64,000 nt of DNA, taken from the NCBI GenBank assembly GCA_029785685.1, contig JAFLZE010000001.1, positions 2,282 through 66,281 of the forward strand, read 5' to 3'. A program made the position numbers and the translations under genes. Of this stretch, positions 1-64,000 are shown piece by piece. The notes beneath the pieces were generated by a model, which saw only the letters and a list, made by a program, of their open reading frames with translations, had not been told where the DNA came from and did not search any database. How positions within the stretch are numbered: the stretch's first letter is position 1; each line of letters opens with the position of its first letter. The DNA is from Nitrososphaerota archaeon. Its GTDB lineage: Archaea; Thermoproteota; Nitrososphaeria; Nitrososphaerales; UBA183.

Positions 1-841
1 GGCGGCGGCTGCGGCCTTGCTCTTGCCGGGGCTCTATCCTTACATCATAGCATTGGTCGAGAACGGCCGCGGGAATTTCATTTCCCATTCGACCCTCAGT
101 ACTCTGCTTAGCGGCGTTCCTGTTCTTAGCTACATGGCAGGAGAGGTGAACGACGACATCGAGTTCATAATCCTGATGGCGCTCACTGCGGTCTACGTAG
201 TGAGAATGAAAGGAGGAAGCGCCCTCGCGCTCTTCCCATTGGCGTGGTTCCTCATCCTGGTCTCTGTCCCGGCGAACTCGAATTCCTGGCGTTTCGCCTT
301 CGAGGGAGTGACACCGTTGATATTCATGGCAGGGTATTCCATCCGCTCGCTGACGGTGGAGAAGCGAAACCCCGGGACCAAGAAGATTCGGACGAACATT
401 TCGAAGGGCTGGAAAGTAGCAATTATCCTCATCGTCCTCCTCACACCAATCATAGTCGGTTCGTGGACCACAGAGGTGGTCAGCGACACGACCACGAACA
501 CCAGGGTGGTCAGCCAAGGCGAGTATGCGTTGTACAACGCGATGATCTGGATGTCGCAGAGCACGCCAGCGAACTCGACCTTCCTCTCCCTGACTGACTG
601 GCGCTTCTCATACCTCAACGGTACCATTGGGAGGACTACGATGCCGTTGTTCTTCTACCAGCCGGGTCCTGCTATCGCCTATGCTAGGTCGCATGGCGCC
701 GACTACATCATAGTGACCTATGTCGTTACTGTCCCTGTCCCGAGCGGCACGAATGCGTATCCCTGGTTCAACTTCAAACCCTCGGCCAATCTCACTATGG
801 CCTACAGCAACGATTACGTCAAGATATTCAAGATAGTTTGA
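1..841 (+). CDS. C-terminal part of a GT-C-like multi-pass membrane glycosyltransferase (5' end outside window)
   Basis: The reading frame is open from base 2, so the start lies left of the window; about 279 residues are visible. The N-terminal half contains several hydrophobic helices, followed by a last membrane segment (VAIILIVLLTPIIVG) and a probably extracytoplasmic tail of about 130 residues with N-glycosylation-type sequons (NST, NGT, NLT). The ending (YSNDYVKIFKIV) resembles the end of the 736-residue protein at 6435-8645 (YENSAVEIFRVNAT), so the two are probably homologues with the same topology. Such proteins (oligosaccharyltransferase/PMT-like) transfer sugars from lipid carriers outside the membrane. 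The exact activity cannot be read from this part. Confidence 0.6.
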   Translation, partial: AAAAALLLPGLYPYIIALVENGRGNFISHSTLSTLLSGVPVLSYMAGEVNDDIEFIILMALTAVYVVRMKGGSALALFPLAWFLILVSVPANSNSWRFAFEGVTPLIFMAGYSIRSLTVEKRNPGTKKIRTNISKGWKVAIILIVLLTPIIVGSWTTEVVSDTTTNTRVVSQGEYALYNAMIWMSQSTPANSTFLSLTDWRFSYLNGTIGRTTMPLFFYQPGPAIAYARSHGADYIIVTYVVTVPVPSGTNAYPWFNFKPSANLTMAYSNDYVKIFKIV

Positions 842-1172
842 GATGCGACGCCCGTCCATCCTGTCCGAATCGCACGTGCGGGCTCGCTGGTCGCACTCTA
901 CTCCGCGGAGGTGCCGATCGGCTTCTGGCTCACGGTGGTCACCATCTCCGTTACCTTCGGCGTGCTGGCGCTTTCGACGCTCGAAGAGGTGGCTCCCGGA
1001 GGGGTTCCGCAGCTCGCGTGGTGGCGTGCGCTGCTCACCATGTTTGAATCTGCCCTGATGCGCGAAAGTTATCACGGCCAGGTGCGTCGAATGCCTACCG
1101 AAGGTCCTCGAGACTGGGCTGACAGACCAGAGGGCCCGGGTCTTTTTATCCTCACTGCAGGGCTCCAGAGCG
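842..1172. other. Intergenic region without a convincing gene
   Basis: 331 bases lie between the membrane protein and the C-methyltransferase. A frame at 911-1231 starts with one hydrophobic stretch (IGFWLTVVTISVTFGVLAL), but it runs into the next gene in another frame and looks like a chance frame or a decayed remnant. The 3' end holds the methyltransferase promoter. Confidence 0.5.
1143..1149 (+). promoter_or_regulatory. TATA box of the C-methyltransferase gene
   Basis: TTTTTAT is centred 27 nt before the GTG start at 1173, the spacing expected for an archaeal TATA box driving a leaderless transcript. Confidence 0.6.
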
Positions 1173-2381
1173 GTGAAACCCGCCAGGCGGCCGTTCGCGA
1201 TAGCCAGGTGTCGCGTCTGCGGCTCCTCTGACCTGACCTCGCTCTTCTCCTTGGGGAACATCTACGTCTCTAACTTCGTTCCCCGGAGGGACGAGTCTCT
1301 CCCCAAGTGTCCCCTGGAGCTTGTCTTCTGCGAAAATTGCACCCTTGTCCAGCTGAGGCATACCGCCCCCCAGGAACTCCTCTACTCTCGGCACTACTGG
1401 TACAGGTCTGGGCTCAACCCGGTAATCGCCGCGGACCTCAGGCAGATAGCCACCGTGGTGCAAGGCGTGGTGGACCTCCGCGAGGGAGACGCGGTCCTGG
1501 ACATCGGAGCCAACGACGGGTCCCTCCTGAAGAACTATCCCGAGAAACTAGTGCGAGTGGGGTGCGAGCCTGCGCGCAACCTCCTCCCACACCTGAAGAA
1601 AGTGACGCAAGAAGTCATCGGAGATTTCTGGAGTGAAAAGGCTTGGGAGGAGATCATGGGGGAGAAGAAGGCGAAGGTGGTCACGGCCATCGGGATGTTC
1701 TATGACATGGATGAGCCGAACCAGTTCATCGCGGACGTATCGAAAGTGCTCGCGCCCGACGGGGTCTTCGTGGCACAGCTCATGTGTCTGAAGTCGATGC
1801 TTGAGAAGAACGACCTCGGGAACATCTGCCACGAACACCTCGAATATTACTCCTACCGCTCCCTCAGGCACCTGTTCGAGTCCAATGGGCTCGAGATATT
1901 CAAGGTCGAAGAGAACGACATCAATGGGGGGAGCTACAGGGTCTTCGCCAGGCACCTCGAGAAGGGGAGCATAGGAGTATCGGAGAGATGCTCGAAAGAG
2001 GACGTGCTCGCTTTCCACGACCGCATCGATTCCAACAGGCGCGAGTGTGTGAAGCTTGTGAAGGACGAAGTCAGGAAGGGGAAGAAGGTTTACGCCTACG
2101 GGGCGTCGACCAAGGGGAACACCATACTCCAGTACTACGGTCTCGGCAAGGACTTGGTACGCGGAGTGGCGGACAAGGACAGGAGAAAGTGGGGGAAGGT
2201 CACAGTGGGGACGTGGATACCAATCACAGGCGAGGCGAAGGTGAGGGAGAAGGCGGACGTCATGCTAGTACTTCCTTGGGCGTTCTGGAAGGCGTTCCAG
2301 GCCAGGGAGGAGGCGTGGCTGGAGCGCGGAGGGAGATTCATCGTCCCCTTCCCGACGACGAAGGTCGTGGGTCCTCCCTGA
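1173..2381 (+). CDS. NDP-sugar C-methyltransferase-like protein
   Basis: The 402-residue protein has the three-part layout of sugar C-methyltransferases (TylC3 type). An N-terminal zinc-binding part has CxxC near residue 13 and CENC near residue 53. A central Rossmann SAM domain has VLDIGANDGSLL near residue 110. The C-terminal domain has YGASTKGNTILQYYG near residue 310. The family methylates a carbon of keto-deoxy sugars bound to a nucleotide. Nucleotide-sugar genes (GDP-mannose dehydratases, perosamine synthase) lie beside it, so a branched deoxysugar of the surface glycan is the likely product (inference). The GTG start fits the TATA box 27 nt upstream. Confidence 0.8.
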   Translation: MKPARRPFAIARCRVCGSSDLTSLFSLGNIYVSNFVPRRDESLPKCPLELVFCENCTLVQLRHTAPQELLYSRHYWYRSGLNPVIAADLRQIATVVQGVVDLREGDAVLDIGANDGSLLKNYPEKLVRVGCEPARNLLPHLKKVTQEVIGDFWSEKAWEEIMGEKKAKVVTAIGMFYDMDEPNQFIADVSKVLAPDGVFVAQLMCLKSMLEKNDLGNICHEHLEYYSYRSLRHLFESNGLEIFKVEENDINGGSYRVFARHLEKGSIGVSERCSKEDVLAFHDRIDSNRRECVKLVKDEVRKGKKVYAYGASTKGNTILQYYGLGKDLVRGVADKDRRKWGKVTVGTWIPITGEAKVREKADVMLVLPWAFWKAFQAREEAWLERGGRFIVPFPTTKVVGPP

Positions 2382-2443
2382 GCGACCGCAGCGCGAAAAG
2401 GCACGGCAAGGGGACGGTTGAAGGGACCGGGCAGAGAGGGCTC

Positions 2444-2848
2444 TTGTCGTCGGAGAAGTACTCCGAGACCCTTGGGCTCATGCCCATACTCTGCGTCGAC
2501 CTCGCACTCAGGGCCCCCGGCGGGTACATCCTGGTGAAGAGGCTGAGGGCCCCTGCCAAAGGAAGGTGGTGGGTCCCAGGAGGCCGAGTCCTTCGAGGAG
2601 AGAGCGTATCTGAGGCCGCGAGGAGGAAGGCGAAGGAAGAGCTCGGACTTGAGATAGAGATTCAGGGGGCACTCGGGTTCTACGAGCACTTCTACAAGAT
2701 GGGGCACAAGGCTGGGAGCCACACAGTCAGCGTGGTCGTCCAAGCTAGACCCAGGGGCCTCGGCGTCCGTCTGGACTCCCAGAGCTCAGCGTGGAAAATC
2801 TCCCCTCATCTCCCCGACGACTTTAAGATGACACGCTTCGGCCGGTGA
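2444..2848 (+). CDS. Nudix hydrolase, GDP-mannose mannosyl hydrolase-like
   Basis: About 134 residues from a TTG start; the frame stays open further upstream, but similarity to the family starts here (SEKYSETLG...PILCVDLAL). The Nudix box reads GRVLRGE x7 R-K-A-KEELGL, so the usual REUxEE has Lys in place of the first Glu. GDP-mannose mannosyl hydrolases also have a modified box, and other features agree (VPGGR, FYEHFY). These enzymes hydrolyse GDP-mannose to mannose and GDP and could tune the GDP-mannose pool used by the neighbouring dehydratases. An ATG at 2480 would remove the N-terminal helix and is less likely. Confidence 0.7.
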   Translation: MSSEKYSETLGLMPILCVDLALRAPGGYILVKRLRAPAKGRWWVPGGRVLRGESVSEAARRKAKEELGLEIEIQGALGFYEHFYKMGHKAGSHTVSVVVQARPRGLGVRLDSQSSAWKISPHLPDDFKMTRFGR

Positions 2849-2858
2849 CCGGTTCAAT

Positions 2859-3872
2859 TTGGAGCTTCCTGCAAGCAACGGGAAGAGGGCCCTGGTACTG
2901 GGCGTCGGGGGGCAAGACGGCTCCTACCTGGCCGAGATACTACTGTCCAGGGGGTACGAGGTGCACGGGTTACTCCGCCGGTCCGCCACGGGCAACACGA
3001 AGAATATCGACCATCTCTTGACAGAGGAGGTCGCGGGCAAGAGGTTCTTCACCCACAAGGGGGACCTGGCTGATGTCACCTCAATCTATTCCGTGATCAA
3101 GGAAGTGGCACCAGACGAGCTTTACAACGAGGCAGACCAGGACCACGTGTCCTGGAGCTACGCCACCCCAAGCTATTCCTACGACATAACCGGGGCGGCG
3201 GTCGGGAGGGTTCTTGAGGCACTCCGCCAGGCAGACAAGGACACGCGGTTCTTCCAGCCGTCCAGTTCCAACATCTTCGGCAAACCTGTGGAGGTTCCCC
3301 AGAAGGAGACCACGGCGTTCAACCCGCAGAGCCCCTACGCTTGCGCCAAGGTCATGGCCCTCCTCATCACGCGACACTACAGGGAGGCTTACGGGATGTT
3401 CGCGGCCAATGGGATACTATACAACCACGAGTCCCCCCGTAGGAACGAGGAGTACGTGACGAGGAAGATTACTAGGGCGGCTGCCAAGATAGCCGCCGGA
3501 CTCCAGAGCAAGATAAGCCTGGGAGACATAGACATCAAGATTGACTGGGGGTACGCGAAGGAGTACATGGAGGCGGCTTGGAACATCCTTCAGCTCCCAG
3601 TTGCGGACGACTTCGTGATAGCCAACGGGACGACCGGGTCGGTGCGCGAGTTCGCCACGGAGGCGTTCTCTGCAGTCGGGCTCAAGTTCGAAGACCATCT
3701 CTTCATTGACAAGGCCCTGCTAAGGCCGGCGTCCACGGGACTGCTCGTCGGAGACACATCGAAGGCGAAGAAGGCTTTCGGGTTCCACCCGATGGTGGGA
3801 TTCAGGGACCTTGCGCGGTTGATGGTGGAGTCAGACGTGAAGAGCATCGGCCCGGCAAGGAATCGGGGCTGA
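2859..3872 (+). CDS. Divergent GDP-mannose 4,6-dehydratase paralogue (extended SDR)
   Basis: 337 residues from a TTG start, 10 nt after the Nudix gene. It has a GxxGxxG NAD(P)-binding loop (GVGGQDG, residues 16-22), the Gmd-type strings GDLAD, NHESPRR and RKITRA, and YxxxK (YACAK). The catalytic Glu of Gmd, in SSSE before the Tyr, is Asn here (SSSNIFG), and the normally conserved LGAQTHV is EADQDHV. It therefore may not catalyse the dehydration step; it could be a reductase or epimerase acting on the 4-keto product, or a modulator of the canonical Gmd. Its 3' end faces that gene, with 18 bases between. Confidence 0.7.
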   Translation: MELPASNGKRALVLGVGGQDGSYLAEILLSRGYEVHGLLRRSATGNTKNIDHLLTEEVAGKRFFTHKGDLADVTSIYSVIKEVAPDELYNEADQDHVSWSYATPSYSYDITGAAVGRVLEALRQADKDTRFFQPSSSNIFGKPVEVPQKETTAFNPQSPYACAKVMALLITRHYREAYGMFAANGILYNHESPRRNEEYVTRKITRAAAKIAAGLQSKISLGDIDIKIDWGYAKEYMEAAWNILQLPVADDFVIANGTTGSVREFATEAFSAVGLKFEDHLFIDKALLRPASTGLLVGDTSKAKKAFGFHPMVGFRDLARLMVESDVKSIGPARNRG

Positions 3873-3890
3873 GGCCTGGCACCTGCCTTC

Positions 3891-5012
3891 TCATCCCACG
3901 AACTCGCGCCACTCTTCCTTGTGCTTCCTCGTACCTTCGAGAAGCAGAAATGTGCCCTTGAGGTCGGCCCTTACCATCAGTTTCACCAGATCCTCGAAGC
4001 CAACCTTTGGCTGCCACCCTAGCTTCGACCTAGCTTTTCGGCTGTCCCCCATCAGGTAGTCGGCCTCCGTGGGCCTGAAGTATTCCTTCGAAGTGACAAC
4101 GACGCTGTCCCCGCGCCCCACCTTCATGTGCTCCTTGAACTCAGAGCCATTCACCGACTCGACGATTCCCCTCGTCTCGTGGCCGTCCCCCTCCCACTTT
4201 AGGGCGACACCCACTTCTTTGAAGGCCCTCTCGGCGAATTCCCTCACCGTGTGTGCCTCTCCTGTGGCGACGACATAGTCGTCTGGTTCCTTCTGTTGGA
4301 GCATCCTCCACATTACCTGAACATACTCGGGGGCGTACCCCCAGTCACGTCTCGCATCGATGTTCCCCAGAACGATGTTCCGCTGGACGCCAAGGGCGAT
4401 GCGCGCCACTGCCCTCGAGATCTTCCTGGTCACGAACGTCTCCCCCCGCCGCGGGCTCTCGTGGTTGAAGAGGATGCCGTTGGCGATCCACATCCCATAG
4501 GCCTCCCTGTAGTTCACGCAGAGCTGATAGGCGGCCACCTTGGCCACGGCGTAGGGGCTGCGGGGCGAGAAGGGAGTTGACTCGTTCTGCGGGGGCGGGG
4601 ATGAGCCGAACATCTCGCTGCTGCTCGCCTGATATATCTTCGAGTCGAGGCCCAGCGCCCTGACCGCCTCCAGGAGCCTGAGGGTACCAGTCGCGTCGGT
4701 GTCGAAGGTGTAGGTAGGGATTTCGAAACTGACCTTGACGTGCGTCTGGGCACCGAGGTTGTAGATCTCGTCAGGCTTCGTCTCGTGAAGAATCTGGATG
4801 AGTGAAGACTGATCGGTGAGATCGGCCCTCCACATGTCGAACTTTGCCGTCGAATCGGCTATGAGCCCGTCTATCCTCGCGGTGTTAAATGAACTGGACC
4901 TCCTCAGGAGCCCCCAGACGCGATATCCTTTTGACAGTAGGAACTCGGCGAGGTACGAACCGTCCTGGCCCGTCACCCCCGTGACGAGCGCTACCTTCCC
5001 CTTGGAAACCAA
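3891..5012 (-). CDS. gmd: GDP-mannose 4,6-dehydratase
   Basis: This is the canonical 373-residue enzyme: GVTGQDGSYLA cofactor loop, RRSSSFNTARI, LGAQTHVKVSFE, the catalytic SSSEMFG and YAVAK, and NHESPRRGETFVTRK. It converts GDP-D-mannose to GDP-4-keto-6-deoxy-D-mannose in the cytoplasm. It is transcribed after the aminotransferase gene, 53 nt downstream of it. The pair gives the two steps from GDP-mannose to GDP-perosamine. Confidence 0.93.
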   Translation of the reverse strand: MVSKGKVALVTGVTGQDGSYLAEFLLSKGYRVWGLLRRSSSFNTARIDGLIADSTAKFDMWRADLTDQSSLIQILHETKPDEIYNLGAQTHVKVSFEIPTYTFDTDATGTLRLLEAVRALGLDSKIYQASSSEMFGSSPPPQNESTPFSPRSPYAVAKVAAYQLCVNYREAYGMWIANGILFNHESPRRGETFVTRKISRAVARIALGVQRNIVLGNIDARRDWGYAPEYVQVMWRMLQQKEPDDYVVATGEAHTVREFAERAFKEVGVALKWEGDGHETRGIVESVNGSEFKEHMKVGRGDSVVVTSKEYFRPTEADYLMGDSRKARSKLGWQPKVGFEDLVKLMVRADLKGTFLLLEGTRKHKEEWREFVG

Positions 5013-5065
5013 GCCCTAGGCCGGCCCCCGGGCTCCCACCCGTGGCGAAGGCGGATGTGCTCTGC

Positions 5066-6208
5066 TCATTGCGAGCCCTTGGCGCAGGCCTTTATCCGCT
5101 CGCATACGAACTCGACCTCGTCTTCCGTCAGGTCGTTCCCAGAAGGGAGGTTCATCCCCTTCCTAGAGATGGCGTCTGCCACGGGATAAGCGCCGGGGAT
5201 CCCGAGGTTGGCATAGATTGGCTGTGCGTGCACCGGGTAGAAGAATGTCCTTGTCTCAACCCCGTCCCTCTCCAGCCTGTCCATCAGCCCCTGCCTAGAA
5301 ATCCCAAAGGAGTCCTCGACCAAGATGGAGTACATCCAGTAGATGTTCTTAGCCCAAGGGGCCTCGGGGGGGAGCGACACCTTCCCTCCAAGCTCCTTCA
5401 GGAAGGAGTTGTAGAGGGATGCGTTTCTCCGGCGGACCGCGACGAACTCGTCGATGTGCTCCATCTGTCCCAGGCCCAGCGCCGCCTGGAGCCCTGAAAG
5501 GCGGTAACCGAACCCTAGGGCTTCGTGGTAGAAGTGCTTCCCCTCCCTTCCAAAGGCGTGGGCGCGGAGCCACTTCGCCTTTTCCGCGTACTCCTCGCTG
5601 TTGGTGACGAGCATCCCCCCCTCCCCTGTCGTGATGATCTTGTTCGCATAGAAGCTGAAGCAACCTATGTCAGACAACCCCCCTGTCCTCCGCCCCCTGT
5701 ACTCTGCGCCATGAGACTCGGCCGCGTCCTCGACCACGAAGATGCCTCGCTCCTCGGCAAGTTCCGTGATGGGGCCCATGTCGGCCGGGTGGCCGTAGGT
5801 GTGCACTGGCATTATCGCCTTGGTCTTTGATGTGACCGCGGCGCGAATCTTATCGACATCTATGTTCCAAGTCCTGTCCTCGGCGTCTACTAGGACTGGC
5901 TTAGCCCCGGTATAGGTGACCGCGTTGGGGGTCGCTATCATGGTGAACGTGGGGATGATGACTTCATCACCTTCGCCGATGCCCAGGGTGGCGAGTGCCA
6001 GCTGCAGGGCCGTGGTCCCGCTGTTGCAGGCAACCCCGTATTTGGCGCCGCAGAACTTGGCGAAGTCGGCCTCGAACCTCTCGACGTAGGGACTGATGCC
6101 ACTCACCCATCCGTCCTTCAGGCACTGGTTGACGACCCTGTATTCGCTCTCCCCCAGCTTGGGCCTGCAGACCGGAATCTTGTAGCCTCCTTGGGGGATG
6201 TGGGACAC
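5066..6208 (-). CDS. per: GDP-perosamine synthase-like PLP aminotransferase (DegT/DnrJ/EryC1 family)
   Basis: 380 residues. The PLP-binding Lys is K190 in SFYANKIITTGEGG; DAAESHG and the NSGTTALQLAL phosphate-binding stretch are intact. The segment GREGKHFYHEALGFGYRLS matches the Per subgroup that aminates GDP-4-keto-6-deoxymannose at C4. The gmd gene directly downstream supports that substrate. The GTG start has a TATA-like CTTATGA (complement of 6232-6243) about 28 nt upstream, suggesting a leaderless message. Other sugar aminotransferase specificities are possible; the family call is firm. Confidence 0.83.
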   Translation of the reverse strand: MSHIPQGGYKIPVCRPKLGESEYRVVNQCLKDGWVSGISPYVERFEADFAKFCGAKYGVACNSGTTALQLALATLGIGEGDEVIIPTFTMIATPNAVTYTGAKPVLVDAEDRTWNIDVDKIRAAVTSKTKAIMPVHTYGHPADMGPITELAEERGIFVVEDAAESHGAEYRGRRTGGLSDIGCFSFYANKIITTGEGGMLVTNSEEYAEKAKWLRAHAFGREGKHFYHEALGFGYRLSGLQAALGLGQMEHIDEFVAVRRRNASLYNSFLKELGGKVSLPPEAPWAKNIYWMYSILVEDSFGISRQGLMDRLERDGVETRTFFYPVHAQPIYANLGIPGAYPVADAISRKGMNLPSGNDLTEDEVEFVCERIKACAKGSQ

Positions 6209-6434
6209 ACCAGCGCTGCCCCTCTCATGCCGTCATAAGGGTTTCAATCGAGGACCGACGGCAGGCAAGCCAAGGGAGATGGTTGCGTTAATATGGGGAA
6301 TATTGAGGGAGCGAGTTGATGCGAGGGGCGACCCCGGAATACCTGGAGCAGGAGCATCTACTGCGAAGGCGGCTTACGTCCCTGGCAGACGCCTCCGCAG
6401 CGTGTGAACTAGAGGCCCGGAGGGGCGCGAAGGC

Positions 6435-8645
6435 GTGACCGAGGGACCGGCTGAACGATGGCGTTACCCCGTATATCTGGTGGCCGGTGTCGTGGTGGCC
6501 ACTTTCGTAGTTAGGTTCATCCTCCTTGGCGACTATCCCACCGCCACCTCCAACGACGCAGGCGCGTGGCTGACTGCTGCGAGGGTCGCCCTAGGGGACC
6601 ACTATGTCGCTTTTCACACTAACAGATTCTGGCCCTTCGGGCTGATCCCTCTCTACAACCTGGAGGTCCCTTTCATCCCCGTACTTCCCCTGGCACTCCT
6701 CGTCTCCGGCTTTGGTGGGCTCCTCGGTCTCAAGCTTTTCATGATTCTCGCATCAGTCCTTCCCATCCCAGCTGCCTACTACCTGTTCCTCAAGCTGGGG
6801 GCGAACCGCATGGTGACGGTGGTAGCCGGGACCGCCTTCGCCTTCACTCCGACCTACGCGACCATGTTCGCTTGGGCCAACTTCGACGGCCTCTTCGGGC
6901 TGACCTTCCTCATGGTCGCCCTCGGGTCAATCATCTCCTACCTTGCGCGGCCGGACAGGAGGGGGCTACTCATCTCGGCGGTCGCCGTGGCGCTCACCGC
7001 AGGTTCGGACACCATGTACTTCGCCGTCCTCTTCGTCACGCTGGTGCTCTTCGGAGTATACTTGGCCCTACGGAGGAGGCTCCAGAAGTTCTTCCTCTTG
7101 GCCAAGTCGACGGTCCTGGGTCTCCTGATAGCGTCCCCGTTCTTCCCGATATACCTTGATCTTTACCTCGCCAGGGGCGCAGCCACAAGTCAGGTCTACT
7201 CCCCTGCCCAGGTCTTAGGGACACTATACAGCACATACGTCAATGTTCTCCCGGATGTACCCGTCTTCGTCATAATTGGGATCTTGGTTACCATGTACGC
7301 GTCCATCATTTACTGGCGCCAAGACGACACAGAACTCGCACTGATAGGTGCGGTCGTCCTGTCAGGCCTGGCCCTGACGCTTACTATCCTTTCGTTCAGG
7401 GCAGTGAGATTCTGGTACATACTCCCAGTGCCCGCATTCATGATAGGCGGGGTCTTCTTCACGCGTCTCAAGGAGAAGATTGCCAAAGTGAAGCCGCCTA
7501 GGACGAAGGAGGTCCTGGATGGGATTGCTGCGGGCCTCCTCATCGTCCTCCTGATAGGAACCGTGGCAACCGGGGTCGTCTTCACGGCTCACGCATACAA
7601 GTTCTATGAAGACCTCGACCAGCCCCGCCTGGACGCCCTGTCGTGGCTCGGCGCCAACACCCCGGTGAACGCCACGGTGTTGACCTCTGCTGGGAATGCG
7701 AACTCGCCACACTTCAATGAGTGGGTGAGCGGCATAGCAGGGCGAAACGCAGTCGGGGAGGAGTACTCCTTCATCCCATTCCTTCCTGACCTTACCTATG
7801 CCAACGAGCAGCTGAGGGCTCACCTCGCCGCCCTGGCCCTAAGGGGGAACCTAATGATTCAGAATGGGATGGTGATGATGGCTGACGGGTACCCATACGC
7901 TGCTCCCTATCGCCCATTAGTCGGGGTCTATGTGGGAGACTACCAGCCAGTGGCGTTCGTAGATTGGAGAAACACCAGCCTCACGCTGGTTGGGCCCGCG
8001 GCAACGCCCCCCGGGGGGGAGCAGGTAGCGCTCTCAGCGCTGGGGACGACCTCAGAGTACGCCGTTTCGCGCTCTAACAGCTCCATCGCCGTGTCCTACG
8101 TCTATGGCGAAGGACAGGTGGGGAACGGCATAGGAGTCACCAACTCTCTCGTCTACGGTCAAAGGAGCGGAGAGGTGACATATTCATGGAGCGGACTTAG
8201 TCCCGGTGCCCTTCCTTCGGAGCTAGACACAAGGATAGGAATCTTCGGTCCAATCACCGCGTACCAGTACGGGCCCCAGGGGCTCTCCTTCACCTTCCTG
8301 ACTCAGTTCGGGACACCCATGGCGGCCAATATCTCCCTGTCAGGGTCTGGCACGGGGAACGAGTTACAGCTCACTGAAGCGAACTCCTCCCTGTACTACC
8401 TCACTGTCCACGCTGCCCTACCTCAGACCACCTCAGGGTCGTTGTCGATCAGATTCTCCTTCGGGACGATGATTAACCCCCAGCCTCTGGCGTTCTACGA
8501 CTTCCAGTCGATACAGCAGCGGCTCGGGTTCAGCTACGTCGTAATCTTCAAGTTCCGGCTTCCATATGACCAGTTCGTCCCCTATGTTGGCACCCTCGTT
8601 TATGAGAACTCTGCAGTAGAGATATTCAGGGTGAACGCGACCTGA
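6435..8645 (+). CDS. GT-C-like multi-pass membrane glycosyltransferase with large C-terminal ectodomain
   Basis: 736 residues from a GTG start. About ten to twelve hydrophobic helices occupy residues 15-390, starting with VYLVAGVVVATFVVRFILL. An acidic motif in the first loop (TSNDAGAWL) is where GT-C enzymes keep a metal-binding or catalytic Asp. Residues 400-736 form a beta-rich, sequon-rich domain that should lie outside the cell. This is the architecture of PMT/STT3-like transferases using dolichyl-linked sugars, but the STT3 WWDYG motif is not evident, so the acceptor is unknown. A likely homologue ends at position 841. Confidence 0.65.
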   Translation: MTEGPAERWRYPVYLVAGVVVATFVVRFILLGDYPTATSNDAGAWLTAARVALGDHYVAFHTNRFWPFGLIPLYNLEVPFIPVLPLALLVSGFGGLLGLKLFMILASVLPIPAAYYLFLKLGANRMVTVVAGTAFAFTPTYATMFAWANFDGLFGLTFLMVALGSIISYLARPDRRGLLISAVAVALTAGSDTMYFAVLFVTLVLFGVYLALRRRLQKFFLLAKSTVLGLLIASPFFPIYLDLYLARGAATSQVYSPAQVLGTLYSTYVNVLPDVPVFVIIGILVTMYASIIYWRQDDTELALIGAVVLSGLALTLTILSFRAVRFWYILPVPAFMIGGVFFTRLKEKIAKVKPPRTKEVLDGIAAGLLIVLLIGTVATGVVFTAHAYKFYEDLDQPRLDALSWLGANTPVNATVLTSAGNANSPHFNEWVSGIAGRNAVGEEYSFIPFLPDLTYANEQLRAHLAALALRGNLMIQNGMVMMADGYPYAAPYRPLVGVYVGDYQPVAFVDWRNTSLTLVGPAATPPGGEQVALSALGTTSEYAVSRSNSSIAVSYVYGEGQVGNGIGVTNSLVYGQRSGEVTYSWSGLSPGALPSELDTRIGIFGPITAYQYGPQGLSFTFLTQFGTPMAANISLSGSGTGNELQLTEANSSLYYLTVHAALPQTTSGSLSIRFSFGTMINPQPLAFYDFQSIQQRLGFSYVVIFKFRLPYDQFVPYVGTLVYENSAVEIFRVNAT

Positions 8646-8682
8646 GCAGAACGATGCCAAGCGTCCGGGAGGGGGCATAGAG

Positions 8683-9975
8683 TTGGCGAAAGAGATAGTT
8701 CTTCTCCTGACCGTGGACAGTCTACGCAGGGATCATGTCGGCTGCTATCACGGCCAGAGTCTCACGCCCTTCCTAGACACCTTTGCCGAGGGGTCGACAG
8801 TCTTCGAAGGCGCCTGCTCTCAAGGAGGAGGGACGCCCGAGTCGTTCAGGAGCATAATGTTCTCCCTCCCGCCTCCCCTCAGCCTAGACGAGAGGCACGT
8901 CCACGGGAAGGAGTCGATAGCCAAGGTGCTCAGGGAAGCGGGGTACGCGACGGGAGGGTTCCACTCCAATCCATTCCTCTCGTCACACTTCGGCTACGAC
9001 GAGGGCTTCGAAACATTCTTCGACGGAGGCGGTAAACAGACCGGTGACGCGACCCTGCTCGGGGACCTGGGGAACGCTGCGTCCATAGCGCTGATGAACA
9101 GAGGACCGGCGACGGATGGGAAGGAGATTACATCCAGAGCACTGGAGTGGGCGAAAGGAGCCAGGTCCCCCGCCTTCCTGTGGGTCCACTACATGGACAC
9201 CCACTTCCCATACCTTCCTCCGGCCCGGATGCAGGGGTGGCGGGGGTCGCTGAGGAACAGGGTCGCCTGGGACATGCTCATGGCAAGGAAGATACAAGCC
9301 AAGGCAGGAGAGCCCTCGGAGGGGGTCCGTTCGAGGGTCATGTCGAGCTACAGGCTCTGCGTCCGCGAGGTCGACTCATACATCTCGACCCTGATCGAGG
9401 GAGTGTGGAAGCACTTCGACAGAAGACTGGTAGTCATGACCGCGGACCATGGCGAGGGGTTCTGGGAGCATGGAAGGTTCGGCCATGGCGGTGTTTACGA
9501 CGAAATTTTGCGCGTTCCTTTGATTGTGAACTCGACTGGGGCAGGACCGGGCAGGAGGGTGCAGGGCCTCGCTCCCCTGGCTGACATCAAGCCCACAATA
9601 CTGAGGCAAGCAGGCTTAGCGCAGGATGGAGGTCTCCCGCTGGCAACCGGCGAAGCTGTTACCCCTGGAAGGAAGCTGGTGTGCGCCAGCCTGGACCCGC
9701 CTGATGGGACCAGGACGCTGGGGTTCAGGTCGGAGTTGATGAAGTATATCAGGAAGGAGAGCCTGGACGGGAGCAAATGCGCGTCTGAGGAGCTCTACGA
9801 CCTGGTGCGAGACCCCGGGGAGAGGATGGATGTCTTGGCGGATCGGAAGGAGGAGGGGTCAGCGGCGAGGGCCGGCCTCGAGGAAGTGCTGGCGCGGGGA
9901 GTGACCCAAGCGTTGGTGGACAAGTCAGACGAATCAGAGGTGGCGCGGAGACTGCACGCCCTAGGTTACGATTGA
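8683..9975 (+). CDS. Sulfatase/alkaline-phosphatase-fold hydrolase
   Basis: 430 residues with the fold's metal ligands: LLLTVDSLRRDHVGCY (residues 8-22), HYMDTHFPY and TADHGEGFWEHGRFGHGG. The position where sulfatases carry Cys or Ser in CxPSR reads GGGTPESFRS (around residue 51), so formylglycine cannot form there and Thr51 is the likely nucleophile. That suggests a phosphoesterase or phosphotransferase rather than a true sulfatase. No signal peptide is visible, so it is probably cytoplasmic. A purine-rich GGGAGGGGG precedes the TTG start. Context suggests modification of a glycan or its lipid carrier. Confidence 0.75.
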   Translation: MAKEIVLLLTVDSLRRDHVGCYHGQSLTPFLDTFAEGSTVFEGACSQGGGTPESFRSIMFSLPPPLSLDERHVHGKESIAKVLREAGYATGGFHSNPFLSSHFGYDEGFETFFDGGGKQTGDATLLGDLGNAASIALMNRGPATDGKEITSRALEWAKGARSPAFLWVHYMDTHFPYLPPARMQGWRGSLRNRVAWDMLMARKIQAKAGEPSEGVRSRVMSSYRLCVREVDSYISTLIEGVWKHFDRRLVVMTADHGEGFWEHGRFGHGGVYDEILRVPLIVNSTGAGPGRRVQGLAPLADIKPTILRQAGLAQDGGLPLATGEAVTPGRKLVCASLDPPDGTRTLGFRSELMKYIRKESLDGSKCASEELYDLVRDPGERMDVLADRKEEGSAARAGLEEVLARGVTQALVDKSDESEVARRLHALGYD

Positions 9976-10006
9976 GCCAGGCAAGGAAAGAAGAGAGCTC
10001 GAACCC

Positions 10007-11197
10007 ATGAAGATCGCCTATGTCTTCGACAGGGTCTATCCCTTCTCGAAAGGGGGGGTGGAACGCAGGACTTGGGAGATGGCTCGCAGGCACGCGCAGA
10101 AAGGGCATCAAGTAACCATCATCAGTATGAAGCAGTGGGAGGGAGACAGCGTGATGGACATGGACGGAGTCAGGGTAGTTGGGGTCTGCCCGGAGGTACA
10201 GGTTTACGTGAAGGGGAGGCGGTCTGTGGGGGCTGCCATCTATTTCGGACTCTGTGTCTTGTTCCCGCTCCTTAGAGAGAGGTACGATGTCGTGAACGCG
10301 AGCATCTTCCCCTACTTTTCCTGCATATCCGCCAAGATGGCATCCGTGGTCTGGAGGAGCAAACTCGTTTTCTCCTGCTGGGAGCTTTGGGGGTCCTATT
10401 GGGGAGAGTATGTCGGGCGGATAGGAGCCATCGGTAAGATGGTGGAGAGATTCACGGTGAAGCTCCCGGACTGGATTGTGGTCGAGACAGAGGATACCAG
10501 GAGGGGACTGAAGGTGTGGGGCTTCGACCCATCCAGGGTTACCCTTGTGCCAAGCGGGGTGGACAACGAAGCAGTCCAGTCAGTCCCATCGGCAGGGGAG
10601 GATGATGCGGCAGACGTCATCTATGTGGGGAGGCTTACGAGTTACAAAGGCGTCAGGACGCTCGTCGAGGCCGTGGGGGTCCTAAAGGGGCGGGGAAAGA
10701 GCGTGAAGGCATCCATCGTGGGAGACGGCCCTCAGAGGGAGGAGCTCCAACGCCTAGCCGAAGAACTCGGGGTCGGAGAAAGGGTGAAGTTCTATGGTCG
10801 GGTAGAGGACGGAAAGAGGGTCGTAGCCCTGATGAAGGCCGCCAAGATGTTCGTCTACCCTGCTGCCCCGCTTGGCGGGTGGGCCTTGACTCCGCTGGAG
10901 GCGAACGCCGCTGGGCTCCCGGTTATCACGACCAGGGCAGGGCCTGTCCTGGGGAGCACTGATGTTGTGCAGGACGGGCGCAATGGCCTGCTGCTGGACA
11001 AACTAACCCCCGAGGCCATGGCCACGAAGATCGCTGTCCTCGTCGATGACGAGGGCCTCCGGGAGAGGCTTAGCAAGCAGGCGCTGGAGTTCGCCCGAGA
11101 GTACGATTGGGACAGTCAGACAGGGAAAGTCGAGGCTATCTACTCTGGGCTCACCGCTGGGACGGAGACGTTAAAGTCGTGCGGTTTGAGCCATTGA
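10007..11197 (+). CDS. Glycosyltransferase family 4
   Basis: 396 residues, two Rossmann domains (GT-B fold). The N-terminal domain has FSKGGVERRTWEMARRHAQ, an acceptor-side glycine loop. The C-terminal donor domain has VIYVGRLTSYKGVRTLVEA and TPLEANAAGLPVI. In the family's E-x7-E motif the second Glu is kept but the first is replaced (PLGGWALTPLEA). It transfers a nucleotide-activated sugar to a lipid-linked or protein-linked acceptor at the cytoplasmic face. It follows the sulfatase-like gene by 31 nt and precedes a GT2 gene, so they probably share a transcript. Confidence 0.85.
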   Translation: MKIAYVFDRVYPFSKGGVERRTWEMARRHAQKGHQVTIISMKQWEGDSVMDMDGVRVVGVCPEVQVYVKGRRSVGAAIYFGLCVLFPLLRERYDVVNASIFPYFSCISAKMASVVWRSKLVFSCWELWGSYWGEYVGRIGAIGKMVERFTVKLPDWIVVETEDTRRGLKVWGFDPSRVTLVPSGVDNEAVQSVPSAGEDDAADVIYVGRLTSYKGVRTLVEAVGVLKGRGKSVKASIVGDGPQREELQRLAEELGVGERVKFYGRVEDGKRVVALMKAAKMFVYPAAPLGGWALTPLEANAAGLPVITTRAGPVLGSTDVVQDGRNGLLLDKLTPEAMATKIAVLVDDEGLRERLSKQALEFAREYDWDSQTGKVEAIYSGLTAGTETLKSCGLSH

Positions 11198-11263
11198 AGC
11201 CGATGCGAGGAGGATGGAAGCCCGGGTGGGATGAGTCCGCGCGGCTGGCGGTGAAGGAGCGTC

Positions 11264-12415
11264 TTGGGAGGTAGGGAAGACACGGCCGCAGTCATAGAGG
11301 TCTCCGTCGTAATCCCCGCTAGGGACGAGGAGCAGACAATCGGGACCTGCATCGACAAAGCGCGGGCGGCATTCGATGCTCTGGGGGTAAGAGGTGAGGT
11401 AGTGGTTGCCGACAGCTCCAGGGACAAGACCAGGGAGGTGGCGGAGAAACACGGCGCCAAGGTGGTCGTCCCAGACAGGCATGGCTATGGGAACGCCTTC
11501 AAGTACGCCTTCAACCATGTTTCTGGGAGATACATCGTCCTGGGAGACGCGGACGACACCTACGACTTCGCCGAGATGGGGAGACTCCTCGAGCCGCTGA
11601 TGAACGGGGAAGCGGACGTGGTAGTCGGAACCAGGCTGAAGGGGGAGATCAAAGACGGGGCGATGCCTTGGCTCCACCGGAAGGTCGGGAACCCCTTGCT
11701 GACCGGTTCGCTCAACTTATTCTTCGGGGCGGGAGTATCGGACGCGCACTGTGGGTTCAGGGCGCTGACGCGTGAAGCCCTGGGGAAACTGCGCCTCGAA
11801 GCGTCCGGGATGGAGTTCGCGTCCGAGATGATAGTGGAGGCGGCGAGGAGGAAGCTGAGGATAGAGGAAGTGCCGATTACCTACTATCCGAGGAAAGCGG
11901 GGGATTCCAAGCTCGGGTCATTCTCTGACGGGTGGAGGCACATGAAGTTCATGCTCATCAGGGCGCCGTCCTACCTGTACTTCGCCCCCTCCCTGTTGCT
12001 CGGTGTCCTGGGAGTCGGGCTGATGCTCCTCGGGCATTTTGGCATCGATGTCGGTTATGTCCCCGGCGTCCACACCCTCGTGCTAGGGGCGTTGTTCTTG
12101 ATGGCCGGCTACCAGGTGTTCCTGCTCGGCCTCTTCTCTAAGGTCTATGGGGTGCGCATGCAACTATTCGAACCAGACCCTGCGACTGACCTAGTCTTGA
12201 GCCATCTGACGCTGGAGAGGGGGGCCCTCGTCGGCTCCGTGGTGTTTTTTGGGGGGGTCGCCCTCGCCATCACCCTGGCCGCGAAGTGGGTCTCCAGTGG
12301 CTTCGTCGAGCTCCCCCTGAACGGAGACGACATCATCTCGTTCACCCTGATAATCTTCGGCCTGCAGACCTTCTTCAGCTCGTTCTTCCTCAGCATGATC
12401 AAGGATGGATTGTAG
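11264..12415 (+). CDS. Glycosyltransferase family 2 with C-terminal membrane helices (dolichol-phosphate sugar synthase type)
   Basis: 383 residues. The GT-A domain occupies about residues 10-230 (VSVVIPARDEEQTIG; metal-binding DADDTYDF; DAHCGFRALTREAL; ITYYPRKAGDSKL). Four hydrophobic helices follow (for example LYFAPSLLLGVLGVGLMLLG). The layout matches polyprenyl-phosphate hexose synthases, which load a sugar onto dolichyl phosphate. It could supply the lipid-linked donor used by the GT-C proteins nearby. The TTG start is preceded by AAGGAG at 5 nt; no better start lies closer to the conserved domain. Confidence 0.85.
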   Translation: MGGREDTAAVIEVSVVIPARDEEQTIGTCIDKARAAFDALGVRGEVVVADSSRDKTREVAEKHGAKVVVPDRHGYGNAFKYAFNHVSGRYIVLGDADDTYDFAEMGRLLEPLMNGEADVVVGTRLKGEIKDGAMPWLHRKVGNPLLTGSLNLFFGAGVSDAHCGFRALTREALGKLRLEASGMEFASEMIVEAARRKLRIEEVPITYYPRKAGDSKLGSFSDGWRHMKFMLIRAPSYLYFAPSLLLGVLGVGLMLLGHFGIDVGYVPGVHTLVLGALFLMAGYQVFLLGLFSKVYGVRMQLFEPDPATDLVLSHLTLERGALVGSVVFFGGVALAITLAAKWVSSGFVELPLNGDDIISFTLIIFGLQTFFSSFFLSMIKDGL

Positions 12416-12486
12416 TCGACCCGCGGTCGTGCTTCTGACTCGTGGGGGCCGAGGCTGTGCCGGAGCTGGCCCAGGGAAGGGGAAGG

Positions 12487-12507
12487 CCCACAGGCTTCAG
12501 CCGTGGG
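12487..12507. repeat. Hairpin resembling an IS200/IS605-type element end
   Basis: CCCAC (12487-12491) pairs with GTGGG (12503-12507); an inner GGC-TTCA-GCC extends the stem past one unpaired A, and GTAG follows. Hairpins of this kind (gaagCCCAC...GTGGGTAG) close the right ends of IS605/TnpB elements and their guide RNAs. No transposase or TnpB gene is near, so at most this is a solo remnant; a simple terminator is the alternative. Confidence 0.35.
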
Positions 12508-12759
12508 TAGCTTTGCCAGTTAGTCGAAGATTGGAGCGCGTCAACGCCCCTAATAGAAACTGCATGTAGGGGATGTGCTTAGCTTGCGCTAGTTTCGTTC
12601 TGGAAAATGCCGTCAGATGTTGTTTAGAGAGCTGAAATCGACCGCGAAATTCGGGAAGGCTAGACACATACTTTGTACGCAAGTGTATGTTCCAAGAACC
12701 GGCCGGGTCACACGGTAGGTGAGCAAACTCGCGTGGTAAGGTGCGGCTCGGCTTGGTAG

Positions 12760-12767
12760 TTTAAAAA
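12760..12767 (+). promoter_or_regulatory. TATA box of the aIF2-gamma gene
   Basis: TTTAAAAA is centred 27 nt before the TTG start at 12791, consistent with a leaderless transcript. Confidence 0.6.
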
Positions 12768-12790
12768 GGCCCGAGAGACAGCGGACATTA

Positions 12791-15700
12791 TTGTCTGAAC
12801 AGAAGCTCGCGGAGCCCGCCGTGCCCCAGGCCCCGCTCCCGAAGCAGCCAGAGGTGAACATAGGCACCTCTGGGCACGTGGACCATGGCAAGTGTCTGAG
12901 GTGGGATCAATATGTGCTGGTCGACGGCCTCCCCCTTACCGGCGGGGAAGTCCAAGAGCTCGTTGCTCAAGACGGGAGGCTTCTGACCAAATTCGACGGG
13001 GGAGAGGTCTACGAGTTCGGACGGAACGACGTTGTGAGCATCGATACGAAATTCGAGGCAAAGAAGGCAAGCTCCCTCTTCTATATGCAGGACTACAGGG
13101 GTCCCATATACAAGGTCAGGACTGGAACAGGGCGGACGATAGCCGTCACCCCCGAACACCCCCTTCTGACCAACCGAGGCGGGAAAGTGGTATGGGTGAA
13201 GTCAAGCGAGCTGCGGCCGGGAGACCACGTCGCCTTCCTTTCCCAGATTCCCCTCACGGAGGGGCATCAGTTCCAGGATCCGTTCAGCAGGCTACAGGAA
13301 GCCTACGAGATAGTGAGGTGGCAGGATTACCAGAGAATCGAAACCATCACAGAGGGGTTCAGGCTCTTCGCCGCTCTCAAGCCCCGAGAAATCGAACAGC
13401 TGCGCATCCTGGCTGGAGCTTCGAACGGCAGGCTGTGCCGTGAGGCAGGGATTGACTACAAGACGTGGAAGAGGATACTTGACGGCTCGCGCCCCATCCG
13501 AGGTCGCCCGAAGGAGAGGCTTGTAAAATGGCTATCAGAGACCCCGGTGGCTCGCCTCTCGCCCGGTGAGTACCTTGCCGTCCAGAGGCGGGGGAGCGCA
13601 CGCCACGTCCGCAGGTTGAAGGAGTTTGACATGGACGACGACCTGGTGAGGTGGCTGGCCTTTGTCTGGTCCGAAGGGTCGAGTGGGAAGGGTTTCGTGG
13701 AGGTAACCCAGACCGTGGAGATAGAAATGCTCAATTCCTTCCTAAGGATCACCAGAGACAAACTCGGCGCAGAGGTCCGCTCCTACGAGGGAGGGGTTTA
13801 CAGAATAAACAACACGCCGCTCGTGGACTACCTCAGGTTCAAGTTCGGGTTCGTCCCCGGGAACAAGCTCGAATCGGCCGTGCAAACTTGGGTGTGCCGA
13901 CTCACGACCAAGCAGAGGGCCATCTTTCTCCGCTGGTTCCTGACACTCGACGGCGAATTCAACACGAAAGCAGGACAGGTTTCAGTCTCTCAGGCCAATC
14001 CAAAAAACATCGTCGTGATTTCGTACCTGCTCGGCTCCTTTGGGATCATCGGTAGGTTCGGGACCGTATCACGGAAGGTGAAGGGAGGAAGGAAGACCTA
14101 CCACAGGCTCAGCGTTTCAGGGCGGAGGAACCTTCAGCTCTTCGCGACGAACGTCGGATTCGAAGCCCCCAGAAAGCAAAAGGCCCTCATCGAGTACCTC
14201 GGCAGAATCTCGACTCCCAGCAAGGAGAGCGACCTGAACATGCCCGTCGACGTGCGATCGCTGCGGTCAGTCCTCCGGGGGTCTGGCCTGACGAGGGAAG
14301 GTTTCCGGTCGCCAGGGACTAGGCCTGGGATCAAAGACTTCGCATGGTACAAGGCATACGAGTCCTCGGCCAGAACGGGCCGGATTTCCAGGCCCAAGCT
14401 GCTCGCCCTCGTCCAGTCCGTTCAGGACCGCCTCGGCTTGATCGACGATTCCCTCTCAAGGCTTTCCAAGGATTGGAAGCAGATGAGCGAGCACCTCTCC
14501 ACAGCGGCCATCCCGCTTGAGCAAATAGCCCGTGAAATGGGCATGAGCCGGAAAAAGCTCACCAGAATTCTCGACCACCCTACCGCTGAAGAACGCGCGA
14601 CTGTCGTCGACTTCGTGTCGAAGAGGACCCTGGAGCGCCTCAGAGAACTCAGGCCCGCAGTGGACCAGTTAGCGGCCCTGGCCACCTCCCCCCTCGAGTT
14701 CGACAGTGTGCGTGCCGTCGAGGTCGAGCCGTACGAGGGGAAGATCTACGACCTCACGGTGCCCGAGCATTCAAACTTCGTCGCAGGCACCGGAGCCCTG
14801 ATAGCGCATAACACTACCCTCACCCAGGCCCTAACCGGCATCTGGGCCAGTGCGCACAGCGAGGAGCTCAAGCGCGGCATCACTATCAGGGTAGGCTACG
14901 CGGACACCGCCTTCTACAGGTGCACCCAGGACCACGGAGTGGCGTCATATTCGACAAGCTCGACCTGCCCCGTCTGCGGTAAGAAGACCACTTTCCTGCG
15001 GGCGATAAGCTTCGTCGACTGCCCAGGACACGAGAGCCTCATGACCAACATGCTCGCCGGTGCGTTCCTGATGGACGGCGCCCTGTTGGTGGTGGCAGCC
15101 AACGAGCCTGTCCCCAAGCCCCAGACTCGGGAGCACCTGCAGGCCCTCCAGATGCTCGGCATGAAGAGGATAGTGGTCGCGCAGAACAAAGTTGACCTGG
15201 TTACAGACGCCGAGGCAAAGAAGAACTACGAGCAGATCCAGAAGTTCACCCAGGGGACCGTCGCCGAGAAGGCCCCCATTGTCCCGATATCCGCCCAGCA
15301 GAGGCTGAACATCGATGCCCTCATCGAGGCGCTCGAGGATGTGGTCCCCACCCCGAAGAGGGACACAGGGGCGAGCCCTCTGATGTACATACTCAGGAGC
15401 TTCGACGTGAACAAGCCCGGCGCGGCCATACAGGGGCTCTCCGGCGGCGTCCTGGGCGGGAGCCTGACCAGAGGCGAGATGGAGGTCGGAGACGAGATGG
15501 AGCTCAGGCCAGGCATGGTTGACGAGAGGAGCGGGAAGTTCGTCCCTGTGATAACAAGGGTGTCGAGCCTCCAAACCAGCGCCGGTCCGGCCGAGCGGGT
15601 GGGACCGGGCGGCCTCATCGCGGTCGGGACCCACCTCGACCCGACCTTCGTGAAGGGGGACCAGATGGTCGGCAGCGTGATAGGCAAGCCGGGGACCCTC

Positions 15701-15976
15701 CCCGAGACCCTCGAGCACATCACGCTCGACGTGACTCTGCTTGAAACAGCCGTCGGTGCCGCGGAACAGGTGAAGGTCGAGAAGATCAAGCTCTCGGAGA
15801 CGGTCAGGCTCAACCTCGGCACTGCATCCACCCTGGCGGCCGCAACCTCGGTGAGAGGCGAGGTCGTGGAGCTGGACCTCAAGAAGCCGGTGGCGATCGA
15901 AAGCGGCATGAGGGCGGCCATAAGCAGGAGGATAGCGGAGCGCTGGCGCCTCATCGGCTCAGGCGTCCTGAAGTAG
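12791..15976 (+). CDS. eif2g: Translation initiation factor aIF2 subunit gamma, interrupted by an intein
   Basis: The 1061-residue precursor splices to about 421 residues, the usual length. Exteins: P-loop GHVDHGK followed after the intein by TTLTQALTG; RGITIRVGYAD; a zinc knuckle with CPVCG; DCPGHESLM (G3); AQNKVDLV (G4); then two beta-barrel domains. The GTPase brings initiator Met-tRNA to the small ribosomal subunit. The intein lies directly between Lys34 and the Thr that binds GTP/Mg, so the factor is inactive until splicing. The gene heads the conserved aIF2g-PIN-rpoE-spt4-DPCK-S24e-S27ae string. Confidence 0.95.
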   Translation: MSEQKLAEPAVPQAPLPKQPEVNIGTSGHVDHGKCLRWDQYVLVDGLPLTGGEVQELVAQDGRLLTKFDGGEVYEFGRNDVVSIDTKFEAKKASSLFYMQDYRGPIYKVRTGTGRTIAVTPEHPLLTNRGGKVVWVKSSELRPGDHVAFLSQIPLTEGHQFQDPFSRLQEAYEIVRWQDYQRIETITEGFRLFAALKPREIEQLRILAGASNGRLCREAGIDYKTWKRILDGSRPIRGRPKERLVKWLSETPVARLSPGEYLAVQRRGSARHVRRLKEFDMDDDLVRWLAFVWSEGSSGKGFVEVTQTVEIEMLNSFLRITRDKLGAEVRSYEGGVYRINNTPLVDYLRFKFGFVPGNKLESAVQTWVCRLTTKQRAIFLRWFLTLDGEFNTKAGQVSVSQANPKNIVVISYLLGSFGIIGRFGTVSRKVKGGRKTYHRLSVSGRRNLQLFATNVGFEAPRKQKALIEYLGRISTPSKESDLNMPVDVRSLRSVLRGSGLTREGFRSPGTRPGIKDFAWYKAYESSARTGRISRPKLLALVQSVQDRLGLIDDSLSRLSKDWKQMSEHLSTAAIPLEQIAREMGMSRKKLTRILDHPTAEERATVVDFVSKRTLERLRELRPAVDQLAALATSPLEFDSVRAVEVEPYEGKIYDLTVPEHSNFVAGTGALIAHNTTLTQALTGIWASAHSEELKRGITIRVGYADTAFYRCTQDHGVASYSTSSTCPVCGKKTTFLRAISFVDCPGHESLMTNMLAGAFLMDGALLVVAANEPVPKPQTREHLQALQMLGMKRIVVAQNKVDLVTDAEAKKNYEQIQKFTQGTVAEKAPIVPISAQQRLNIDALIEALEDVVPTPKRDTGASPLMYILRSFDVNKPGAAIQGLSGGVLGGSLTRGEMEVGDEMELRPGMVDERSGKFVPVITRVSSLQTSAGPAERVGPGGLIAVGTHLDPTFVKGDQMVGSVIGKPGTLPETLEHITLDVTLLETAVGAAEQVKVEKIKLSETVRLNLGTASTLAAATSVRGEVVELDLKKPVAIESGMRAAISRRIAERWRLIGSGVLK
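12893..14812 (+). other. Intein in aIF2-gamma (640 residues, LAGLIDADG type)
   Basis: It begins with Cys (block A, CLRWDQYVLVDG) and ends LIAHN, with Thr as the +1 extein residue. Block B is VTPEHPLL; block F is KIYDLTVPEHSNFV. Two LAGLIDADG-like helices are visible (RWLAFVWSEGSS and LRWFLTLDGEF), with acidic E and D at the expected ends though the motifs are degenerate. A long extra region follows the second helix and includes an HTH-like stretch (LEQIAREMGMSRKKLTRIL). Splicing residues look intact. Confidence 0.93.
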
Positions 15977-16025
15977 GGCCCATCGTCCGCCCGCCTGCTC
16001 AACTGACGGCGGCTGCTCGTGCGGC

Positions 16026-16418
16026 TTATACCTGAAGGTATCTTACCTTTACATCGCGTTCTTTAGCCAACTCACCGTCTGTAGTGAGGATTGTGCCCCT
16101 CTGTCTTCTTGCGAGCGCCAGGACAAACGAGTCAGCAAGCGACAGCCTGCTGTTCCGGCACTTCTCCATACCTGCCGCCCTGGATTGGCCTACGCTCGTC
16201 TCCATCACGGTCATGCGTTCGATGAGTTGTTGGGATCTTAGGAGTGCGACGTCCTTGCCCGACGATTGACATGTCTTGTAATAGAACTCGGCCAGTGTAA
16301 CCGATGAGATGAGGCCCTCGGCTTCGCCAGATTCGATTCTTTCTACGACAGCGTGGAGTCGCTCATCTTTGGCGTAGATGAGGGACAACGCGCCGGTGTC
16401 AAAAACAAAAGATGTCAC
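16026..16418 (-). CDS. vapC: VapC-type PIN-domain toxin
   Basis: 130 residues with the four PIN acidic positions: D7 (FVFDTGAL), E44 (TLAEFYY), D96 (LSLADSFV) and D114 (LTTDGEL). It is a Mg-dependent ribonuclease toxin of a type II toxin-antitoxin pair. Its ATG overlaps the stop of the upstream antitoxin by 4 nt, the usual coupling. The pair is inserted on the opposite strand between aIF2-gamma and the conserved PIN gene, which suggests later acquisition. Confidence 0.88.
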   Translation of the reverse strand: MTSFVFDTGALSLIYAKDERLHAVVERIESGEAEGLISSVTLAEFYYKTCQSSGKDVALLRSQQLIERMTVMETSVGQSRAAGMEKCRNSRLSLADSFVLALARRQRGTILTTDGELAKERDVKVRYLQV

Positions 16419-16660
16419 TCCTGAGCCTCCCCGCGATGCTCCGCTTCCAACTCGCGGATCGCCTGGATTATCTTATGCCGCTCGTAGACCCCGCTGCCGT
16501 AGATCTCTGTCAAGGGAGGTATCCGGATGATGGTGAGCCCGTGATCCGTCTCGACGAAAGCGAGCTTGTCACCTTTATGGATGCCATACTTCTTCCGAAT
16601 AGAAGCTGGGATGTTGACCATGCTCTTGCTCGTCACTGTCGAAGTCTCGGTCATAGCCAT
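16415..16660 (-). CDS. vapB: VapB-type antitoxin, AbrB/SpoVT swapped-hairpin DNA-binding protein
   Basis: 81 residues. The N-terminal AbrB fold reads TVTSKSMVNIPASIRKKYGI-HKGDKLAFVE; the C-terminal 30 residues should wrap the toxin. It neutralises VapC and autoregulates the operon. The ATG at 16660 lies about 23 nt from the centre of the TATA element at 16678-16687, so the message is probably leaderless. Confidence 0.85.
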   Translation of the reverse strand: MAMTETSTVTSKSMVNIPASIRKKYGIHKGDKLAFVETDHGLTIIRIPPLTEIYGSGVYERHKIIQAIRELEAEHRGEAQE

Positions 16661-16677
16661 ACAAAATTGCAGACACC

Positions 16678-16687
16678 ATATATTTAA
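16678..16687. promoter_or_regulatory. Shared TATA element between vapBC and the PIN gene
   Basis: ATATATTTAA lies between two divergent genes. It sits at the right distance for vapB on the minus strand (start 16660) and 41 nt before the PIN start at 16724. Confidence 0.45.
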
Positions 16688-16723
16688 CTCTCCTCATGGT
16701 AAGCGCCCGGGGCAAGTGGGACG

Positions 16724-17092
16724 TTGCAGAAGGTAATCTTCGACAGCAGCTTCCTGATGGCTGTGGCGGAGACGCCGACCACGTGGTTCGAGGACACGAC
16801 CGAGATCGTCGGGGGGTTCCGTCCCATCCTTCTGGAGTGCGCGAAGTCTGAGTTGGAGAGCCTGGCGTCAGAGGGCGGCAGCAGGGCCCGGACCGCCAGG
16901 GTAGCCCTCCAACTCTCTTCAAAGTTCTCCTCGGAGCGGTGCGGGGGCGCCAAGGTGGACGATGAGTTAGTCTCCGCCGCCAAGACATCGGGGGCCGTCG
17001 TAGCCACCGTGGACTCTGAGCTCCTTAGGTCCCTGAAAGCAGCCCATGTCGGAGCCATCACCCTCGGCGGCGGCAGGGTACGCCTCGTCTGA
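16724..17092 (+). CDS. FCF1/VapC9-like PIN-domain protein linked to translation genes
   Basis: 122 residues from a TTG start. The acidic PIN positions are D7 (VIFDSSF), E43 (KSELES), D79/D80 and D97 (ATVDSELL). In many archaea this PIN gene sits between aIF2-gamma and rpoE, as here, unlike the mobile VapC beside it. It has no antitoxin partner of its own, and FCF1-like PIN proteins act in rRNA processing; that role is suggested by family and context only. Confidence 0.8.
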   Translation: MQKVIFDSSFLMAVAETPTTWFEDTTEIVGGFRPILLECAKSELESLASEGGSRARTARVALQLSSKFSSERCGGAKVDDELVSAAKTSGAVVATVDSELLRSLKAAHVGAITLGGGRVRLV

Positions 17093-17115
17093 CCCTGGCC
17101 TCACGTTCTGCAAGC

Positions 17116-17125
17116 GGTTAAAACG
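17116..17125 (+). promoter_or_regulatory. TATA box of nadE
   Basis: GGTTAAAACG is centred about 27 nt before the GTG at 17147; a leaderless start is likely. Confidence 0.55.
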
Positions 17126-17146
17126 CCGGACTGCGGCGAGGAGGGG

Positions 17147-19087
17147 GTGGCGCCTAACGGATTAGACCTGGACGCCCCTCTGGAGACGGAGCGCATCTCT
17201 GAGTTCATCAGGAGGACAGTCGCCGGGGCAGGGGCCGAGGGGGCGGTGGTCGGGCTGAGCGGTGGCATAGATAGCGCGGTCGTCGGAGCGCTGTGCGTCA
17301 GGGCACTGGGGAAGGGCAGAGTCTTTGGTCTGCTCTTGCCATCAGACCACACGCCCAAGGAGGATATGAATGACGCTCAATCGCTGGTGAAGTCTTGGGG
17401 AATAAGGTCGGCGATTGTTAGAATATCCCCTATCCTCGATTCGCTCTTGTCTGTTCTGGGGAACGAAAAAGTCCGGATGCCGTACGCCAATCTCCAGGCG
17501 CGGATAAGAATGAGCATCCTCTATTTCTACGCGAACAAGATGAATTACTTGGTTGCAGGGACTGGCGATCGGAGTGAGAACCTGCTGGGCTATTTCTGTT
17601 ACGACGAGAAGACGCGCGTCGTAACCAAGCAAGGTCCGAAGGGAATCGGTGAACTCAAGACAGACGATGTCGTGTTTTCATTCGACCCCACTACCAAGAA
17701 AGTCAAGGAATCGAAGGTCGATGGTGTTTTCGTCTTCGATTACAATGGAGAGATGGTTAACTTCAGGTCTAGAAATGCAGACATCATGGTTACCCCGAAC
17801 CATCGGATGCTTGTTGTTTCATCATCCACCGGAGACTATCAATATGCAAAGCCGGTCTTTCGACCAGCGCAGGAATGTCTACGGCGCAAGTATACGGTTG
17901 TTCCGATACCCGCAGGCTGGGACGGAGTGGGAGATCTTCCCGCGGAGTTCCAGGTTACTTTCAGCCAAAAACATGTTGTTCGGGCGATTTCAGTTCGTAT
18001 GGAGGATCTGCTCTTTGTCTTCGGGTTGTTCATCGGGGATGGTTGTGCTGTAAAGGGAACGACAGTAGTCCCTGCGAGGTCCGGCTTGACAAGAGGCGAA
18101 TATCAGGCGCAGGTTCGAGACACCAAAGGAAGATTCCTCGCTCTTTCACCACAAGTCTCCAGGCCCAGGATGAGGGCATATGATACGTACGAGACCGACT
18201 TCGCGCTCCCGAATTATACCAAAGACGATGCCCGCCAACGACTCATCCGAATCCTCGAGAAGTACGAGATCAGCTACTCCTTGACGAGAGATTTGGTGAG
18301 AATCCCGTCTAAAGGGTTGTTTGACCTGTTCAGTCAGTGCGGATTCGGCGCTCGTCAGAAGCACATCCCCCCATGGATACTTGAGTACCCCTCAAACTAT
18401 CTGACCTTCCTGCTTCACGGCCTAAGGGCTAGCGATGGCAGCAAGGGGAAGGGGGAGGTCTATTGCACAAGCTCATCCCGCTTGAAGGACGATTTTGTTC
18501 AGTTGTGCGTGAAAATCGGAAGGATGCCCAAAGTCCGAACTAGAGCCCCGAGGACATCAAGGCTGAAGAGTGGCAAAATCATCAGGTCCTCGGAATCCTA
18601 CGAAATCATCTATGCCCGCAAGGTGAAGAGGGGCCGCACGATTCGGAATTCCAATGCGAAGAAGGTTCACTACGAGGGCAAAGTATGGTGTCCGTCAGTC
18701 CCTCCGTTTGAGAACATGCTCGTTGAGCGAAATGGCAACTACGTGTTCTGCGGCAATACCAAGTTCGGGGACGGCGGGGCCGACTTCCTCCCTATAGTCC
18801 ACCTCTACAAGACCCAGACCCGCCAGCTCGGGGCCCACCTGGGCCTGCCCAGGCGCGTCGTCGACAAACCGGCTTCCCCCCAGCTCTGGCCGGGCCAGAG
18901 GGCCAGCGACGAGCTCCCGGCCGAATACGACAGGCTGGACGTCGCCCTCCACCGCCTCTTCGACCTGAAGACGGGCGTTGACGAGGCCGCAGCCGACGCA
19001 GGGCTCCCAAGGAGCGCGGTCAGGAAGGCCCTGGAGATGCACCGCAAGTCCGCCCATAAGAGGGCCCTCCCCCCTTCACTGGGATGA
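17147..19087 (+). CDS. nadE: NAD+ synthase (ammonia-dependent), interrupted by an intein
   Basis: The 646-residue precursor splices to about 259 residues, the usual NadE size. Exteins: pyrophosphatase loop GLSGGIDSAVV (residues 36-46), LLPSDHTPKEDM, AGTGDRSENLLGYF, then after the intein TKFGDGGADFLPIVHLYKTQ. It makes NAD from nicotinate adenine dinucleotide, ATP and ammonia; no glutaminase domain is present. The intein sits after Phe150, inside the conserved LLGYF/TKFGDGG segment of the active site. The gene interrupts the usual PIN-rpoE adjacency. Confidence 0.93.
   Translation: MAPNGLDLDAPLETERISEFIRRTVAGAGAEGAVVGLSGGIDSAVVGALCVRALGKGRVFGLLLPSDHTPKEDMNDAQSLVKSWGIRSAIVRISPILDSLLSVLGNEKVRMPYANLQARIRMSILYFYANKMNYLVAGTGDRSENLLGYFCYDEKTRVVTKQGPKGIGELKTDDVVFSFDPTTKKVKESKVDGVFVFDYNGEMVNFRSRNADIMVTPNHRMLVVSSSTGDYQYAKPVFRPAQECLRRKYTVVPIPAGWDGVGDLPAEFQVTFSQKHVVRAISVRMEDLLFVFGLFIGDGCAVKGTTVVPARSGLTRGEYQAQVRDTKGRFLALSPQVSRPRMRAYDTYETDFALPNYTKDDARQRLIRILEKYEISYSLTRDLVRIPSKGLFDLFSQCGFGARQKHIPPWILEYPSNYLTFLLHGLRASDGSKGKGEVYCTSSSRLKDDFVQLCVKIGRMPKVRTRAPRTSRLKSGKIIRSSESYEIIYARKVKRGRTIRNSNAKKVHYEGKVWCPSVPPFENMLVERNGNYVFCGNTKFGDGGADFLPIVHLYKTQTRQLGAHLGLPRRVVDKPASPQLWPGQRASDELPAEYDRLDVALHRLFDLKTGVDEAAADAGLPRSAVRKALEMHRKSAHKRALPPSLG
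17597..18757 (+). other. Intein in NadE (387 residues, LAGLIDADG type)
   Basis: It starts with Cys (CYDEKTRVVTK) and ends FCGN with Thr at +1. Block B is VTPNHRML. LAGLIDADG helices are LFVFGLFIGDGCA and LLHGLRASDGS. The usual penultimate His is Gly (CGN), a variant seen in some active inteins. Its DNA is visibly richer in A+T than the flanking extein codons, a sign of horizontal arrival. Confidence 0.92.
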
Positions 19088-19115
19088 AGGGGGCGTTCGT
19101 CTCATGTCAGCCAAA

Positions 19116-19124
19116 GATTAAAAT
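19116..19124 (+). promoter_or_regulatory. TATA-like element upstream of rpoE
   Basis: GATTAAAAT is 39 nt or more before the ATG at 19163, leaving a short 5' leader. Confidence 0.45.
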
Positions 19125-19162
19125 CGCTGAGCCGAAGGGGTGCCCAGGTTTCTGGATAATTC

Positions 19163-19747
19163 ATGTTTGAGCTTGTGAACCTCGAAGATGTGGTTAGGGT
19201 GCCTCCGGACCGGTTCGGCTCCCCCCTCGAAAAGGTGGCAATGGACCTGCTGAAGCTGAAGTATGAGAGCACCATCAACCCAGACCACGGGTACCTGGTC
19301 CTGGTCACCAAGGTTGACGTGGACAAAGTGGGGAAGATCATAGCAGGGGACGGCGCGACATACCACAGGGTGAGGTTCGAAGTCCTCTCGTTCTACCCGC
19401 TGAAGCAGGAGATAGTCGAAGGGGAGATAGTCGAGGTGACGGACTTCGGCGCCTTCGTCAGGATAGGGCCGGCTGACGCTCTCCTCCACCTCAGCCAGAT
19501 CATGGACGACTACCTTACCAGCGACGTGAAGTCAGGCATCATCACGGCGTCCCAGAGTAAGAGGACGCTCCGCGTCGGGAGCAAGGTGAGGGTCAGGATC
19601 ACTGCCGTGAGCCTCGGCCATGGCATCTCCATGGGGAAGATAGGGGTGACCTGCAGACAGCCATTCCTGGGAGCGGTGGAGTGGATCGAAGAAGAGGTGG
19701 CCAAGGCCGGCAAGGCGCGCAAGGCAGCTGAGCGGGCGGAGAAGTAG
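19163..19747 (+). CDS. rpoE: DNA-directed RNA polymerase subunit Rpo7 (RpoE)
   Basis: 194 residues. An N-terminal RNP-like domain (MFELVNLEDVVRVPPDRFG) is followed by an S1/OB domain (GEIVEVTDFGAFVRIGPADALLHLSQI). With Rpo4 it forms the polymerase stalk that binds nascent RNA. A Lys/Ala-rich tail of about 20 residues ends the protein. Spt4 follows after 5 nt, as in most archaea. Confidence 0.96.
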   Translation: MFELVNLEDVVRVPPDRFGSPLEKVAMDLLKLKYESTINPDHGYLVLVTKVDVDKVGKIIAGDGATYHRVRFEVLSFYPLKQEIVEGEIVEVTDFGAFVRIGPADALLHLSQIMDDYLTSDVKSGIITASQSKRTLRVGSKVRVRITAVSLGHGISMGKIGVTCRQPFLGAVEWIEEEVAKAGKARKAAERAEK

Positions 19748-19752
19748 GCGCC

Positions 19753-19938
19753 ATGAAAGAACTGGCCTGCCGCAAGTGCAGGATGCTGACGACCGAGAAG
19801 GCGTGTCCCAACGACGGCTCCACCGAGCTCAGCAACGAGTGGTCGGGGCTCATTGTGATAATCAATGCCGAGAAGTCCCAAGTCGCAAAGACCTTGGGAA
19901 TCACGAGGCCAGGCCGCTATGCCCTCAAGGTAAGCTAG
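19753..19938 (+). CDS. spt4: Transcription elongation factor Spt4
   Basis: 61 residues with a four-Cys zinc site (ACRKCRML and KACPND) and the Spt4 strings SNEWSGLIVIINAEKSQVAK and PGRYALKV. Spt4 pairs with Spt5 to make RNA polymerase processive. It lies between rpoE and the dephospho-CoA kinase gene, its conserved position. Confidence 0.95.
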   Translation: MKELACRKCRMLTTEKACPNDGSTELSNEWSGLIVIINAEKSQVAKTLGITRPGRYALKVS

Positions 19939-19942
19939 GCCC

Positions 19943-20461
19943 TTGGCCAGGGCGTTCAAGCTCCCCGAGACCCTGAGGCCGAGGCTGTCGGAGCCCCTCG
20001 GACATGTGTTTGGCCCTCAGGAGACGGCCGGGAAGGAGTTCATCGGACTTGCCCAGGACGCGTCCATGGTCATCACCGTCGGGGACAAGGTGACAGAAAC
20101 GCTGTATGCCCTCGGCGTGACACCTGCTGTTCACGTGGTCGACGGCGTGGAGCGGAGGTCGAAGAGGGCACCCCCCGAAGTCCCCTATGCAAGACTGGTT
20201 AATGTGAGCAACCCTGCTGGAGGGCTGACCCAGAGCGCCATCGACGGGATGAGGGAGGCGTTTGCTGGGGGCAAGCCGGTCCGGGTGCTGGTCGACGGTG
20301 AGGAGGACCTCATGGCGATGCTCGCCATAGCGATGGCCCCGGTCTCCGCCGTTGTCTTCTATGGGCAGCCCGGAGCCGGGGTGGTAGCCGTCAAGGTCAA
20401 CGGGGTGTCGAAGTCGAGGAACAGGACCATACTGTCAGAGATGGGCATCGAGAGGCTGTAG
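19943..20461 (+). CDS. GTP-dependent dephospho-CoA kinase (DUF359)
   Basis: 172 residues from a TTG start, 4 nt after spt4. DUF359 motifs are visible: VGDKVTETLYALGVTP, VVDGVERR, VSNPAGG, VLVDGEEDLMAMLA and VFYGQPGAGVVAV. The archaeal enzyme phosphorylates dephospho-CoA with GTP in the last step of coenzyme A synthesis. Its place between spt4 and S24e is conserved. Confidence 0.92.
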   Translation: MARAFKLPETLRPRLSEPLGHVFGPQETAGKEFIGLAQDASMVITVGDKVTETLYALGVTPAVHVVDGVERRSKRAPPEVPYARLVNVSNPAGGLTQSAIDGMREAFAGGKPVRVLVDGEEDLMAMLAIAMAPVSAVVFYGQPGAGVVAVKVNGVSKSRNRTILSEMGIERL

Positions 20462-20470
20462 AGGCCTCAA

Positions 20471-20480
20471 CTTAATATCC
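20471..20480 (+). promoter_or_regulatory. TATA box of the S24e-S27ae pair
   Basis: CTTAATATCC is centred 28 nt before the TTG start at 20504, so S24e is probably also read from its own leaderless message. Confidence 0.55.
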
Positions 20481-20503
20481 TCGCGAAATTCGGGTGCTCC
20501 GGT

Positions 20504-20848
20504 TTGCAGGTAGAGAAGAAGTCCCAGTCAAAGGTCCTCGACAGGTCCTACGTAGAGCTGTCGCTGGAGGACAGGGCGGGGAAGATCTCGAGGAAGGAGG
20601 CCATCGCGGCCGTGGCCCAGGAGATGGGTGTCCCTGCGGAGAACGTAGCGATCATCAGGATTGACGGCCAGTCCGGGACGACCAAGCTGCTGGGCAAGTT
20701 CTACGTCTACGGCTCTCCGGAGTCCAAGAAGCGGATCCACCTCCGCTACCTCGACGAGAGGACGCTCTCGAAGGAGGAACGTGAGAAGCTAAAACAGGAG
20801 AGGAAGAAGAAAGCTGCCGCGCCGGCGGCCGCCGGGGCTAAGAAGTAG
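20504..20848 (+). CDS. rps24e: Ribosomal protein S24e
   Basis: 114 residues. S24e features: EISREAIAAVA-like KISRKEAIAAVAQEMGVP, IIRIDGQSGTTKLLGKFYVYGS and YLDERTLSKEEREKLK. It ends in a Lys/Ala-rich tail. It is a small-subunit protein shared by archaea and eukaryotes. The TTG start fits the TATA spacing. Confidence 0.95.
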   Translation: MQVEKKSQSKVLDRSYVELSLEDRAGKISRKEAIAAVAQEMGVPAENVAIIRIDGQSGTTKLLGKFYVYGSPESKKRIHLRYLDERTLSKEEREKLKQERKKKAAAPAAAGAKK

Positions 20849-20850
20849 CC

Positions 20851-21123
20851 ATGTCTAAGCAGCCTGCCCCAGCGCCAGCGCCCGCTCCTGCGCCTGCCGA
20901 GGCCGCGGCGCCAGTCGAGGAGAAGAAGCCAGAGAAGAAGGAGAAGCCGAAGGCCCCGAAGCGGAGGATACAGGTTCACAAGCTCTACAAGGCGGATGAT
21001 GGCTCGCTGACCAGGCTGAGGAAGGAGTGCCCCAGGTGCGGCAGGGGATACTTCATGGCCCAGCACGGCGACCGGCATACCTGCGGCCACTGCGGGTTCA
21101 CGACATACGCCTCGAAGGCATAG
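20851..21123 (+). CDS. rps27ae: Ribosomal protein S27ae with Ala/Pro-rich N-terminal extension
   Basis: 90 residues. The C-terminal 50 carry the S27ae zinc ribbon (CPRCGRGYF, then CGHCGFTTY). The first 35 residues are a low-complexity Pro-Ala stretch and then a Lys/Glu/Pro stretch, an extension compared with the usual protein of about 50-60 residues. In eukaryotes this position is held by ubiquitin; no ubiquitin-like fold is seen here. Confidence 0.93.
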   Translation: MSKQPAPAPAPAPAPAEAAAPVEEKKPEKKEKPKAPKRRIQVHKLYKADDGSLTRLRKECPRCGRGYFMAQHGDRHTCGHCGFTTYASKA

Positions 21124-21194
21124 AGCAGATTCCTCTCGAAATCGCCATCGGTCCACTCTGGCGGCCGTGGATGCACCATCTACGCCCAGAAGGA

Positions 21195-22820
21195 CTAGGC
21201 GTAGGTTGACATCAGCTCTCTGAGCATCTTTGCCATGGCCGGGGTGAGGAAGGGCCTGAATGGCCCGAAGTACTTGGCCCCCCTCGCCTTCGCCACCCGC
21301 GACCTGTCCCCTTCCCTGACATAGGAGTCGAGGAAGGCGACGGCCACCGCCTTCATCGCGTTTTCCCTGTTGGAGAGCTTTGCGGTGTAGTACAGGAACT
21401 CGGCCAAGTCCCAGGCCTGGTCCCCGCCTGGGTATGCCTGCTCCAGGTCCGTGAGATAGAGCCCCTCTCCAGAGACGATGACATTGCTCGGCTTGGCATC
21501 CCCCAGCGCCATCCCCCAGCCGTGGATCCTGGCCATCAGGGCCCCGTAGGAGCCAGCCTGCGGGAGGGGGGCGCCCTCCCCCTTCAGGAAGGCGTTGATC
21601 TCTGACGCTAGCGTCGGGCCCTTGACGAACTCTTTCACGAGGATTCGCTCCGCGGGAGCGACAGCGACGACCGCAGGCACGAGGACCCCCCTGGCCCTCA
21701 GGGTGAGGGTCGCCCCGTATTCGCGGTCCATCCGTGTGAGAGGCCCGGCGCTGAACTTGTTCGCAGCGGATGCCCAGATCCCCAGGAGGGCCCACTTGAG
21801 GGACCTCACGTCGGTGTAGTTCTTGACCACCACTGACCTCTCATCTTCGCCAGCCCTGAAGGTGAGGACCCTCGTGGTGGAGTAGGGCTCCCCGATGTCC
21901 TTCTCCGTGGCAGAGTAGGTGTCGAGCCCCAGCAGGCGAGCCAGTTCCTTCACGAGGAAGGACGCGTCGGGGATTATGGCTCCCTCGTCCAGCCTGAGCA
22001 GCGAGCGTGGAACATCCAGGGGGACGAACCGGGGGGGCGCCTCTCTCATCCGCCTCAGCTTCGACAGCGCCTCCCTGCTGAACACAGAGGGCCCTACCCT
22101 GCCGGCGTAGCCATGGACAGCGTACTGGGCCACCCCCCTCGCGGTGACGGAGAAGAGCGACTGCACCCTGGTGAACGCGTCTCCTTTCAGCTTCTCGGGG
22201 ACGAGCCTCACGCCGTCGGGGCCGGCGATGAGGAACCCCCGCGGCTGGAGCGCCTCGGCGGCGGCACGGAACCCGGCCACTGACTCCGCCCGGTTAGCGT
22301 CCCCCAGCCTCGAGGTGTAGGTATGGACATAGCTGTAGAGTGCAGGGGGGTAGATGGCTGCGCGCCTGTGGAGCTTGTCGAAGAGGAAGTAGTCGTAGGG
22401 GACCATCAGGCGGCTCCCGAACTCCCCGTAGTCTGAGGAGAGGTCGAGGAGGGCCTCGACTATCACCCTTTTCTTGTACTCGTGCTCGACCGTCCGGAAC
22501 AGCTCCGGGTTGGATAGCGGCTCGTAGGCGTTGAGCAGCCTCCCCACTACGAACTCCCCGAGGTAGGACGACCGGGCATCCTGGACCAGCATGTCTTCGT
22601 CTACGATGAGCGCTGACGCCTCGACCGGGTCGCTAACGTATCTGTACCGCACCCCCTCCCTGAAGCGCTTCGACACGATGATGATGTCGTAGTCTGAGTC
22701 GGGCCTGGCGTACCCAGCGACCTTTGAGCCGTAGGCCGCGACCCCTGAAGTCTTTGAAGGGTCCACCAGCGCAGCCGCGAGCCTCTCCACGGTGGCCCGC
22801 TCCTCCGCTGTCAGCCTCAA
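21195..22820 (-). CDS. Nucleotidyltransferase - Bud32/RIO-like kinase fusion protein
   Basis: 541 residues. The N-terminal minimal nucleotidyltransferase motif is GSKVAGYARPDSDYDIIIV (residues 31-49, GS followed by DxD). The middle part (about 100-300) is unassigned. The C-terminal kinase-like domain has a Lys strand (RSVVVKNYTD), a catalytic loop LGDAKPSNVIV and a metal-binding TDLEQA in place of DFG. The catalytic loop resembles Bud32/RIO and aminoglycoside kinases. Archaeal S27ae genes are often followed by Bud32 (KEOPS), but here this fusion lies on the other strand. Its substrate is unknown. It overlaps the upstream HExxH gene by 4 nt. Confidence 0.7.
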   Translation of the reverse strand: MRLTAEERATVERLAAALVDPSKTSGVAAYGSKVAGYARPDSDYDIIIVSKRFREGVRYRYVSDPVEASALIVDEDMLVQDARSSYLGEFVVGRLLNAYEPLSNPELFRTVEHEYKKRVIVEALLDLSSDYGEFGSRLMVPYDYFLFDKLHRRAAIYPPALYSYVHTYTSRLGDANRAESVAGFRAAAEALQPRGFLIAGPDGVRLVPEKLKGDAFTRVQSLFSVTARGVAQYAVHGYAGRVGPSVFSREALSKLRRMREAPPRFVPLDVPRSLLRLDEGAIIPDASFLVKELARLLGLDTYSATEKDIGEPYSTTRVLTFRAGEDERSVVVKNYTDVRSLKWALLGIWASAANKFSAGPLTRMDREYGATLTLRARGVLVPAVVAVAPAERILVKEFVKGPTLASEINAFLKGEGAPLPQAGSYGALMARIHGWGMALGDAKPSNVIVSGEGLYLTDLEQAYPGGDQAWDLAEFLYYTAKLSNRENAMKAVAVAFLDSYVREGDRSRVAKARGAKYFGPFRPFLTPAMAKMLRELMSTYA

Positions 22821-23503
22821 GGGCTGGCCTTCTTTTTGAGCTCGGCCACCTTCGCCAGGACTGCCGGGTCGAACCTCGTGGCCGCCACAGCCTCCATCGA
22901 GAGGCTGACCCTGTTCTCTTCCGGCCCTACCAGGCGGACGGGGAGGTTCTTCGCTATCCAGGCAGCCCCCACCTTCTTGTTGAGGGCTTCGTCAGACAGC
23001 TCGTTCTTGAACTTCCGACTGACCAACGAGACGAGGGCCTTGTCGGCGAAGATCAGTTTGGGCGGGACCACCCGCTCTGCGTCGGCGAAAGCCGCCTCGT
23101 ACAGGGTGGTAGCAGTTTCGTCGCTGGTGACGTTGGTAGTGCTAAGCTTCCGGACTAGGTCGACGTAGTGGGTGAACTCGTGGGCGGCGACCGCGTCCAT
23201 GGTCCCCTTGGTCCCGAAGGCGATGAGGGCGGCGGTGAACTGCACCAGGATCAGGACGCTCCCGTTCACGGCGGCGGGGACCACCCTGGCGAAGAGCACC
23301 CCCATCTGGCCGTACTCGCTCCCTGACTTCGAGACGGGGAGCGTCGGCTCTACGTAGTAGGGAGGGTAGCGGAGGCCGCTGGCTTTCTCGACCCGCTCCA
23401 CCGCTGCCTGGAGGTACTTCATCCTCAGCCGCACCTTCTTGGCCAGCGCCCTGGGAACCTTCTCCTGAGCCACGGCCTGGTCGAGTAGGATCAGCGGGTC
23501 CAA
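22817..23503 (-). CDS. HExxH-containing protein, putative zinc metallopeptidase
   Basis: 228 residues, unrecognised apart from H108-E-F-T-H112 (VAAHEFTHYVDLV), the signature of zinc peptidases. No signal peptide is present; a moderately hydrophobic stretch (NGSVLILVQFTAALIAFG) precedes the motif. The C-terminal part is Lys-rich. Translational coupling (ATGA overlap) with the nucleotidyltransferase-kinase gene suggests joint function. Activity is inferred from the motif only. Confidence 0.55.
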   Translation of the reverse strand: MDPLILLDQAVAQEKVPRALAKKVRLRMKYLQAAVERVEKASGLRYPPYYVEPTLPVSKSGSEYGQMGVLFARVVPAAVNGSVLILVQFTAALIAFGTKGTMDAVAAHEFTHYVDLVRKLSTTNVTSDETATTLYEAAFADAERVVPPKLIFADKALVSLVSRKFKNELSDEALNKKVGAAWIAKNLPVRLVGPEENRVSLSMEAVAATRFDPAVLAKVAELKKKASP

Positions 23504-23543
23504 CTGGGCGCGACCTCGTCCCGGTGCATATGAACCTTAGGCG

Positions 23544-24002
23544 TCACTCGATGAGCCTGAAGCTGACAGGGGGGTAACGCCTGGAGACCTCCATGAACAC
23601 CTCGGTGTGCATCACCCCGGGTATCTTCCCTATCACGTCGTAGACCGCCCTGTGCAGCTCGTCCAGGGACTTTCCTCTGAGGTTGACGATGACGTCGAAC
23701 CGGCCGGTCACCTCCCTGACGAGCCTGACCCCCTCCGCCTTCTCGACCTCGTTCAGAATCGACTCCCTCAGCTTTGGGTCGATGTTGAGCCCTGCCAGCG
23801 CCCCAGCCTGCATGCCGAGCATGTCCTCGTTCACCTGCACCGTGAACCGTTCTATGACCCCCCTCTTCTGCAGGCGCTTTATCCTGCTGTACAGCACGGA
23901 GAGGTTGATCCCGAGCTCCTTGCTGAGCCGGGGGACGGACACCGACGCGTCTGCATGAAGGGACGAGAGTATCTTCATGTCTAGCTCGTCCAGTCTGGCC
24001 AA
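23544..24002 (-). CDS. Lrp/AsnC-family transcriptional regulator
   Basis: 152 residues. An N-terminal winged HTH (LDELDMKILSSLHADASVSVPRLSKELGINLSVLYSRIKRLQKRGVI region) is followed by a RAM ligand-binding domain (GRFDVIVNLRGKSLDELHRAVYDVIGKIPGV). It is 40 nt upstream-to-downstream from the HExxH gene on the same strand. The regulated genes and effector cannot be deduced. Confidence 0.9.
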   Translation of the reverse strand: MARLDELDMKILSSLHADASVSVPRLSKELGINLSVLYSRIKRLQKRGVIERFTVQVNEDMLGMQAGALAGLNIDPKLRESILNEVEKAEGVRLVREVTGRFDVIVNLRGKSLDELHRAVYDVIGKIPGVMHTEVFMEVSRRYPPVSFRLIE

Positions 24003-24099
24003 GTCTGATCCTGAAGGCCCTCTCCGTCCTTCTAGATATTTCTGCTTTTCAGGCTGAGAGTTCGCGAGTTTTGGCAGAAACCTGCTGTGACTTTAGCGT

Positions 24100-24459
24100 C
24101 TAGCTGACCTTCGTGGACTCGTCCACGCGCTTGGCGTTCACCTGGAACGTCTCCTCAGTTATGGTGTTCCCCCTCACCAGCTTGCGCCTCTTGGACCCGT
24201 CTTCTTTCGTCCTGTACCCCACCCCTTTGGTCAAGAGGACGTAGTTTTTCCCCCCGCCCATGGTGTCTGCGCGCATGGGGAACCCTGCCTTGTCGCTCCC
24301 GCCGGTGATCATTATCTTCCCGGTCAGCCCGATGGTGGCCCCGTCCAGGACGTTCCCTATCTTCCTCCCGACCAGGAGCTGGGCTGGGGTGTCTTTGAGT
24401 TCCTGGGCCTCTGACTTGCCGGTCTTGGGGTCCGAGAGGACCAGCTTGAAGCTGACCAT
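24100..24459 (-). CDS. rps6e: Ribosomal protein S6e
   Basis: 119 residues with S6e features: VSDPKTGKSEAQELK-like LVLSDPKTGKSEAQ, LVGRKIGNVLDGATIGLTG, KIMITGGSDKAGFPMR and RRKLVRGNTI. It is the last gene of the L24e-NDK-aIF5B-S6e transcript, 34 nt after aIF5B. Confidence 0.95.
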   Translation of the reverse strand: MVSFKLVLSDPKTGKSEAQELKDTPAQLLVGRKIGNVLDGATIGLTGKIMITGGSDKAGFPMRADTMGGGKNYVLLTKGVGYRTKEDGSKRRKLVRGNTITEETFQVNAKRVDESTKVS

Positions 24460-24493
24460 TGGAATCGGCTCCGACTACAGCGGGTAATTAAGT

Positions 24494-26281
24494 CTAAAAC
24501 CCGTACATCGGGTCCGCCGGCGACTTTATCGCAATGACTTCGTCCAGCACATGCTTCTCGTCCTCAGTCAGGGAACCGAGGAGCTTCGTGCGGAGGATCT
24601 TCGCCTCATGGCTGCGCGGCATGGCATAGAGGATGTCGTTCTCCTTCACCTGCCTCCCGAGGGTCGGGCCCTGGACCGAGATGGCCACCTCCTCCCCCTC
24701 CTTCGCCTCGCCGACCGCTTTGCCGTTGTCCTGCACCTGCTCGACGGTCCCTACCTCGGTCCCTGCCGAAGACATCAACCTAACCTTGGGGCGGAGCCGC
24801 CCGGCGACCACTTCGACCCCGAACACGGCTGGGTCGTTCCGTCTGAAGAACGCTCCCGGGAGGACCTTGAGCTTGCATGGCCGCGTCAGGCTCGAAAGAG
24901 CGGCCCTCTCGTCCGCATCCTTCTTCGCAGTCGCCCAGCTGGCATAGTTGTCGATGACCTCATAGATGATCGAGGAGATGAAGACCGGGCTCGAACCTGC
25001 GTGCTCCTTGGCCTCGGGGAGGACCTTCGAATCGAAGCCGAGTATCGCCCCGAGGTAGGGGTCGTGCTCTCCGACCACCTGGGCGGCGACGATGTCGTTC
25101 TTCGAGATGTCCCCTATGTCTGCCTCCCTCACCGGGACACCCCTCTCCTCCAGCATCCTCAGGAGAGCTTCCAGGCCGCCTATGCTCCCCGCCTTCACTA
25201 TCACCCCCATGTTGTCTGTCTTGACCACGATGTTGGAGAGCTCCTTCTCCATCTCCGACTTGAGGTCCTGGAACTGCCTCTCGGTGGTGAAGGACGCCAC
25301 CAAGGTGCCTGCCACCACCCCTCCGAGGTCTGGGGAGACCAGTTTTACTCCCGCCGCGGCGTAGGCGGCGGTCACGGCGGTGAACTTGTCCCTGGGGTCT
25401 CGCATTTCGTCCAGCGGCTTGGGCATGAAAAGCGCCTTCACCTTGGACTTGAACGCGCCGTCCCTGCGGACCAGCGATATCGAGTCCCCCACGCTCAGGG
25501 TCCCCTCGGTCAGGATCACGTTGGCCGTCTGGCCGATGCCCACCTCCTCCTGAAGCTCCAAGATTATCCCGCGAGCCGAAGGAGCGTCTCCTACCCTCAG
25601 CTTCCCCTTCAGGAACTGCTGCGCGAGGCCGATCAGCATGGCCAGCATCTCCGGCATCCCCACTGGCGCCCTCGCCGAGACAGGGACTATGGACACCTGC
25701 TGGCGGAAGTCCTTGACTCTATAGTAGGCATCAGACTGGAAGCCGAGGCGGTTGAGCCCCCCGACCACGTTATACAGGCGTTCCTCTAACTCGTCCCCCC
25801 AGGTCGGGGCCTGGTCCTTCATCACCTGCAGGAGAGGACCCTTGCTCCCCTTCTTCCAGCCGCTGATCATGTCTATCTTGTTCAGCGCGACCAAAAAGGG
25901 GACGTGCCTCTGCTTCAGGATGTCAATGCTCTCTAGGGTCTGGTTCTCCAGCCCCTTCAGAACATCGACGACGAGTATCGCGATGTCTGCCGCCGACCCT
26001 CCTCTGAGCCTGAGGTTGGAGAAGACTGCGTGACCAGGTGTGTCTATCATGAGAAGCCCTGGTATCTGGAGCTCGCCCCCCGCCCTGTCCAGAAGAGGCC
26101 CGCATATCGTCCTCAGCGTCTCCATAGGGAAGAAGCTCGCCCCTATCTCCTGCGTTATCCCGCCCACCTCGCGGGCCTGGACCCCGGTCCCTCTCAGGCA
26201 GTCAGCGATTGAAGTCTTGCCAGAGTCTACGTGCCCCAGGATGACGACTACAGGCTGCCGTATGCGGCTTTGCTCTGACAT
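24494..26281 (-). CDS. infB: Translation initiation factor aIF5B
   Basis: 595 residues, the archaeal aIF5B length. GTPase motifs: GHVDSGKTSI (P-loop), DTPGHAVFSNLR (G3) and ALNKIDMI (G4). Domain II, the domain III with KTDNMGVIVKAGSIGGLEALL, and domain IV (CKLKVLPGAFFRRNDPAVFGVEVVAGRLRP) follow. It promotes ribosomal subunit joining. Unlike the aIF5B genes of some methanogens and thermococci, it has no intein. Confidence 0.96.
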   Translation of the reverse strand: MSEQSRIRQPVVVILGHVDSGKTSIADCLRGTGVQAREVGGITQEIGASFFPMETLRTICGPLLDRAGGELQIPGLLMIDTPGHAVFSNLRLRGGSAADIAILVVDVLKGLENQTLESIDILKQRHVPFLVALNKIDMISGWKKGSKGPLLQVMKDQAPTWGDELEERLYNVVGGLNRLGFQSDAYYRVKDFRQQVSIVPVSARAPVGMPEMLAMLIGLAQQFLKGKLRVGDAPSARGIILELQEEVGIGQTANVILTEGTLSVGDSISLVRRDGAFKSKVKALFMPKPLDEMRDPRDKFTAVTAAYAAAGVKLVSPDLGGVVAGTLVASFTTERQFQDLKSEMEKELSNIVVKTDNMGVIVKAGSIGGLEALLRMLEERGVPVREADIGDISKNDIVAAQVVGEHDPYLGAILGFDSKVLPEAKEHAGSSPVFISSIIYEVIDNYASWATAKKDADERAALSSLTRPCKLKVLPGAFFRRNDPAVFGVEVVAGRLRPKVRLMSSAGTEVGTVEQVQDNGKAVGEAKEGEEVAISVQGPTLGRQVKENDILYAMPRSHEAKILRTKLLGSLTEDEKHVLDEVIAIKSPADPMYGF

Positions 26282-26307
26282 ATTCCATCCAGTTCCTTAA
26301 GGTGGCC

Positions 26308-26727
26308 TCACCCTAGCGTCTTGCCGAAGAAGGCCGCGCTCTCCTTTGTAAAGCTCTCGGTGGAATCTGAGGCGTGGATGCAGTTGTCAGTCAGCCCTAG
26401 GCCGAAGTCCCCCCTTATGGTCCCCGCCGCGGCCTCCCAGCTCTTCGTCGCTCCGACCATCCGTCTGACCGTGGCGACGGCATCCCTGCCCGACATGACA
26501 ACCCCCACCACCGGACCCGATGTGATGAACGAGACCAGCTCGCCGAAGAAGGGCTTCGCGTTGTGGACGCTGTAGAACTCCTCCGCCTGAGGCTTCGACA
26601 TTGTGAGCATCTGTACCCTCTTGACAGCGAACCCCTTCCTTTCGAACCTCCCGATGATCTCTCCGACCAGGCCCCGCTTCACGCCGTCAGGCTTCACGAC
26701 GATCAGCGTGTCTTCGACGGCGCTCAT
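26308..26727 (-). CDS. ndk: Nucleoside diphosphate kinase
   Basis: 139 residues from the ATG at 26727; a longer frame upstream only overlaps L24e. NDK motifs: TLIVVKPDGVKRGLVGEII, SFITSGPVVGVVMSG, MVGATKSWEAAAGTIRGDFG and the active-site His in NCIHASDS. It balances NTP pools. Start and the L24e stop overlap as ATGA. Confidence 0.95.
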   Translation of the reverse strand: MSAVEDTLIVVKPDGVKRGLVGEIIGRFERKGFAVKRVQMLTMSKPQAEEFYSVHNAKPFFGELVSFITSGPVVGVVMSGRDAVATVRRMVGATKSWEAAAGTIRGDFGLGLTDNCIHASDSTESFTKESAAFFGKTLG

Positions 26728-26906
26728 TTCTTGGCGGGTCTCCTCGCCCACTTCAGTTTGCGCGGGTCCCGACCCAGCTTCAGGTCGTTGGTTCTGCACT
26801 TGGAGGAACAGTAAGACTTGGTGGAACCGTCGTTCTTCACGTAGAGGGTGCCCGAACCGAGTCTGACCTCTTTACCACAAAAGACGCATTTCTTTGGGAC
26901 GTACAT
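26724..26906 (-). CDS. rpl24e: Ribosomal protein L24e
   Basis: 60 residues with the L24e zinc finger (CVFCGKEV and CSSKCRTN) and KLGRDPRKLKWARR. In many archaea L7ae-S28e-L24e-NDK-aIF5B run together; here L24e starts a new transcript because the tubulin module lies between it and S28e. Confidence 0.95.
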   Translation of the reverse strand: MYVPKKCVFCGKEVRLGSGTLYVKNDGSTKSYCSSKCRTNDLKLGRDPRKLKWARRPAKK

Positions 26907-26950
26907 TTCAGGCTACCGCACCTCGACCTTTCGGTGGCCTTTGAAACTCT

Positions 26951-26960
26951 GGATATAAAG
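26951..26960 (-). promoter_or_regulatory. TATA box of the L24e operon
   Basis: On the minus strand this reads CTTTATATCC, about 49 nt before the L24e ATG, allowing a leader of about 24 nt. Confidence 0.55.
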
Positions 26961-27009
26961 ACGGCGCCTGCCCCCCAGGAGGCGCCTGGGAGCTAGGTCA
27001 GGCGGGAGG

Positions 27010-27942
27010 TCATGTCGGAACGGTCCCCCCGAGATGTCTCATCCAGTGCTGGGCCTCCACGATGAGCCTCTGGCCGAAGTCCTTCGGGTGCGGGACGAAA
27101 CCCTCGAGCGCCTTTGCCAACGTTTCAGGGCCCAGGTTGGCCAAGTCTTCCAGGTTCACGGCCCCGAGGCCGGTGGCCCCCCTCAGCCTCACCCCTATCT
27201 CCAGCTCGTTTGTCTTGATCGCCTCGAGCTCCTTCTCGTCAGCGAAGGCGCTGGACAAGAGCGGGATGTCACCCGTCAAGATGATCTCCTTGACAGACCG
27301 CCCCTTCGCCTTCATCGCGGCGTAAAGGTGACTCGGGGGAGCCACCTCCTCCAGAGAGAGGGCGGCGAACAGGGTCCTGGCCATGGGCATCTTCCTTATC
27401 CCCCTTCGCTCCGAAATCACCCTCTTCAGGTCGACGGAAGCGATGAACGGGAAGACGTAGTCGACGCTCTTCGTCACCTTCTTCGCCAGGTTCTGCCTGA
27501 ACCAGAGCCGCATGGCATCCTGGGACTCGAGGCCCTGCGGCGTCCTCGTCGGCGGGAGCACCCAGACCCCCGGCTGGACTGCCTTGAACCCCATTTCGAT
27601 GAGCCTGTCCTTGAAGACGGTCGAATCGTTCTTCTTCTTTGTCTTCTCGTAGGACTTGAGCAGAAGGAGGGACCTCACCTCATATGGATAGGACCTGATG
27701 AGCTCCTCGGGGGTCAGCCCTGAGTTCTTGAGCTGCCAGTCGAGGCGCACCATCAGCTTCTTGTACACCGCGTCGCTGTCTTCGAAAGTCGCCGGGACTG
27801 AAAGGTCCTCTCCGGCCACCTCAATCCTGCTTATGACAGCCAGTATCAGGTCTTCGTCCTTGGGCGAACCCGGCCCGGATAGCCTGCCGAGAGGGACCCT
27901 CACCTTCTCGAAGAATCCGGCTATCCGCTTTACCGCTGACAA
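27010..27942 (-). CDS. Protein of unknown function, third gene of the tubulin operon
   Basis: 310 residues from a TTG start; I do not recognise the family. It appears soluble, with no signal peptide or membrane helix, and mixes helical segments (LDWQLKNSGLTPEELIRSYPYEVRSLLLLKSYEKTKKK) with a short strand-rich part (FKAVQPGVWVLPPTRTPQ). The C-terminal 70 residues (NLEDLANLGPETLAKALEGF) look helical. It is on the same strand as the tubulin gene, 54 nt after the 178-residue gene, so it is probably a partner or regulator of the filament. Function is not assignable. Confidence 0.7.
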   Translation of the reverse strand: MSAVKRIAGFFEKVRVPLGRLSGPGSPKDEDLILAVISRIEVAGEDLSVPATFEDSDAVYKKLMVRLDWQLKNSGLTPEELIRSYPYEVRSLLLLKSYEKTKKKNDSTVFKDRLIEMGFKAVQPGVWVLPPTRTPQGLESQDAMRLWFRQNLAKKVTKSVDYVFPFIASVDLKRVISERRGIRKMPMARTLFAALSLEEVAPPSHLYAAMKAKGRSVKEIILTGDIPLLSSAFADEKELEAIKTNELEIGVRLRGATGLGAVNLEDLANLGPETLAKALEGFVPHPKDFGQRLIVEAQHWMRHLGGTVPT

Positions 27943-27996
27943 CCCTCCGGCCTCCCTCCGGCGCTGAATACTAGTAGGAGCATCCCAGTCCTTCGT

Positions 27997-28533
27997 CTAG
28001 GAGAGCTTCCGTTTGAGCGCCTTCCTCAGGTCCTCGAAAGCATCCACTAGCTTCTTCTTGGCGAAGTACTCGTCTGATTCCGCGACCACCACCCTGTCTT
28101 CGGAGATTGTCACGTCCCCCAAGCTGAGCGGGGACGGAATGCCGAGCATGGCCGAGAAAGCCTCGACCGACTTCGGGAATGTCGCACCGGATCTGAACCT
28201 GAAGGTGAAGGAACGCCCCCCAGACACAGGTATAGGGTCCAGAGGCACTATTAGTCGGTCGGAGCTGAGCCCGGTGAACATCTGGCCGTGGACTTCTCGG
28301 ATGGATGCCAGTACGTCCCCCCGCTCCCTCTTCAAGGCAGCCGCCCTGTCTTGGTGCCCCGGGTCGGACCAGTCGAGGCCGATCAGGGCGTAGAATGCCT
28401 GGTCCTTCTCGTTCCTCTTTGGGTCCTGCGTGATCTCCTGTGACAGCACATCGAGTTCGCTGTCGATGGTCTTGAGCCTCTTCTGCTCTTCCAGTAACCT
28501 ACCGGCTGCAACCTCCAGTTCTGTGAGGTTCAT
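27997..28533 (-). CDS. Protein of unknown function with N-terminal coiled coil, second gene of the tubulin operon
   Basis: 178 residues from an ATG only 7 nt after the tubulin stop, implying coupled translation. Residues 1-35 (ELEVAAGRLLEEQKRLKTIDSELDVL) and about 65-85 predict a coiled coil. Residues 90-150 look like a beta-rich domain (LIVPLDPIPVSGG, SFTFRFRSGATFPKSV). The C-terminus is a basic helix (KKLVDAFEDLRKALKRKLS). No known family is recognised. The layout would suit a filament-binding or adaptor protein (inference). Confidence 0.7.
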   Translation of the reverse strand: MNLTELEVAAGRLLEEQKRLKTIDSELDVLSQEITQDPKRNEKDQAFYALIGLDWSDPGHQDRAAALKRERGDVLASIREVHGQMFTGLSSDRLIVPLDPIPVSGGRSFTFRFRSGATFPKSVEAFSAMLGIPSPLSLGDVTISEDRVVVAESDEYFAKKKLVDAFEDLRKALKRKLS

Positions 28534-28540
28534 CTCTTAC

Positions 28541-29905
28541 CTAACCCAGGTGGCTTGAGACTTCGATGACCGCTTTCTTGAATTCCTCGTGCGTCAGTTC
28601 CCTGTTCTGGTACTCGTCCTTGTAGGAGTCCCAGGCGTCCTCGGCTTCCGTGACAAAGGGCAGGAGCTTCTTCCCTGTCCCCTTCACATTGAGAAGGACG
28701 AGGGCCGACGCGGGCTCGTTGGTCATGGTGGGTATCTTGACGAAGATCACTCTCTTGTCCTGGATGCCGTACTTTTCGTTCAGTATCTTCTTGAAGAACT
28801 CCCTCTCTTCAGCATCCACGCTCCCGGCGCACTTTATCAGGACGCAGGCTGAGTCAGTCTTCCCCTTCTCCATCTCCCCCTCCTGTTCGAGGTTGAAAAG
28901 AAGCCCATCGTTCCCCTCTTCGAACGCCTCCTCGATGGACTTTATCTCCGAACTCCCTTTCGGGACCAGAGGCAGGAGCCATGGCACCACGAACTTCGGC
29001 TTGCTCGCAGCCAGCCAGGTCCTGTAGTTGGACATGTCCCACTCCGTCTCGCGTATGAATGAATCCATGAACTCGGCTATCACGTGGGCAGCCAGCAGGT
29101 TCTTGTTTCTATAGTCGTGCCAGCCGACGCGGATTTGCTTCGGGAGCTCGTCCACGATGGAGGACCGCGCGTCGAGCTGATTCTTCAGCCTGTCCGCCTG
29201 GAACCTGAGCTCTTTGTTGTCCATCAAGATTGGGGCATCAGAGTACTTGATCTGATAGGCCAGGTTGAGAACGATGCTGATGTGGGCGGGCCCGTAGATG
29301 ACAGGGTCCCAGCCGAACTCAGGGAGCACCCCGAAGGTCGCGATGGTGGCGTGCCCGAGGGCGCTGTTCCCCTTGACGTAGGACATGAACTCAGATGAGA
29401 ACGAACCCCCCGTCCCTCCACCCATGCTGAACGGGACTATGAAACCCCTCACCGGTTCGGGCGAGATCGCCTGTATCCTAGACGCGATGTCCTGCTTCCC
29501 AACGATCTCGTTCCTGAACCTGCTCCTACCCTCGGCCCAGTTCCTCGCAGCCCCGCCCAGGCCGTAGACAGCGTGCTTGTCCTTCATGGCGAAGAGCTGC
29601 GGATATGACTGCAGGATGAGGTTCGCCGAGCGTGGGTCGAGGTCCACGAGCAGCGCCCTCGGCACGAGGGGCATCTCCCCCTTCCGCAGCGAAGCGCCGA
29701 ACCTGAGGATCGTGCTTCCATACCTCCGGAGGACTTCCAACTGCTGCTTCTCTCCTTTCAGGGTCGGCGCGGTGGGGTCCGCCCCCACGTCAATCAGCAC
29801 CCAGCGATAGGCTTCGGCGCCGATACCTACTCCCGCATGGCCCATGCAAGCCATGATGACCGGGTTAGGTGCAAGCGGAGCTTGGTTCGCTGCCCTGAAC
29901 GCCAA
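28541..29905 (-). CDS. Tubulin-superfamily GTPase, artubulin-like
   Basis: 454 residues, the length of eukaryotic tubulin. Tubulin-type landmarks occur in order. MGHAGVGIGAEAYRW (21-35) matches tubulin GQAGVQIGNACWE. ALLVDLDPR (84-92) matches VFVDLEPT. YPQLF (101-105) and GAARNWAEG (118-126) match YRQLF and AANNYARG. PFSMGGGTGGSFSS (158-171) matches the GGGTGSG loop. YSDAPILMDNKE (221-232) matches HSDCAFMVDNEA. FtsZ instead has GGAGGNAV at the first site, so this is closer to tubulin. The T7 region reads EWDMSNYRTWL; where alpha-tubulin has the catalytic Glu there is Asn (293). The TTG start has GGGAGGT upstream. Confidence 0.9.
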   Translation of the reverse strand: MAFRAANQAPLAPNPVIMACMGHAGVGIGAEAYRWVLIDVGADPTAPTLKGEKQQLEVLRRYGSTILRFGASLRKGEMPLVPRALLVDLDPRSANLILQSYPQLFAMKDKHAVYGLGGAARNWAEGRSRFRNEIVGKQDIASRIQAISPEPVRGFIVPFSMGGGTGGSFSSEFMSYVKGNSALGHATIATFGVLPEFGWDPVIYGPAHISIVLNLAYQIKYSDAPILMDNKELRFQADRLKNQLDARSSIVDELPKQIRVGWHDYRNKNLLAAHVIAEFMDSFIRETEWDMSNYRTWLAASKPKFVVPWLLPLVPKGSSEIKSIEEAFEEGNDGLLFNLEQEGEMEKGKTDSACVLIKCAGSVDAEEREFFKKILNEKYGIQDKRVIFVKIPTMTNEPASALVLLNVKGTGKKLLPFVTEAEDAWDSYKDEYQNRELTHEEFKKAVIEVSSHLG

Positions 29906-29927
29906 CGGTTTACCTCCCCTCCCATCT

Positions 29928-29935
29928 TTTTTATA
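29928..29935. promoter_or_regulatory. Central TATA element between the tubulin operon and the VWA gene
   Basis: TTTTTATA (embedded in CTTTTTTATACG) is nearly midway between the two divergent TTG starts: 27 nt to 29905 and 29 nt to 29961. Read on either strand it could serve as a TATA box, so both genes may be expressed together. Confidence 0.55.
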
Positions 29936-29960
29936 CGTTTGTCAGTTTCTGGGTGCAGGT

Positions 29961-30536
29961 TTGAGCTACGACGAATCCAAGGCTAAGGACGTCCTCTTTG
30001 TGATAGACGGCTCAAGGAGCATGGGAGGGAAGTTGCACTCTTCCGGCATGAGCAAGATGAAGATCGTCAAGACCGGACTGTTCAACTTCGTGGCTGAGTA
30101 CTGGCCGGTCTCCTACTTTCCGTGGCCGATCAGGATGGGGGTGACGTTCTATAGGTTGCTGGGGACCCCAGGTTCCACTCAGATCGAAGTGGTAGTCCCC
30201 CTGAACCCTGCTCCGGCCTCGCTGGAGCTCTACCGGCTGGAGGACCTGCAGTGCAAGGGCGGGAGCCCCCTGGTCGACGCGGTCAAGTACGGCATCGAGA
30301 ACATCTCCGACTCCATCAGGAAGGAGAAGGTCATCAAGCTGATCAGCGACGGAGGGAACGACAGGGAGCCCATCAAGACCATATCCGAAGAGTTGAAGAT
30401 ATCCCCGGTCGAGGTGGACGTGATAGAGCTCTCCAACGAGGCATCGAAAGAGCTCAGGGACATCGCCACCCTCACCCACGGGACGTACACCAGGCCACAC
30501 AACCTGGCTGATTTCGAGAAGGCTATCCGAAGTTAG
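29961..30536 (+). CDS. von Willebrand factor A-domain protein, divergent partner of the tubulin operon
   Basis: 191 residues from a TTG at the right distance from the TATA element. The MIDAS metal site is intact: DGSRS (D16-x-S18-x-S20), GGSPLVDAV with Ser in the Thr position, and LISDGGND. The whole protein is one VWA domain, with no signal peptide and no membrane anchor, so it should act inside the cell. VWA proteins bind partners through the chelated metal. Pairing of a tubulin-superfamily gene with a VWA gene recalls the FtsZl-1 system proposed from genome context in other prokaryotes. Confidence 0.85.
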   Translation: MSYDESKAKDVLFVIDGSRSMGGKLHSSGMSKMKIVKTGLFNFVAEYWPVSYFPWPIRMGVTFYRLLGTPGSTQIEVVVPLNPAPASLELYRLEDLQCKGGSPLVDAVKYGIENISDSIRKEKVIKLISDGGNDREPIKTISEELKISPVEVDVIELSNEASKELRDIATLTHGTYTRPHNLADFEKAIRS

Positions 30537-30627
30537 AGCTGAGTGGAACAGGGCCGGAAACCTGCGCCGACCATACAGCAGAGCCTTCTGAAGGCAGGCA
30601 TGTATCAGACGGTGACTGGCGAAGGCT

Positions 30628-30846
30628 TTACTTGAGCTTCCTCGCTTCGCGCTCCGTCTCTCTGAGCACGAGCACGTCGGCCAGCCGTATCGGCCCCTTC
30701 ACGTTCCTGGTGAGTATGCGGCCCTTCTCCTTTCCCTCGAGAATCTTCACCCTCACCTGGGTTATCTCGCCTGCGACCCCTGTCCGCCCGACTATCTGGA
30801 CTACCTCGGCCGGAGTGAGTGTCTCTACTTCTTTCTTGCTGCTCAT
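30628..30846 (-). CDS. rps28e: Ribosomal protein S28e
   Basis: 72 residues: [56 protein letters not shown]. The S28e signature ends the protein. The ATG overlaps the L7ae stop by 4 nt. Confidence 0.96.
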
Positions 30847-31229
30847 GCGGCCTTCTTCAGCCTCGAAAGCTCTTGAGTGACCTGCTCCAAGATTTGGGAG
30901 CCTTCACCAGCCTCGAGGACCGCCGCTGCCGCCGTCGACACGTCGATGCCGATAGCCGGACCTATCTGGTCCTTGGAGGGCACGAAGACATAGGGTATCT
31001 TCCTCTCGTCGCAGAGGATTGGCAGGTGGGCGACCACCTCAGGCGGCGTCACGTCCTCGGCTATCACCACCAGCTTGGCCAGCCCCCTCTCGATGGCCTT
31101 CGTCGACTCGTTGGTGCCCTTGCGGACCTTTCCGGTCCTGGACGCCTGCCTCAGCACCTCGTAAGCTGCTTCGGAGACTTCCTTCGGGGTCTCGAACTTG
31201 ATGTAGTAGGGCTTCTTGTCGGGGGTCAT
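30843..31229 (-). CDS. rpl7ae: Ribosomal protein L7Ae
   Basis: 128 residues: [34 protein letters not shown] is the kink-turn-binding core, followed by [22 protein letters not shown]. It binds kink-turns in rRNA, box C/D and H/ACA guide RNAs and RNase P. It precedes S28e as usual, but the run is then broken by the tubulin module. Confidence 0.96.
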
Positions 31230-31300
31230 CTTACAATCTCCCAGGCGGGCCAGTTTCGGCCAGCATATAAACGGTTGGCCACCGAACTCGTTTCAACGGC

Positions 31301-33016
31301 TCATCCTGCGAGGATGAACCGCCCTGTGGCGTCTAGCCTGCAGAACCCAAACCTGGGGAATTGGACGATGTCGCCGAGAGGGAGGCCGGAGGCCGACTCT
31401 TCGACGTATCCTGCCACCTCCTTGAGACTGTCCTTGTTGTAGACGTCACCCTCCAAAAAGAGCTCTCCGGGTATGGTGACCACCGCCTCCGAGTGCGCCC
31501 GGGTGACCCACTGGACCTTCTTCGAGTCTGGGATTAGCTCGTCCCCGGCGTACTCAGCTCGGGGGGAAGGCCACTCCGCGGTCAGCCTGACGTTGTAGAG
31601 GTCCATGAGGCGGAACACGGTCCCCTTCTTCATCGCGCCAAGGTCCGCCGACGGGACGAAGAAATCACCCTCGGTGCTGATCGTCCTGCTGCCCATGACC
31701 TTCTGCGGGTGGAAGGCGAGTGTCACCTCCTTGCTTGGCGCGCCCTCCACTTCCAGCTTTGCGGGCCCAGGGACGAAGAACATCCGCTTCGAGATAGGGT
31801 CGAGGAGCTTCCTGTTCACCGACAGGAGTATGCTCCAGTCGTACTCGTGCTCGGTCTTCGTGTAACCCACCTGTAGTGTGAACTCCCTGATCGCCTGTGG
31901 CATGATGCCGCGCCTTCTGAGGCCGTCTACCGTAGGCATCCTCGGGTCGTCCCATCCTGACACCACGCTCTTCTCCACGAGCGGGCGGAGGAGCCTCTTC
32001 GATACCGGCGTCCCCTTGAAGTTGAACCTCGAGAATTGGATGACCTCTATGCGCCTGAACCTCAGCGCGTCGCGTATCTGCGCCTGGAGTTCGTTGCGGA
32101 ACTCGGAGCTCCTGAGGACGTGGGTTATGCCGCACATCTCGTCCTCGACGGCGTTGGCTAGGTCGTATGTCGGCCACAGAGAGTACCTATTCCCGGTAAG
32201 TGGGTGTGGATATGAGATGGTCCTGAAGAGGTTGGTGTCCCTGAGTGAGTAATTGGGGCTCTTCATGTCCCCCTTGAACCTGATGACGTAGGCACCGTCC
32301 TTGTGCTTCTTCGCCAGGAGCTCGTCCCAGACCCGAAGGTTCGCCTCGACCGAGCTCCCCCTGTGCTCGCAGGGGGTCCCTTCGAACCGCAGCGCCTTCA
32401 CCCTCGCCTCGTCGCAGGAGCAGGCATAGGCGTCCCCCTGCTCGAGGAGCTTCCTCCCCGCTTCGTAGATGGCCTCCATGTCGTCCGACACGTTCTTCTC
32501 GTGGTCGTACTTGATCGAGAGCCATCCTATCCCACGGCGGAAGCTGTCGTAGTACTGGGGGAGGACCTTCTTCGGGTTGGTGTCTTCGAATCGGAGCCAG
32601 AGTTCTCCATCGTACTGTTCTTTGTAGAGGTAGTTGATGGTGAATGCCATGGCGTGCCCCACCGTCATGTAGCCAGACGGTTCCGGAGGGAGCCGGAAGG
32701 CGGTCTGCCCCTTCACGGCGTTGGGGAGCGCGGGGAGCCCGACTCTACCCTGTCTCTCCACGGGCGCTGCCGCATCTGGGTACCTCTCGGCGATTAGCTG
32801 CTCCTGCTCCGCTATGCCGAGGGCGTTTACTCTCTTGGCCACTGCCGCTGCCTCCTTCGATACCAGACCCGCCTTGGTCCTCAGGTCTGGAAACTCGGCC
32901 AGGACCCGCCCCACGATGGCCCCCACCTCGGCCTTCCCGCCGTGCCTAGCAGCGTTCACAAGGGCAGCCTCCTCGACGGCTGCGAGCGCCTCTTCCCCCA
33001 GCGATTCTGCTACCAT
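31301..33016 (-). CDS. gltX: Glutamyl-tRNA synthetase (archaeal type)
   Basis: 571 residues. An N-terminal helical region (1-100) precedes the catalytic core, whose class I signature is PEPSGYMTVGHAMA; FEDTNPKK, the KMSKS-type GTPVSKRLLRPLV, and a beta-barrel anticodon domain follow. It charges tRNA-Glu, and probably tRNA-Gln for later amidation as in most archaea. Its ATG overlaps the upstream prenyl transferase gene by 7 nt, placing it last in the isoprenoid operon. Confidence 0.95.
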   Translation of the reverse strand: MVAESLGEEALAAVEEAALVNAARHGGKAEVGAIVGRVLAEFPDLRTKAGLVSKEAAAVAKRVNALGIAEQEQLIAERYPDAAAPVERQGRVGLPALPNAVKGQTAFRLPPEPSGYMTVGHAMAFTINYLYKEQYDGELWLRFEDTNPKKVLPQYYDSFRRGIGWLSIKYDHEKNVSDDMEAIYEAGRKLLEQGDAYACSCDEARVKALRFEGTPCEHRGSSVEANLRVWDELLAKKHKDGAYVIRFKGDMKSPNYSLRDTNLFRTISYPHPLTGNRYSLWPTYDLANAVEDEMCGITHVLRSSEFRNELQAQIRDALRFRRIEVIQFSRFNFKGTPVSKRLLRPLVEKSVVSGWDDPRMPTVDGLRRRGIMPQAIREFTLQVGYTKTEHEYDWSILLSVNRKLLDPISKRMFFVPGPAKLEVEGAPSKEVTLAFHPQKVMGSRTISTEGDFFVPSADLGAMKKGTVFRLMDLYNVRLTAEWPSPRAEYAGDELIPDSKKVQWVTRAHSEAVVTIPGELFLEGDVYNKDSLKEVAGYVEESASGLPLGDIVQFPRFGFCRLDATGRFILAG

Positions 33017-34041
33017 TCCCTTTCTACTGCGAACCTAGCAAATGAGGCCAGGAGGGACACGGCTTCCTTGTCCCCCTTCCAATCTATGCCCCGGAGCGTG
33101 GCCAGGGACAGCTTGAGCAGCTCTGACGCCTTCTTCCTGGCGAACCCCACAGCGTCATACTTCTCCATCGTCGACAGCACGAATGCCACGTCGGCGTCTG
33201 TCTTCTGTGCCCTGCCCTTGTCCATGATTGCGACGACCTTGTCCCTCTCGCTCTGGGACACCACAGAGAGGAGGTGGAGGAGCATCAGGGTCCTCTTGCC
33301 TTCCAGTATGTCGTCGGACCTCGCTTTGCCGTATTTCTTCTGGTCCCCCACCAGGTTCAGCGCGTCGTCCTGGATCTGGAAGGCGACCCCCAGGGTGGTC
33401 CCAAAGTCCTTCAGGCCTGTCAGCACGCCCGCACCGGCCCCGGCCACCAGCGCCCCCATCCTGCACGGGCTGGCGACGGTGTACCACGAAGTCTTGCGAG
33501 TACACATCTCGAAGTAGTCTTTCTCCCCGAGGTCCCACCGCTTGGCCGCGACCCATCCCAGCTCCATGTGCTGGCCTTCGGTCGTCTCGTTGACCATCCT
33601 TGAGAACTCTTCCATGACCGCGAACGTCCGGTCCAGGCCGATCCTCTCCCTGTTCTTCAGGAGCGCCTCCCAGGTGCGGGCATGGAGGGCATCCCCGGCG
33701 TTGAGAGCCAGAGCCTCTCCGTACTTCCTGTGCAGTGCGGGCTCTCCGCGCCTCAGCTCGGATCCGTCCTCTATGTCGTCGTGGACCAGTATCCAGTGCT
33801 GGAAGAGCTCTATGCAGGCGGCGGTGAGCACCGCGTCGCCTTCTGAGCCTCCGGCGGCCCTGCAGGCGGCCACGCAGAGGAACGGCCTCATGCCCTTGGC
33901 CGGGCGCGACGGGTAGTCCCGCATCATCCTGTAGAGAAGGTCGACTTCCCTTATCGGGCTGGACTTCGGCAGGATCTGGTCGAGTATCAGGGCGTCTACC
34001 TCAGCCTTCACGCGCCTCATCTCGTCCTGGAAGGTGGGCAT
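33010..34041 (-). CDS. idsA: Polyprenyl diphosphate synthase (geranylgeranyl diphosphate synthase type)
   Basis: 343 residues. The first Asp-rich motif is HDDIEDGSELRRG and the second FQIQDDALNLVGD, with the archaeal-type insertion-free FARM. It condenses isopentenyl and allylic diphosphates into the C20 precursor of archaeal ether lipids. It follows isopentenyl phosphate kinase in the mevalonate-lipid operon. Confidence 0.93.
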   Translation of the reverse strand: MPTFQDEMRRVKAEVDALILDQILPKSSPIREVDLLYRMMRDYPSRPAKGMRPFLCVAACRAAGGSEGDAVLTAACIELFQHWILVHDDIEDGSELRRGEPALHRKYGEALALNAGDALHARTWEALLKNRERIGLDRTFAVMEEFSRMVNETTEGQHMELGWVAAKRWDLGEKDYFEMCTRKTSWYTVASPCRMGALVAGAGAGVLTGLKDFGTTLGVAFQIQDDALNLVGDQKKYGKARSDDILEGKRTLMLLHLLSVVSQSERDKVVAIMDKGRAQKTDADVAFVLSTMEKYDAVGFARKKASELLKLSLATLRGIDWKGDKEAVSLLASFARFAVEREW

Positions 34042-34065
34042 GCCTGTCCGGTCCCTGCCTCTAGC

Positions 34066-34812
34066 CTAAGCGCGGACCACGGTGCCGTAAAAGTCTAGGC
34101 CCCGGAGGGCCTTGGAAAACTCGTTCCGCCTGTACCCAGAGACGAAGTACACGCTGGTTCCTCCTGCGGCTATCTTGGCAGCCACTTCCAGCTTCAGCCT
34201 CATACCTCCGGTGGCGTCGTCCCCTTCCTTCACCTTCATCCGCCTGACCTTGGAGGCGGTCAGCTCAGGGATGATGACCCGCGTGTTCTCTTCGTAGACG
34301 CCGTCCACGTCTAGGGCGAACACAGCCCTCTCCGGCTCCAGCATCTTCGCCAGCTCTTGCACAATCACGTCCCCTGACATCACCTTGAACCCTGACGGCG
34401 TTAGCCCGACGTCCCCGAAGGTGACCGGCGTGAGCCCTTCCTTGAGGAGGCCCTTCAGCCAGGAAGAGACCGACGCGCCTCCGGCCCGGCTTACGGCGTC
34501 GAAGGGCGAGAACGGGTAGGGGCTGAGCTTGAACTCCAGCATTGTCTTGCAGACCATCCTGTTCAACTCGTACATTGCCGCCCTAGTCTGGGCTACCCCC
34601 ACCGCCGGCGCCTCGCCGGCGTCTGAGCCTAGCCCGTGCTGCTTCGCGACGACGTGGCCGAAGGACCCTCCGCCGTGCACCACGACGACCTTCTGGTCAG
34701 AAGACGCGATCTCCTCGGAGAGCGCTGAGACTACGTCCGGACGATAGGAGAAGGGCTTCGACTTGTCCGTGATCACGGAACCCCCCAGCTTCGCGACTAT
34801 CGCTCTAGCCAG
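34066..34812 (-). CDS. ipk: Isopentenyl phosphate kinase, probable CTG start
   Basis: The amino-acid-kinase fold is clear: VVVHGGGSFGHVVAKQHGL, FDAVSRAG, FGDVGLTPSGFKVMSGD, DVDGVYEEN and DATGGMRLKLEVA. The family N-terminus (AKLGGSVITDKSKPFSYR) is essential for ATP binding but lies before the first ATG/GTG/TTG that gives a full core: a GTG at 34776 would cut off the KLGGS loop. No standard start occurs upstream in frame before the needed point; a CTG at 34812 preceded by GGGAGTGA is the best candidate. It phosphorylates isopentenyl phosphate, finishing the archaeal mevalonate route. Confidence 0.88.
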   Translation of the reverse strand: MARAIVAKLGGSVITDKSKPFSYRPDVVSALSEEIASSDQKVVVVHGGGSFGHVVAKQHGLGSDAGEAPAVGVAQTRAAMYELNRMVCKTMLEFKLSPYPFSPFDAVSRAGGASVSSWLKGLLKEGLTPVTFGDVGLTPSGFKVMSGDVIVQELAKMLEPERAVFALDVDGVYEENTRVIIPELTASKVRRMKVKEGDDATGGMRLKLEVAAKIAAGGTSVYFVSGYRRNEFSKALRGLDFYGTVVRA

Positions 34813-35723
34813 CTTTTCACTCCCTCGGTAGGTACTTTGGCGATGAACGTCTCGAACCCTCGCGCCGTGAGCCCTGAAACTAGGTTTTTTTCCTTTGCCT
34901 TGGGGGCCACTGCGATCACGCTCCCTCCTCCGCCTCCCCCGGTGAGCTTCGCACCATAGGCTCCAGCCGTTATCATCTGGTCGACCATCCCGTCCAAGGT
35001 AGGGTTGGATACCCCCAGCATCCCCAGGAGAGCGTGGTTCATTGTTAGCAGCCCTCCCAGCCCCTCCCCGTCTCCCTTGGCGAGGAGCCCTGCGGCCTCT
35101 AGGCTTAGGGCGCCCACCGAGCCGGCCAGGCGGGCGAAGTAGCCCGGGTATCTGTCCTTGGCCTCTGATACTCTGCCTATCTGCGCCTTGGTATCCCTGC
35201 TGATCCCGGAGTACGACACTAGCAACGAGCGGCTCCCGCCTAAGGAGACTTCCTTCGGCTTGGTCCCTGGTTTGAACAGGATGGCCCCCCCTAGGGCGCA
35301 GACAGCTGGGTCGATGCCGGAAGGGCGGCCGTGGATTGCGTTCTCTCCGACCATCGAGAGGCGGATGATGTCCTCGGCGCCCAGACCCAGAGAGTGGAAC
35401 TCTGATAGGGCGGCAGAGAGGGCGACCATGGTGGCGGCGGATGACCCCAGGCCGGCGCCTCGGGGGACCGAAGAAGTGACAGACACCGCTACCTCCTGGC
35501 CCACCGAGTACTCTTCGGCCACGGCCCTGACCACCTGCCTGACTGGCGCAATCCCGGCAGGCCCCTCTTCTGACCCCTGGGACGTCACCCTGAAAGAGCG
35601 GGCCGCCTCCACCTCCACCCTCACCTTCTTCGGCAAGGCGGCGGCAAGGGCCCAGGCGCCGTGGACCACGAAGTGCTCCCCGGTGACGATTGCCTTCGAA
35701 GGAGCTTCTGCTACGGCTCTCAA
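34797..35723 (-). CDS. mvk: Mevalonate kinase
   Basis: 308 residues, GHMP kinase fold: PSKAIVTGEHFVVHGAWALAAAL, the ATP loop PRGAGLGSSAATMVALS, GRPSGIDPAVCALGG, and KLTGGGGGGSVIA near the C-terminus. It makes 5-phosphomevalonate. TTG start overlaps the MEMO stop (TTGA), and the 3' end overlaps the IPK gene, so the genes are translationally linked. Confidence 0.95.
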   Translation of the reverse strand: MRAVAEAPSKAIVTGEHFVVHGAWALAAALPKKVRVEVEAARSFRVTSQGSEEGPAGIAPVRQVVRAVAEEYSVGQEVAVSVTSSVPRGAGLGSSAATMVALSAALSEFHSLGLGAEDIIRLSMVGENAIHGRPSGIDPAVCALGGAILFKPGTKPKEVSLGGSRSLLVSYSGISRDTKAQIGRVSEAKDRYPGYFARLAGSVGALSLEAAGLLAKGDGEGLGGLLTMNHALLGMLGVSNPTLDGMVDQMITAGAYGAKLTGGGGGGSVIAVAPKAKEKNLVSGLTARGFETFIAKVPTEGVKSWLER

Positions 35724-36565
35724 GAGCTTACGAATCTGAGGGCTCCATAACCCACGACTTGAACGTTGTCGCCGCTGGTGTCGCCGCTCGTGGCGTACTC
35801 TAGGAGCTCTGGCCTCGTGAGCCCCAGCGACCTGGCCGTGAGCATCACCGTGGCGATGGCACCATAGCCACAGGCTGTGACGTTGAGCCTCTCGAGGACA
35901 GAGTAGAACCCCTGAACGTCCATCTTCAGCACCTCGCCGAGGAGCGCCTCGTCCTTCTCCTTCGCAGCGGGGGGCGGCTCGTAGTGGGTCAGGTCTGAGG
36001 AGGCGATGAGGATGGCCTTCCTCCCGCTCAGGATCCTGGAGAGGGCCGAAGCGACAGTTTCCGCGGTGTCCAGGTCCTGGAAGAGGAGTGAAATCGGCAG
36101 GAGTGGGACCGAGTCACCGTAGAGTTTCTGCAGGAACGGGAGCTGCACCTCGAGGGAGTGCTCTAGCCGGTGGGCCCCCGGGTCCACCGAGACTCCGGCA
36201 AGTTCGACGAGCTCTGCGGCCGCCTCTTCGTCGACGCGCATGCGTCCCAGAGGGGTCTCCCATTCCCCCTCGTCGTAGGTTGAGACCCCGCTCCCGAGGC
36301 CGTAGTGGTTGGGCGCTACCACAACAGCCAGGTCCGGACTGCGGAGCGAAGATACATGATAGTAGGAGTGGGCGGCCACCGGGCCGGAATAGACGTAACC
36401 AGCGTGCGGCGATATCGCAGCGACTATGTCCGCGTCCGTTGCTGGGGCCGGCGGAAGCCTGCCTGGTCCGAGCCTGTGGGTGTAGCATTCGTCGATGAGG
36501 GTGGAGAGCTCGGCGGGGTCTGACGGGTAGAACTGGCCTGAAACTGCGGGCTTTCTGACTGGCAA
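35720..36565 (-). CDS. MEMO family protein (AmmeMemoRadiSam system protein B-like)
   Basis: 281 residues: RKPAVSGQFYPSDPAELSTLID at the N-terminus, HAGYVYSGPVAAHSYYHV, VVAPNHYGLGSG, HSLEVQLPFLQ, SSDLTHYEPP and ACGYGAI. These are MEMO signatures with the His/Asp/Cys cluster of the dioxygenase-related fold. The molecular role in archaea is unsettled; its place beside mevalonate kinase is common and hints at a link to isoprenoid metabolism. Confidence 0.92.
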   Translation of the reverse strand: MPVRKPAVSGQFYPSDPAELSTLIDECYTHRLGPGRLPPAPATDADIVAAISPHAGYVYSGPVAAHSYYHVSSLRSPDLAVVVAPNHYGLGSGVSTYDEGEWETPLGRMRVDEEAAAELVELAGVSVDPGAHRLEHSLEVQLPFLQKLYGDSVPLLPISLLFQDLDTAETVASALSRILSGRKAILIASSDLTHYEPPPAAKEKDEALLGEVLKMDVQGFYSVLERLNVTACGYGAIATVMLTARSLGLTRPELLEYATSGDTSGDNVQVVGYGALRFVSS

Positions 36566-36574
36566 TACGGAGGC

Positions 36575-37264
36575 CTATTCGCGCCTCTCGGACGTCCTTT
36601 CTTCGAGGGGCTCGGGCCTCTGCTCTTCATCCACCTTGGTCTCGAAGTCTTCGATGCCGTACTTCATGGGCTGGTCCTCGGCCAGCGACTTCGAGTGGAC
36701 GAGGGTCGCTCTGGCCAGGAGCCAGAATATGGCAGCTATGGACTTGCGCCCCCTGTTGTTCCCGGGGATGACCAGATCTACGTCGTCGGTTATGTTGTCC
36801 GTGTCGCAGACCGCAATCACGGGGACCCCCAGCTTGGCTGCCTCGACCATGGCTTGCGTGTCTGACATCGGGTCCGCCACGACCACCAGTTCGGCGTCCA
36901 GGTGACCCGGATAGAGAGGGTTGGTGAATGTGCCTGGCATGAACCGGCCTATCCTGGGCATCGCCCCAGTGAGCTCGCAGAACTTCTCGACAGCCACGGC
37001 GCCGTGCTCCCTGCTGGTGTACACGACGGTGTTCTTCGCGCCGGTGGCCGCTATGAACTTGCCAGCGATGTCGATGCGCTGCAAGGTCTTGGGATAGTCA
37101 ATCATGTGCAGACCGTCTGGCTTTGGCCGCGTTGTGAACGGCTCCATGGTCTTCGTCCTGATGGGCGTCCCAATCCGGATGCCGGTGGCTAGCAGGGCCT
37201 TCTCTGAAAAGCCTGGGGCGACCATCTTGTCGGCTGAACCCGCGTCGTCGTCGAACTCAGACAT
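36575..37264 (-). CDS. rps2: Ribosomal protein S2
   Basis: 229 residues from the ATG at 37264 (an in-frame TTG at 37270 is also possible). LLATGIRIGTPIRTK, RFMPGTFTNPLYPG, VVVADPMSDTQAMVEA, IPVIAVCDTDN-like VPVIAVCDTDNITDDVDLVIPGNN and GRKSIA define it. Acidic tails at both ends. It follows rpoN as in related archaea; rpoK is not between them. Confidence 0.96.
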   Translation of the reverse strand: MSEFDDDAGSADKMVAPGFSEKALLATGIRIGTPIRTKTMEPFTTRPKPDGLHMIDYPKTLQRIDIAGKFIAATGAKNTVVYTSREHGAVAVEKFCELTGAMPRIGRFMPGTFTNPLYPGHLDAELVVVADPMSDTQAMVEAAKLGVPVIAVCDTDNITDDVDLVIPGNNRGRKSIAAIFWLLARATLVHSKSLAEDQPMKYGIEDFETKVDEEQRPEPLEERTSERRE

Positions 37265-37279
37265 GGCCAAGCTCCAGAC

Positions 37280-37489
37280 CTATAGCTCTGATTTCCTGCT
37301 GTAGAACGGAAGAACCTGGTCGATGACGTCCACCGAGGAGATGAGCATACGCCGGCAGCAGTACCTCTTCAGGCCTAGGTCGTCCAGCACCTTGCCCGGA
37401 TCTTCGCCCCCCTTCACCCTGGTCTGGAACGGGGTGAACTTGTCGCCGATGAGACTACCGCAAGTGAAACAGCGTATGGGAATCATCAT
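37280..37489 (-). CDS. rpoN: DNA-directed RNA polymerase subunit Rpo10 (RpoN)
   Basis: 69 residues: [14 protein letters not shown] at the N-terminus, [14 protein letters not shown] giving the second zinc pair (CC), typical of Rpo10. It anchors the Rpo3-Rpo11 platform. It lies between S9 and S2. Confidence 0.96.
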
Positions 37490-37495
37490 AGCAAA

Positions 37496-37924
37496 TCACC
37501 TGTACGATTTCTGCCTCTTCCTGCGCGCGCCCGGCCCTCCGAACTTCTTGGGTTCAGCTTGTCTCGGGTCGCCCGAAAGCAGGTATTTATTGTATGCATT
37601 CAGTCTCTCCCTGATTTCGTTCCCTCTGACCTGGTCGACGTAGGCCCTGGCGATGGCCATGGCCGCGGCGTCCGCCTGCCCCATGAACCCCCCTCCGGCG
37701 ACGCTGACGTCGAGGTCGAACTTTTCTCTCAACTCCCCAACCACATAGACCGGTGCCAGTAAATGGAGCCGTGCGGGCTCTGGTTCCCAAAGCTCGACCG
37801 GTGTCCCATTGACCCTGATGCGCCCCGCTCCGGGGGATATTGCCGCAGTGGCCCTGGCTGTCTTCCTCGCGCCAGAATAGAGCTTTGGCGGCTTCTTCAC
37901 TTGGGCCTTGGCAGAGGTCGGCAT
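37496..37924 (-). CDS. rps9: Ribosomal protein S9
   Basis: 142 residues: YSGARKTARATAAISPGAGRIRVNG near the N-terminus, VAGGGFMGQADAAAMAIARA and the C-terminal DPRQAEPKKFGGPGARRKRQKSYR that reaches the P site. It starts 2 nt after the L13 stop. Confidence 0.96.
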   Translation of the reverse strand: MPTSAKAQVKKPPKLYSGARKTARATAAISPGAGRIRVNGTPVELWEPEPARLHLLAPVYVVGELREKFDLDVSVAGGGFMGQADAAAMAIARAYVDQVRGNEIRERLNAYNKYLLSGDPRQAEPKKFGGPGARRKRQKSYR

Positions 37925-37926
37925 CT

Positions 37927-38349
37927 CTACTCATTCCACCCCAGACTCTTCGAGAGGTCCCCCATGGTCACATATACCGGAATGGGGCGCGTTGCGGCGG
38001 TCTCCTCGAACTTTTTCAGCTTCGCTCCGTTGATCCCTTCGGGGACCCCGATGTAGACCCGGAGCCGCTTCATCGCCATCGCGCCCTTGGGCTTCTTTCG
38101 CGGAACCATCCCCCTGACCATCCTGCGAAGGATGTTGTCAGGCCGCCTCGGGTGAATCGGACCGTAAATCGGATTGACCTTGCTCGCCAGCTCGAGCCTC
38201 TCCTTCCATTGGTTTACAACAGAGGTCCTCGACCCAGAAACAAGAGACTTCTCAGCGTTCACCACGGTCACCTTCTTTCCTGACAGGAGGAGCTTCGCGA
38301 CCTTGGAAGAGAGCCGCCCAGCGATCTGGTTTGTTGCGTCGATGTACAC
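37927..38349 (-). CDS. rpl13: Ribosomal protein L13
   Basis: 140 residues from GTG 38349, giving the usual N-terminus YIDATNQIAGRLSSKVAKLLL; a GTG at 38379 would add ten residues but run into L18e. GGTGAGGAG just upstream serves as ribosome-binding site. IYGPIHPRRPDNILRRMVRGM and MVPRKKPKGAMAMKRLRVYIG confirm the family. Confidence 0.95.
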   Translation of the reverse strand: MYIDATNQIAGRLSSKVAKLLLSGKKVTVVNAEKSLVSGSRTSVVNQWKERLELASKVNPIYGPIHPRRPDNILRRMVRGMVPRKKPKGAMAMKRLRVYIGVPEGINGAKLKKFEETAATRPIPVYVTMGDLSKSLGWNE

Positions 38350-38356
38350 CGACTCC

Positions 38357-38710
38357 TCACCTGACAAGTTTGACCCCACTCCCTTTCGGGTACTTCTTCA
38401 GGAAATCTTCAACCGAAAGCGCCGCGCCACCGGTCGCCTCTATCTTTGACCTGGCTGAGGCCGAAAATGAAAAGGCGCCCACGACCATCTTCTTTCCTGC
38501 CGCGCCTGTGCCGAGGACCTTTCCCGGGACAAACACAGCGTGGGCCTCACCGACGACCTTGGATATCCTCCCGAGGTTCACTTCCACCCTTGTTCCCGCG
38601 GGGCTGGAGAGCAATGCGGAAGCCTCGCTCCAGATGCGGGCCTTGTGCGTCTTCCCTGCCTTCTCAAGCATCACTGCGGTCCGCCTGAGGATCGGATTAG
38701 ATGCGGTCAC
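38357..38710 (-). CDS. rpl18e: Ribosomal protein L18e
   Basis: 117 residues starting at the GTG whose GTGA overlaps the rpoD stop. ASNPILRRTAVMLEKAGKTHKARIW, VNLGRISKVVGEAHAVFVPGKVLGTG and the end FLKKYPKGSGVKLVR are L18e/L15-like. A longer upstream frame is only overlap with rpoD. Confidence 0.95.
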   Translation of the reverse strand: MTASNPILRRTAVMLEKAGKTHKARIWSEASALLSSPAGTRVEVNLGRISKVVGEAHAVFVPGKVLGTGAAGKKMVVGAFSFSASARSKIEATGGAALSVEDFLKKYPKGSGVKLVR

Positions 38711-39351
38711 TTCGCCCCGCCCACCGCGACCTGGATGTCGTTCAGCTTCTTCTCGAGGAGCTGGATGGCCTTGAGCACTATCTGCTTCGCAGGGAGCCCC
38801 CCCGCAGACTCCACGGTGAGTATGAAGACCCCCTCTTTCTTGCCGTCCGTAAGGGTGGCAACGGTGCAAGGCTGCCACTTCGCGTGCTCCTTTCCGCGGC
38901 CGAGCCTGGCATAGGCTTCGAGCTTCACCGACTGGCCTGCCGCCAGTTTGATGAGAGGTATGGACTCGCTGACCGGCCTCACGTCCCTGTCTTCGGACAC
39001 GAGGTCCCCCGACGTCACTGTCGATACCTTGTCCCTCCCTTTGGCGTCGAGGACGAACAGCACTCTGCATTTGTGGCATCCAAGAGGGTTTCCGCAGTCG
39101 CACTCTTCGGGGAGGTTGTATCTCTCGAGGTCGGTCTTTATCGGGACCATGCCGAGCCTATGGGCGAGTATCTCGTCATAGAGGACTGAAGAATTCTCCA
39201 AGATCACTACGTCGTCTATCGCCATGGAGGGCACTTCGGATATGCAGAACCGCCGCATCGCGTTGGCGTAGGACCGGTCTATCCCTTCGAGTTGTATAGA
39301 GACAGTATTCCCTCTGTCTTCAAGGCACTTTACCTCAACCAACCGCTCCAC
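38707..39351 (-). CDS. rpoD: DNA-directed RNA polymerase subunit Rpo3 (RpoD)
   Basis: 214 residues: ISIQLEGIDRSYANAMRRFCISEVPSMAIDDV, NSSVLYDEILAHRLGMVPI (alpha-type dimer motif). It contains CDCGNPLGCHKC (CxC..C..C), in the place where some archaeal Rpo3 subunits bind an iron-sulfur cluster. It starts the minus-strand rpoD-L18e-L13-S9-rpoN-S2 run and lies back to back with S13. Confidence 0.96.
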   Translation of the reverse strand: MERLVEVKCLEDRGNTVSIQLEGIDRSYANAMRRFCISEVPSMAIDDVVILENSSVLYDEILAHRLGMVPIKTDLERYNLPEECDCGNPLGCHKCRVLFVLDAKGRDKVSTVTSGDLVSEDRDVRPVSESIPLIKLAAGQSVKLEAYARLGRGKEHAKWQPCTVATLTDGKKEGVFILTVESAGGLPAKQIVLKAIQLLEKKLNDIQVAVGGAK

Positions 39352-39626
39352 CTGCTGGCCCGAAACTGGTTCTCATGAGACGTCGCGTTTCGAGGTCGGG
39401 AATTTGTTCCGGTTAAAAAGTTAGCGGGCGGGCGACGGGCCCTCTATGGCGTATGAGAGGGGAAGAGCAGCCAGCTACGGCGCCAGGCTGGGAGGTCTGG
39501 AGGTGGTCATTGAGGGACAGTCGGTGCGTTCGCGGATGAGCCGCCATGGAACAAATCTCTCTTGCAAGAGTTGGCGCCTGGCTGTCGAAACCTTATATCG
39601 GAAGGGCGAAGGGCAGGGTCGGAAAA
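39352..39626. other. Divergent promoter region between rpoD and S13
   Basis: 275 bases. GGTTAAAAAG (39411-39420) could be a TATA box for rpoD (minus) or for a small plus-strand frame at 39446-39634 that I do not accept as a gene. CTTATATC at 39592-39599 is the S13 TATA box. No RNA gene is recognised. Confidence 0.5.
39592..39599 (+). promoter_or_regulatory. TATA box of the S13-S4-S11 operon
   Basis: CTTATATC is centred about 31 nt before the S13 ATG, leaving a leader of about 5 nt. Confidence 0.6.
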
Positions 39627-40121
39627 ATGTCTGAGGCCTCTGAGTTCAGGCACCTGGTCAGGATCTCCGGACGGGACCTGGCTGGACAGAAGAAGCTGAT
39701 TGTGGCGCTGGCCGACCTCAGAGGGGTCGGGTACAACTTCGCCAACGTGATCACCACGAAGTTGAGCCTGGATCCGAGGGTCCGCCTGGGGACGCTCACC
39801 GAAGAGCAGGTGAGCCAGATCGAGCGGGCCATACAGAGCACGGCGAAGTCGGCTCTGCCCGAGTGGTACTACAACAGGAGGAACGACCCTGAGACCGGGG
39901 AAGCAAGACAGCTGCTCGGCGCAGATCTCGACTTCATACAGAAGAGCGACATCGAAGACGAAAAGAACATCCGGAGCTGGAAGGGGGTAAGGCACAGCCT
40001 CGGGTTGAAGGTAAGAGGCCAGAGGACTAGGACGACTGGGAGGAAAGGGAGGACGGTGGGGGTTAGGAAGGCATCCCTGGTAGCGGCGGCGAAGGCAGCC
40101 TCCGCGAAGAAGGAGGAGTAG
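39627..40121 (+). CDS. rps13: Ribosomal protein S13
   Basis: 164 residues from the ATG at 39627 (a longer in-frame extension crosses the TATA box and is rejected). RHLVRISGRDLAGQKKL, LADLRGVGYNFANVI, and the C-terminal GVRHSLGLKVRGQRTRTTGRKGRTVGV are S13. It heads the plus-strand S13-S4-S11 unit. Confidence 0.96.
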   Translation: MSEASEFRHLVRISGRDLAGQKKLIVALADLRGVGYNFANVITTKLSLDPRVRLGTLTEEQVSQIERAIQSTAKSALPEWYYNRRNDPETGEARQLLGADLDFIQKSDIEDEKNIRSWKGVRHSLGLKVRGQRTRTTGRKGRTVGVRKASLVAAAKAASAKKEE

Positions 40122-40124
40122 AGA

Positions 40125-40667
40125 TTGGGAGATCCTAAGAAGTCCAGGAAGCAGTACAACAGGCCTCGGAGTCCCTGGCGGACCGATCAGCTGGCTCAGG
40201 AGCTGTACCTCCTGGGTACATTCGGCCTGAGGAACAAGCGCGAACTCTGGAAGTCACAGACGCAGCTCAGCGGGGTCAGAAAGCAGGCAAGGACGCTGCT
40301 TGCGGCCACTCAGGTGGTGAGGGAGCGCGAGGAGAAGAAGCTGCTGGACAGTCTGAGGAGGAGGGGCCTCGTCGGGGAAGCCGCGACCCTGGACGACATA
40401 CTCAGCCTCACGGTAGAGGACATGCTCTCCAGGAGGCTCCAGACCGTGGTCTTCAAGAAGGGCATGGCGCTCTCCCCGCTGCACTCGAGGCAATTGATTG
40501 TCCATGGCCACATCACGGTGGACGGGAGGGTGATCACGGTCCCAGGGTACGAAGTCCCCGGGGCCGAGCAGGACACGGTGGTGCTGACCGGAGGAACAGG
40601 CAAGGCTGAGGCGGCGGCGACAGAGCAGGCTGAAGCGCCGGCCGAACAGCCGGCCCAGGCGCAGTGA
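40125..40667 (+). CDS. rps4: Ribosomal protein S4
   Basis: 180 residues from a TTG 3 nt after S13. [35 protein letters not shown], the S4 RNA-binding domain with [33 protein letters not shown] region, and an Ala/Glu/Gln-rich tail. It nucleates small-subunit assembly. Confidence 0.96.
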
Positions 40668-41077
40668 GAGGCATGTCAGAAGAAGAGATTCTCGCCGACC
40701 GCTGGGGCGTCTGCCACATCTACTCGTCCTACAACAACACCATCGTCCACATCACGGACCTGACCGGAGCCGAGACCATCGCGTTCTCTTCTGGCGGAAG
40801 ACATGTGAAAGCGGACAGGTTCGAATCGTCCCCGTATGCCGCCATGAGGAGCGCGTCGGCGGCATCAGAGGTCGCGAAGGGCAAGGGGATAACTTCAGTA
40901 CACATCAAAGTCAGAGCCGTAGGCGGGACTGGCCCTAGGACGCCAGGTCCAGGGGCGCAGGCGGCCATCCGCGCCATCGCCAGGGCGGGCTTCAAGATAG
41001 GGCGAATCGAGGACGCTACCCCTATCCCTCACGACACGACGAGGAAGAAGGGCGGACGCAGAGGAAGAAGGGCCTAG
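40664..41077 (+). CDS. rps11: Ribosomal protein S11
   Basis: 137 residues from a GTG overlapping the S4 stop (GTGA); an ATG nine bases on is an alternative. [51 protein letters not shown]-type [17 protein letters not shown] and [20 protein letters not shown] are S11. It converges with the regulator gene 3 nt later. Confidence 0.96.
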
Positions 41078-41080
41078 GCA

Positions 41081-42031
41081 TCAGAGCTGTCTCAGCACTT
41101 CCACAGAGTCGACCTTTCCGTCCCCGTCCCTGTCTGCCCCGCGTAGGAGCGCTGCGAAGGGCCCCGACCTGTATTTCGAGAAGAGCGCATCCGCGTGGTT
41201 GCAGACCCCTATTATGGCCGCCTTCGTCCCTCCCCCTGTCAGCCCCGCGATGACCACGCATGTCTTCGAGCGGTCCCATGGGTTTTGTATCTTCTCGACG
41301 AGGCAGTCCAGCTCTGCGCCATGGGAGTTCCCTCCCTCATCGACTATCGCGCTCCAGAAGCCGCCCTGGCTGAACTTGAAAGGAAGGTGCTGGTTGAGTG
41401 CCTCGGCTATGACGTTGTTTCTCGGCCCCCCGACCACGACTAGGTTCGAAGCGGTTAGCTTCTCTGCCCTGAGGTCGGTGTCTAGCTTCACAGGGAATTT
41501 CTCGGGGAGATTCACGAACTGTCCGAGCGCGAACCCCAGCTGAACGGCATAATGGCCGTCCCGCGCCTGGGTGCCTGCCGACCCATGCTGGAGCGGGGAC
41601 CCGACCACGATCCAGCCGTCGAACTCCCCGTCGTGAAGGAACTCATCGAAGAACCGGCCGAGCGCCCTAGAACGGCCCGAAGACCTCAGGGTAGGAAGCG
41701 GTTCGCCCTTCACGGGGAACTCTACCGCGTAGCCATCGGACGCGAGGGCGTAGAGTTTCGCTTCGCCGCCTCTGATATGTTCGCTCCTGACCCTGGTAAT
41801 CAGCCCGGCCTTCTCCAGTCGGCCGATGTGATAGTAGACCGTCTGGTGGTGCGCGCCGAGCGACCTGGCTATCTCCGCGGGGTATCTTGGACCCGACGCG
41901 AGCAGGGTGATTATCTTCTGGCCCAGCTTCCCTGAGGCGGGTCTGAACCCGTCGGGCCTGTCCGATACCAAGACTCTCTTCGCGAGCCCTGTCTCTGTCC
42001 TCGGGTCGTAGAGTATCTTCTCCTTGGGCAC
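41081..42031 (-). CDS. HTH transcriptional regulator with S-layer-like domain and C-terminal EF-hand
   Basis: 316 residues from GTG 42031, chosen because TTTATGTA lies 25 nt upstream. Residues 36-82 form an ArsR-type winged HTH (AEIARSLGAHHQTVYYHIGRLEKAGLI). Residues about 120-290 resemble the uncharacterised domain of archaeal S-layer-related proteins (LPEKFPVKLDTDLRAEKLTASNLVVVGGPRNNVIAEALN region). Residues 300-311 (DRDGDGKVDSVE) form a complete 12-residue EF-hand calcium loop with acids at 1, 3, 5, 9 and 12 and Gly at 6. A calcium-responsive repressor of neighbouring genes is plausible. It is divergent from glmS. Confidence 0.7.
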   Translation of the reverse strand: MPKEKILYDPRTETGLAKRVLVSDRPDGFRPASGKLGQKIITLLASGPRYPAEIARSLGAHHQTVYYHIGRLEKAGLITRVRSEHIRGGEAKLYALASDGYAVEFPVKGEPLPTLRSSGRSRALGRFFDEFLHDGEFDGWIVVGSPLQHGSAGTQARDGHYAVQLGFALGQFVNLPEKFPVKLDTDLRAEKLTASNLVVVGGPRNNVIAEALNQHLPFKFSQGGFWSAIVDEGGNSHGAELDCLVEKIQNPWDRSKTCVVIAGLTGGGTKAAIIGVCNHADALFSKYRSGPFAALLRGADRDGDGKVDSVEVLRQL

Positions 42032-42052
42032 AGCGGGGGGTGAGGACCACCA

Positions 42053-42060
42053 TACATAAA
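42053..42060 (-). promoter_or_regulatory. TATA box of the HTH/EF-hand regulator gene
   Basis: TTTATGTA on the minus strand is centred 25 nt before the GTG start at 42031. Confidence 0.5.
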
Positions 42061-42117
42061 CGGCTTTGCATAGTGGTCGAAACCTGATCTGCTTCGTGGG
42101 GCGACCATGCAAAGCCG
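42061..42117. promoter_or_regulatory. 11-bp inverted repeat between the regulator gene and glmS (putative operator)
   Basis: CGGCTTTGCAT (42061-42071) is repeated in perfect inversion as ATGCAAAGCCG (42107-42117). One arm abuts the regulator's TATA box. GGTC/GACC copies lie inside each arm. The placement fits an operator for autoregulation, possibly also affecting glmS. Confidence 0.55.
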
Positions 42118-42148
42118 GTTATGATTACCATGACAGGACCTTTTGCGG

Positions 42149-42157
42149 TGTTTAAAG
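42149..42157 (+). promoter_or_regulatory. TATA box of glmS
   Basis: TGTTTAAAG is centred 29 nt before the ATG at 42182, giving a leaderless start. Confidence 0.55.
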
Positions 42158-42181
42158 GCCAGCCGCCGGTTCGCAGGGCGA

Positions 42182-45100
42182 ATGTGCGGGATTGTCGGGT
42201 GCGTAGCGGAAGAGCCGGTCGCAGGAATCCTTCTCGATGGCCTCAAGCGGGTCGAGTACAGAGGATATGACTCCGTTGGGATGGCGACGATCTCTTCAGG
42301 CGCGATCAACGTCCGCAAGGGGGTAGGCAGAGTGGAAGAGGTGGAAGGGAGGCTCGGAATGTCGAAGCTGCCCGGGGAGACGGGTATGGCTCATTGCCTG
42401 CATCCAAGCACGTATGTGCACCTGGCCAACGGAGCCGTCACAACGATTGAGAAGATGAACGTGAGAGACAAGGTACTGTCTCTTGACCCCATCACGATGA
42501 AGATCGTCCCCGCGGTTGCGGTAAAATCAGCCCACAGGTCTCCGGAGGAACTCATCAGAATCAGAGTGGGGTCGACCGAACTGGTGTGCAGCGAGAATCA
42601 CACAATGATTGTATCGAGGGGAGGCAAGGTGGAGGAGAAGCTGGCGAGCGACGTGACGGTCGGCGACCTCTTGATCCGGCCGAAGCGGATTGCAGTGGCC
42701 GGTAAACCGGCGAGACTGCGCCCAGTCGAATTGAAGCGCTACCATCGAATGGGGAAGGACGCGCCCCAAAGACTCCGCGTAGCGGTCAGAAAGTCAGGGA
42801 TGGCGCTACAGGAGGCTGCTGACAGATGTGGGATAACTCTGGCTTATCTCGAACACATGTTGGCGGGGGACAGGACGGTCAGGGAGGAGGTGCTCAAGAC
42901 CATCTCTGAGCGACTGGGGGTCGACCTTCTCGCGGACGCGTCTCCAGTATCCCACTCGCACGGGAAGTTCGCTCACCTTCCATCCAGCACTTCACCAAGG
43001 CTAATGCAGATTGTGGGATATGTCCTAGGTGACGGCGCCATACGTTCTAAGTCGATAAGATTGAAGGGCGCCGACTTCGAGCTTCTCTCGCGGTACAGAG
43101 GCCTCTTCAAGGAAGTGTTCTCGGTTGACGCAAGGATTCTGAAGTCCCGCGAACCCGGGACCTGGGTGTTGCACGTCAACAGCGTAGCCTTGCGGAACTG
43201 GTTCGCGCTCAACTTTGCCGACAGGAAGGAGGATTTTGTCTTCTCTCTTGGCGCTATGACTACCGAAGAAGTGGCCGCTTTCATCAGAGGACTCTTCGAC
43301 GCCGAAGGCACCGTGAGCCTTTCCGCCGGCCAGTTGTCCCTTCGGATGACCGATCAGCATCTTGTCCGGACCGCGCAGTCGATGCTGCTCCGGTTAGGGG
43401 TTCAGGCATCGGTGAGATCGTTTGAACACGACCGAAAGTGGAACACCGTGTGGGAGCTCTCTGTGAGCGGCAGGGAGAATCTGGCGAAGTTTGCGTTGGC
43501 CGGGGCGACCGGGTCGCGAAAGAAGATGGCGGAACTGAGGCAAGCGAGTCTTGGTGCCAAGGGCGGCTCGTCGTACGGTGCCTTTTCTGTGCCTCTGACG
43601 AAGTCCGAGCTTCGGAGGATGTTCCCGACACCGGGCCTGAACCGTTACTTGCAACGGGACGAATACCTCAGGGATGCGACGGCGACCGCCGTTCATCAGA
43701 GAGTCCTCTGTCTCGAAGAGGGGCGTGGCCTGGCCAGTCTTCTAGACAGATTCCTTTCGAGTGAGTTGCTCTTTGAGAGGGTGAACAAAGTCGAGTGGAT
43801 ACCGGCAGACACAGACGTCTTGTACGACCTGGAGGTCGAGGGCACCCGAAACTTCATTGCGAATTGCGTGTTCACGCACAACAGCCGGTGGGCGACCCAC
43901 GGAGGAGTGACCGACGAGAACGCGCACCCCCACGCTTCGTGCGGTGGGCGGGTGGCGGTCGTCCATAACGGGATAATCGAGAACTACATCCCCCTGAAGA
44001 AGAAGCTGGTCGCGAAGGGGCACAAGTTCAGGAGCGAGACGGACACCGAAGTGATACCGCACCTGATCGAAGACGAGTACAAGAGCACGCGAGACCCCCT
44101 GAAAGCGACTTCTGCCGCGGTCAAGAAACTCAGAGGCCAGTATGCCATAGTGGCGATGTTCCAGGACAGGCCTGACGTCATGACCGGGGCGCGCAAGGAC
44201 GCCCCACTTGTCGTAGGGGTGGGGGACGGGATGATGTTCTTGGCCAGCGACGTCCTCGCGACCATCGGCCGCACAGACCGCACCATCTTTCTGGACAACC
44301 ACGAAGTGGTCGAAATCACGAAAGACGACGTCAAGATAGTCGGGCCAGACGGGAAGAGGGTCAGAAGGGACCCTGACCAGGTAGCCTGGGAGCTCTCCGA
44401 TGTCACGAAGAGCGACTACGCCCACTTCACGCTGAAGGAGATCAACGAGCAGCCGAGGACAGTGGTCTCAGCGTCCGCCCAGGATCTGGGCAGGATGGAG
44501 AAGTTCGCCAGCGCGATAAGGAAGGCTAGGTCGCTATGCATCACCGCGTCGGGAACGTCCTATCACGCAGGGCTCCTGATGAAGTTCAGGCTGAACAAGG
44601 AGGCGAAGGTGAGGGCTGACGTGGTCGTGGCCGGGGAGCTCAAGGAGCACGAAGAGTTTCTGGGGAAAGGGTCGGTGCTCGTCGTGCTCTCACAGAGCGG
44701 AGAGACCGCCGACGTGATGGAGGCGGTGAGGGAGGCGAAGAAACGCGGGGCGAAGGTGTACTCGATCGTCAACGCCGCAGCCTCGTCTCTTGCCAGAGAG
44801 AGCGACGAGGTCCTCCTCCTCAACTGCGGCCCGGAGGTAGGGGTGGCTGCCACGAAGAGCTTCACGGCGCAGGTGGTAGTCGCCAACCTGGTGGTCGACG
44901 CGGTCCTCGGCAAGAGACGACCCAACAGGCTCGACTGGCTCTCGGGGGCCGTCGAGGAAGCCCTGAAGTGCGACGGGCAGGTCAGGGAGCTGGCAAGGCA
45001 GTATGTCGAGAGACCGGACTTCTACTTTGTAGCCCGGGGATACGAGAGCCCCATGGCGCTCGAGGGCGCGCTGAAGCTGAAGGAGCTCTCCTACATACAC

Positions 45101-45436
45101 GCGGAGGGCATGCCTGCAAGCGAACTCAAACACGGGACGCTCGCTCTCATCGAGAAGGGGACGCCCGTGGTGGTGATCAATCCGAGCGGGCCCAGCCACG
45201 CCGAGTCCTTGTCAAACGCTGAAGAGCTCAGGGCAAGGGGGGCAGACGTCATCGGGATCTCGGACGAGCGGGACGAGGTATACAGGCACTTCATACGGGT
45301 CCCGAAGGTGCAGCCAGAGTTCGCGCCGGTGATAGAGGCGATTCCGCTCCAGCTGCTCGCCTATCACATGTCCGTGGCAAGGCGCAACGACCCGGACTAT
45401 CCGCGGAACCTCGCGAAGTCCGTCACGGTGAAGTGA
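42182..45436 (+). CDS. glmS: Glucosamine-6-phosphate synthase (glutamine:fructose-6-phosphate aminotransferase), interrupted by an intein
   Basis: 1084-residue precursor; about 588 residues after splicing. The start is fixed by the catalytic Cys2 (MCGIVGC), which must become N-terminal; an upstream extension is rejected. N-terminal glutaminase: VEYRGYDSVG, SRWATHGGVTDENAHPH, VHNGIIENY. C-terminal SIS isomerase domains: TASGTSYHAGL, LSQSGETADV, VGVAATKSFTAQ, MPASELKHGTLALIEKGTPV and the end NLAKSVTV. It makes glucosamine-6-P for UDP-GlcNAc and glycans. The intein splits GMAH/SRWATHG in the glutaminase active site. Confidence 0.95.
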   Translation: MCGIVGCVAEEPVAGILLDGLKRVEYRGYDSVGMATISSGAINVRKGVGRVEEVEGRLGMSKLPGETGMAHCLHPSTYVHLANGAVTTIEKMNVRDKVLSLDPITMKIVPAVAVKSAHRSPEELIRIRVGSTELVCSENHTMIVSRGGKVEEKLASDVTVGDLLIRPKRIAVAGKPARLRPVELKRYHRMGKDAPQRLRVAVRKSGMALQEAADRCGITLAYLEHMLAGDRTVREEVLKTISERLGVDLLADASPVSHSHGKFAHLPSSTSPRLMQIVGYVLGDGAIRSKSIRLKGADFELLSRYRGLFKEVFSVDARILKSREPGTWVLHVNSVALRNWFALNFADRKEDFVFSLGAMTTEEVAAFIRGLFDAEGTVSLSAGQLSLRMTDQHLVRTAQSMLLRLGVQASVRSFEHDRKWNTVWELSVSGRENLAKFALAGATGSRKKMAELRQASLGAKGGSSYGAFSVPLTKSELRRMFPTPGLNRYLQRDEYLRDATATAVHQRVLCLEEGRGLASLLDRFLSSELLFERVNKVEWIPADTDVLYDLEVEGTRNFIANCVFTHNSRWATHGGVTDENAHPHASCGGRVAVVHNGIIENYIPLKKKLVAKGHKFRSETDTEVIPHLIEDEYKSTRDPLKATSAAVKKLRGQYAIVAMFQDRPDVMTGARKDAPLVVGVGDGMMFLASDVLATIGRTDRTIFLDNHEVVEITKDDVKIVGPDGKRVRRDPDQVAWELSDVTKSDYAHFTLKEINEQPRTVVSASAQDLGRMEKFASAIRKARSLCITASGTSYHAGLLMKFRLNKEAKVRADVVVAGELKEHEEFLGKGSVLVVLSQSGETADVMEAVREAKKRGAKVYSIVNAAASSLARESDEVLLLNCGPEVGVAATKSFTAQVVVANLVVDAVLGKRRPNRLDWLSGAVEEALKCDGQVRELARQYVERPDFYFVARGYESPMALEGALKLKELSYIHAEGMPASELKHGTLALIEKGTPVVVINPSGPSHAESLSNAEELRARGADVIGISDERDEVYRHFIRVPKVQPEFAPVIEAIPLQLLAYHMSVARRNDPDYPRNLAKSVTVK
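42395..43882 (+). other. Intein in GlmS (496 residues, LAGLIDADG type)
   Basis: It begins CLHPSTYVHLANG and ends VFTHN, with Ser at +1 (normal GlmS has Thr there). Block B is CSENHTMIV. Two good LAGLIDADG motifs are IVGYVLGDGAI and IRGLFDAEGTVS. Block F is VLYDLEVEGTRNF. An HTH-like segment (LQEAADRCGITLAYLEHML) precedes the endonuclease. All splicing residues are standard. Methanocaldococcus jannaschii glmS is also known to host an intein of similar size. Confidence 0.94.
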
Positions 45437-45466
45437 CGGCCGGCCGCTCGGCTTGATTCCGCTCAC

Positions 45467-45477
45467 AAAATAATTAA
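45467..45477 (+). promoter_or_regulatory. TATA box of the deoxyhypusine synthase gene
   Basis: AAAATAATTAA is centred about 29 nt before the GTG at 45501. Confidence 0.5.
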
Positions 45478-45500
45478 GTGGACATTCCAGACGGTCCGCC

Positions 45501-46520
45501 GTGGCATCAAAGAAGGAAGTGCTTTCGAAACCGCTGACCACGATCGATGTCGGCAAGAAGAGCATCTCGGCACTGCTGGACGAGATGTCTCAAACTGGCT
45601 TCCAGGGTAAGAAGCTCGGTGAAGTGGCGAAGATTTGGGCTGAGATGGCCAAACAGAAGGACCTTACCGTCTTCATAGGGCTCACCGGCTCCCTCAGCAC
45701 CACCGGCCAGTGGAAGATCATACGATGGCTGGTTGAGCACAGATACGTCGACGTCGTAGTAAGCACTGGCGCCAACATCTCCGAGGACCTTCTCGAGGCG
45801 CTCGGGTATCACTACTACCAGGGGACCTGGCTGGCCGACGATGAGGAGCTGCTCAAGATGAAGATAGACAGGTACTACGACGTGTATGCCGACGAGATGC
45901 AGTATCGGAAGCTGGAGCGGACCATCTACGACTTCGCGAACACCCTCGACGAGGAGAAGGTCTATTCGACCAGGGAGTTCCTATACCAGTTCGGAGAGTT
46001 CCTGAACAAGAAGGGGGTCGACAGCATAGTGGCTGCGGCGCAGAGGGCGAAAGTCCCGATCTACTCCCCCGGTCTGATAGACAGCGGCTATGGAGTGGCG
46101 TTGAGCCTCCTGCGACGCGAGAAGGGCAAGATGATAAGGCTGGACCAGACGAAAGACATGGAGGAACTGGCCCAGATAGCTGAGAGGACCAAGAAGACCG
46201 GCGTGGTCTACCTGGGGGGCGGCGTCCCCAAGGACACGATTCAGCTCTCCACCATAATCAAGTCGCTATCGAAGGGCGGGAAAGAAGAGACGCCTCACGA
46301 ATACGCGATACAGATAACGGCCGACAGCCCCCAGTGGGGGGGACTGTCTGGGTGCACCCTCGAAGAGGCGATCAGTTGGGGGAAGATAAAGTCCGACGGC
46401 AAGAAGGCGACGCTGTACGCCGACATCACCCTGGCGCTGCCCATCGTGGCCCATGCCCTGAACGAGAAGACTTCCGGGAGGAGCTACCCTCCGGACCTGT
46501 CCTGGGTCTTCAAGAACTAG
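45501..46520 (+). CDS. dys: Deoxyhypusine synthase
   Basis: 339 residues from a GTG. FIGLTGSLSTTGQWKIIRWLVEHRYVDVVVSTGANISEDL, NKKGVDSIVAAAQRAKVPIYSPGLIDSG, YLGGGVPKD, ADSPQWGGLSGCTLEEAISWGKI: the Lys of WGKI is the family's active-site Lys. It transfers the aminobutyl group of spermidine to aIF5A. The 3' end overlaps purB by 11 nt on the opposite strand. Confidence 0.92.
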   Translation: MASKKEVLSKPLTTIDVGKKSISALLDEMSQTGFQGKKLGEVAKIWAEMAKQKDLTVFIGLTGSLSTTGQWKIIRWLVEHRYVDVVVSTGANISEDLLEALGYHYYQGTWLADDEELLKMKIDRYYDVYADEMQYRKLERTIYDFANTLDEEKVYSTREFLYQFGEFLNKKGVDSIVAAAQRAKVPIYSPGLIDSGYGVALSLLRREKGKMIRLDQTKDMEELAQIAERTKKTGVVYLGGGVPKDTIQLSTIIKSLSKGGKEETPHEYAIQITADSPQWGGLSGCTLEEAISWGKIKSDGKKATLYADITLALPIVAHALNEKTSGRSYPPDLSWVFKN

Positions 46521-47829
46521 CCGTCGAGGCAGAGCCACGCCGCTGTCGGCGGCGCCCCGGGCCGAGCAGCCCATCGACGGTCTCCCTGCATCGCCTGGCC
46601 AGGTCGACAGAATCCCCTAGGTACGCGACTGGATCCGAGCCAGGGGAGAAGCTACCGCGGCCGACCGAGGCCCTGACCTTCTCGTAGCCTTCGACGTCTC
46701 CAGCCAGCCTTTTCACTATCTGTGCCCTCTCGGCAAGGATTTCAGGGTGCGCCTTCAGATCGTCGCGCATGAACGAGCGCTCCACCTTCATGGAAGAGAG
46801 GGAGCGCGCCAGCCTCTTGCACGCCACCAACGAGTGGGCCAACCCCTGGCCGACCATCCTCCGGACGACTGAGTCGGACAGGTCCCGCTGGAGCCTGGTG
46901 TGCTGGAGCCTGTAGGCGGCCATCATGAGGAGCGAGGTAGACGTGTCAGCCTGCCCCTCGGCGTTCTCCAGGTCGACTGGGTTCTCCTTCTGAGGCATTG
47001 TCGAAGAGCTCACCTTCCCTGGGCGGACGAAGCGGACGTAGTCCAGCGCCTGGTAGAGCCAGAGGTCCCTTGCCAGGGAGGCGGTCAGCTGGTTGATGTT
47101 GATCACCGTGTGGAGAATGTCAGATAGCCTCTCCCCGGGGACGACCTGCGTGGAGTAGGGGGCAGCCTCCACCCTAAACCCTTCGACGAACCTCGCGAGC
47201 TCCGCGGGCCAGTCGAGGTCGGCAAGCAGCCCGAAGGATGCGTAGGTCCCCACCGCGCCGGAGAACTTCGCCATCGGCGTCAGGCCCCTGAGGCGGCAGA
47301 CCCGCTCCGCGAACCTGTAACCGAAGACGGCCATCTCCTTCCCGAAGGTCGTAGGAACAGCCGGCTTGCCATGGGTCCTTGCGACCATGGCCGACGTCGC
47401 CTCCTTCACCGCGAGGTCGGCGAGGGAATCTGCCAGGGATGAATAGGCGGGGATGAGCACCTCGTCTATGGCGGCCTTCTGGAGCGTCGCGTAGGAAAGG
47501 CTGTTGGTGTCCTCGCTCGTCAGGCCGAGGTGAACGAAGGGCGCAAGTTTCCCAGAACCTGACCTCGACAGGCGCTGCCTGATGTATACCTCCACGGCCT
47601 TGACGTCGTGGCCCAACTCTCCTTCGAGTTTCTCCAATGCGGCCATGTCGGCGTCGACCTTGGGCACCCTCACGTTCGGCGCGACCCCCAGCCTGACCAG
47701 CAGCCCGAGGTATCCCATCTCGACGGTGACCCTGGCCTCCATCAGGGCTCGATCGGAGAAGTAGCGGCCCAGAGGGGCGGCCTCGCGACGGTACCGGCCG
47801 TCTATGGGAGAGATGGCGTCATAGCTCAA
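46510..47829 (-). CDS. purB: Adenylosuccinate lyase
   Basis: 439 residues from a TTG at 47829, which gives the family N-terminus SYDAISPIDGRYR; an ATG at 47853 would add eight residues. TSEDTNSLSYATLQ, RTHGKPAVPTTFGKEM, and the flexible signature SSTMPQKENPVDLENAEGQ are intact. It acts twice in purine synthesis, including adenylosuccinate to AMP plus fumarate. It overlaps the purA 3' end, so the two are translated together. Confidence 0.95.
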   Translation of the reverse strand: MSYDAISPIDGRYRREAAPLGRYFSDRALMEARVTVEMGYLGLLVRLGVAPNVRVPKVDADMAALEKLEGELGHDVKAVEVYIRQRLSRSGSGKLAPFVHLGLTSEDTNSLSYATLQKAAIDEVLIPAYSSLADSLADLAVKEATSAMVARTHGKPAVPTTFGKEMAVFGYRFAERVCRLRGLTPMAKFSGAVGTYASFGLLADLDWPAELARFVEGFRVEAAPYSTQVVPGERLSDILHTVININQLTASLARDLWLYQALDYVRFVRPGKVSSSTMPQKENPVDLENAEGQADTSTSLLMMAAYRLQHTRLQRDLSDSVVRRMVGQGLAHSLVACKRLARSLSSMKVERSFMRDDLKAHPEILAERAQIVKRLAGDVEGYEKVRASVGRGSFSPGSDPVAYLGDSVDLARRCRETVDGLLGPGRRRQRRGSASTASS

Positions 47830-49057
47830 TGGTCTTCGACCTTTCTTCCCCATGAGACATGAACCGTACCCTGACCCCCAGCTGATCCTCGATGTAACTG
47901 ACGAGACGCTTCCCCTCCGCAGGCAGGCCGTGCTCGAAGTCGGCTCCACGCAGCGATAGAGGGGTGTCCAGCACCGGCTGAGCTTGGTCCAGGGCACCCA
48001 TGGCACTCTGGAAGTCAGTGGTCTCGCTCCCGTTCAGCTTGTATGCGACGCAGACCTTCACATCGTCCATCCTTGAGAGCACGTCCAGCTTTGTCACCGC
48101 GACCTCCTCGACGCCGTTGAGCCGTATGGTATACTTCAGCGACACCAGGTCGAGCCAGCCGACCCTTCTGGGCCTCCCGGTCGTGGCGCCGTACTCGTTC
48201 CCCAGCGTGCGTAGCCTTTCTGCGCTCTCTCCTGCTATCTCCGAGGGAAACGGACCGCTCCCAACCCTCGTGGCGTAGCACTTCATTACGCCCAGGGCCT
48301 TCCCAGCCAGCTTCGGAGGTATCCCCAGGGCCGCTGGGATGTAGCTCGCGGTGGTATGGGTGGACGTGACGTAAGGGTAGCTGCCGTGCAGCAGGTCGAG
48401 AAGGGTTCCCTGGGACCCTTCGTATAGGACGCTCCCTCCTGCGTCTGCGATGCTCTCGATTCTTCCTGCAACGTCCCCGGTCAACCGTCCCAGGAGTTCG
48501 TGCGAGGAGGCAGCCCAGGCGGCCAGGCGTGCCGGGTCCAGGGAGAGGGCCTTGTAGAACGAAGCGAGCGGAGCGAAGTCGAACCCGGCGGCCAAGTCCC
48601 CGGCCCTAGGGCTCAGGCGCAGGGCGCGCAGCGCATAGGACGGCCCGATCCCCCGCTTCGTTGTCCCGAGCGCGGCAGTTCCACGTGCCCCTTCCAACAT
48701 GGCGTCGAAATCCTTGTCCACCGGCGTGACCAGGGTGCACCTGGAGTCGACGAGCAGCCTGCTCCTGGCCTCCTCCGGGAGAAGCGCGAGCTCCTCGGCC
48801 AGCACCTCAGGGTCGGCTGCGACCCCGGCTCCGATGAGGAGTTGCTTCCCTTTCAGCGCCCCCGACGGGACGAGGTGGAAGGTGTACTTCTTGGTCCCGA
48901 TGACCACGGTGTGCCCGGCGTTGCTGCCTCCGTTGAACCTCGCTACAGCGTCGTACCCCGAGGCGAGGTAGTCGACAATCTTCCCCTTGCCCTCATCCCC
49001 CCACTGCAGCCCTACGACGGATAGGTTGGCCGTGTCAGACCACCCTCTGTATGTCAT
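47819..49057 (-). CDS. purA: Adenylosuccinate synthetase
   Basis: 412 residues. QWGDEGKGKIVDYLA (GTP loop), NGGSNAGHTVV, TTKRGIGPSY, EGSQGTLLDLLHGSYPYVTSTHTT, GATTGRPRRVGWLDLV and TKLDVLS are all present. It commits IMP to AMP. The start overlaps the guaB stop by 23 nt, placing both IMP branches (guaB to GMP, purA-purB to AMP) in one transcript. Confidence 0.96.
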   Translation of the reverse strand: MTYRGWSDTANLSVVGLQWGDEGKGKIVDYLASGYDAVARFNGGSNAGHTVVIGTKKYTFHLVPSGALKGKQLLIGAGVAADPEVLAEELALLPEEARSRLLVDSRCTLVTPVDKDFDAMLEGARGTAALGTTKRGIGPSYALRALRLSPRAGDLAAGFDFAPLASFYKALSLDPARLAAWAASSHELLGRLTGDVAGRIESIADAGGSVLYEGSQGTLLDLLHGSYPYVTSTHTTASYIPAALGIPPKLAGKALGVMKCYATRVGSGPFPSEIAGESAERLRTLGNEYGATTGRPRRVGWLDLVSLKYTIRLNGVEEVAVTKLDVLSRMDDVKVCVAYKLNGSETTDFQSAMGALDQAQPVLDTPLSLRGADFEHGLPAEGKRLVSYIEDQLGVRVRFMSHGEERSKTIEL

Positions 49058-50510
49058 GCGGGAGGCTCTCCTTGTACCCGGCGGAGGTGATCCTCATGAA
49101 CTCTGACTTCTTCCTTAGCTCGCCGAGGTCGTGGGCCCCCGAGTAGCTCATCCCTGACCGGAGTCCCCCTACAAGCTGCCTGACAACCTCGTCCACCCGC
49201 CCCTTGTATGGAATCAGCCCCTCCACCCCCTCTGGGACGCTCTCTTCGATTACCTCTCCCACCAGTTCGTCCTCCTTCGGGCCCGATCCCCCTGTCTCCC
49301 GTACCCTCCGGTCTACCGTCGCCGCCAGGGATGCCATCCCCCTGGTGAGCTTGTACCTGACCCCCTCCCTTAGAATCGTGGGACCGGGGCTCTCTTCCGT
49401 GCCTGCGAACAGACTCCCGACCATTACCGACGAAGCCCCTGCAGCCAGCGCCTTCGTCAGATCCCCCGGGTTCCTTATCCCTCCGTCGCCTATGATGGGG
49501 ACGCCGCTGTCTGCCGCCCCCGCGGCGCTGTCCATGATGGCTGTGAGCTGCGGTACGCCGGAGCCGGTGACCACGCGCGTGACGCAGATGCTCCCAGAGC
49601 CGACGCCAACCTTGACCGAATCGGCCCCCGCCCGGATGAGATCCAGGGCCCCCCTGGCGGTCGCCACGTTCCCGGCGACCACTTCCACGTCTCCCAGCTC
49701 GCGTTTTATCTCCTTCAGCGTGTCGATGGCGTAAGCAGAGTGGCCGTGGGCTATGTCGACCACCAGGGCGTCGGCGCCGGCGTCGAGCAGCTTCCGCGAG
49801 CGCTCCATGTGGTCCCCTTTGACCCCCACTGCTGCCCCCACCCGCAGGCGGCCTTTGGCGTCCTTGGTCGCGTTTGGAAACTGCTTGCGTTTCATTATGT
49901 CCTTCGAGGTTATCAGCCCGGCGAGCCTCCCCTTGCTGTCAAGCAGAGGAAGCTTCTCGACCTTGTGGTCGTGGAGGAGCTTCTTCGCTTCTTCCATGCT
50001 CACCCCCTTGCGAGCGGTGACAAGCTTCCGCCTCGGGGTCATGACCTCCTTCACCGCCCTGTCCAGGTCGTCCTCCAGGGTTATGTCGCGCCTGGTGAGA
50101 AGCCCGAGGACATTCCTCGACCCGTCTACTATCACTATGCCCCCTATGTCTCTGTCCCCGATGACATTCTGGGCCTCGCTGACGCTCCTGTCCGGGCCGA
50201 GGGTGATAGGGTCATCTATGACCACCCCCTCGGACCTCTTCACCTTCAGGACCTCGGCCACCTGCTCCTCGATCGTGAGGAACCTGTGTATCACCCCGAT
50301 CCCTCCCAGCCTGGCGAGGGCGATGGCCATGGATGACTCGGTCACAGTGTCCATGTTGGCGCTGACTATTGGAATGCTGAGCGTGATCTTCCTTGAGAAG
50401 CGGGTCCGAGTATCGGCGTCCCTGCGGGACTTCACGTCCGAGAACTTCGGGACGAGAAGTACGTCGTCGAAAGTGAGGCCGACACGCATGTCGGAACCCG
50501 AATCCTTCAC
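49035..50510 (-). CDS. guaB: IMP dehydrogenase
   Basis: 491 residues. FDDVLLVP, two CBS domains (about 95-215, with [24 protein letters not shown]), [23 protein letters not shown] with the catalytic Cys, [20 protein letters not shown], and RGMASLAA. It oxidises IMP to XMP using NAD. The GTG start lies 27 nt from a TATA box placed just behind the tRNA-Ser gene. Confidence 0.96.
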
Positions 50511-50532
50511 TTGACTTCGGGTTGATTCCTCT

Positions 50533-50540
50533 GTTTATAG
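50533..50540 (-). promoter_or_regulatory. TATA box of guaB
   Basis: CTATAAAC on the minus strand is centred 27 nt before the GTG at 50510 and 16 nt after the tRNA 3' end. Confidence 0.6.
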
Positions 50541-50569
50541 TGTTTTGGGCTTGAGCGCCGGGACTGGGA

Positions 50570-50594
50570 CTTTCATCCTCTCCTCGGAGAGGAG
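50570..50594 (-). other. tRNA-Ser intron 3 (25 nt, T-loop position 59/60)
   Basis: Outer helix CTGGG/CCCAG, central helix TTCA/TGAA, bulges AA|C and AG|T, inner helix TCCTC/GAGGA: a complete bulge-helix-bulge. Removal gives the standard loop TTCAAAT. Confidence 0.87.
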
Positions 50595-50628
50595 TTTGAA
50601 CCCAGAACCCGCTTTCGCGAGACAGGCT

Positions 50629-50644
50629 CGCCGGTCAGACGCAA
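50629..50644 (-). other. tRNA-Ser intron 2 (16 nt, canonical position 37/38)
   Basis: Central helix CTGG/CCGG (one G-U pair), bulges AA|T and CG|A, outer helix is the anticodon stem. The standard archaeal site. Its first bases (TTGCG) also pair with the end of intron 1 (CGCAA). Confidence 0.85.
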
Positions 50645-50652
50645 TTCCAGGC

Positions 50653-50668
50653 TTGCGCGAAGCACTCA
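50653..50668 (-). other. tRNA-Ser intron 1 (16 nt, position 29/30)
   Basis: Splice geometry: central helix GCGC/GCGC, 3-nt bulges AG|T and AA|G, outer AGG/CCT. Cutting there leaves CAG joined to GC in the anticodon stem. Confidence 0.82.
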
Positions 50669-50721
50669 CTGCGCCCTACCAGATTAGGCGATCCCGGCAT
50701 TCACAAGCCTCGATTGGGGCG

Positions 50722-50729
50722 CTTAAAAC
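50722..50729 (-). promoter_or_regulatory. TATA box of the tRNA-Ser gene
   Basis: GTTTTAAG on the minus strand is centred 27 nt before tRNA position 1, immediately behind the Cbf5 stop. Confidence 0.6.
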
Positions 50730-51749
50730 CTAACCCGAATCCCGGACCTTCCCTGCCTCGGCCTTCCCCCCATGAGACTTCCACATGCGAGGGTAGGTGC
50801 CCGCCTTCATCACTACGCGGCCGGTTGACGCTGCGAGTCCCCGCTTCAGCGGTCGGAGCTCGTCGGCCGAGAGGAGGGCCTTGCCTATGGCTACCAGCTC
50901 CCCCTTGGCGCTCATTATTGCGACCGGGTCGTCCTTCTTGATCCCCGACGAGAGCGAAAGAATGCCTGGGATGCCGAGCCGGGCGCCATGGCAGATGGCG
51001 TCGACCGCGGAGTCGCGAATGACGATCCTACCCACTGGTCCCAGGGACTGCTCCACCGGGAGCACCAGCTTCCTGATCGGCCCTTCGTCCCCTGCCTTCA
51101 TGCGGAACACCGCGTCGCTTAGCTGGTGGAGTGTGACGAACCCCCTCTCCTCGGTCAGAGGCCCCACCTTGGTGCGCCTTAGCTCCACCATGGTAGCGCC
51201 CACGCCAAGCACCTCCCCCAGGTCGTAGATCAGCTTCCGTATGTACGTCCCGGACTGGCAGAGCACCCTGAAGAGATGCAGGTTCCCTGCTGACTCCTCA
51301 ATCTCGAACTCGTAGACGGTCCGTGCTCTGGTCTGCCTGGACACAGAAGAGCGCTGCGGGGGGCGCTGGAAGATCTCGCCAGTGAACTCCGCCTTCACCC
51401 TGTCGAGCTCCTTCTTGGGCACTGAGGAGTGGACTCTCATCACCCCACGGTACTCCTTCGGGTAGAGCAACAGCAAGCTAAGGGCCCTGGTCGACTGACC
51501 GAACCCGATGGGGAGGAGCCCGGATACTGGGGGGTCGAGGGTGCCGCTGTGTCCAGCCTTCTCCATGCCGAGGAGCTTTCTGGTCCAGGCGACCACTTCA
51601 TGGCTGGTAGGGCCCCGTGGCTTGTCAAGTGGGACGAGGCCGTAGTCGAGCAGCGACTGAATGGGCCTCGAGGCGGGCGAGCACCCGTACTCTGGGTCCG
51701 ACGCCTCTTCGTCGAGGACCAGCGTCTTCTGGGGCTGCATGTCAGTCAC
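50730..51749 (-). CDS. truB: tRNA/rRNA pseudouridine synthase Cbf5 (archaeal TruB)
   Basis: 339 residues. GLVPLDKPRGPTSHEVVAW, the catalytic Asp in GHSGTLDPPVSGLLPIGFG, LCQSGTYIRKLIYDLGE, and a C-terminal PUA domain (DSAVDAICHGARLGIPGI, DDPVAIMSAKGELVAIGKAL). It is the catalytic subunit of H/ACA RNPs. GTG start overlaps the CMP kinase stop; the pair follows DUF106-adk-secY as in many archaea. Confidence 0.95.
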   Translation of the reverse strand: MTDMQPQKTLVLDEEASDPEYGCSPASRPIQSLLDYGLVPLDKPRGPTSHEVVAWTRKLLGMEKAGHSGTLDPPVSGLLPIGFGQSTRALSLLLLYPKEYRGVMRVHSSVPKKELDRVKAEFTGEIFQRPPQRSSVSRQTRARTVYEFEIEESAGNLHLFRVLCQSGTYIRKLIYDLGEVLGVGATMVELRRTKVGPLTEERGFVTLHQLSDAVFRMKAGDEGPIRKLVLPVEQSLGPVGRIVIRDSAVDAICHGARLGIPGILSLSSGIKKDDPVAIMSAKGELVAIGKALLSADELRPLKRGLAASTGRVVMKAGTYPRMWKSHGGKAEAGKVRDSG

Positions 51750-52302
51750 TTCGGCTCTTCACGTAGTGCAGCACTATCTCGGCCACCCTGGTCTCGTCGA
51801 TGGAGTCGGTCTCGACGACAAGGTCGAACGGTTTGAGGTCTTTGCCGAACTCTATGCCGTAGATCTTCTTGTAGAGTCTGTAGTTCTCAAGGTCCCTGAC
51901 AGAGAGTATCTCCTCGCACTCGGAGACAGCGATGCCGTCCCTCTTTGACATCCTGCTGGCCCTGCTCTCCACAGACCCCGACAGCCAGACCTTGATCCCA
52001 TCCTTGGTGAGCCAGGGTACCGGGTAGCTGGTTATGACAACGTCTCCCTTCTTCGCCTTCTTGAGGAGCCTGGCGTCCACCTCCTTGTCGAAGTTCGGGG
52101 AACGCTTCCTCTCCTGTAGGAACTTCATCCCGTCTCCCTTGTCCCACCAGTCTTCGCCTCCCGGGGTGTAGCCCTCTTCCACCGCCATCTCCTTGAGGAC
52201 GTCGCCACCTCCCACCATCTGGGTCCCCAGGGACTCGGCCACCTGGTGGGATACCGATGTCTTCCCCACGGCGGGCATCCCAGAGATTATGATTGCCTTC
52301 AA
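51742..52302 (-). CDS. cmk: Cytidylate kinase (archaeal type)
   Basis: 186 residues. P-loop SGMPAVGKTSVSHQVA, GGGDVLKEMA, DKEVDARLLKKAKKGDVVITSYPVPWL, KVWLSGSVESRASRMSKRDG. It phosphorylates CMP and dCMP. Position between the EMC3-like gene and Cbf5 is conserved in archaea. Confidence 0.9.
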   Translation of the reverse strand: MKAIIISGMPAVGKTSVSHQVAESLGTQMVGGGDVLKEMAVEEGYTPGGEDWWDKGDGMKFLQERKRSPNFDKEVDARLLKKAKKGDVVITSYPVPWLTKDGIKVWLSGSVESRASRMSKRDGIAVSECEEILSVRDLENYRLYKKIYGIEFGKDLKPFDLVVETDSIDETRVAEIVLHYVKSRSD

Positions 52303-52311
52303 CGGTTCTCC

Positions 52312-53226
52312 CTATGGCGTAGTGTGCAGCAGGCGTCCGAGCATGGTGGAGAACGCGAAGGAGCTGAGGAAATACCACCAGACGAGGCTGACGTTGTACA
52401 CCCCGGCGTGCTGGGTCGCCCCCGCGATGACTGGGATCGGTATCGGGGTGAACGCGACTATGACCCCGTAGCCACCGAGGAAGCTGGCCATTAGATAGTA
52501 CACCACCAGCAGAGGGACGAACGTGACTGCAGTCACCTTGAGCCTGGCCCTCTGCACCCTCAGCTGCTCCTGTTGGACCGCGAGCTCTCGTTTCTTGAGC
52601 TTGTCTAGCTTCTCCTTGTCTTTGGCCAAGGTCGCTGCGCGCTTCTCCTTCTGGAAGGCGTTCACCTCTGCCCTCATCCTCCTTTCCGCGTCCAGGTCTA
52701 CGACCCTCTTGGTCACGACCTGGGTGACGAGGCCCAGAAGGACGGAGGTCGTGGTGACCAGCACCGTGGACACGGGCGGCACGTATCGCGGTATGGTGAA
52801 GCTGGCCACGCCGCTCGTCGTGCCAGCGGTCAGGACCACGGAATAAGACCCTGAAGACGCCTTGGGGACCCAGAACATGCACCCGGAGACGTCGCCCTTG
52901 GCGTTGGTGCCGCAGCGGGTCGCTCCTGTCGAGGAGTTGATGAGCTGCAATGAGGCGGAACCGAAAGTGGCAGTTATGTTCTCGTTCGGGGCCAAGTTGC
53001 TGGCGGTCACCAGGATAGACGCGCCCGAGATGTCGGAGGAGGTGTTGAACTTGACCGTCCCGGCGCTGGCGCTGGCCGTCGTAGTGGCCGTCGACCTGGG
53101 GATGACTGCCGGGAGGACCACGTAGTATCCCACCAAGACGACGATGAGACCTACGAGGGCGTAGGTGATCAGCCTGGGACTCAAGGAGGGCCCGCCCTGG
53201 GACCTCCTCTTTGACGCTGCCTTCAT
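52312..53226 (-). CDS. EMC3/TMCO1-like membrane protein (DUF106) with extra N-terminal ectodomain
   Basis: 304 residues. The C-terminal 150 form the Oxa1-superfamily core: a membrane helix (STVLVTTTSVLLGLVTQVV), a charged cytoplasmic coiled coil (MRAEVNAFQKEKRAATLAKDKEKLDKLKKRE region) and two more helices. In front is an additional helix (LITYALVGLIVVLVGYYVVL) and about 110 Ser/Thr-rich residues that should lie outside; this extension is not part of the usual protein. It sits between adenylate kinase and CMP kinase in the secY neighbourhood, fitting a role as membrane-protein insertase. Confidence 0.85.
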   Translation of the reverse strand: MKAASKRRSQGGPSLSPRLITYALVGLIVVLVGYYVVLPAVIPRSTATTTASASAGTVKFNTSSDISGASILVTASNLAPNENITATFGSASLQLINSSTGATRCGTNAKGDVSGCMFWVPKASSGSYSVVLTAGTTSGVASFTIPRYVPPVSTVLVTTTSVLLGLVTQVVTKRVVDLDAERRMRAEVNAFQKEKRAATLAKDKEKLDKLKKRELAVQQEQLRVQRARLKVTAVTFVPLLVVYYLMASFLGGYGVIVAFTPIPIPVIAGATQHAGVYNVSLVWWYFLSSFAFSTMLGRLLHTTP

Positions 53227-53795
53227 GACGAAACTCGCTCCAGCATCCGGGCTATGAACTGCGCGACCTCAGCCTGCATGCCCTCCCCGTTCCTGACTAT
53301 GGTGATGGGAGCCCCCGTGAGGGTCGAACAGGCCACGATGAAACTCCTCGCGAGTTCCAGCTCCTCGGCAAGGGACGCCTCTGTGGCCGGGTCCCTGTAC
53401 CTTGTCGCGTCGCTGGCCCTCCTCTTGGCGACCTCCGCAGGCGAAGCCTCCAGTAGTATCAGGTGGGTCGGCTTCAGGGCCCTCACTACGTCGAAGGGGA
53501 GCCCAGGCCAGAACCCTTCGTGTGTCCTGATGAACAGATGGGTGTCGACCACCACCAGCTTGTCCTTCATGAGCGAGATCTTGGCCGCAGCGGTCTTCTG
53601 GAGGTGCCTCTGCTTGTCCAGCGGGAGCCGCCTGAGTTCGTCCCTGAACTGCACAAGTTTCTCTGACCGGCCGACCTCGAGCATGATGCTGCCGAAGTTC
53701 GCCAGCTTGGCGCCCCGGTAGCTCGCCACGACCTTCTCTAGGACGGTGGTCTTCCCGACTCCAGGGATGCCCACTATCACCGCGCGTAGCCCCAC
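53223..53795 (-). CDS. adkA: Adenylate kinase (archaeal type)
   Basis: 190 residues. P-loop VGIPGVGKTTVLEKV, NFGSIMLEVGRSE, DKQRHLQKTAAAKI, DTHLFIRTHEGFWPGLP, LLEASPAEVAKRR and DATRYRDPATEASLAEE are typical of the trimeric archaeal enzyme. It starts 2 nt after the secY stop. Confidence 0.94.
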   Translation of the reverse strand: MGLRAVIVGIPGVGKTTVLEKVVASYRGAKLANFGSIMLEVGRSEKLVQFRDELRRLPLDKQRHLQKTAAAKISLMKDKLVVVDTHLFIRTHEGFWPGLPFDVVRALKPTHLILLEASPAEVAKRRASDATRYRDPATEASLAEELELARSFIVACSTLTGAPITIVRNGEGMQAEVAQFIARMLERVSS

Positions 53796-53797
53796 GG

Positions 53798-55237
53798 CTA
53801 CCCAGCTCCGATGAGTCCTGCCAGAGCCGGTGACACCTCTTCCACCTGCTCCTTCAGCAGCATCTGGTAGTACTGGAGGATGATGTCCACCATCAGGAGC
53901 ATGCCTATGCCCGTCCCGAACACGCCGACTATGTCGGCCACGCCGGCGATCAGCCCTATCAAGATCCCACCTATGATGGTCAGCGTAGGGATGTACCTGT
54001 TGAGCATCTGCTCTATGGAGACGCCTGACCGCCTGAACCCTGGCACCTGGACGTCAGCGTCCATCAGGTTCTTCGCCACCGCCCTAGAGTTGAGACCCCC
54101 TATCTCCACCCACAGCCTAGCGAAGACCACCGACATGCCCACCAGGAAGAGAAGGAAGATCACGGTGTGGATGGGGTCTGCGATGGTCTCACCGAAGGAC
54201 GTGGGGGCTGTGAGGTAGTAGACCAGCCCGCCGACAGGGGAGGCGTTGAATGCCGATGTGGAGTTGCTGGTAGGGAACACTGCGAGGTAGTGATACCACC
54301 ACGGAGGGTTGCTCGCGCTGTACCTTTCGAGGAGTTCGGCGAAGAACGTGACGTTCGCTCCAAGCGCGGAGACGAGGATCACAGGTATGTTAGACACGTA
54401 GAGGAGCTTGATCGGGTACACACCCTGGAACCCTCTGTACTTGATCGATGTGATAGGGAGCTCGACCCTTATCCCCTCTATGTAGATCAGCACCAGTATC
54501 ATGACCACCGTCAGTGAGAACGTCATCACGCTCGGGTAGAAGTTCGCCCTGATCAGGATCGAGCCGATGTCTCCGGCGAAGAACTGGCTGATGGCGCCGG
54601 GGATGAACCCGAATATCTGCGTGACACCCGTGGCTACCTGGAATGGGATTGGAGAGAACGTGTACCACATCACCTGCTGGGCCACCCCGGCCAGGATGAA
54701 CAGGCTGACCCCGCTCCCTATCCCCCAGCCCTTCTGGATCATCTCGTCGAGGAGCAGGACGAGGAGGCTAGCGATGACCAGCTGGATGAAGATCACGATC
54801 GACTGGTCGGCGGTCAGGGCCCCAAGGGCTCCGCCATAGATGTAGGCCATGGACTCCCCCACTATCACGATTATCGTGAGGAGCTTGGTGGCAGAGCCGA
54901 AGATAGCCCTGTCTGAAGTGTCGCTCATGTCCAGCTTGATTATGTCGCTGCCTACGAGGAGCTGCAGGATCAGCCCGGCCGTGACGATCGGCCCTATGCC
55001 GAGCTGCATTAGAGTCCCCTGGGCCGACGCGAAGACCACCCTGAGGAAAGTACTGGGGTTCGACTGGGCCGCCGTGCCGGTTATGCCGTACAGCGGGGTT
55101 GTGGCCATTACGAGGTAGGCGATGAGGGCGATGCCGGTCCAGATGAAGCGCTCGTTGAGCGTAGGCTTTCTCTCAGGCTTGGGTATCTCTGGGAGAACCG
55201 TGCCTACGCTCTTGATGAAGTCTCGCAGCGATGCCAT
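53798..55237 (-). CDS. secY: Protein translocase subunit SecY
   Basis: 479 residues with ten membrane helices. The plug region (TPLYGITGTAAQ), QLGIGPIVTAGLILQLLVGS, GIGSGVSLFILAGVAQQVMWY, and EGIRVELPITSIKYRGFQGVYPIKLLYVSNIPVIL are archaeal/Sec61-type. It forms the protein-conducting channel. It follows L15, as in nearly all archaeal ribosomal operons. Confidence 0.96.
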   Translation of the reverse strand: MASLRDFIKSVGTVLPEIPKPERKPTLNERFIWTGIALIAYLVMATTPLYGITGTAAQSNPSTFLRVVFASAQGTLMQLGIGPIVTAGLILQLLVGSDIIKLDMSDTSDRAIFGSATKLLTIIVIVGESMAYIYGGALGALTADQSIVIFIQLVIASLLVLLLDEMIQKGWGIGSGVSLFILAGVAQQVMWYTFSPIPFQVATGVTQIFGFIPGAISQFFAGDIGSILIRANFYPSVMTFSLTVVMILVLIYIEGIRVELPITSIKYRGFQGVYPIKLLYVSNIPVILVSALGANVTFFAELLERYSASNPPWWYHYLAVFPTSNSTSAFNASPVGGLVYYLTAPTSFGETIADPIHTVIFLLFLVGMSVVFARLWVEIGGLNSRAVAKNLMDADVQVPGFRRSGVSIEQMLNRYIPTLTIIGGILIGLIAGVADIVGVFGTGIGMLLMVDIILQYYQMLLKEQVEEVSPALAGLIGAG

Positions 55238-55248
55238 TTGGACGGGGG

Positions 55249-55650
55249 CTACTCCTTAGTCAGAATCTTTCCGCCCGCGGCCTCTATTTTAGCCTGAGCC
55301 TTCTTGGTGAAAGCGGCGACATTCACCTCGTAAGCCCCGCCGACGGCTCCGGAACCCAGGAGCTTCTCCACCCCCAGCGCAGTCAGGTCCAGAGATTTCC
55401 CTCCCTTTGCAAGGTCGTCGAGCTGGCCGACGTTCACCCATCTGGACGGCCGCAGATACCCCGGCGGCCTGAACGGGTCCCGGCCGAAGTGGTCGGGATC
55501 GTTGATGACGAGCCAGCTCCACTTGTGCTTGTGGAGACCAGCGTTCCCGTGCCCTCCCTGCTTCCCCGAGTGGCGGTGCTGGCCTATCTGGCCGTACCCG
55601 TGGGTCCGCATCCCCCTGTAACGCCTTCCCTTCCGTGCTCTCGTCGGCAT
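55249..55650 (-). CDS. rpl15: Ribosomal protein L15
   Basis: 133 residues: RKGRRYRGMRTHGYGQIGQHRHSGKQGGHGNAG at the N-terminus and a globular C-terminus ending AKIEAAGGKILTKE. Located between L30 and secY. Confidence 0.95.
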   Translation of the reverse strand: MPTRARKGRRYRGMRTHGYGQIGQHRHSGKQGGHGNAGLHKHKWSWLVINDPDHFGRDPFRPPGYLRPSRWVNVGQLDDLAKGGKSLDLTALGVEKLLGSGAVGGAYEVNVAAFTKKAQAKIEAAGGKILTKE

Positions 55651-55651
55651 A

Positions 55652-56122
55652 TCAGATCATCCTCCTCACGATCTCTTCCAGCTTAGGGTTGCTCCCAAGT
55701 TCACCCTTTTCTGTGAACTGCCTCCGGAGCGACCGCTTGAACCCGCCTTTCGGGGGCGCCAGCCGGAAGTAGGGGAGAACCCCTGCGACCGCGGAGAGCC
55801 TCTCCTGGTCCTTCAGCATCTTGGCGGCAAGCTCCTTGTAGTCGCTGAACCCCAGCTTCTTGAGCGCGCCCTTGTCCAGGGGCCTGGCTGTGCTCACCAT
55901 GCCCCTCCTCGAGAGGAGATCGGTCAGAAGGCCAGCATCCACTGGGGCCCACGCTGTGTAGTCTTTGCAGAGCCTCAGCATGCCTACCGTGGCGGGGTCG
56001 TCGGGGACCACAGACGCCGAGAACTTCTTTGCCACCCAAAGCTCGTTGAGGGCTTTCCTCACCGGGGCAGAGCTGTTGATTTGCCCGTGGAGGTTGACGA
56101 CCAGGATTAGACCCATGCTCAA
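55652..56122 (-). CDS. rpl30: Ribosomal protein L30
   Basis: 156 residues, the archaeal long form: LILVVNLHGQINSSAPVRKALNELWVAKKFSASVV, VGMLRLCKDYTAWAPV, LDKGALKKLGFSDYKEL and RLAPPKGGFKRSLRRQFTEKGELG. Starts 5 nt after S5. Confidence 0.95.
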   Translation of the reverse strand: MSMGLILVVNLHGQINSSAPVRKALNELWVAKKFSASVVPDDPATVGMLRLCKDYTAWAPVDAGLLTDLLSRRGMVSTARPLDKGALKKLGFSDYKELAAKMLKDQERLSAVAGVLPYFRLAPPKGGFKRSLRRQFTEKGELGSNPKLEEIVRRMI

Positions 56123-56127
56123 ACCAC

Positions 56128-56754
56128 CTATACGTTGAGTCCGTGCGACTCCCTGAAGGCATCATAGACAGCGTTCGCAAGGGAAGACATGGTGTTGGTC
56201 GAGCCGAAGGTCCTGACCCAGGCGTCCTTAACTCCTGCGAGCTGGAGGAGATTCTTCAGCGCAGGCCCCGCGACCAGTCCCAGAGCCCTCGGCGCCGGCA
56301 TTATCTCTACAGTGACGCTCCCTGCCTTCCCCCTGATCCGGTAGGGGACCGAGTGCGGCCTACCGTCCCGGCACTCCCATGAGCCGCAGCCGAGCTTGAC
56401 CGGGATGATGTTCAGCAGCGCTGCCGTAGTGGCCTTCTCGATCGCCTCCCTGGTCTGCATCGCCTTTCCCTTGCCCACCCCGAACCAGCCGCCGCCGTTC
56501 CCGACGGCGACCACGGCCAGGAAGCGTGTTAGCTCTCCGGCGTCGGTCTGCTTCTGTACCACGCTGACCCCCACTACCTCGTTCCTAAGGTCGGGGAGGA
56601 GCTTCTTGACTATCTCTGCTTCGCGGACCCTCTGGCCGCTCTTGAATATCTCGTCCAAGGTGGTGATCTTCCCCTCGTTGACCAGCGTGCCAAGCTTAGT
56701 CCGGGGGACCCAGACCTGCTCCTCTTCCTGACGGTCGTGCCTCTGGTACGGCAT
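56128..56754 (-). CDS. rps5: Ribosomal protein S5
   Basis: 208 residues: WVPRTKLGTLVNEGKITTLDEIF, VSVVQKQTDAGELTRFLAVVAVGNGGGWFGVGKGKA, GSWECRDGRPHSVPYRIRGKAGSV. Stop and L18 are joined end to end. Confidence 0.96.
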   Translation of the reverse strand: MPYQRHDRQEEEQVWVPRTKLGTLVNEGKITTLDEIFKSGQRVREAEIVKKLLPDLRNEVVGVSVVQKQTDAGELTRFLAVVAVGNGGGWFGVGKGKAMQTREAIEKATTAALLNIIPVKLGCGSWECRDGRPHSVPYRIRGKAGSVTVEIMPAPRALGLVAGPALKNLLQLAGVKDAWVRTFGSTNTMSSLANAVYDAFRESHGLNV

Positions 56755-57338
56755 TACTTGCCTGCCCCCGTTATCGCGGCCTTGACCTTTTCGAACTCCT
56801 CTGTGTAATTTTCAGGCTTGAAGCCCGCCTTCAGCAAGGCGGAGAACGCGCGCGCGTAGGCGTCTTTGTTCTCGGCGGCGAGCTTTGCTGCGTACTCGGC
56901 GATTGGCTTCCCCGAGAGCCTGTCCTCGTCAGGGTATGCCTCTTCTCCCACCGGGACCACCAGCCCTGAGTCGACCACTCCTTTGAGGAGCGCGGCGATT
57001 CTCGATCCCCTGATGAACGGCGCCAGCCCGTTGTACACTACAGCTTCTTTCACGCCTGCGGCGGCCGCCTTCTTCCCGGCGAGCCTCCCCAGCAGGTAGC
57101 AGGCGGGTGTCGACTTCGCTGAGCCGTGCCATCCCAATTTCGACAGTTCCCTAGAGTGGGATGAAGATAGAACAACGTCTCCCTTGACCGTCGGCTTCAC
57201 AAACTGGGTGCTGACGTTCTTGTTGGATATCCTCACGACCAGCAAGGGCTTCTGCGAAGTGATGGCCCGCTTCCTTGCCCTGTAGTCGGTGACCCCTTCG
57301 CGCCTCCTTCGGAGGAGCTGCACGTGGCCCGGCATCAC
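56754..57338 (-). CDS. rpl18: Ribosomal protein L18
   Basis: 194 residues: QLLRRRREGVTDYRARKRAI, LLVVRISNKNVSTQFVKPTVKGD, STPACYLLGRLAGKKAAAAGVKEAVVYNG, GVVDSGLVVPVGEEAYPDEDRLSG. It binds 5S rRNA. Confidence 0.96.
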   Translation of the reverse strand: MMPGHVQLLRRRREGVTDYRARKRAITSQKPLLVVRISNKNVSTQFVKPTVKGDVVLSSSHSRELSKLGWHGSAKSTPACYLLGRLAGKKAAAAGVKEAVVYNGLAPFIRGSRIAALLKGVVDSGLVVPVGEEAYPDEDRLSGKPIAEYAAKLAAENKDAYARAFSALLKAGFKPENYTEEFEKVKAAITGAGK

Positions 57339-57769
57339 TTCTTTACCTCCTTCATCAGGTCGAGGAGGTGCTTCACGCCCCTCACCTGACCCCCCTTCAC
57401 CTGCTTGTAGAGTCGCTTGTAGGCGTCGTTGCTAATCTCTTTCCTGTCCTTGGCCACCTTGAGTCGCCACCTCAGAGCCCTGACCTTCGAAATCCACTGG
57501 TCCTTCCTCGGGTTCCTAGCGGTGGCTCGGCCTTCGGTCGACCCGGCGCCTCTTCCGCGCTTGAGCTTCTTCGACTTCGCCCTGAACCTGCCTCTGGAAA
57601 CCCCCTTCACTGGGGTGACCGTGATGGCGCCGAAGCCCACTAGGCCGCGGATGGTGCTCCGGGTGATTGCGTCCTGTATCAGGTCGTTGTAGTCGTCGTC
57701 GAACACGATTCGGTCGACCCCGACGCCTAGGACTGAGGCCGCAAGCCTGCGCTTACTCTTTAGATTCAA
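57335..57769 (-). CDS. rpl19e: Ribosomal protein L19e
   Basis: 144 residues: LKSKRRLAASVLGVGVDRIVFD, GVSRGRFRAKSKKLKRGRGAGSTEG, KDQWISKVRALRWRLK and YKQVKGGQVRGVKHLLDLM. Overlaps its L32e neighbour by 17 nt. Confidence 0.96.
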   Translation of the reverse strand: MNLKSKRRLAASVLGVGVDRIVFDDDYNDLIQDAITRSTIRGLVGFGAITVTPVKGVSRGRFRAKSKKLKRGRGAGSTEGRATARNPRKDQWISKVRALRWRLKVAKDRKEISNDAYKRLYKQVKGGQVRGVKHLLDLMKEVKK

Positions 57770-58181
57770 CTACCCTCAACCCTGTCGGATTCACGACCCT
57801 TATCCCCAGCTCGGTGGCTCTCTCTATGATCGTCGCCCTCTTCTTTGCGCCCACCGTGCCTCCTATCCGTGCCACGTCCCGGCCCGGCACCAACGTCGCC
57901 AGGTCGCCCGGCCTGTAAACGATGACTTCGAAGTGGCCGCTCGGGTGCAGGCCTCTGGCTGCCGCAGGGCCCCTATAACCGACCCTGACGAGCGGTGGCC
58001 ACCCCTTGTCCTGGCGCCTCATCTTGCTGTCGACGCCTTTGGGCTTTCTCCACTCTGGGTGTATCCTGACGTAGCGCCAGCTCTCTTGCCTCACGAAGGC
58101 GGGTCTCGAATCGGAAACTTCCTTCCTCTTGGCCACCAGGCTCTTCAGCCTGTTCTCTTCTGTCTGTTTCGCCTTCGACAT
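57753..58181 (-). CDS. rpl32e: Ribosomal protein L32e
   Basis: 142 residues: RPAFVRQESWRYVRIHPEWRKPKGVDSKMRRQDKGWPPLVRVGYRGPAAARGLHPSG region is the L32e core; the C-terminus lists ARIGGTVGAKKRATI. A basic N-terminal helix of about 25 residues precedes the core. Confidence 0.96.
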   Translation of the reverse strand: MSKAKQTEENRLKSLVAKRKEVSDSRPAFVRQESWRYVRIHPEWRKPKGVDSKMRRQDKGWPPLVRVGYRGPAAARGLHPSGHFEVIVYRPGDLATLVPGRDVARIGGTVGAKKRATIIERATELGIRVVNPTGLRVVESKE

Positions 58182-58186
58182 GGGTT

Positions 58187-58732
58187 TTACCGCCCCTCCT
58201 CCTTATGGTATATGTATACGCCGTCGAGAAAGACCCTCTGGTCCTTCCTCCTGATCTTGGTGGCAAGCTCGATGTTGGCCGCGGTCTGGCCGACATCCTC
58301 GAGGGAGACCCCTTTCACTATCACGTCATCCCCCTCCACAGAGACCTTGGAGCTTCCAACGATCTGAGATACCCTGGGCGACCGCTCTCCCACGAAGTTC
58401 TCGACCAGCACCTGGTCTCCTTTCACCTTCACCGATATGGGGAAGTGGGCGTAGACCACCTTCAGTCTGTAGGTGAAACCTTTGGTGACCCCGGTGACCA
58501 TGTTGTTCACTATGCTCACCACTGTGTTGATTATCACGTTGTCTTTCTTCTTCGCGGAGAAGGGAGAGAGGAGCACCTTGTTCCCCTGGACCGAGAGGTT
58601 GATGTTGACTTTGTCGAAGTGCTTCTTGGCCTCGCCGAGCTTTCCCTTGACAAAGAGGGTTCTTCCGTCGAGCCTCACCGTCACCCCATCGGGGATGGCG
58701 ACAGGTGTCCCCTGGACAGACTCAGTAGACAA
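58187..58732 (-). CDS. rpl6: Ribosomal protein L6
   Basis: 181 residues: IPDGVTVRLDGRTLFVKGKLGEAKK, VVSIVNNMVTGVTKGFTYRLKVVYAHFPISV, FVGERSPRVSQIVG and DVGQTAANIELATKIRRKDQRVFLDGVYI. Overlaps S8 by 11 nt. Confidence 0.96.
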   Translation of the reverse strand: MSTESVQGTPVAIPDGVTVRLDGRTLFVKGKLGEAKKHFDKVNINLSVQGNKVLLSPFSAKKKDNVIINTVVSIVNNMVTGVTKGFTYRLKVVYAHFPISVKVKGDQVLVENFVGERSPRVSQIVGSSKVSVEGDDVIVKGVSLEDVGQTAANIELATKIRRKDQRVFLDGVYIYHKEEGR

Positions 58733-59114
58733 ATCCTACGAGCCTCCCTCCAATCTTCTTCTCCTGGGCTTCGACGTGGGACATCACTCCCTGCGAGGTA
58801 GAGACGATAAGGGTCCCCACCCCTACGGCCGGGAGGTATCGGTGCTCCCAATCGACGAGCTTCAGCGACCTGACGGGGAATCTGGGAGATATGACGCCGC
58901 ACTTGTTGATCCGTCCTAGCAGCTGCACCCTCAACTTGCCTCCCACGCCGTCGTCGATGAACTCGAACTCCCCGATGTACCTGCGCTTCTGCAAGACCCG
59001 AAGGACCTCGCTGGCGAGACCTGATGCGGGGATCACCATGCACTCCTTCTTGTTCCTCATCTCCGCATTCTGCAGGCTGGCGAACAGGTTTGCTAGTATG
59101 TTGGTCGCTGGCAT
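58722..59114 (-). CDS. rps8: Ribosomal protein S8
   Basis: 130 residues: [77 protein letters not shown]. Starts 9 nt after S14. Confidence 0.96.
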   Translation of the reverse strand: [130 protein letters not shown]

Positions 59115-59123
59115 CTATCCCAC

Positions 59124-59285
59124 CTAGTCGTACTTCCTGAAGCCTAGCTTCTCGGCGACCTCCCTGAAGCACTGCCTGCACAGGACTAGGTCGTAGGACC
59201 TGATTACCGCGCCGTACTGGCCACACCTCTTGCAGTAGTGCGTCGACTTGCCGTACTTCCTCTCCTTTGGGTGTCGCTCTTTCAT
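59124..59285 (-). CDS. rps14: Ribosomal protein S14 (zinc-binding, 53 residues)
   Basis: The short gene fills the gap between L5 and S8. The translation starts [20 protein letters not shown] and has two CxxC pairs (CKRCGQYG and [14 protein letters not shown]), ending FRKYD. The ATG overlaps the L5 stop by 4 nt. Its small size makes it easy to miss. Confidence 0.95.
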
Positions 59286-59809
59286 TGGATGGTAACCCCG
59301 AAGTTGTCTTTGAGGTACTGCATCGCCTCGTCTCTGCTGACGAGGTGAGACTTACCCACACGGGACGTCCTGCGGTTGCGCCGCGAGACCCCGTACCCCG
59401 GCCTCTCCAGGAGGATGGAGACGTTCATCCCGAGTATCCCGATCGCCGGGTCGTATCTGATACCAGGAATCTCGATGTGCTCGCGAATCCCGAAGGAAAT
59501 CGAACCCCTCGGGTCGAAGGACGACCCGGCCAGCTTCTTCTCTCTGGCCGTGAGCAGCTTCTCGATGAGGGCCTTCGTCTCGTCGCCCCGCACCGTGACC
59601 ACCACCCCGATGGGCTCGCCCTTGTGGATGCCGAAGTCCCGCACCGAGTTCTTGGCCCGGGTCTGCGCAGGGCTCTGGCCAGTCACCTGTTCCAGGACCT
59701 TCTTTCCCCGCTCTATGGCTTCCCCTGATTTCCCTAGGCCTATGTTCACTACGACTTTACCAACCCTGATCTCCCTCATGGGGTGCGCCTGAACAGCTGA
59801 CTGGCTCAT
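59282..59809 (-). CDS. rpl5: Ribosomal protein L5
   Basis: 175 residues: [84 protein letters not shown]. It contacts 5S rRNA and P-site tRNA. Overlaps S4e by 4 nt. Confidence 0.96.
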
Positions 59810-60534
59810 GACGCGCCCACTCCTACCGTGATCATGGGTGAAGAGGTCCCCACCGGGAATACCAGGCGAGAGGGCATCTCGGCTTCGCCGCTCGGGAGGG
59901 CGATCCGCACCATCTTCTCGCGTGAGACGGTCCCCTTCTTCACCTCGGCTATCTTCCCGAGCTGTCCGACTCTGTCCCCGCCGAGGACAAGACCCAAGGA
60001 CCCCTTCGCGAGCTTGACGTTGCCCAACACCTTCTGGGAAGGCACCTCGAGCAGCACCGCGTCGCCCGGAGCGAGGTTCAGGGCGTCGTCCAACACCGAC
60101 CTCCCGTCGTGTAAGCCATACTGGATGTGCCCGCCCTTGATCTTCCTCTTGGTGTTGATGCTGCAGAGCTTCCTCGACGCTTCGTCTGACGGCACTTTGG
60201 CGAGTCTGAAGCCCTTGCGGCCGGGGACGAGCCGGTAGTCCGCCCCTTCGGCGGGGACGCTGACCACGTTGAAGAGCCCGACAGGGAAGCGCGAGGTGTG
60301 CCTCTCACGCCCGTCGACCAGCACCTTCCCGGTCTTGACCATGTACTTCAGCTCACGAGACAGGCCTGCCATGGAAGCTAGGTCGCGTATGACCACGCCG
60401 AGCGGATAGGATGACGAAATCGAATGCGGCCCTGGCACGGGTTTGAAGACGAACCTGTCGGACTTTCGCGGAATGTCCCAGGTACGCGGGGCGGCCAGGC
60501 GCTTAATCTTGTTCCTTCCACCCTTCTTGCCCAC
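59806..60534 (-). CDS. rps4e: Ribosomal protein S4e
   Basis: 242 residues: LKRLAAPRTWDIPRKSDRFV-like start, PHSISSSYPLGVVIRDLASMAGLSRELKYMVKTGKVLVDGR (S4 RNA-binding), HIQYGLHDGRSVL and GLVLGGDRVGQLGKIAEV (KOW). The ATG joins the L24 stop. Confidence 0.96.
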   Translation of the reverse strand: MGKKGGRNKIKRLAAPRTWDIPRKSDRFVFKPVPGPHSISSSYPLGVVIRDLASMAGLSRELKYMVKTGKVLVDGRERHTSRFPVGLFNVVSVPAEGADYRLVPGRKGFRLAKVPSDEASRKLCSINTKRKIKGGHIQYGLHDGRSVLDDALNLAPGDAVLLEVPSQKVLGNVKLAKGSLGLVLGGDRVGQLGKIAEVKKGTVSREKMVRIALPSGEAEMPSRLVFPVGTSSPMITVGVGAS

Positions 60535-60833
60535 TACGCCGACACCTCCAGTTTCAGCTTCCTCTGTTTGTCTTCGAGCACGAGGGCCGTGATGACTACG
60601 TTGGAAGAGCGTATGGGGACCGGAGCGTTCCCACCCTTGAGCTTCTCATGAGTGACCCCTTCCACGTTCACCGTCCCGGTGAACGAATCGACCTTGGTGA
60701 TCTTCCCCTCGATCCCCTTGAACTCTCCCCTGACAATCTTCACCGAATCGCCCACCCTCGGCCTTACGCTGCGCTTACCATGCTTCCCTCTGAGATCCGC
60801 CGACAGCTGAGACCCGAATTTCATCCATTCCAC
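60534..60833 (-). CDS. rpl24: Ribosomal protein L24
   Basis: 99 residues: LRGKHGKRSVRPRVGDSVKIVRGEFKGIEGKITKVDSFTGTVNVEGVTHEKLKGG is the KOW domain region. Follows L14 directly. Confidence 0.96.
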   Translation of the reverse strand: MEWMKFGSQLSADLRGKHGKRSVRPRVGDSVKIVRGEFKGIEGKITKVDSFTGTVNVEGVTHEKLKGGNAPVPIRSSNVVITALVLEDKQRKLKLEVSA

Positions 60834-61268
60834 CTATACTATGATTGATGCGAGGTTCGCGATCCTAGGCCACTTTTCTGCGGCCTCGCTGGCTACGGGT
60901 CCCTTGATGTCGGTCCCCTTCAGGTCCCCTTCAGGCGTGATTATCACAGCGGCATTGTCCTCGAAGACCACTCTCTGTCCGCTCACCCTCCTCACCGGGT
61001 ACTTCTGCCTCACTATCACTGCCCCGAACACGGTCTTCTTCAGCTCTGGAGGCCCCTTCTTCACAACGCAGACAATCGAGTCCCCCACCGACGCGGCTGG
61101 GACCCTGCTCAACCTCCCCTTCGCCTTGGTGACCTGTACCACGCGCAGCGTCTTGGCGCCGGTGTTGTCAGCGCATGTGATCACCGCGTACAGTGGTATC
61201 GACCTCGTGATGTAGTTCTTGAACTCCTCGACTCCCTTGGCCGAGACTGCACGAGACTTCGTGGACAT
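60834..61268 (-). CDS. rpl14: Ribosomal protein L14
   Basis: 144 residues from the ATG that overlaps the S17 stop (TAATG); the longer in-frame extension into S17 is rejected. SIPLYAVITCADNTGAKTLRVVQV, PAASVGDSIVCVVKKGPPELKK, VRQKYPVRRVSGQRVVFEDNAAVIIT confirm L14. Confidence 0.96.
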   Translation of the reverse strand: MSTKSRAVSAKGVEEFKNYITRSIPLYAVITCADNTGAKTLRVVQVTKAKGRLSRVPAASVGDSIVCVVKKGPPELKKTVFGAVIVRQKYPVRRVSGQRVVFEDNAAVIITPEGDLKGTDIKGPVASEAAEKWPRIANLASIIV

Positions 61269-61594
61269 TAGGCGCTCCTCCTCGACTCCACCACGACGAA
61301 CGAAATAGTCTTGGACAGCGGCCTGCACTCGCCGAGGGTCACCGCGTCACCGTCCCTGACTTCGATGCAGGGGGGGACGTGGGCGCTGACGCGGCTTCTC
61401 CGCCTCTCGCCCCGGTTGAACTTCGGCACCATGTGGAGATACTCCATTTCGACCACGACAAAGCTCTTCCCCGCGGTTGAGACCGCCTTGCCGGAGAGCA
61501 TCCTCCCTCGAACCTTGACGTGTCCGTGGAAAGGACAGCGGTCGTCCTGGCACTTCTTCTTGGGGGCCGCCACTTCGAGGCCAGCCGAGCTCAT
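61268..61594 (-). CDS. rps17: Ribosomal protein S17
   Basis: 108 residues: CQDDRCPFHGHVKVRGRMLSGKAVS, SFVVVEMEYLHMVPKFNRGERRRSRVSAHVPPCIEVRDGD, ECRPLSKTISFVVVE. Archaeal form with the N-terminal CPFHG segment. Confidence 0.96.
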   Translation of the reverse strand: MSSAGLEVAAPKKKCQDDRCPFHGHVKVRGRMLSGKAVSTAGKSFVVVEMEYLHMVPKFNRGERRRSRVSAHVPPCIEVRDGDAVTLGECRPLSKTISFVVVESRRSA

Positions 61595-61824
61595 CGCCGC
61601 GCCCTCCCAAGCCTGTCCTGAAGCCTCCCGGCGATCTCGGCACCAGTCACCCTCTTTCCCGACCCCAGGCTGAAGACCGCCCCCTCTTTCTCGACGGTGA
61701 CGGAGTGCCCTCCGGTGTCGATGATCAGGGTGTTCGCAGTCTCCATGAGCACCCGCCCGGTCCTACCGATCTTGGTCGGGTCTGAGGAGTTCATCACAGT
61801 CAACATGTTTCCTATCAGGCTCAC
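61591..61824 (-). CDS. rnp1: RNase P protein component 1 (Rpp29)
   Basis: 77 residues: IGRTGRVLMETANTLIIDTGGHSVTVEKEGAVFSLGSGKRVTGAEIAGR region is the Sm-like Rpp29 core. It stabilises the catalytic RNA of RNase P. Its place between L29 and S17 is conserved in archaea. Confidence 0.93.
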   Translation of the reverse strand: MSLIGNMLTVMNSSDPTKIGRTGRVLMETANTLIIDTGGHSVTVEKEGAVFSLGSGKRVTGAEIAGRLQDRLGRARR

Positions 61825-62027
61825 TCTACTATCCCTTTCTCGTGCATCACAGTAATCACCCTTGCTATGTCCTTCCTTATCCGCCTGATGTTGCCCACGT
61901 CCTTCTTGACTATGCCGCGCTGGGCTTCGCCTGACAGCTTGGAGAGCTCCGACCTGAGGTCGAAGAGCGTCTGCCGAAGCTTGTCAGTGCCCTGAGTCCT
62001 GAGTTCCTTCGGCTTGAGTTGTGGCAT
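61821..62027 (-). CDS. rpl29: Ribosomal protein L29
   Basis: 68 residues of two helices: QLKPKELRTQGTDKLRQTLFDLRSELSKL and VGNIRRIRKDIARVITVMHEK. Its start overlaps the S3 tail by 44 nt. Confidence 0.95.
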   Translation of the reverse strand: MPQLKPKELRTQGTDKLRQTLFDLRSELSKLSGEAQRGIVKKDVGNIRRIRKDIARVITVMHEKGIVE

Positions 62028-62667
62028 CTTCTTTGTTCTCCTCTTTGTTCTCTTCTTTGATGTCTTCTCTTAACTGGAAATCGGGCGGAAGCGCATCCCT
62101 GAGCGCTATCTTCACCTTGATCCCATATAGGCCGAGCTTCATCAGGACGTCGGTGGTGGCCTGGTCCACCGACCTGTCGGCCGTGTCGCCGCTCTTGGGG
62201 ACTACCCCTGCCCTGTACTTCTCTCCGTGCGACCTGTCGCTGCGGAGCTTTCCGGCTACGGAAATCTCGACGCCAGCGGCGCCGGCGTTCATTATGTTGT
62301 TGACGGTCCACTGGGCGGCCCTGCGGAACGCCGTCCCCCGAGACACGATCTGTGCGATCCTGGCGGCCATGATCCTAGCGTTGAGCTCCGGGCGCTCCAC
62401 CTCGGTCACGGCAATCTGAGCGTTGGGGAGGCCGAAACGGGCGACCACCTTGTCGGTCAGATCCTTGATCCCGGTCCCTCTCCTGCCGATGGCGAGGCCA
62501 GGTCTCGCGACGTAGACCTTGAGAGTCGTCCCGACTGGGGACTTCTGCACCTCCAATCCTCCGTAGCCCGCGTCCCGCAGCTCCTTTTCAAAGAACTCGT
62601 CCAAGTCAGCGTACGACATGTTGGACGTCAGGATCGACTTCACCATGGTTCGCTGCTGGACAGACAT
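61984..62667 (-). CDS. rps3: Ribosomal protein S3
   Basis: 227 residues: YADLDEFFEKELRDAGYGGLEVQKSPVGTTLKVYVARPGLAIGRRGTGIKDLTD (KH domain), SRGTAFRRAAQWTVNNIMNAGAAGVEI, and a C-terminal acidic tail with ENKEENKED repeats. The tail codes over the L29 start. Confidence 0.95.
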   Translation of the reverse strand: MSVQQRTMVKSILTSNMSYADLDEFFEKELRDAGYGGLEVQKSPVGTTLKVYVARPGLAIGRRGTGIKDLTDKVVARFGLPNAQIAVTEVERPELNARIMAARIAQIVSRGTAFRRAAQWTVNNIMNAGAAGVEISVAGKLRSDRSHGEKYRAGVVPKSGDTADRSVDQATTDVLMKLGLYGIKVKIALRDALPPDFQLREDIKEENKEENKEDATTQAEGTQDSGH

Positions 62668-62669
62668 CG

Positions 62670-63131
62670 CTACAGTTCCTTGCCCACGACTTCGATGTGC
62701 ACTAATTGATGGAAATTGGGAGAGCTTCTGCCGAAGGCTCGAGGGTAGTAGTCCTTCACAGTCCTGCCTGCATAGCCAGCGGCGTGGATTATCTTCACCC
62801 TCTCAGGGTCCAGGCCCTTGAATTCGGTGTTCCCCTGCAGGTTGTGAAGGACGTTGAGATACGCCTTGGCGGCTCTGACCGGGTAGGACCCGGTCGGGAA
62901 CCCTTGGAGCTCGCTCCTGTGACCGACCTTCAGCTTGTGCCGCCTGAAAGCCACAGGCATCTCTTTGCTCTCGACCTGTTCGAGCAGGCCAATGGCCTTC
63001 GTCAGCGACATCCCTTTGATCGTCACGGCGACTTCACGGGCCGCTTTGGGCGAGATGTTGACTTCTCTCCCGCTAGCCCTGACATGTACCGCTGGGTCGA
63101 AACCCTGGAAACTGTAACCATGGTGAGGCAC
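62670..63131 (-). CDS. rpl22: Ribosomal protein L22
   Basis: 153 residues from GTG 63131, preceded by GAGAGGGG; the frame continues upstream across the TATA box, so the longer start is rejected. GYSFQGFDPAVHVRASGREVNISPK, RAAKAYLNVLHNLQGNTEFKGLDPERVKIIHAAGYAG, and FHQLVHIEVV at the end. It is the first gene of the operon here; S19 and L2 are not upstream. Confidence 0.95.
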   Translation of the reverse strand: MPHHGYSFQGFDPAVHVRASGREVNISPKAAREVAVTIKGMSLTKAIGLLEQVESKEMPVAFRRHKLKVGHRSELQGFPTGSYPVRAAKAYLNVLHNLQGNTEFKGLDPERVKIIHAAGYAGRTVKDYYPRAFGRSSPNFHQLVHIEVVGKEL

Positions 63132-63169
63132 TTTACCCCTCTCGTTGACCCGGCCGATTGTTGATGCGG

Positions 63170-63177
63170 TTATAAAG
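63170..63177 (-). promoter_or_regulatory. TATA box of the L22-to-adk ribosomal operon
   Basis: CTTTATAA on the minus strand lies about 42 nt before the L22 GTG, leaving a leader of about 16 nt with a good ribosome-binding site. Confidence 0.6.
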
Positions 63178-63364
63178 ATGTCCATCATGAAACGCCCATC
63201 GGACAGAAAACAGGCGTTTTCTATCCAGCTGCCCCGTTTTCAGTCTCTACGCAGCCACGATTCGCTGGAAGGCGGGGCCGCGACCGCACCTAGCACTCCC
63301 AACATCGCACGTAAGCTCGAGGTTGGGCTCCGGTTCAGCTATGACTCGGATTCCGTCAGGCCTT

Positions 63365-64000
63365 CTACTTCGTTTCCCCGGCCGTGGCGCCCCCTTTGAG
63401 ACGCCTGTAGACCCAGAGGATGGGGTCGTAATGCCTGTCCACAACTCTCTCCTTCTCAGGTATGATCGCGTCGTCGGTGATCACGATGTGCTCAGGGCAT
63501 ATCTCTTGGCAGCACTTCGTTATGTTGCAGTAGCCGAGGCCTCCGGCGTCCTTCATGAACTTCGATCTGTTCAGGCCGTCCATGGGGTGCATATCCAGGG
63601 ACGCCGCCTTCACGACCCACCTGGGGCCCATGTAGTCCGCCTCGTGCTCCCTTATCACGTGGCAGACGTCCATGCACAAGAAACACTCGATGCACCTCCT
63701 GAACTCCCTCGACCTGTCCACGTCCGCCTGATAGAAGGTGTAGATGTCGCCTGCGTTGGCCTTGGGGGTAAATGGCGGTATGGTTGCCGCCACCTTCCAG
63801 TTCGCTGTGACGTCTGTGACCAGATCCTTCAGCCTGGGGAATGCCTGCATGGGTTCGATGGTGATTTCTCCTTCGATCGAGTCCACCCTCGTCTTGCACA
63901 TCAGTTGCGGCCTGCCGTTTATCTCGGCCGAGCAGGAGCCGCATCTCCCTGCTTTGCAGTTCCACCTGATCGAAAGAGACGGGTCCAGGTGTGATTGTAT
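63365..64000 (-). CDS. sdhB: Succinate dehydrogenase/fumarate reductase iron-sulfur subunit (5' end outside window)
   Basis: At least 211 residues; the frame is open to the window edge. The 2Fe-2S region has CKAGRCGSCSAEING and then QLMC. The 4Fe-4S motif is CIECFLCMDVC, and the third cluster motif CNITKCCQEICPEHI. Three clusters of this type mark the B subunit that passes electrons from the flavoprotein to the membrane anchor. CCxxxCP in the last motif is standard for SdhB/FrdB. Whether it works as succinate dehydrogenase or fumarate reductase cannot be told. Confidence 0.9.
   Translation of the reverse strand: MQSHLDPSLSIRWNCKAGRCGSCSAEINGRPQLMCKTRVDSIEGEITIEPMQAFPRLKDLVTDVTANWKVAATIPPFTPKANAGDIYTFYQADVDRSREFRRCIECFLCMDVCHVIREHEADYMGPRWVVKAASLDMHPMDGLNRSKFMKDAGGLGYCNITKCCQEICPEHIVITDDAIIPEKERVVDRHYDPILWVYRRLKGGATAGETK

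What the first reader, a model, noticed from the sequence alone, without database searches (positions are those of the whole stretch)
28541..29905. A bona fide tubulin-family protein in an archaeon outside the usual hosts
Seen: tubulin-type landmarks in the right order (GHAGVGIGAEAYRW, VDLDPR, YPQLF, GAARNWAEG, GGGTGGSFSS, YSDAPILMDN) and the full eukaryotic-tubulin length of 454 residues. The first loop is of the tubulin GQAGVQIG type, not the FtsZ GGAGGNA type. Known: archaeal tubulins are rare (artubulins in some Thaumarchaeota, OdinTubulin). Inference: this is a further lineage of archaeal tubulin that may bear on tubulin origins. The T7 loop departs from the catalytic Glu, so hydrolysis may differ.
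Basis: partly seen in the sequence, partly recalled or inferred. Interest (0 to 1): 0.93.

Follow-up and report, generated by a model that had tools for sequence, protein, structure and literature searches.

The report
Archaeal tubulin with a constant partner
This archaeal gene encodes an artubulin, a relative of the protein that builds our microtubules, and in every relative checked whose sequence reads far enough it is followed by a small partner gene; the pair is predicted to form a GTP-binding filament system, and it likely goes back to the ancestor of this archaeal order.

Summary

What I add. (1) 87 of 400 Nitrososphaeria genomes have it, in four families; in two of these no amoA was found (0 of 16 genomes). 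Its tree mostly agrees with an aIF5B tree. (2) A ~181-aa coiled-coil partner gene follows it in 76 of 80 loci (the other four end at or inside the tubulin gene) and in 84 of 87 genomes (three broken at contig ends). (3) The T7 region RETEWDMSN[YF]RTWL is in 120 of 120 listed homologues, with Asn where sampled tubulins have Glu or Lys.

Predicted, untested: GTP-binding filaments anchored or controlled by the partner. Against tight coupling: 41 genomes have partner homologues without detected artubulin.

The parts
28541..29905 (-). artubulin gene, 454 aa, TTG start at 29905. Residues 14-230: tubulin-type GTPase region; 284-298: T7 region IRETEWDMSNYRTWL; 352-454: tubulin-like C-terminal half ending in two predicted helices
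27997..28533 (-). partner gene, 178 aa, 7 nt downstream of artubulin; predicted long helical hairpin (residues 3-50 and 60-91) plus a small alpha/beta domain (109-177); no Pfam family
27010..27942 (-). third gene of the strand run, 310 aa, no Pfam family at cut-off; its cluster is in 16 of 80 loci, all close relatives
29844..30536 (+). divergent von Willebrand A domain gene (the true start is probably inside this ORF, because the ORF as listed overlaps the artubulin start); its cluster is in 15 of 80 loci, all close relatives
29927..29935 (-). TATA-box-like TATAAAAAA about 30 nt before the TTG start, followed by a GGAGG-rich stretch; read by eye, not tested
   Evidence: sequence printed

Best explanation
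The gene at 28541-29905 (minus strand) encodes an artubulin, a tubulin-family protein of Nitrososphaerota archaea, and lies 7 nt upstream of a coiled-coil partner gene with which it likely forms an operon and is predicted to act as a GTP-binding filament system. Shown here: family membership, the invariant T7 region, the constant downstream partner, and a gene tree that mostly follows a marker tree. Inferred: artubulin binds GTP (the glycine-rich T4 loop, the T6 Asn and the H7 Asn of the nucleotide site are invariant) and stacks head to tail as tubulins do. Because an invariant Asn aligns with the catalytic T7 position, hydrolysis at the interface is likely slow or uses another residue, which would give stable rather than quickly turning-over filaments. 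The partner likely binds artubulin through its long helical hairpin, to anchor, cap or bundle the filaments. The system is patchy and so dispensable; the likely job is cell shape, cargo positioning or an aid to Cdv/ESCRT-III division rather than the division ring itself.
Against: No experiment on an artubulin appears in the passages read; PMC3835317 calls function and localisation untested. Partner homologues occur in 41 of 400 genomes without a detected artubulin, 37 of them in two families where those I read stand alone in unrelated neighbourhoods, so the partner can work without tubulin. Artubulin is patchy: 13 of 24 genomes of the window's genus, 17 of 34 of its family. Pfam Tubulin_C was not hit. 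Some nucleotide-site positions that are constant in the sampled tubulins are changed: Gln to His23, Asn to Arg121, Gly to Ser/Ala168. The tubulin model is of modest confidence (pLDDT 66.6, the best of five; the others 40.5-53.2). Acids (E288, D290) lie next to N293 and could take part in catalysis. Contact between artubulin and partner was not modelled. Snf7 was not detected in the nearest genome or in 3 more of the 17 searched.
Confidence: 0.55

Rival explanations
1. Artubulin is a non-polymerising GTP switch: it binds GTP as a monomer or dimer and signals to the partner, without forming filaments.
For: The T7 region is invariant but has Asn at the position of the catalytic Glu. It has a constant neighbour that may be a binding partner. 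Relative to AtubB it has insertions of 12 and 17 residues ending at residues 73 and 255.
Against: The whole tubulin fold, including the C-terminal half, is predicted to be kept. An invariant T7 stretch is what a conserved longitudinal contact would look like. The fungal beta-tubulins in the sample have Lys at this position, and beta-tubulin polymerises (recalled).
Confidence: 0.25
2. The partner is only an operon neighbour with an unrelated task, such as ribosome or RNA biology, and artubulin works alone.
For: Partner homologues exist in 41 of 400 genomes without a detected artubulin. Most of those that I read in family f44 lie near Rpp21-, S19e- and Nep1-like genes, named by eye from the sequence.
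Against: 76 of 80 loci keep the pair although the outer genes differ. All 87 artubulin genomes have the partner. In three artubulin-less genomes of families in which the pair occurs, the partner is broken.
Confidence: 0.15
3. It is a decaying relic of FtsZ that no longer works, as was proposed for the N. maritimus FtsZ Nmar_1262.
For: Several proteins of this family are named 'cell division protein FtsZ' by sources. N. maritimus FtsZ does not polymerise in yeast (PMC3684127).
Against: Nmar_1262 has the motif AGKAGSA; proteins with that motif are a separate ~316-aa family. Our protein matches tubulin far better than FtsZ, keeps GGGTG in 117 of 120 listed homologues, and has long invariant stretches.
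Confidence: 0.05
4. It was acquired recently from a eukaryote or an Asgard archaeon.
For: The nearest solved structures by sequence are Asgard tubulins.
Against: Artubulins (support 100) and the sampled tubulins (support 92) are each a clade, separated by long stems. The artubulin tree mostly follows the marker tree across deep families. The base composition fits the window: 0.593 against 0.607 GC.
Confidence: 0.03

Closest known systems
Artubulin of Nitrosarchaeum limnia / koreense (Yutin and Koonin 2012) and Nitrosotenuis uzonensis (2013)
   Same: Same family. Nitrosarchaeum loci found here share the published neighbourhood, and the within-family identity agrees with the published one.
   Different: The window protein is 54-55% identical to the Nitrosarchaeum members, comes from a lineage with no amoA found, and has no Snf7 neighbour. 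The published accessions themselves were not retrieved.
Asgard tubulins AtubA/AtubB and OdinTubulin
   Same: Closest solved structures by sequence (AtubA/B) and among the closest by fold.
   Different: About 23% identical to the tubulin set in the profile alignment. The sampled Asgard, bacterial and fungal tubulins form a clade that excludes artubulins (support 92). T7 differs (N to E288, E/K to N293; the Asp is kept as D290), and Pfam Tubulin_C is listed for the full-length Asgard proteins but does not match artubulin.
Thaumarchaeal FtsZ (Nmar_1262 type)
   Same: Same phylum; the nearest genome (G001) also has a 361-aa FtsZ-like protein.
   Different: A separate family; the copies with the AGKAGSA-type loop are about 316 aa. 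Nmar_1262 is the protein that failed to polymerise in yeast; artubulin is not mentioned in the three of five parts of that paper that I read.
Bacterial tubulins BtubA/B
   Different: Bacterial tubulins cluster with the other sampled tubulins, not with artubulin. BtubA/B form mini microtubules (PMC13394414, passages).
TubZ/TubR and similar cytomotive pairs (recalled)
   Same: A tubulin-like GTPase encoded next to a small partner (resemblance recalled, not tested).
   Different: The partner here is a predicted coiled-coil protein with no Pfam family at cut-off, and the pair lies among ordinary chromosomal genes.

Membership tests
Artubulin | Same family as the Nitrosarchaeum artubulins, beside Snf7, dCMP deaminase, DNA polymerase and triosephosphate isomerase | tested here: met
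   Nitrosarchaeum loci L096, L098, L099 and L102 show this order around the family member; the neighbour is Snf7 at 3.3e-7 in L102 (the other names read from the sequence); published order
Artubulin | About 79% identity between Nitrosotenuis and Nitrosarchaeum members, as published | tested here: met
   79.4% for L078 against L102, 77.2% for L078 against L096 (published value)
Artubulin | Direct comparison with the published N. limnia and N. koreense protein sequences | not tested
   These accessions were not retrieved
Artubulin | Snf7 gene next to artubulin | tested here: not met
   No Snf7 hit among the three genes beside it in the window. Not a defining feature: N. uzonensis artubulin is not near Snf7 either
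Tubulin (eukaryotic type) | Tubulin GTPase domain PF00091 | tested here: met
   E 7.6e-11, 43.1 bits against a cut-off of 33
Tubulin (eukaryotic type) | Tubulin C-terminal domain PF03953 | tested here: not met
   No hit up to E 1. A C-terminal profile comparison still aligns 183 columns with tubulins, E 1.9e-4 but prob only 22, and 27 columns of noise with FtsZ
Tubulin (eukaryotic type) | Catalytic acid in the T7 loop (alpha-tubulin Glu254, recalled) | tested here: not met
   N293, invariant in the 20 aligned artubulins, stands where sampled tubulins have Glu or Lys (the hhalign alignment, read by eye, agrees). The fungal beta-tubulins have Lys here too, so it does not decide membership
Tubulin (eukaryotic type) | Forms microtubules or protofilaments | not testable with these tools
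   Needs protein biochemistry
FtsZ | Best profile match to FtsZ over the whole length | tested here: not met
   Prob 50, E 1.6e-4, 179 columns, against tubulin prob 99.5, E 1.1e-22, 389 columns
Tubulin_2 / FtsZ-like | Pfam Tubulin_2 match | tested here: not met
   Only PF00091 hit up to E 1
CetZ | Best match to CetZ | tested here: inconclusive
   No CetZ sequence was at hand; no Pfam family other than PF00091 hit
Thaumarchaeal FtsZ (Nmar_1262) | AGKAGSA-type loop and ~316 aa | tested here: not met
   Window protein has GGGTGGS and 454 aa

The most novel reading that the evidence does not exclude
Artubulin and its coiled-coil partner are an ancestral two-protein cytoskeleton of the order Nitrososphaerales, present before the split between its lineages with and without amoA: a tubulin that has given up T7-coupled hydrolysis and depends on the partner for assembly and turnover, so that tubulin-type filaments arose in archaea outside Asgard and have been inherited there ever since.
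Probability: 0.3. Interest if true: 0.85.

Novelty: new member of a known kind. Interest (0 to 1): 0.58.

Why it matters
The papers read describe artubulins from Nitrosarchaeum and Nitrosotenuis and consider horizontal transfer for their scattered occurrence (PMC3349469, PMC3835317, PMC9871819, passages). Finding them in four families, two of them without a detected amoA, with a tree that mostly follows a marker gene, makes an old and mostly vertical tubulin in this phylum likely. It also supplies deep-branching sequences that could break the long branch which leaves artubulins unplaced in current tubulin trees; the 2026 Asgard study gathered its own artubulin set, whose breadth I did not see. 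The constant partner gene gives a concrete handle for a biochemical test: co-express the two and look for filaments.

Tried and rejected
First reading, rejected: after I took the protein for the known N. maritimus FtsZ (Nmar_1262), because relatives are named 'cell division protein FtsZ'. Searches showed that Nmar_1262 has an AGKAGSA loop; that type is a separate ~316-aa family.

T7 mapping, corrected: my first reading of the alignment placed Arg or Thr at the catalytic position. Counting columns shows E288, D290 and N293 against tubulin Asn, Asp and Glu/Lys; the hhalign alignment agrees. The support for the artubulin clade was printed after re-rooting as 90; the unrooted split has 100. Neither correction changes the odds.

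A hidden tubulin beside the tubulin-less partner homologues was looked for in 19 loci: no artubulin-profile hit in the part of the output that I saw (one search was cut), and tblastn with 5 artubulins found none in loci L206-L227.

Deep tubulin phylogeny: my tree has no alpha, gamma or CetZ sequences, and with FtsZ as the only outgroup it cannot place artubulins better than the published work. It shows only that the sampled Asgard, bacterial and fungal beta tubulins exclude artubulins.

Bacterial promoter and terminator scan: nothing above chance. No tRNA and no Rfam hit at gathering score in the window. PHROGs and NCBIfam gave nothing useful. One search listed 89 genomes; I left out G320 and G361 (weak matches in frames of 903 and 904 aa), giving 87.

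Full report
WHAT IS THERE. The ORF is on the minus strand, 28541..29905, with a TTG start and 454 codons; the finding gave the right span but no strand. The six landmarks occur in the stated order. Downstream on the same strand, after 7 nt, lies a 178-aa gene (27997-28533), then a 310-aa gene (27010-27942). A von Willebrand A domain gene (PF00092, 1.1e-7) runs divergently upstream. The 178-aa and 310-aa proteins have no Pfam match at cut-off.

IT IS AN ARTUBULIN. A genome scan with a 20-member alignment found 85 relatives and kept 80 loci. Among them are Nitrosarchaeum genomes whose copy stands beside an ESCRT-III gene (Snf7, 3.3e-7 in L102, above Pfam's cut-off) and genes that read as dCMP deaminase, B-family DNA polymerase and triosephosphate isomerase. 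That is the neighbourhood reported for artubulin (PMC3349469; passages read). The Nitrosotenuis and Nitrosarchaeum members are 79.4% identical, as published for artubulin (~79%, PMC3835317; passages read). The window protein is 54-55% identical to the Nitrosarchaeum members. The published accessions themselves were not retrieved. The protein is distinct from the N. maritimus FtsZ tested in yeast (Nmar_1262, motif AGKAGSA; PMC3684127, three of five parts read); that ~316-aa type occurs as a separate gene, and the nearest genome has a 361-aa FtsZ-like protein as well.

HOST AND DISTRIBUTION. The protein is 100% identical in Nitrososphaerota MAGs FK5_bin.27 and FK2_bin.173 and in 'archaeon LSA3.bin14'. 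Of 400 Nitrososphaeria genomes, 87 have artubulin: 66 in family f2, 17 in f1 (the window's family; two of them only partial), 3 in f49 and 1 in f45; two weak matches in long unrelated frames were left out. In a phylum-wide draw, 23 of 398 genomes have it, all in the same order. It is patchy: 13 of 24 genomes of the window's genus and 17 of 34 of its family. amoA was found in 0 of 13 f1 genomes (nine of them with artubulin), 0 of 3 f49 genomes and in the one f45 genome, so artubulins occur in lineages without a detected amoA. For 27 genomes (30 searched; three gave no full-length aIF5B) the artubulin and aIF5B trees share 15 of 24 splits, 8 of them with support of 95 or more in both, with one well-supported conflict. 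In an aIF5B tree with outgroups, artubulin-bearing families f1, f49, f45 and f2 are spread over the ingroup and f3, f44 and f46, without it, lie among them; f3+f45+f44+f2 has support 95, but the deepest ingroup split only 51. Old and mostly vertical descent with losses is the simplest reading; this is inference.

THE CONSTANT PARTNER. In 80 loci the partner gene follows artubulin directly on the same strand in 76 (in one, L069, only its first 44 residues before the contig ends); the other four contigs end at or inside the tubulin gene. Where both ORFs were called, gaps are mostly 2-18 nt; a few starts overlap. The outer genes differ between clades: nucleoside diphosphate kinase and aIF5B in the window's relatives, TPR and antiporter genes in Nitrosotalea, an Nre gene in Nitrosotenuis, Snf7 in Nitrosarchaeum (names other than Snf7, TPR and Nre read from the sequence). 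All 87 artubulin genomes have the partner. Comparing the tables by eye, 84 of the 87 have the two on one contig, same strand, 5-21 nt between the matches; in the other three (G394, G452, G463) both pieces lie within 60 nt of a contig end, as a split pair would. Three genomes without artubulin, in families in which the pair occurs, keep only a broken partner piece (G256, G277, G365). Against exclusivity: 41 genomes have partner homologues without a detected artubulin: those three; G427, whose contig ends just upstream of the partner; six with nearly full-length matches in family f3; and 31 in f44, mostly matching the C-terminal two thirds. The f3 and f44 ones that I read stand in unrelated neighbourhoods. 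So the partner is probably older or more general than the pair. Its model is confident (pLDDT 91.3): a long helical hairpin and a small alpha/beta domain, without a convincing structural relative.

MECHANISM. In the alignment with 21 tubulins (the assignment to the nucleotide site is recalled), artubulin keeps GGG(T)G of T4, Asn230 of T6, Asn269 and Tyr265 of H7, and the DL(D/E)P of T2; it changes Gln to His23, Asn to Arg121 and Gly to Ser/Ala168, which are constant in the sampled tubulins. GGGTG is present in 117 of 120 listed homologues; the other three are a fragment, a deletion and a one-residue variant. The T7 region RETEWDMSN[YF]RTWL is present in 120 of 120. There tubulin Asn-x-Asp-x-x-Glu/Lys aligns with E288-x-D290-x-x-N293, so the Asp is kept and the catalytic position is Asn; neighbouring acids could still act. 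I therefore favour a GTP-binding, filament-forming tubulin with slow or differently catalysed hydrolysis, controlled or anchored by the partner. Patchiness argues against an essential division ring. None of this is shown by experiment.

LITERATURE. Nine papers in the library contain 'artubulin' (listing). I read passages of PMC3349469, PMC3835317, PMC9871819 and PMC13394414, and passages of the review PMC7617429. The passages on artubulin neighbourhoods mention Snf7 (and, in PMC9871819, coiled-coil neighbours in general) and do not name the downstream partner; figures and supplements were not seen, so I do not claim that the partner is unpublished. PMC13394414 states that the position of artubulins is never fully resolved. 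Two further searches (15 and 13 papers listed, listings only) showed no title or abstract start about artubulin in Nitrosotalea or in lineages without amoA.

VERDICT. A real, correctly recognised tubulin, but a member of a known family. The advance is its deep, broad distribution, its invariant T7 region and its constant partner.

Noticed in passing
genomes of L040, L047, L048, L049 (loci L164-L167; window aIF5B at 24494-26281 has none): The aIF5B (IF2) gene of these relatives carries an insertion of roughly 500 codons after residue ~27 with intein-like text (e.g. TTPEHKF); the window copy is intact.
   Followed up: partly
L206-L211 (family f3) and L212-L222 (family f44): Homologues of the artubulin partner stand without artubulin, next to a radical-SAM-like gene (f3) or, in most f44 loci, near Rpp21-, S19e- and Nep1-like genes; names read by eye. 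The f44 forms are short and match mostly the C-terminal two thirds.
   Followed up: partly
L224 (G365), L225 (G256), L226 (G277): Broken remnants of the partner gene (stops, frameshift or fragment) in genomes without artubulin, which suggests joint loss.
   Followed up: partly
L142:1437-2519: The nearest genome to the window also encodes a 361-aa FtsZ-like protein with a GGATGSG loop, a second tubulin-superfamily member.
   Followed up: partly
window 29844-30536, and 15 of 80 loci: A von Willebrand A domain gene lies divergently upstream of artubulin in close relatives only; its listed ORF overlaps the artubulin start, so its true start is probably further in.
   Followed up: partly
L071, L047: Public records titled 'Gammaproteobacteria bacterium' and 'bacterium' contain artubulin loci with neighbours shared with archaeal records (for L047 the partner), so they look mislabelled or mixed.
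   Followed up: no
G281 (L145, L146), G543: Genomes with two artubulin-partner pairs, so duplication or mixed bins occur.
   Followed up: no
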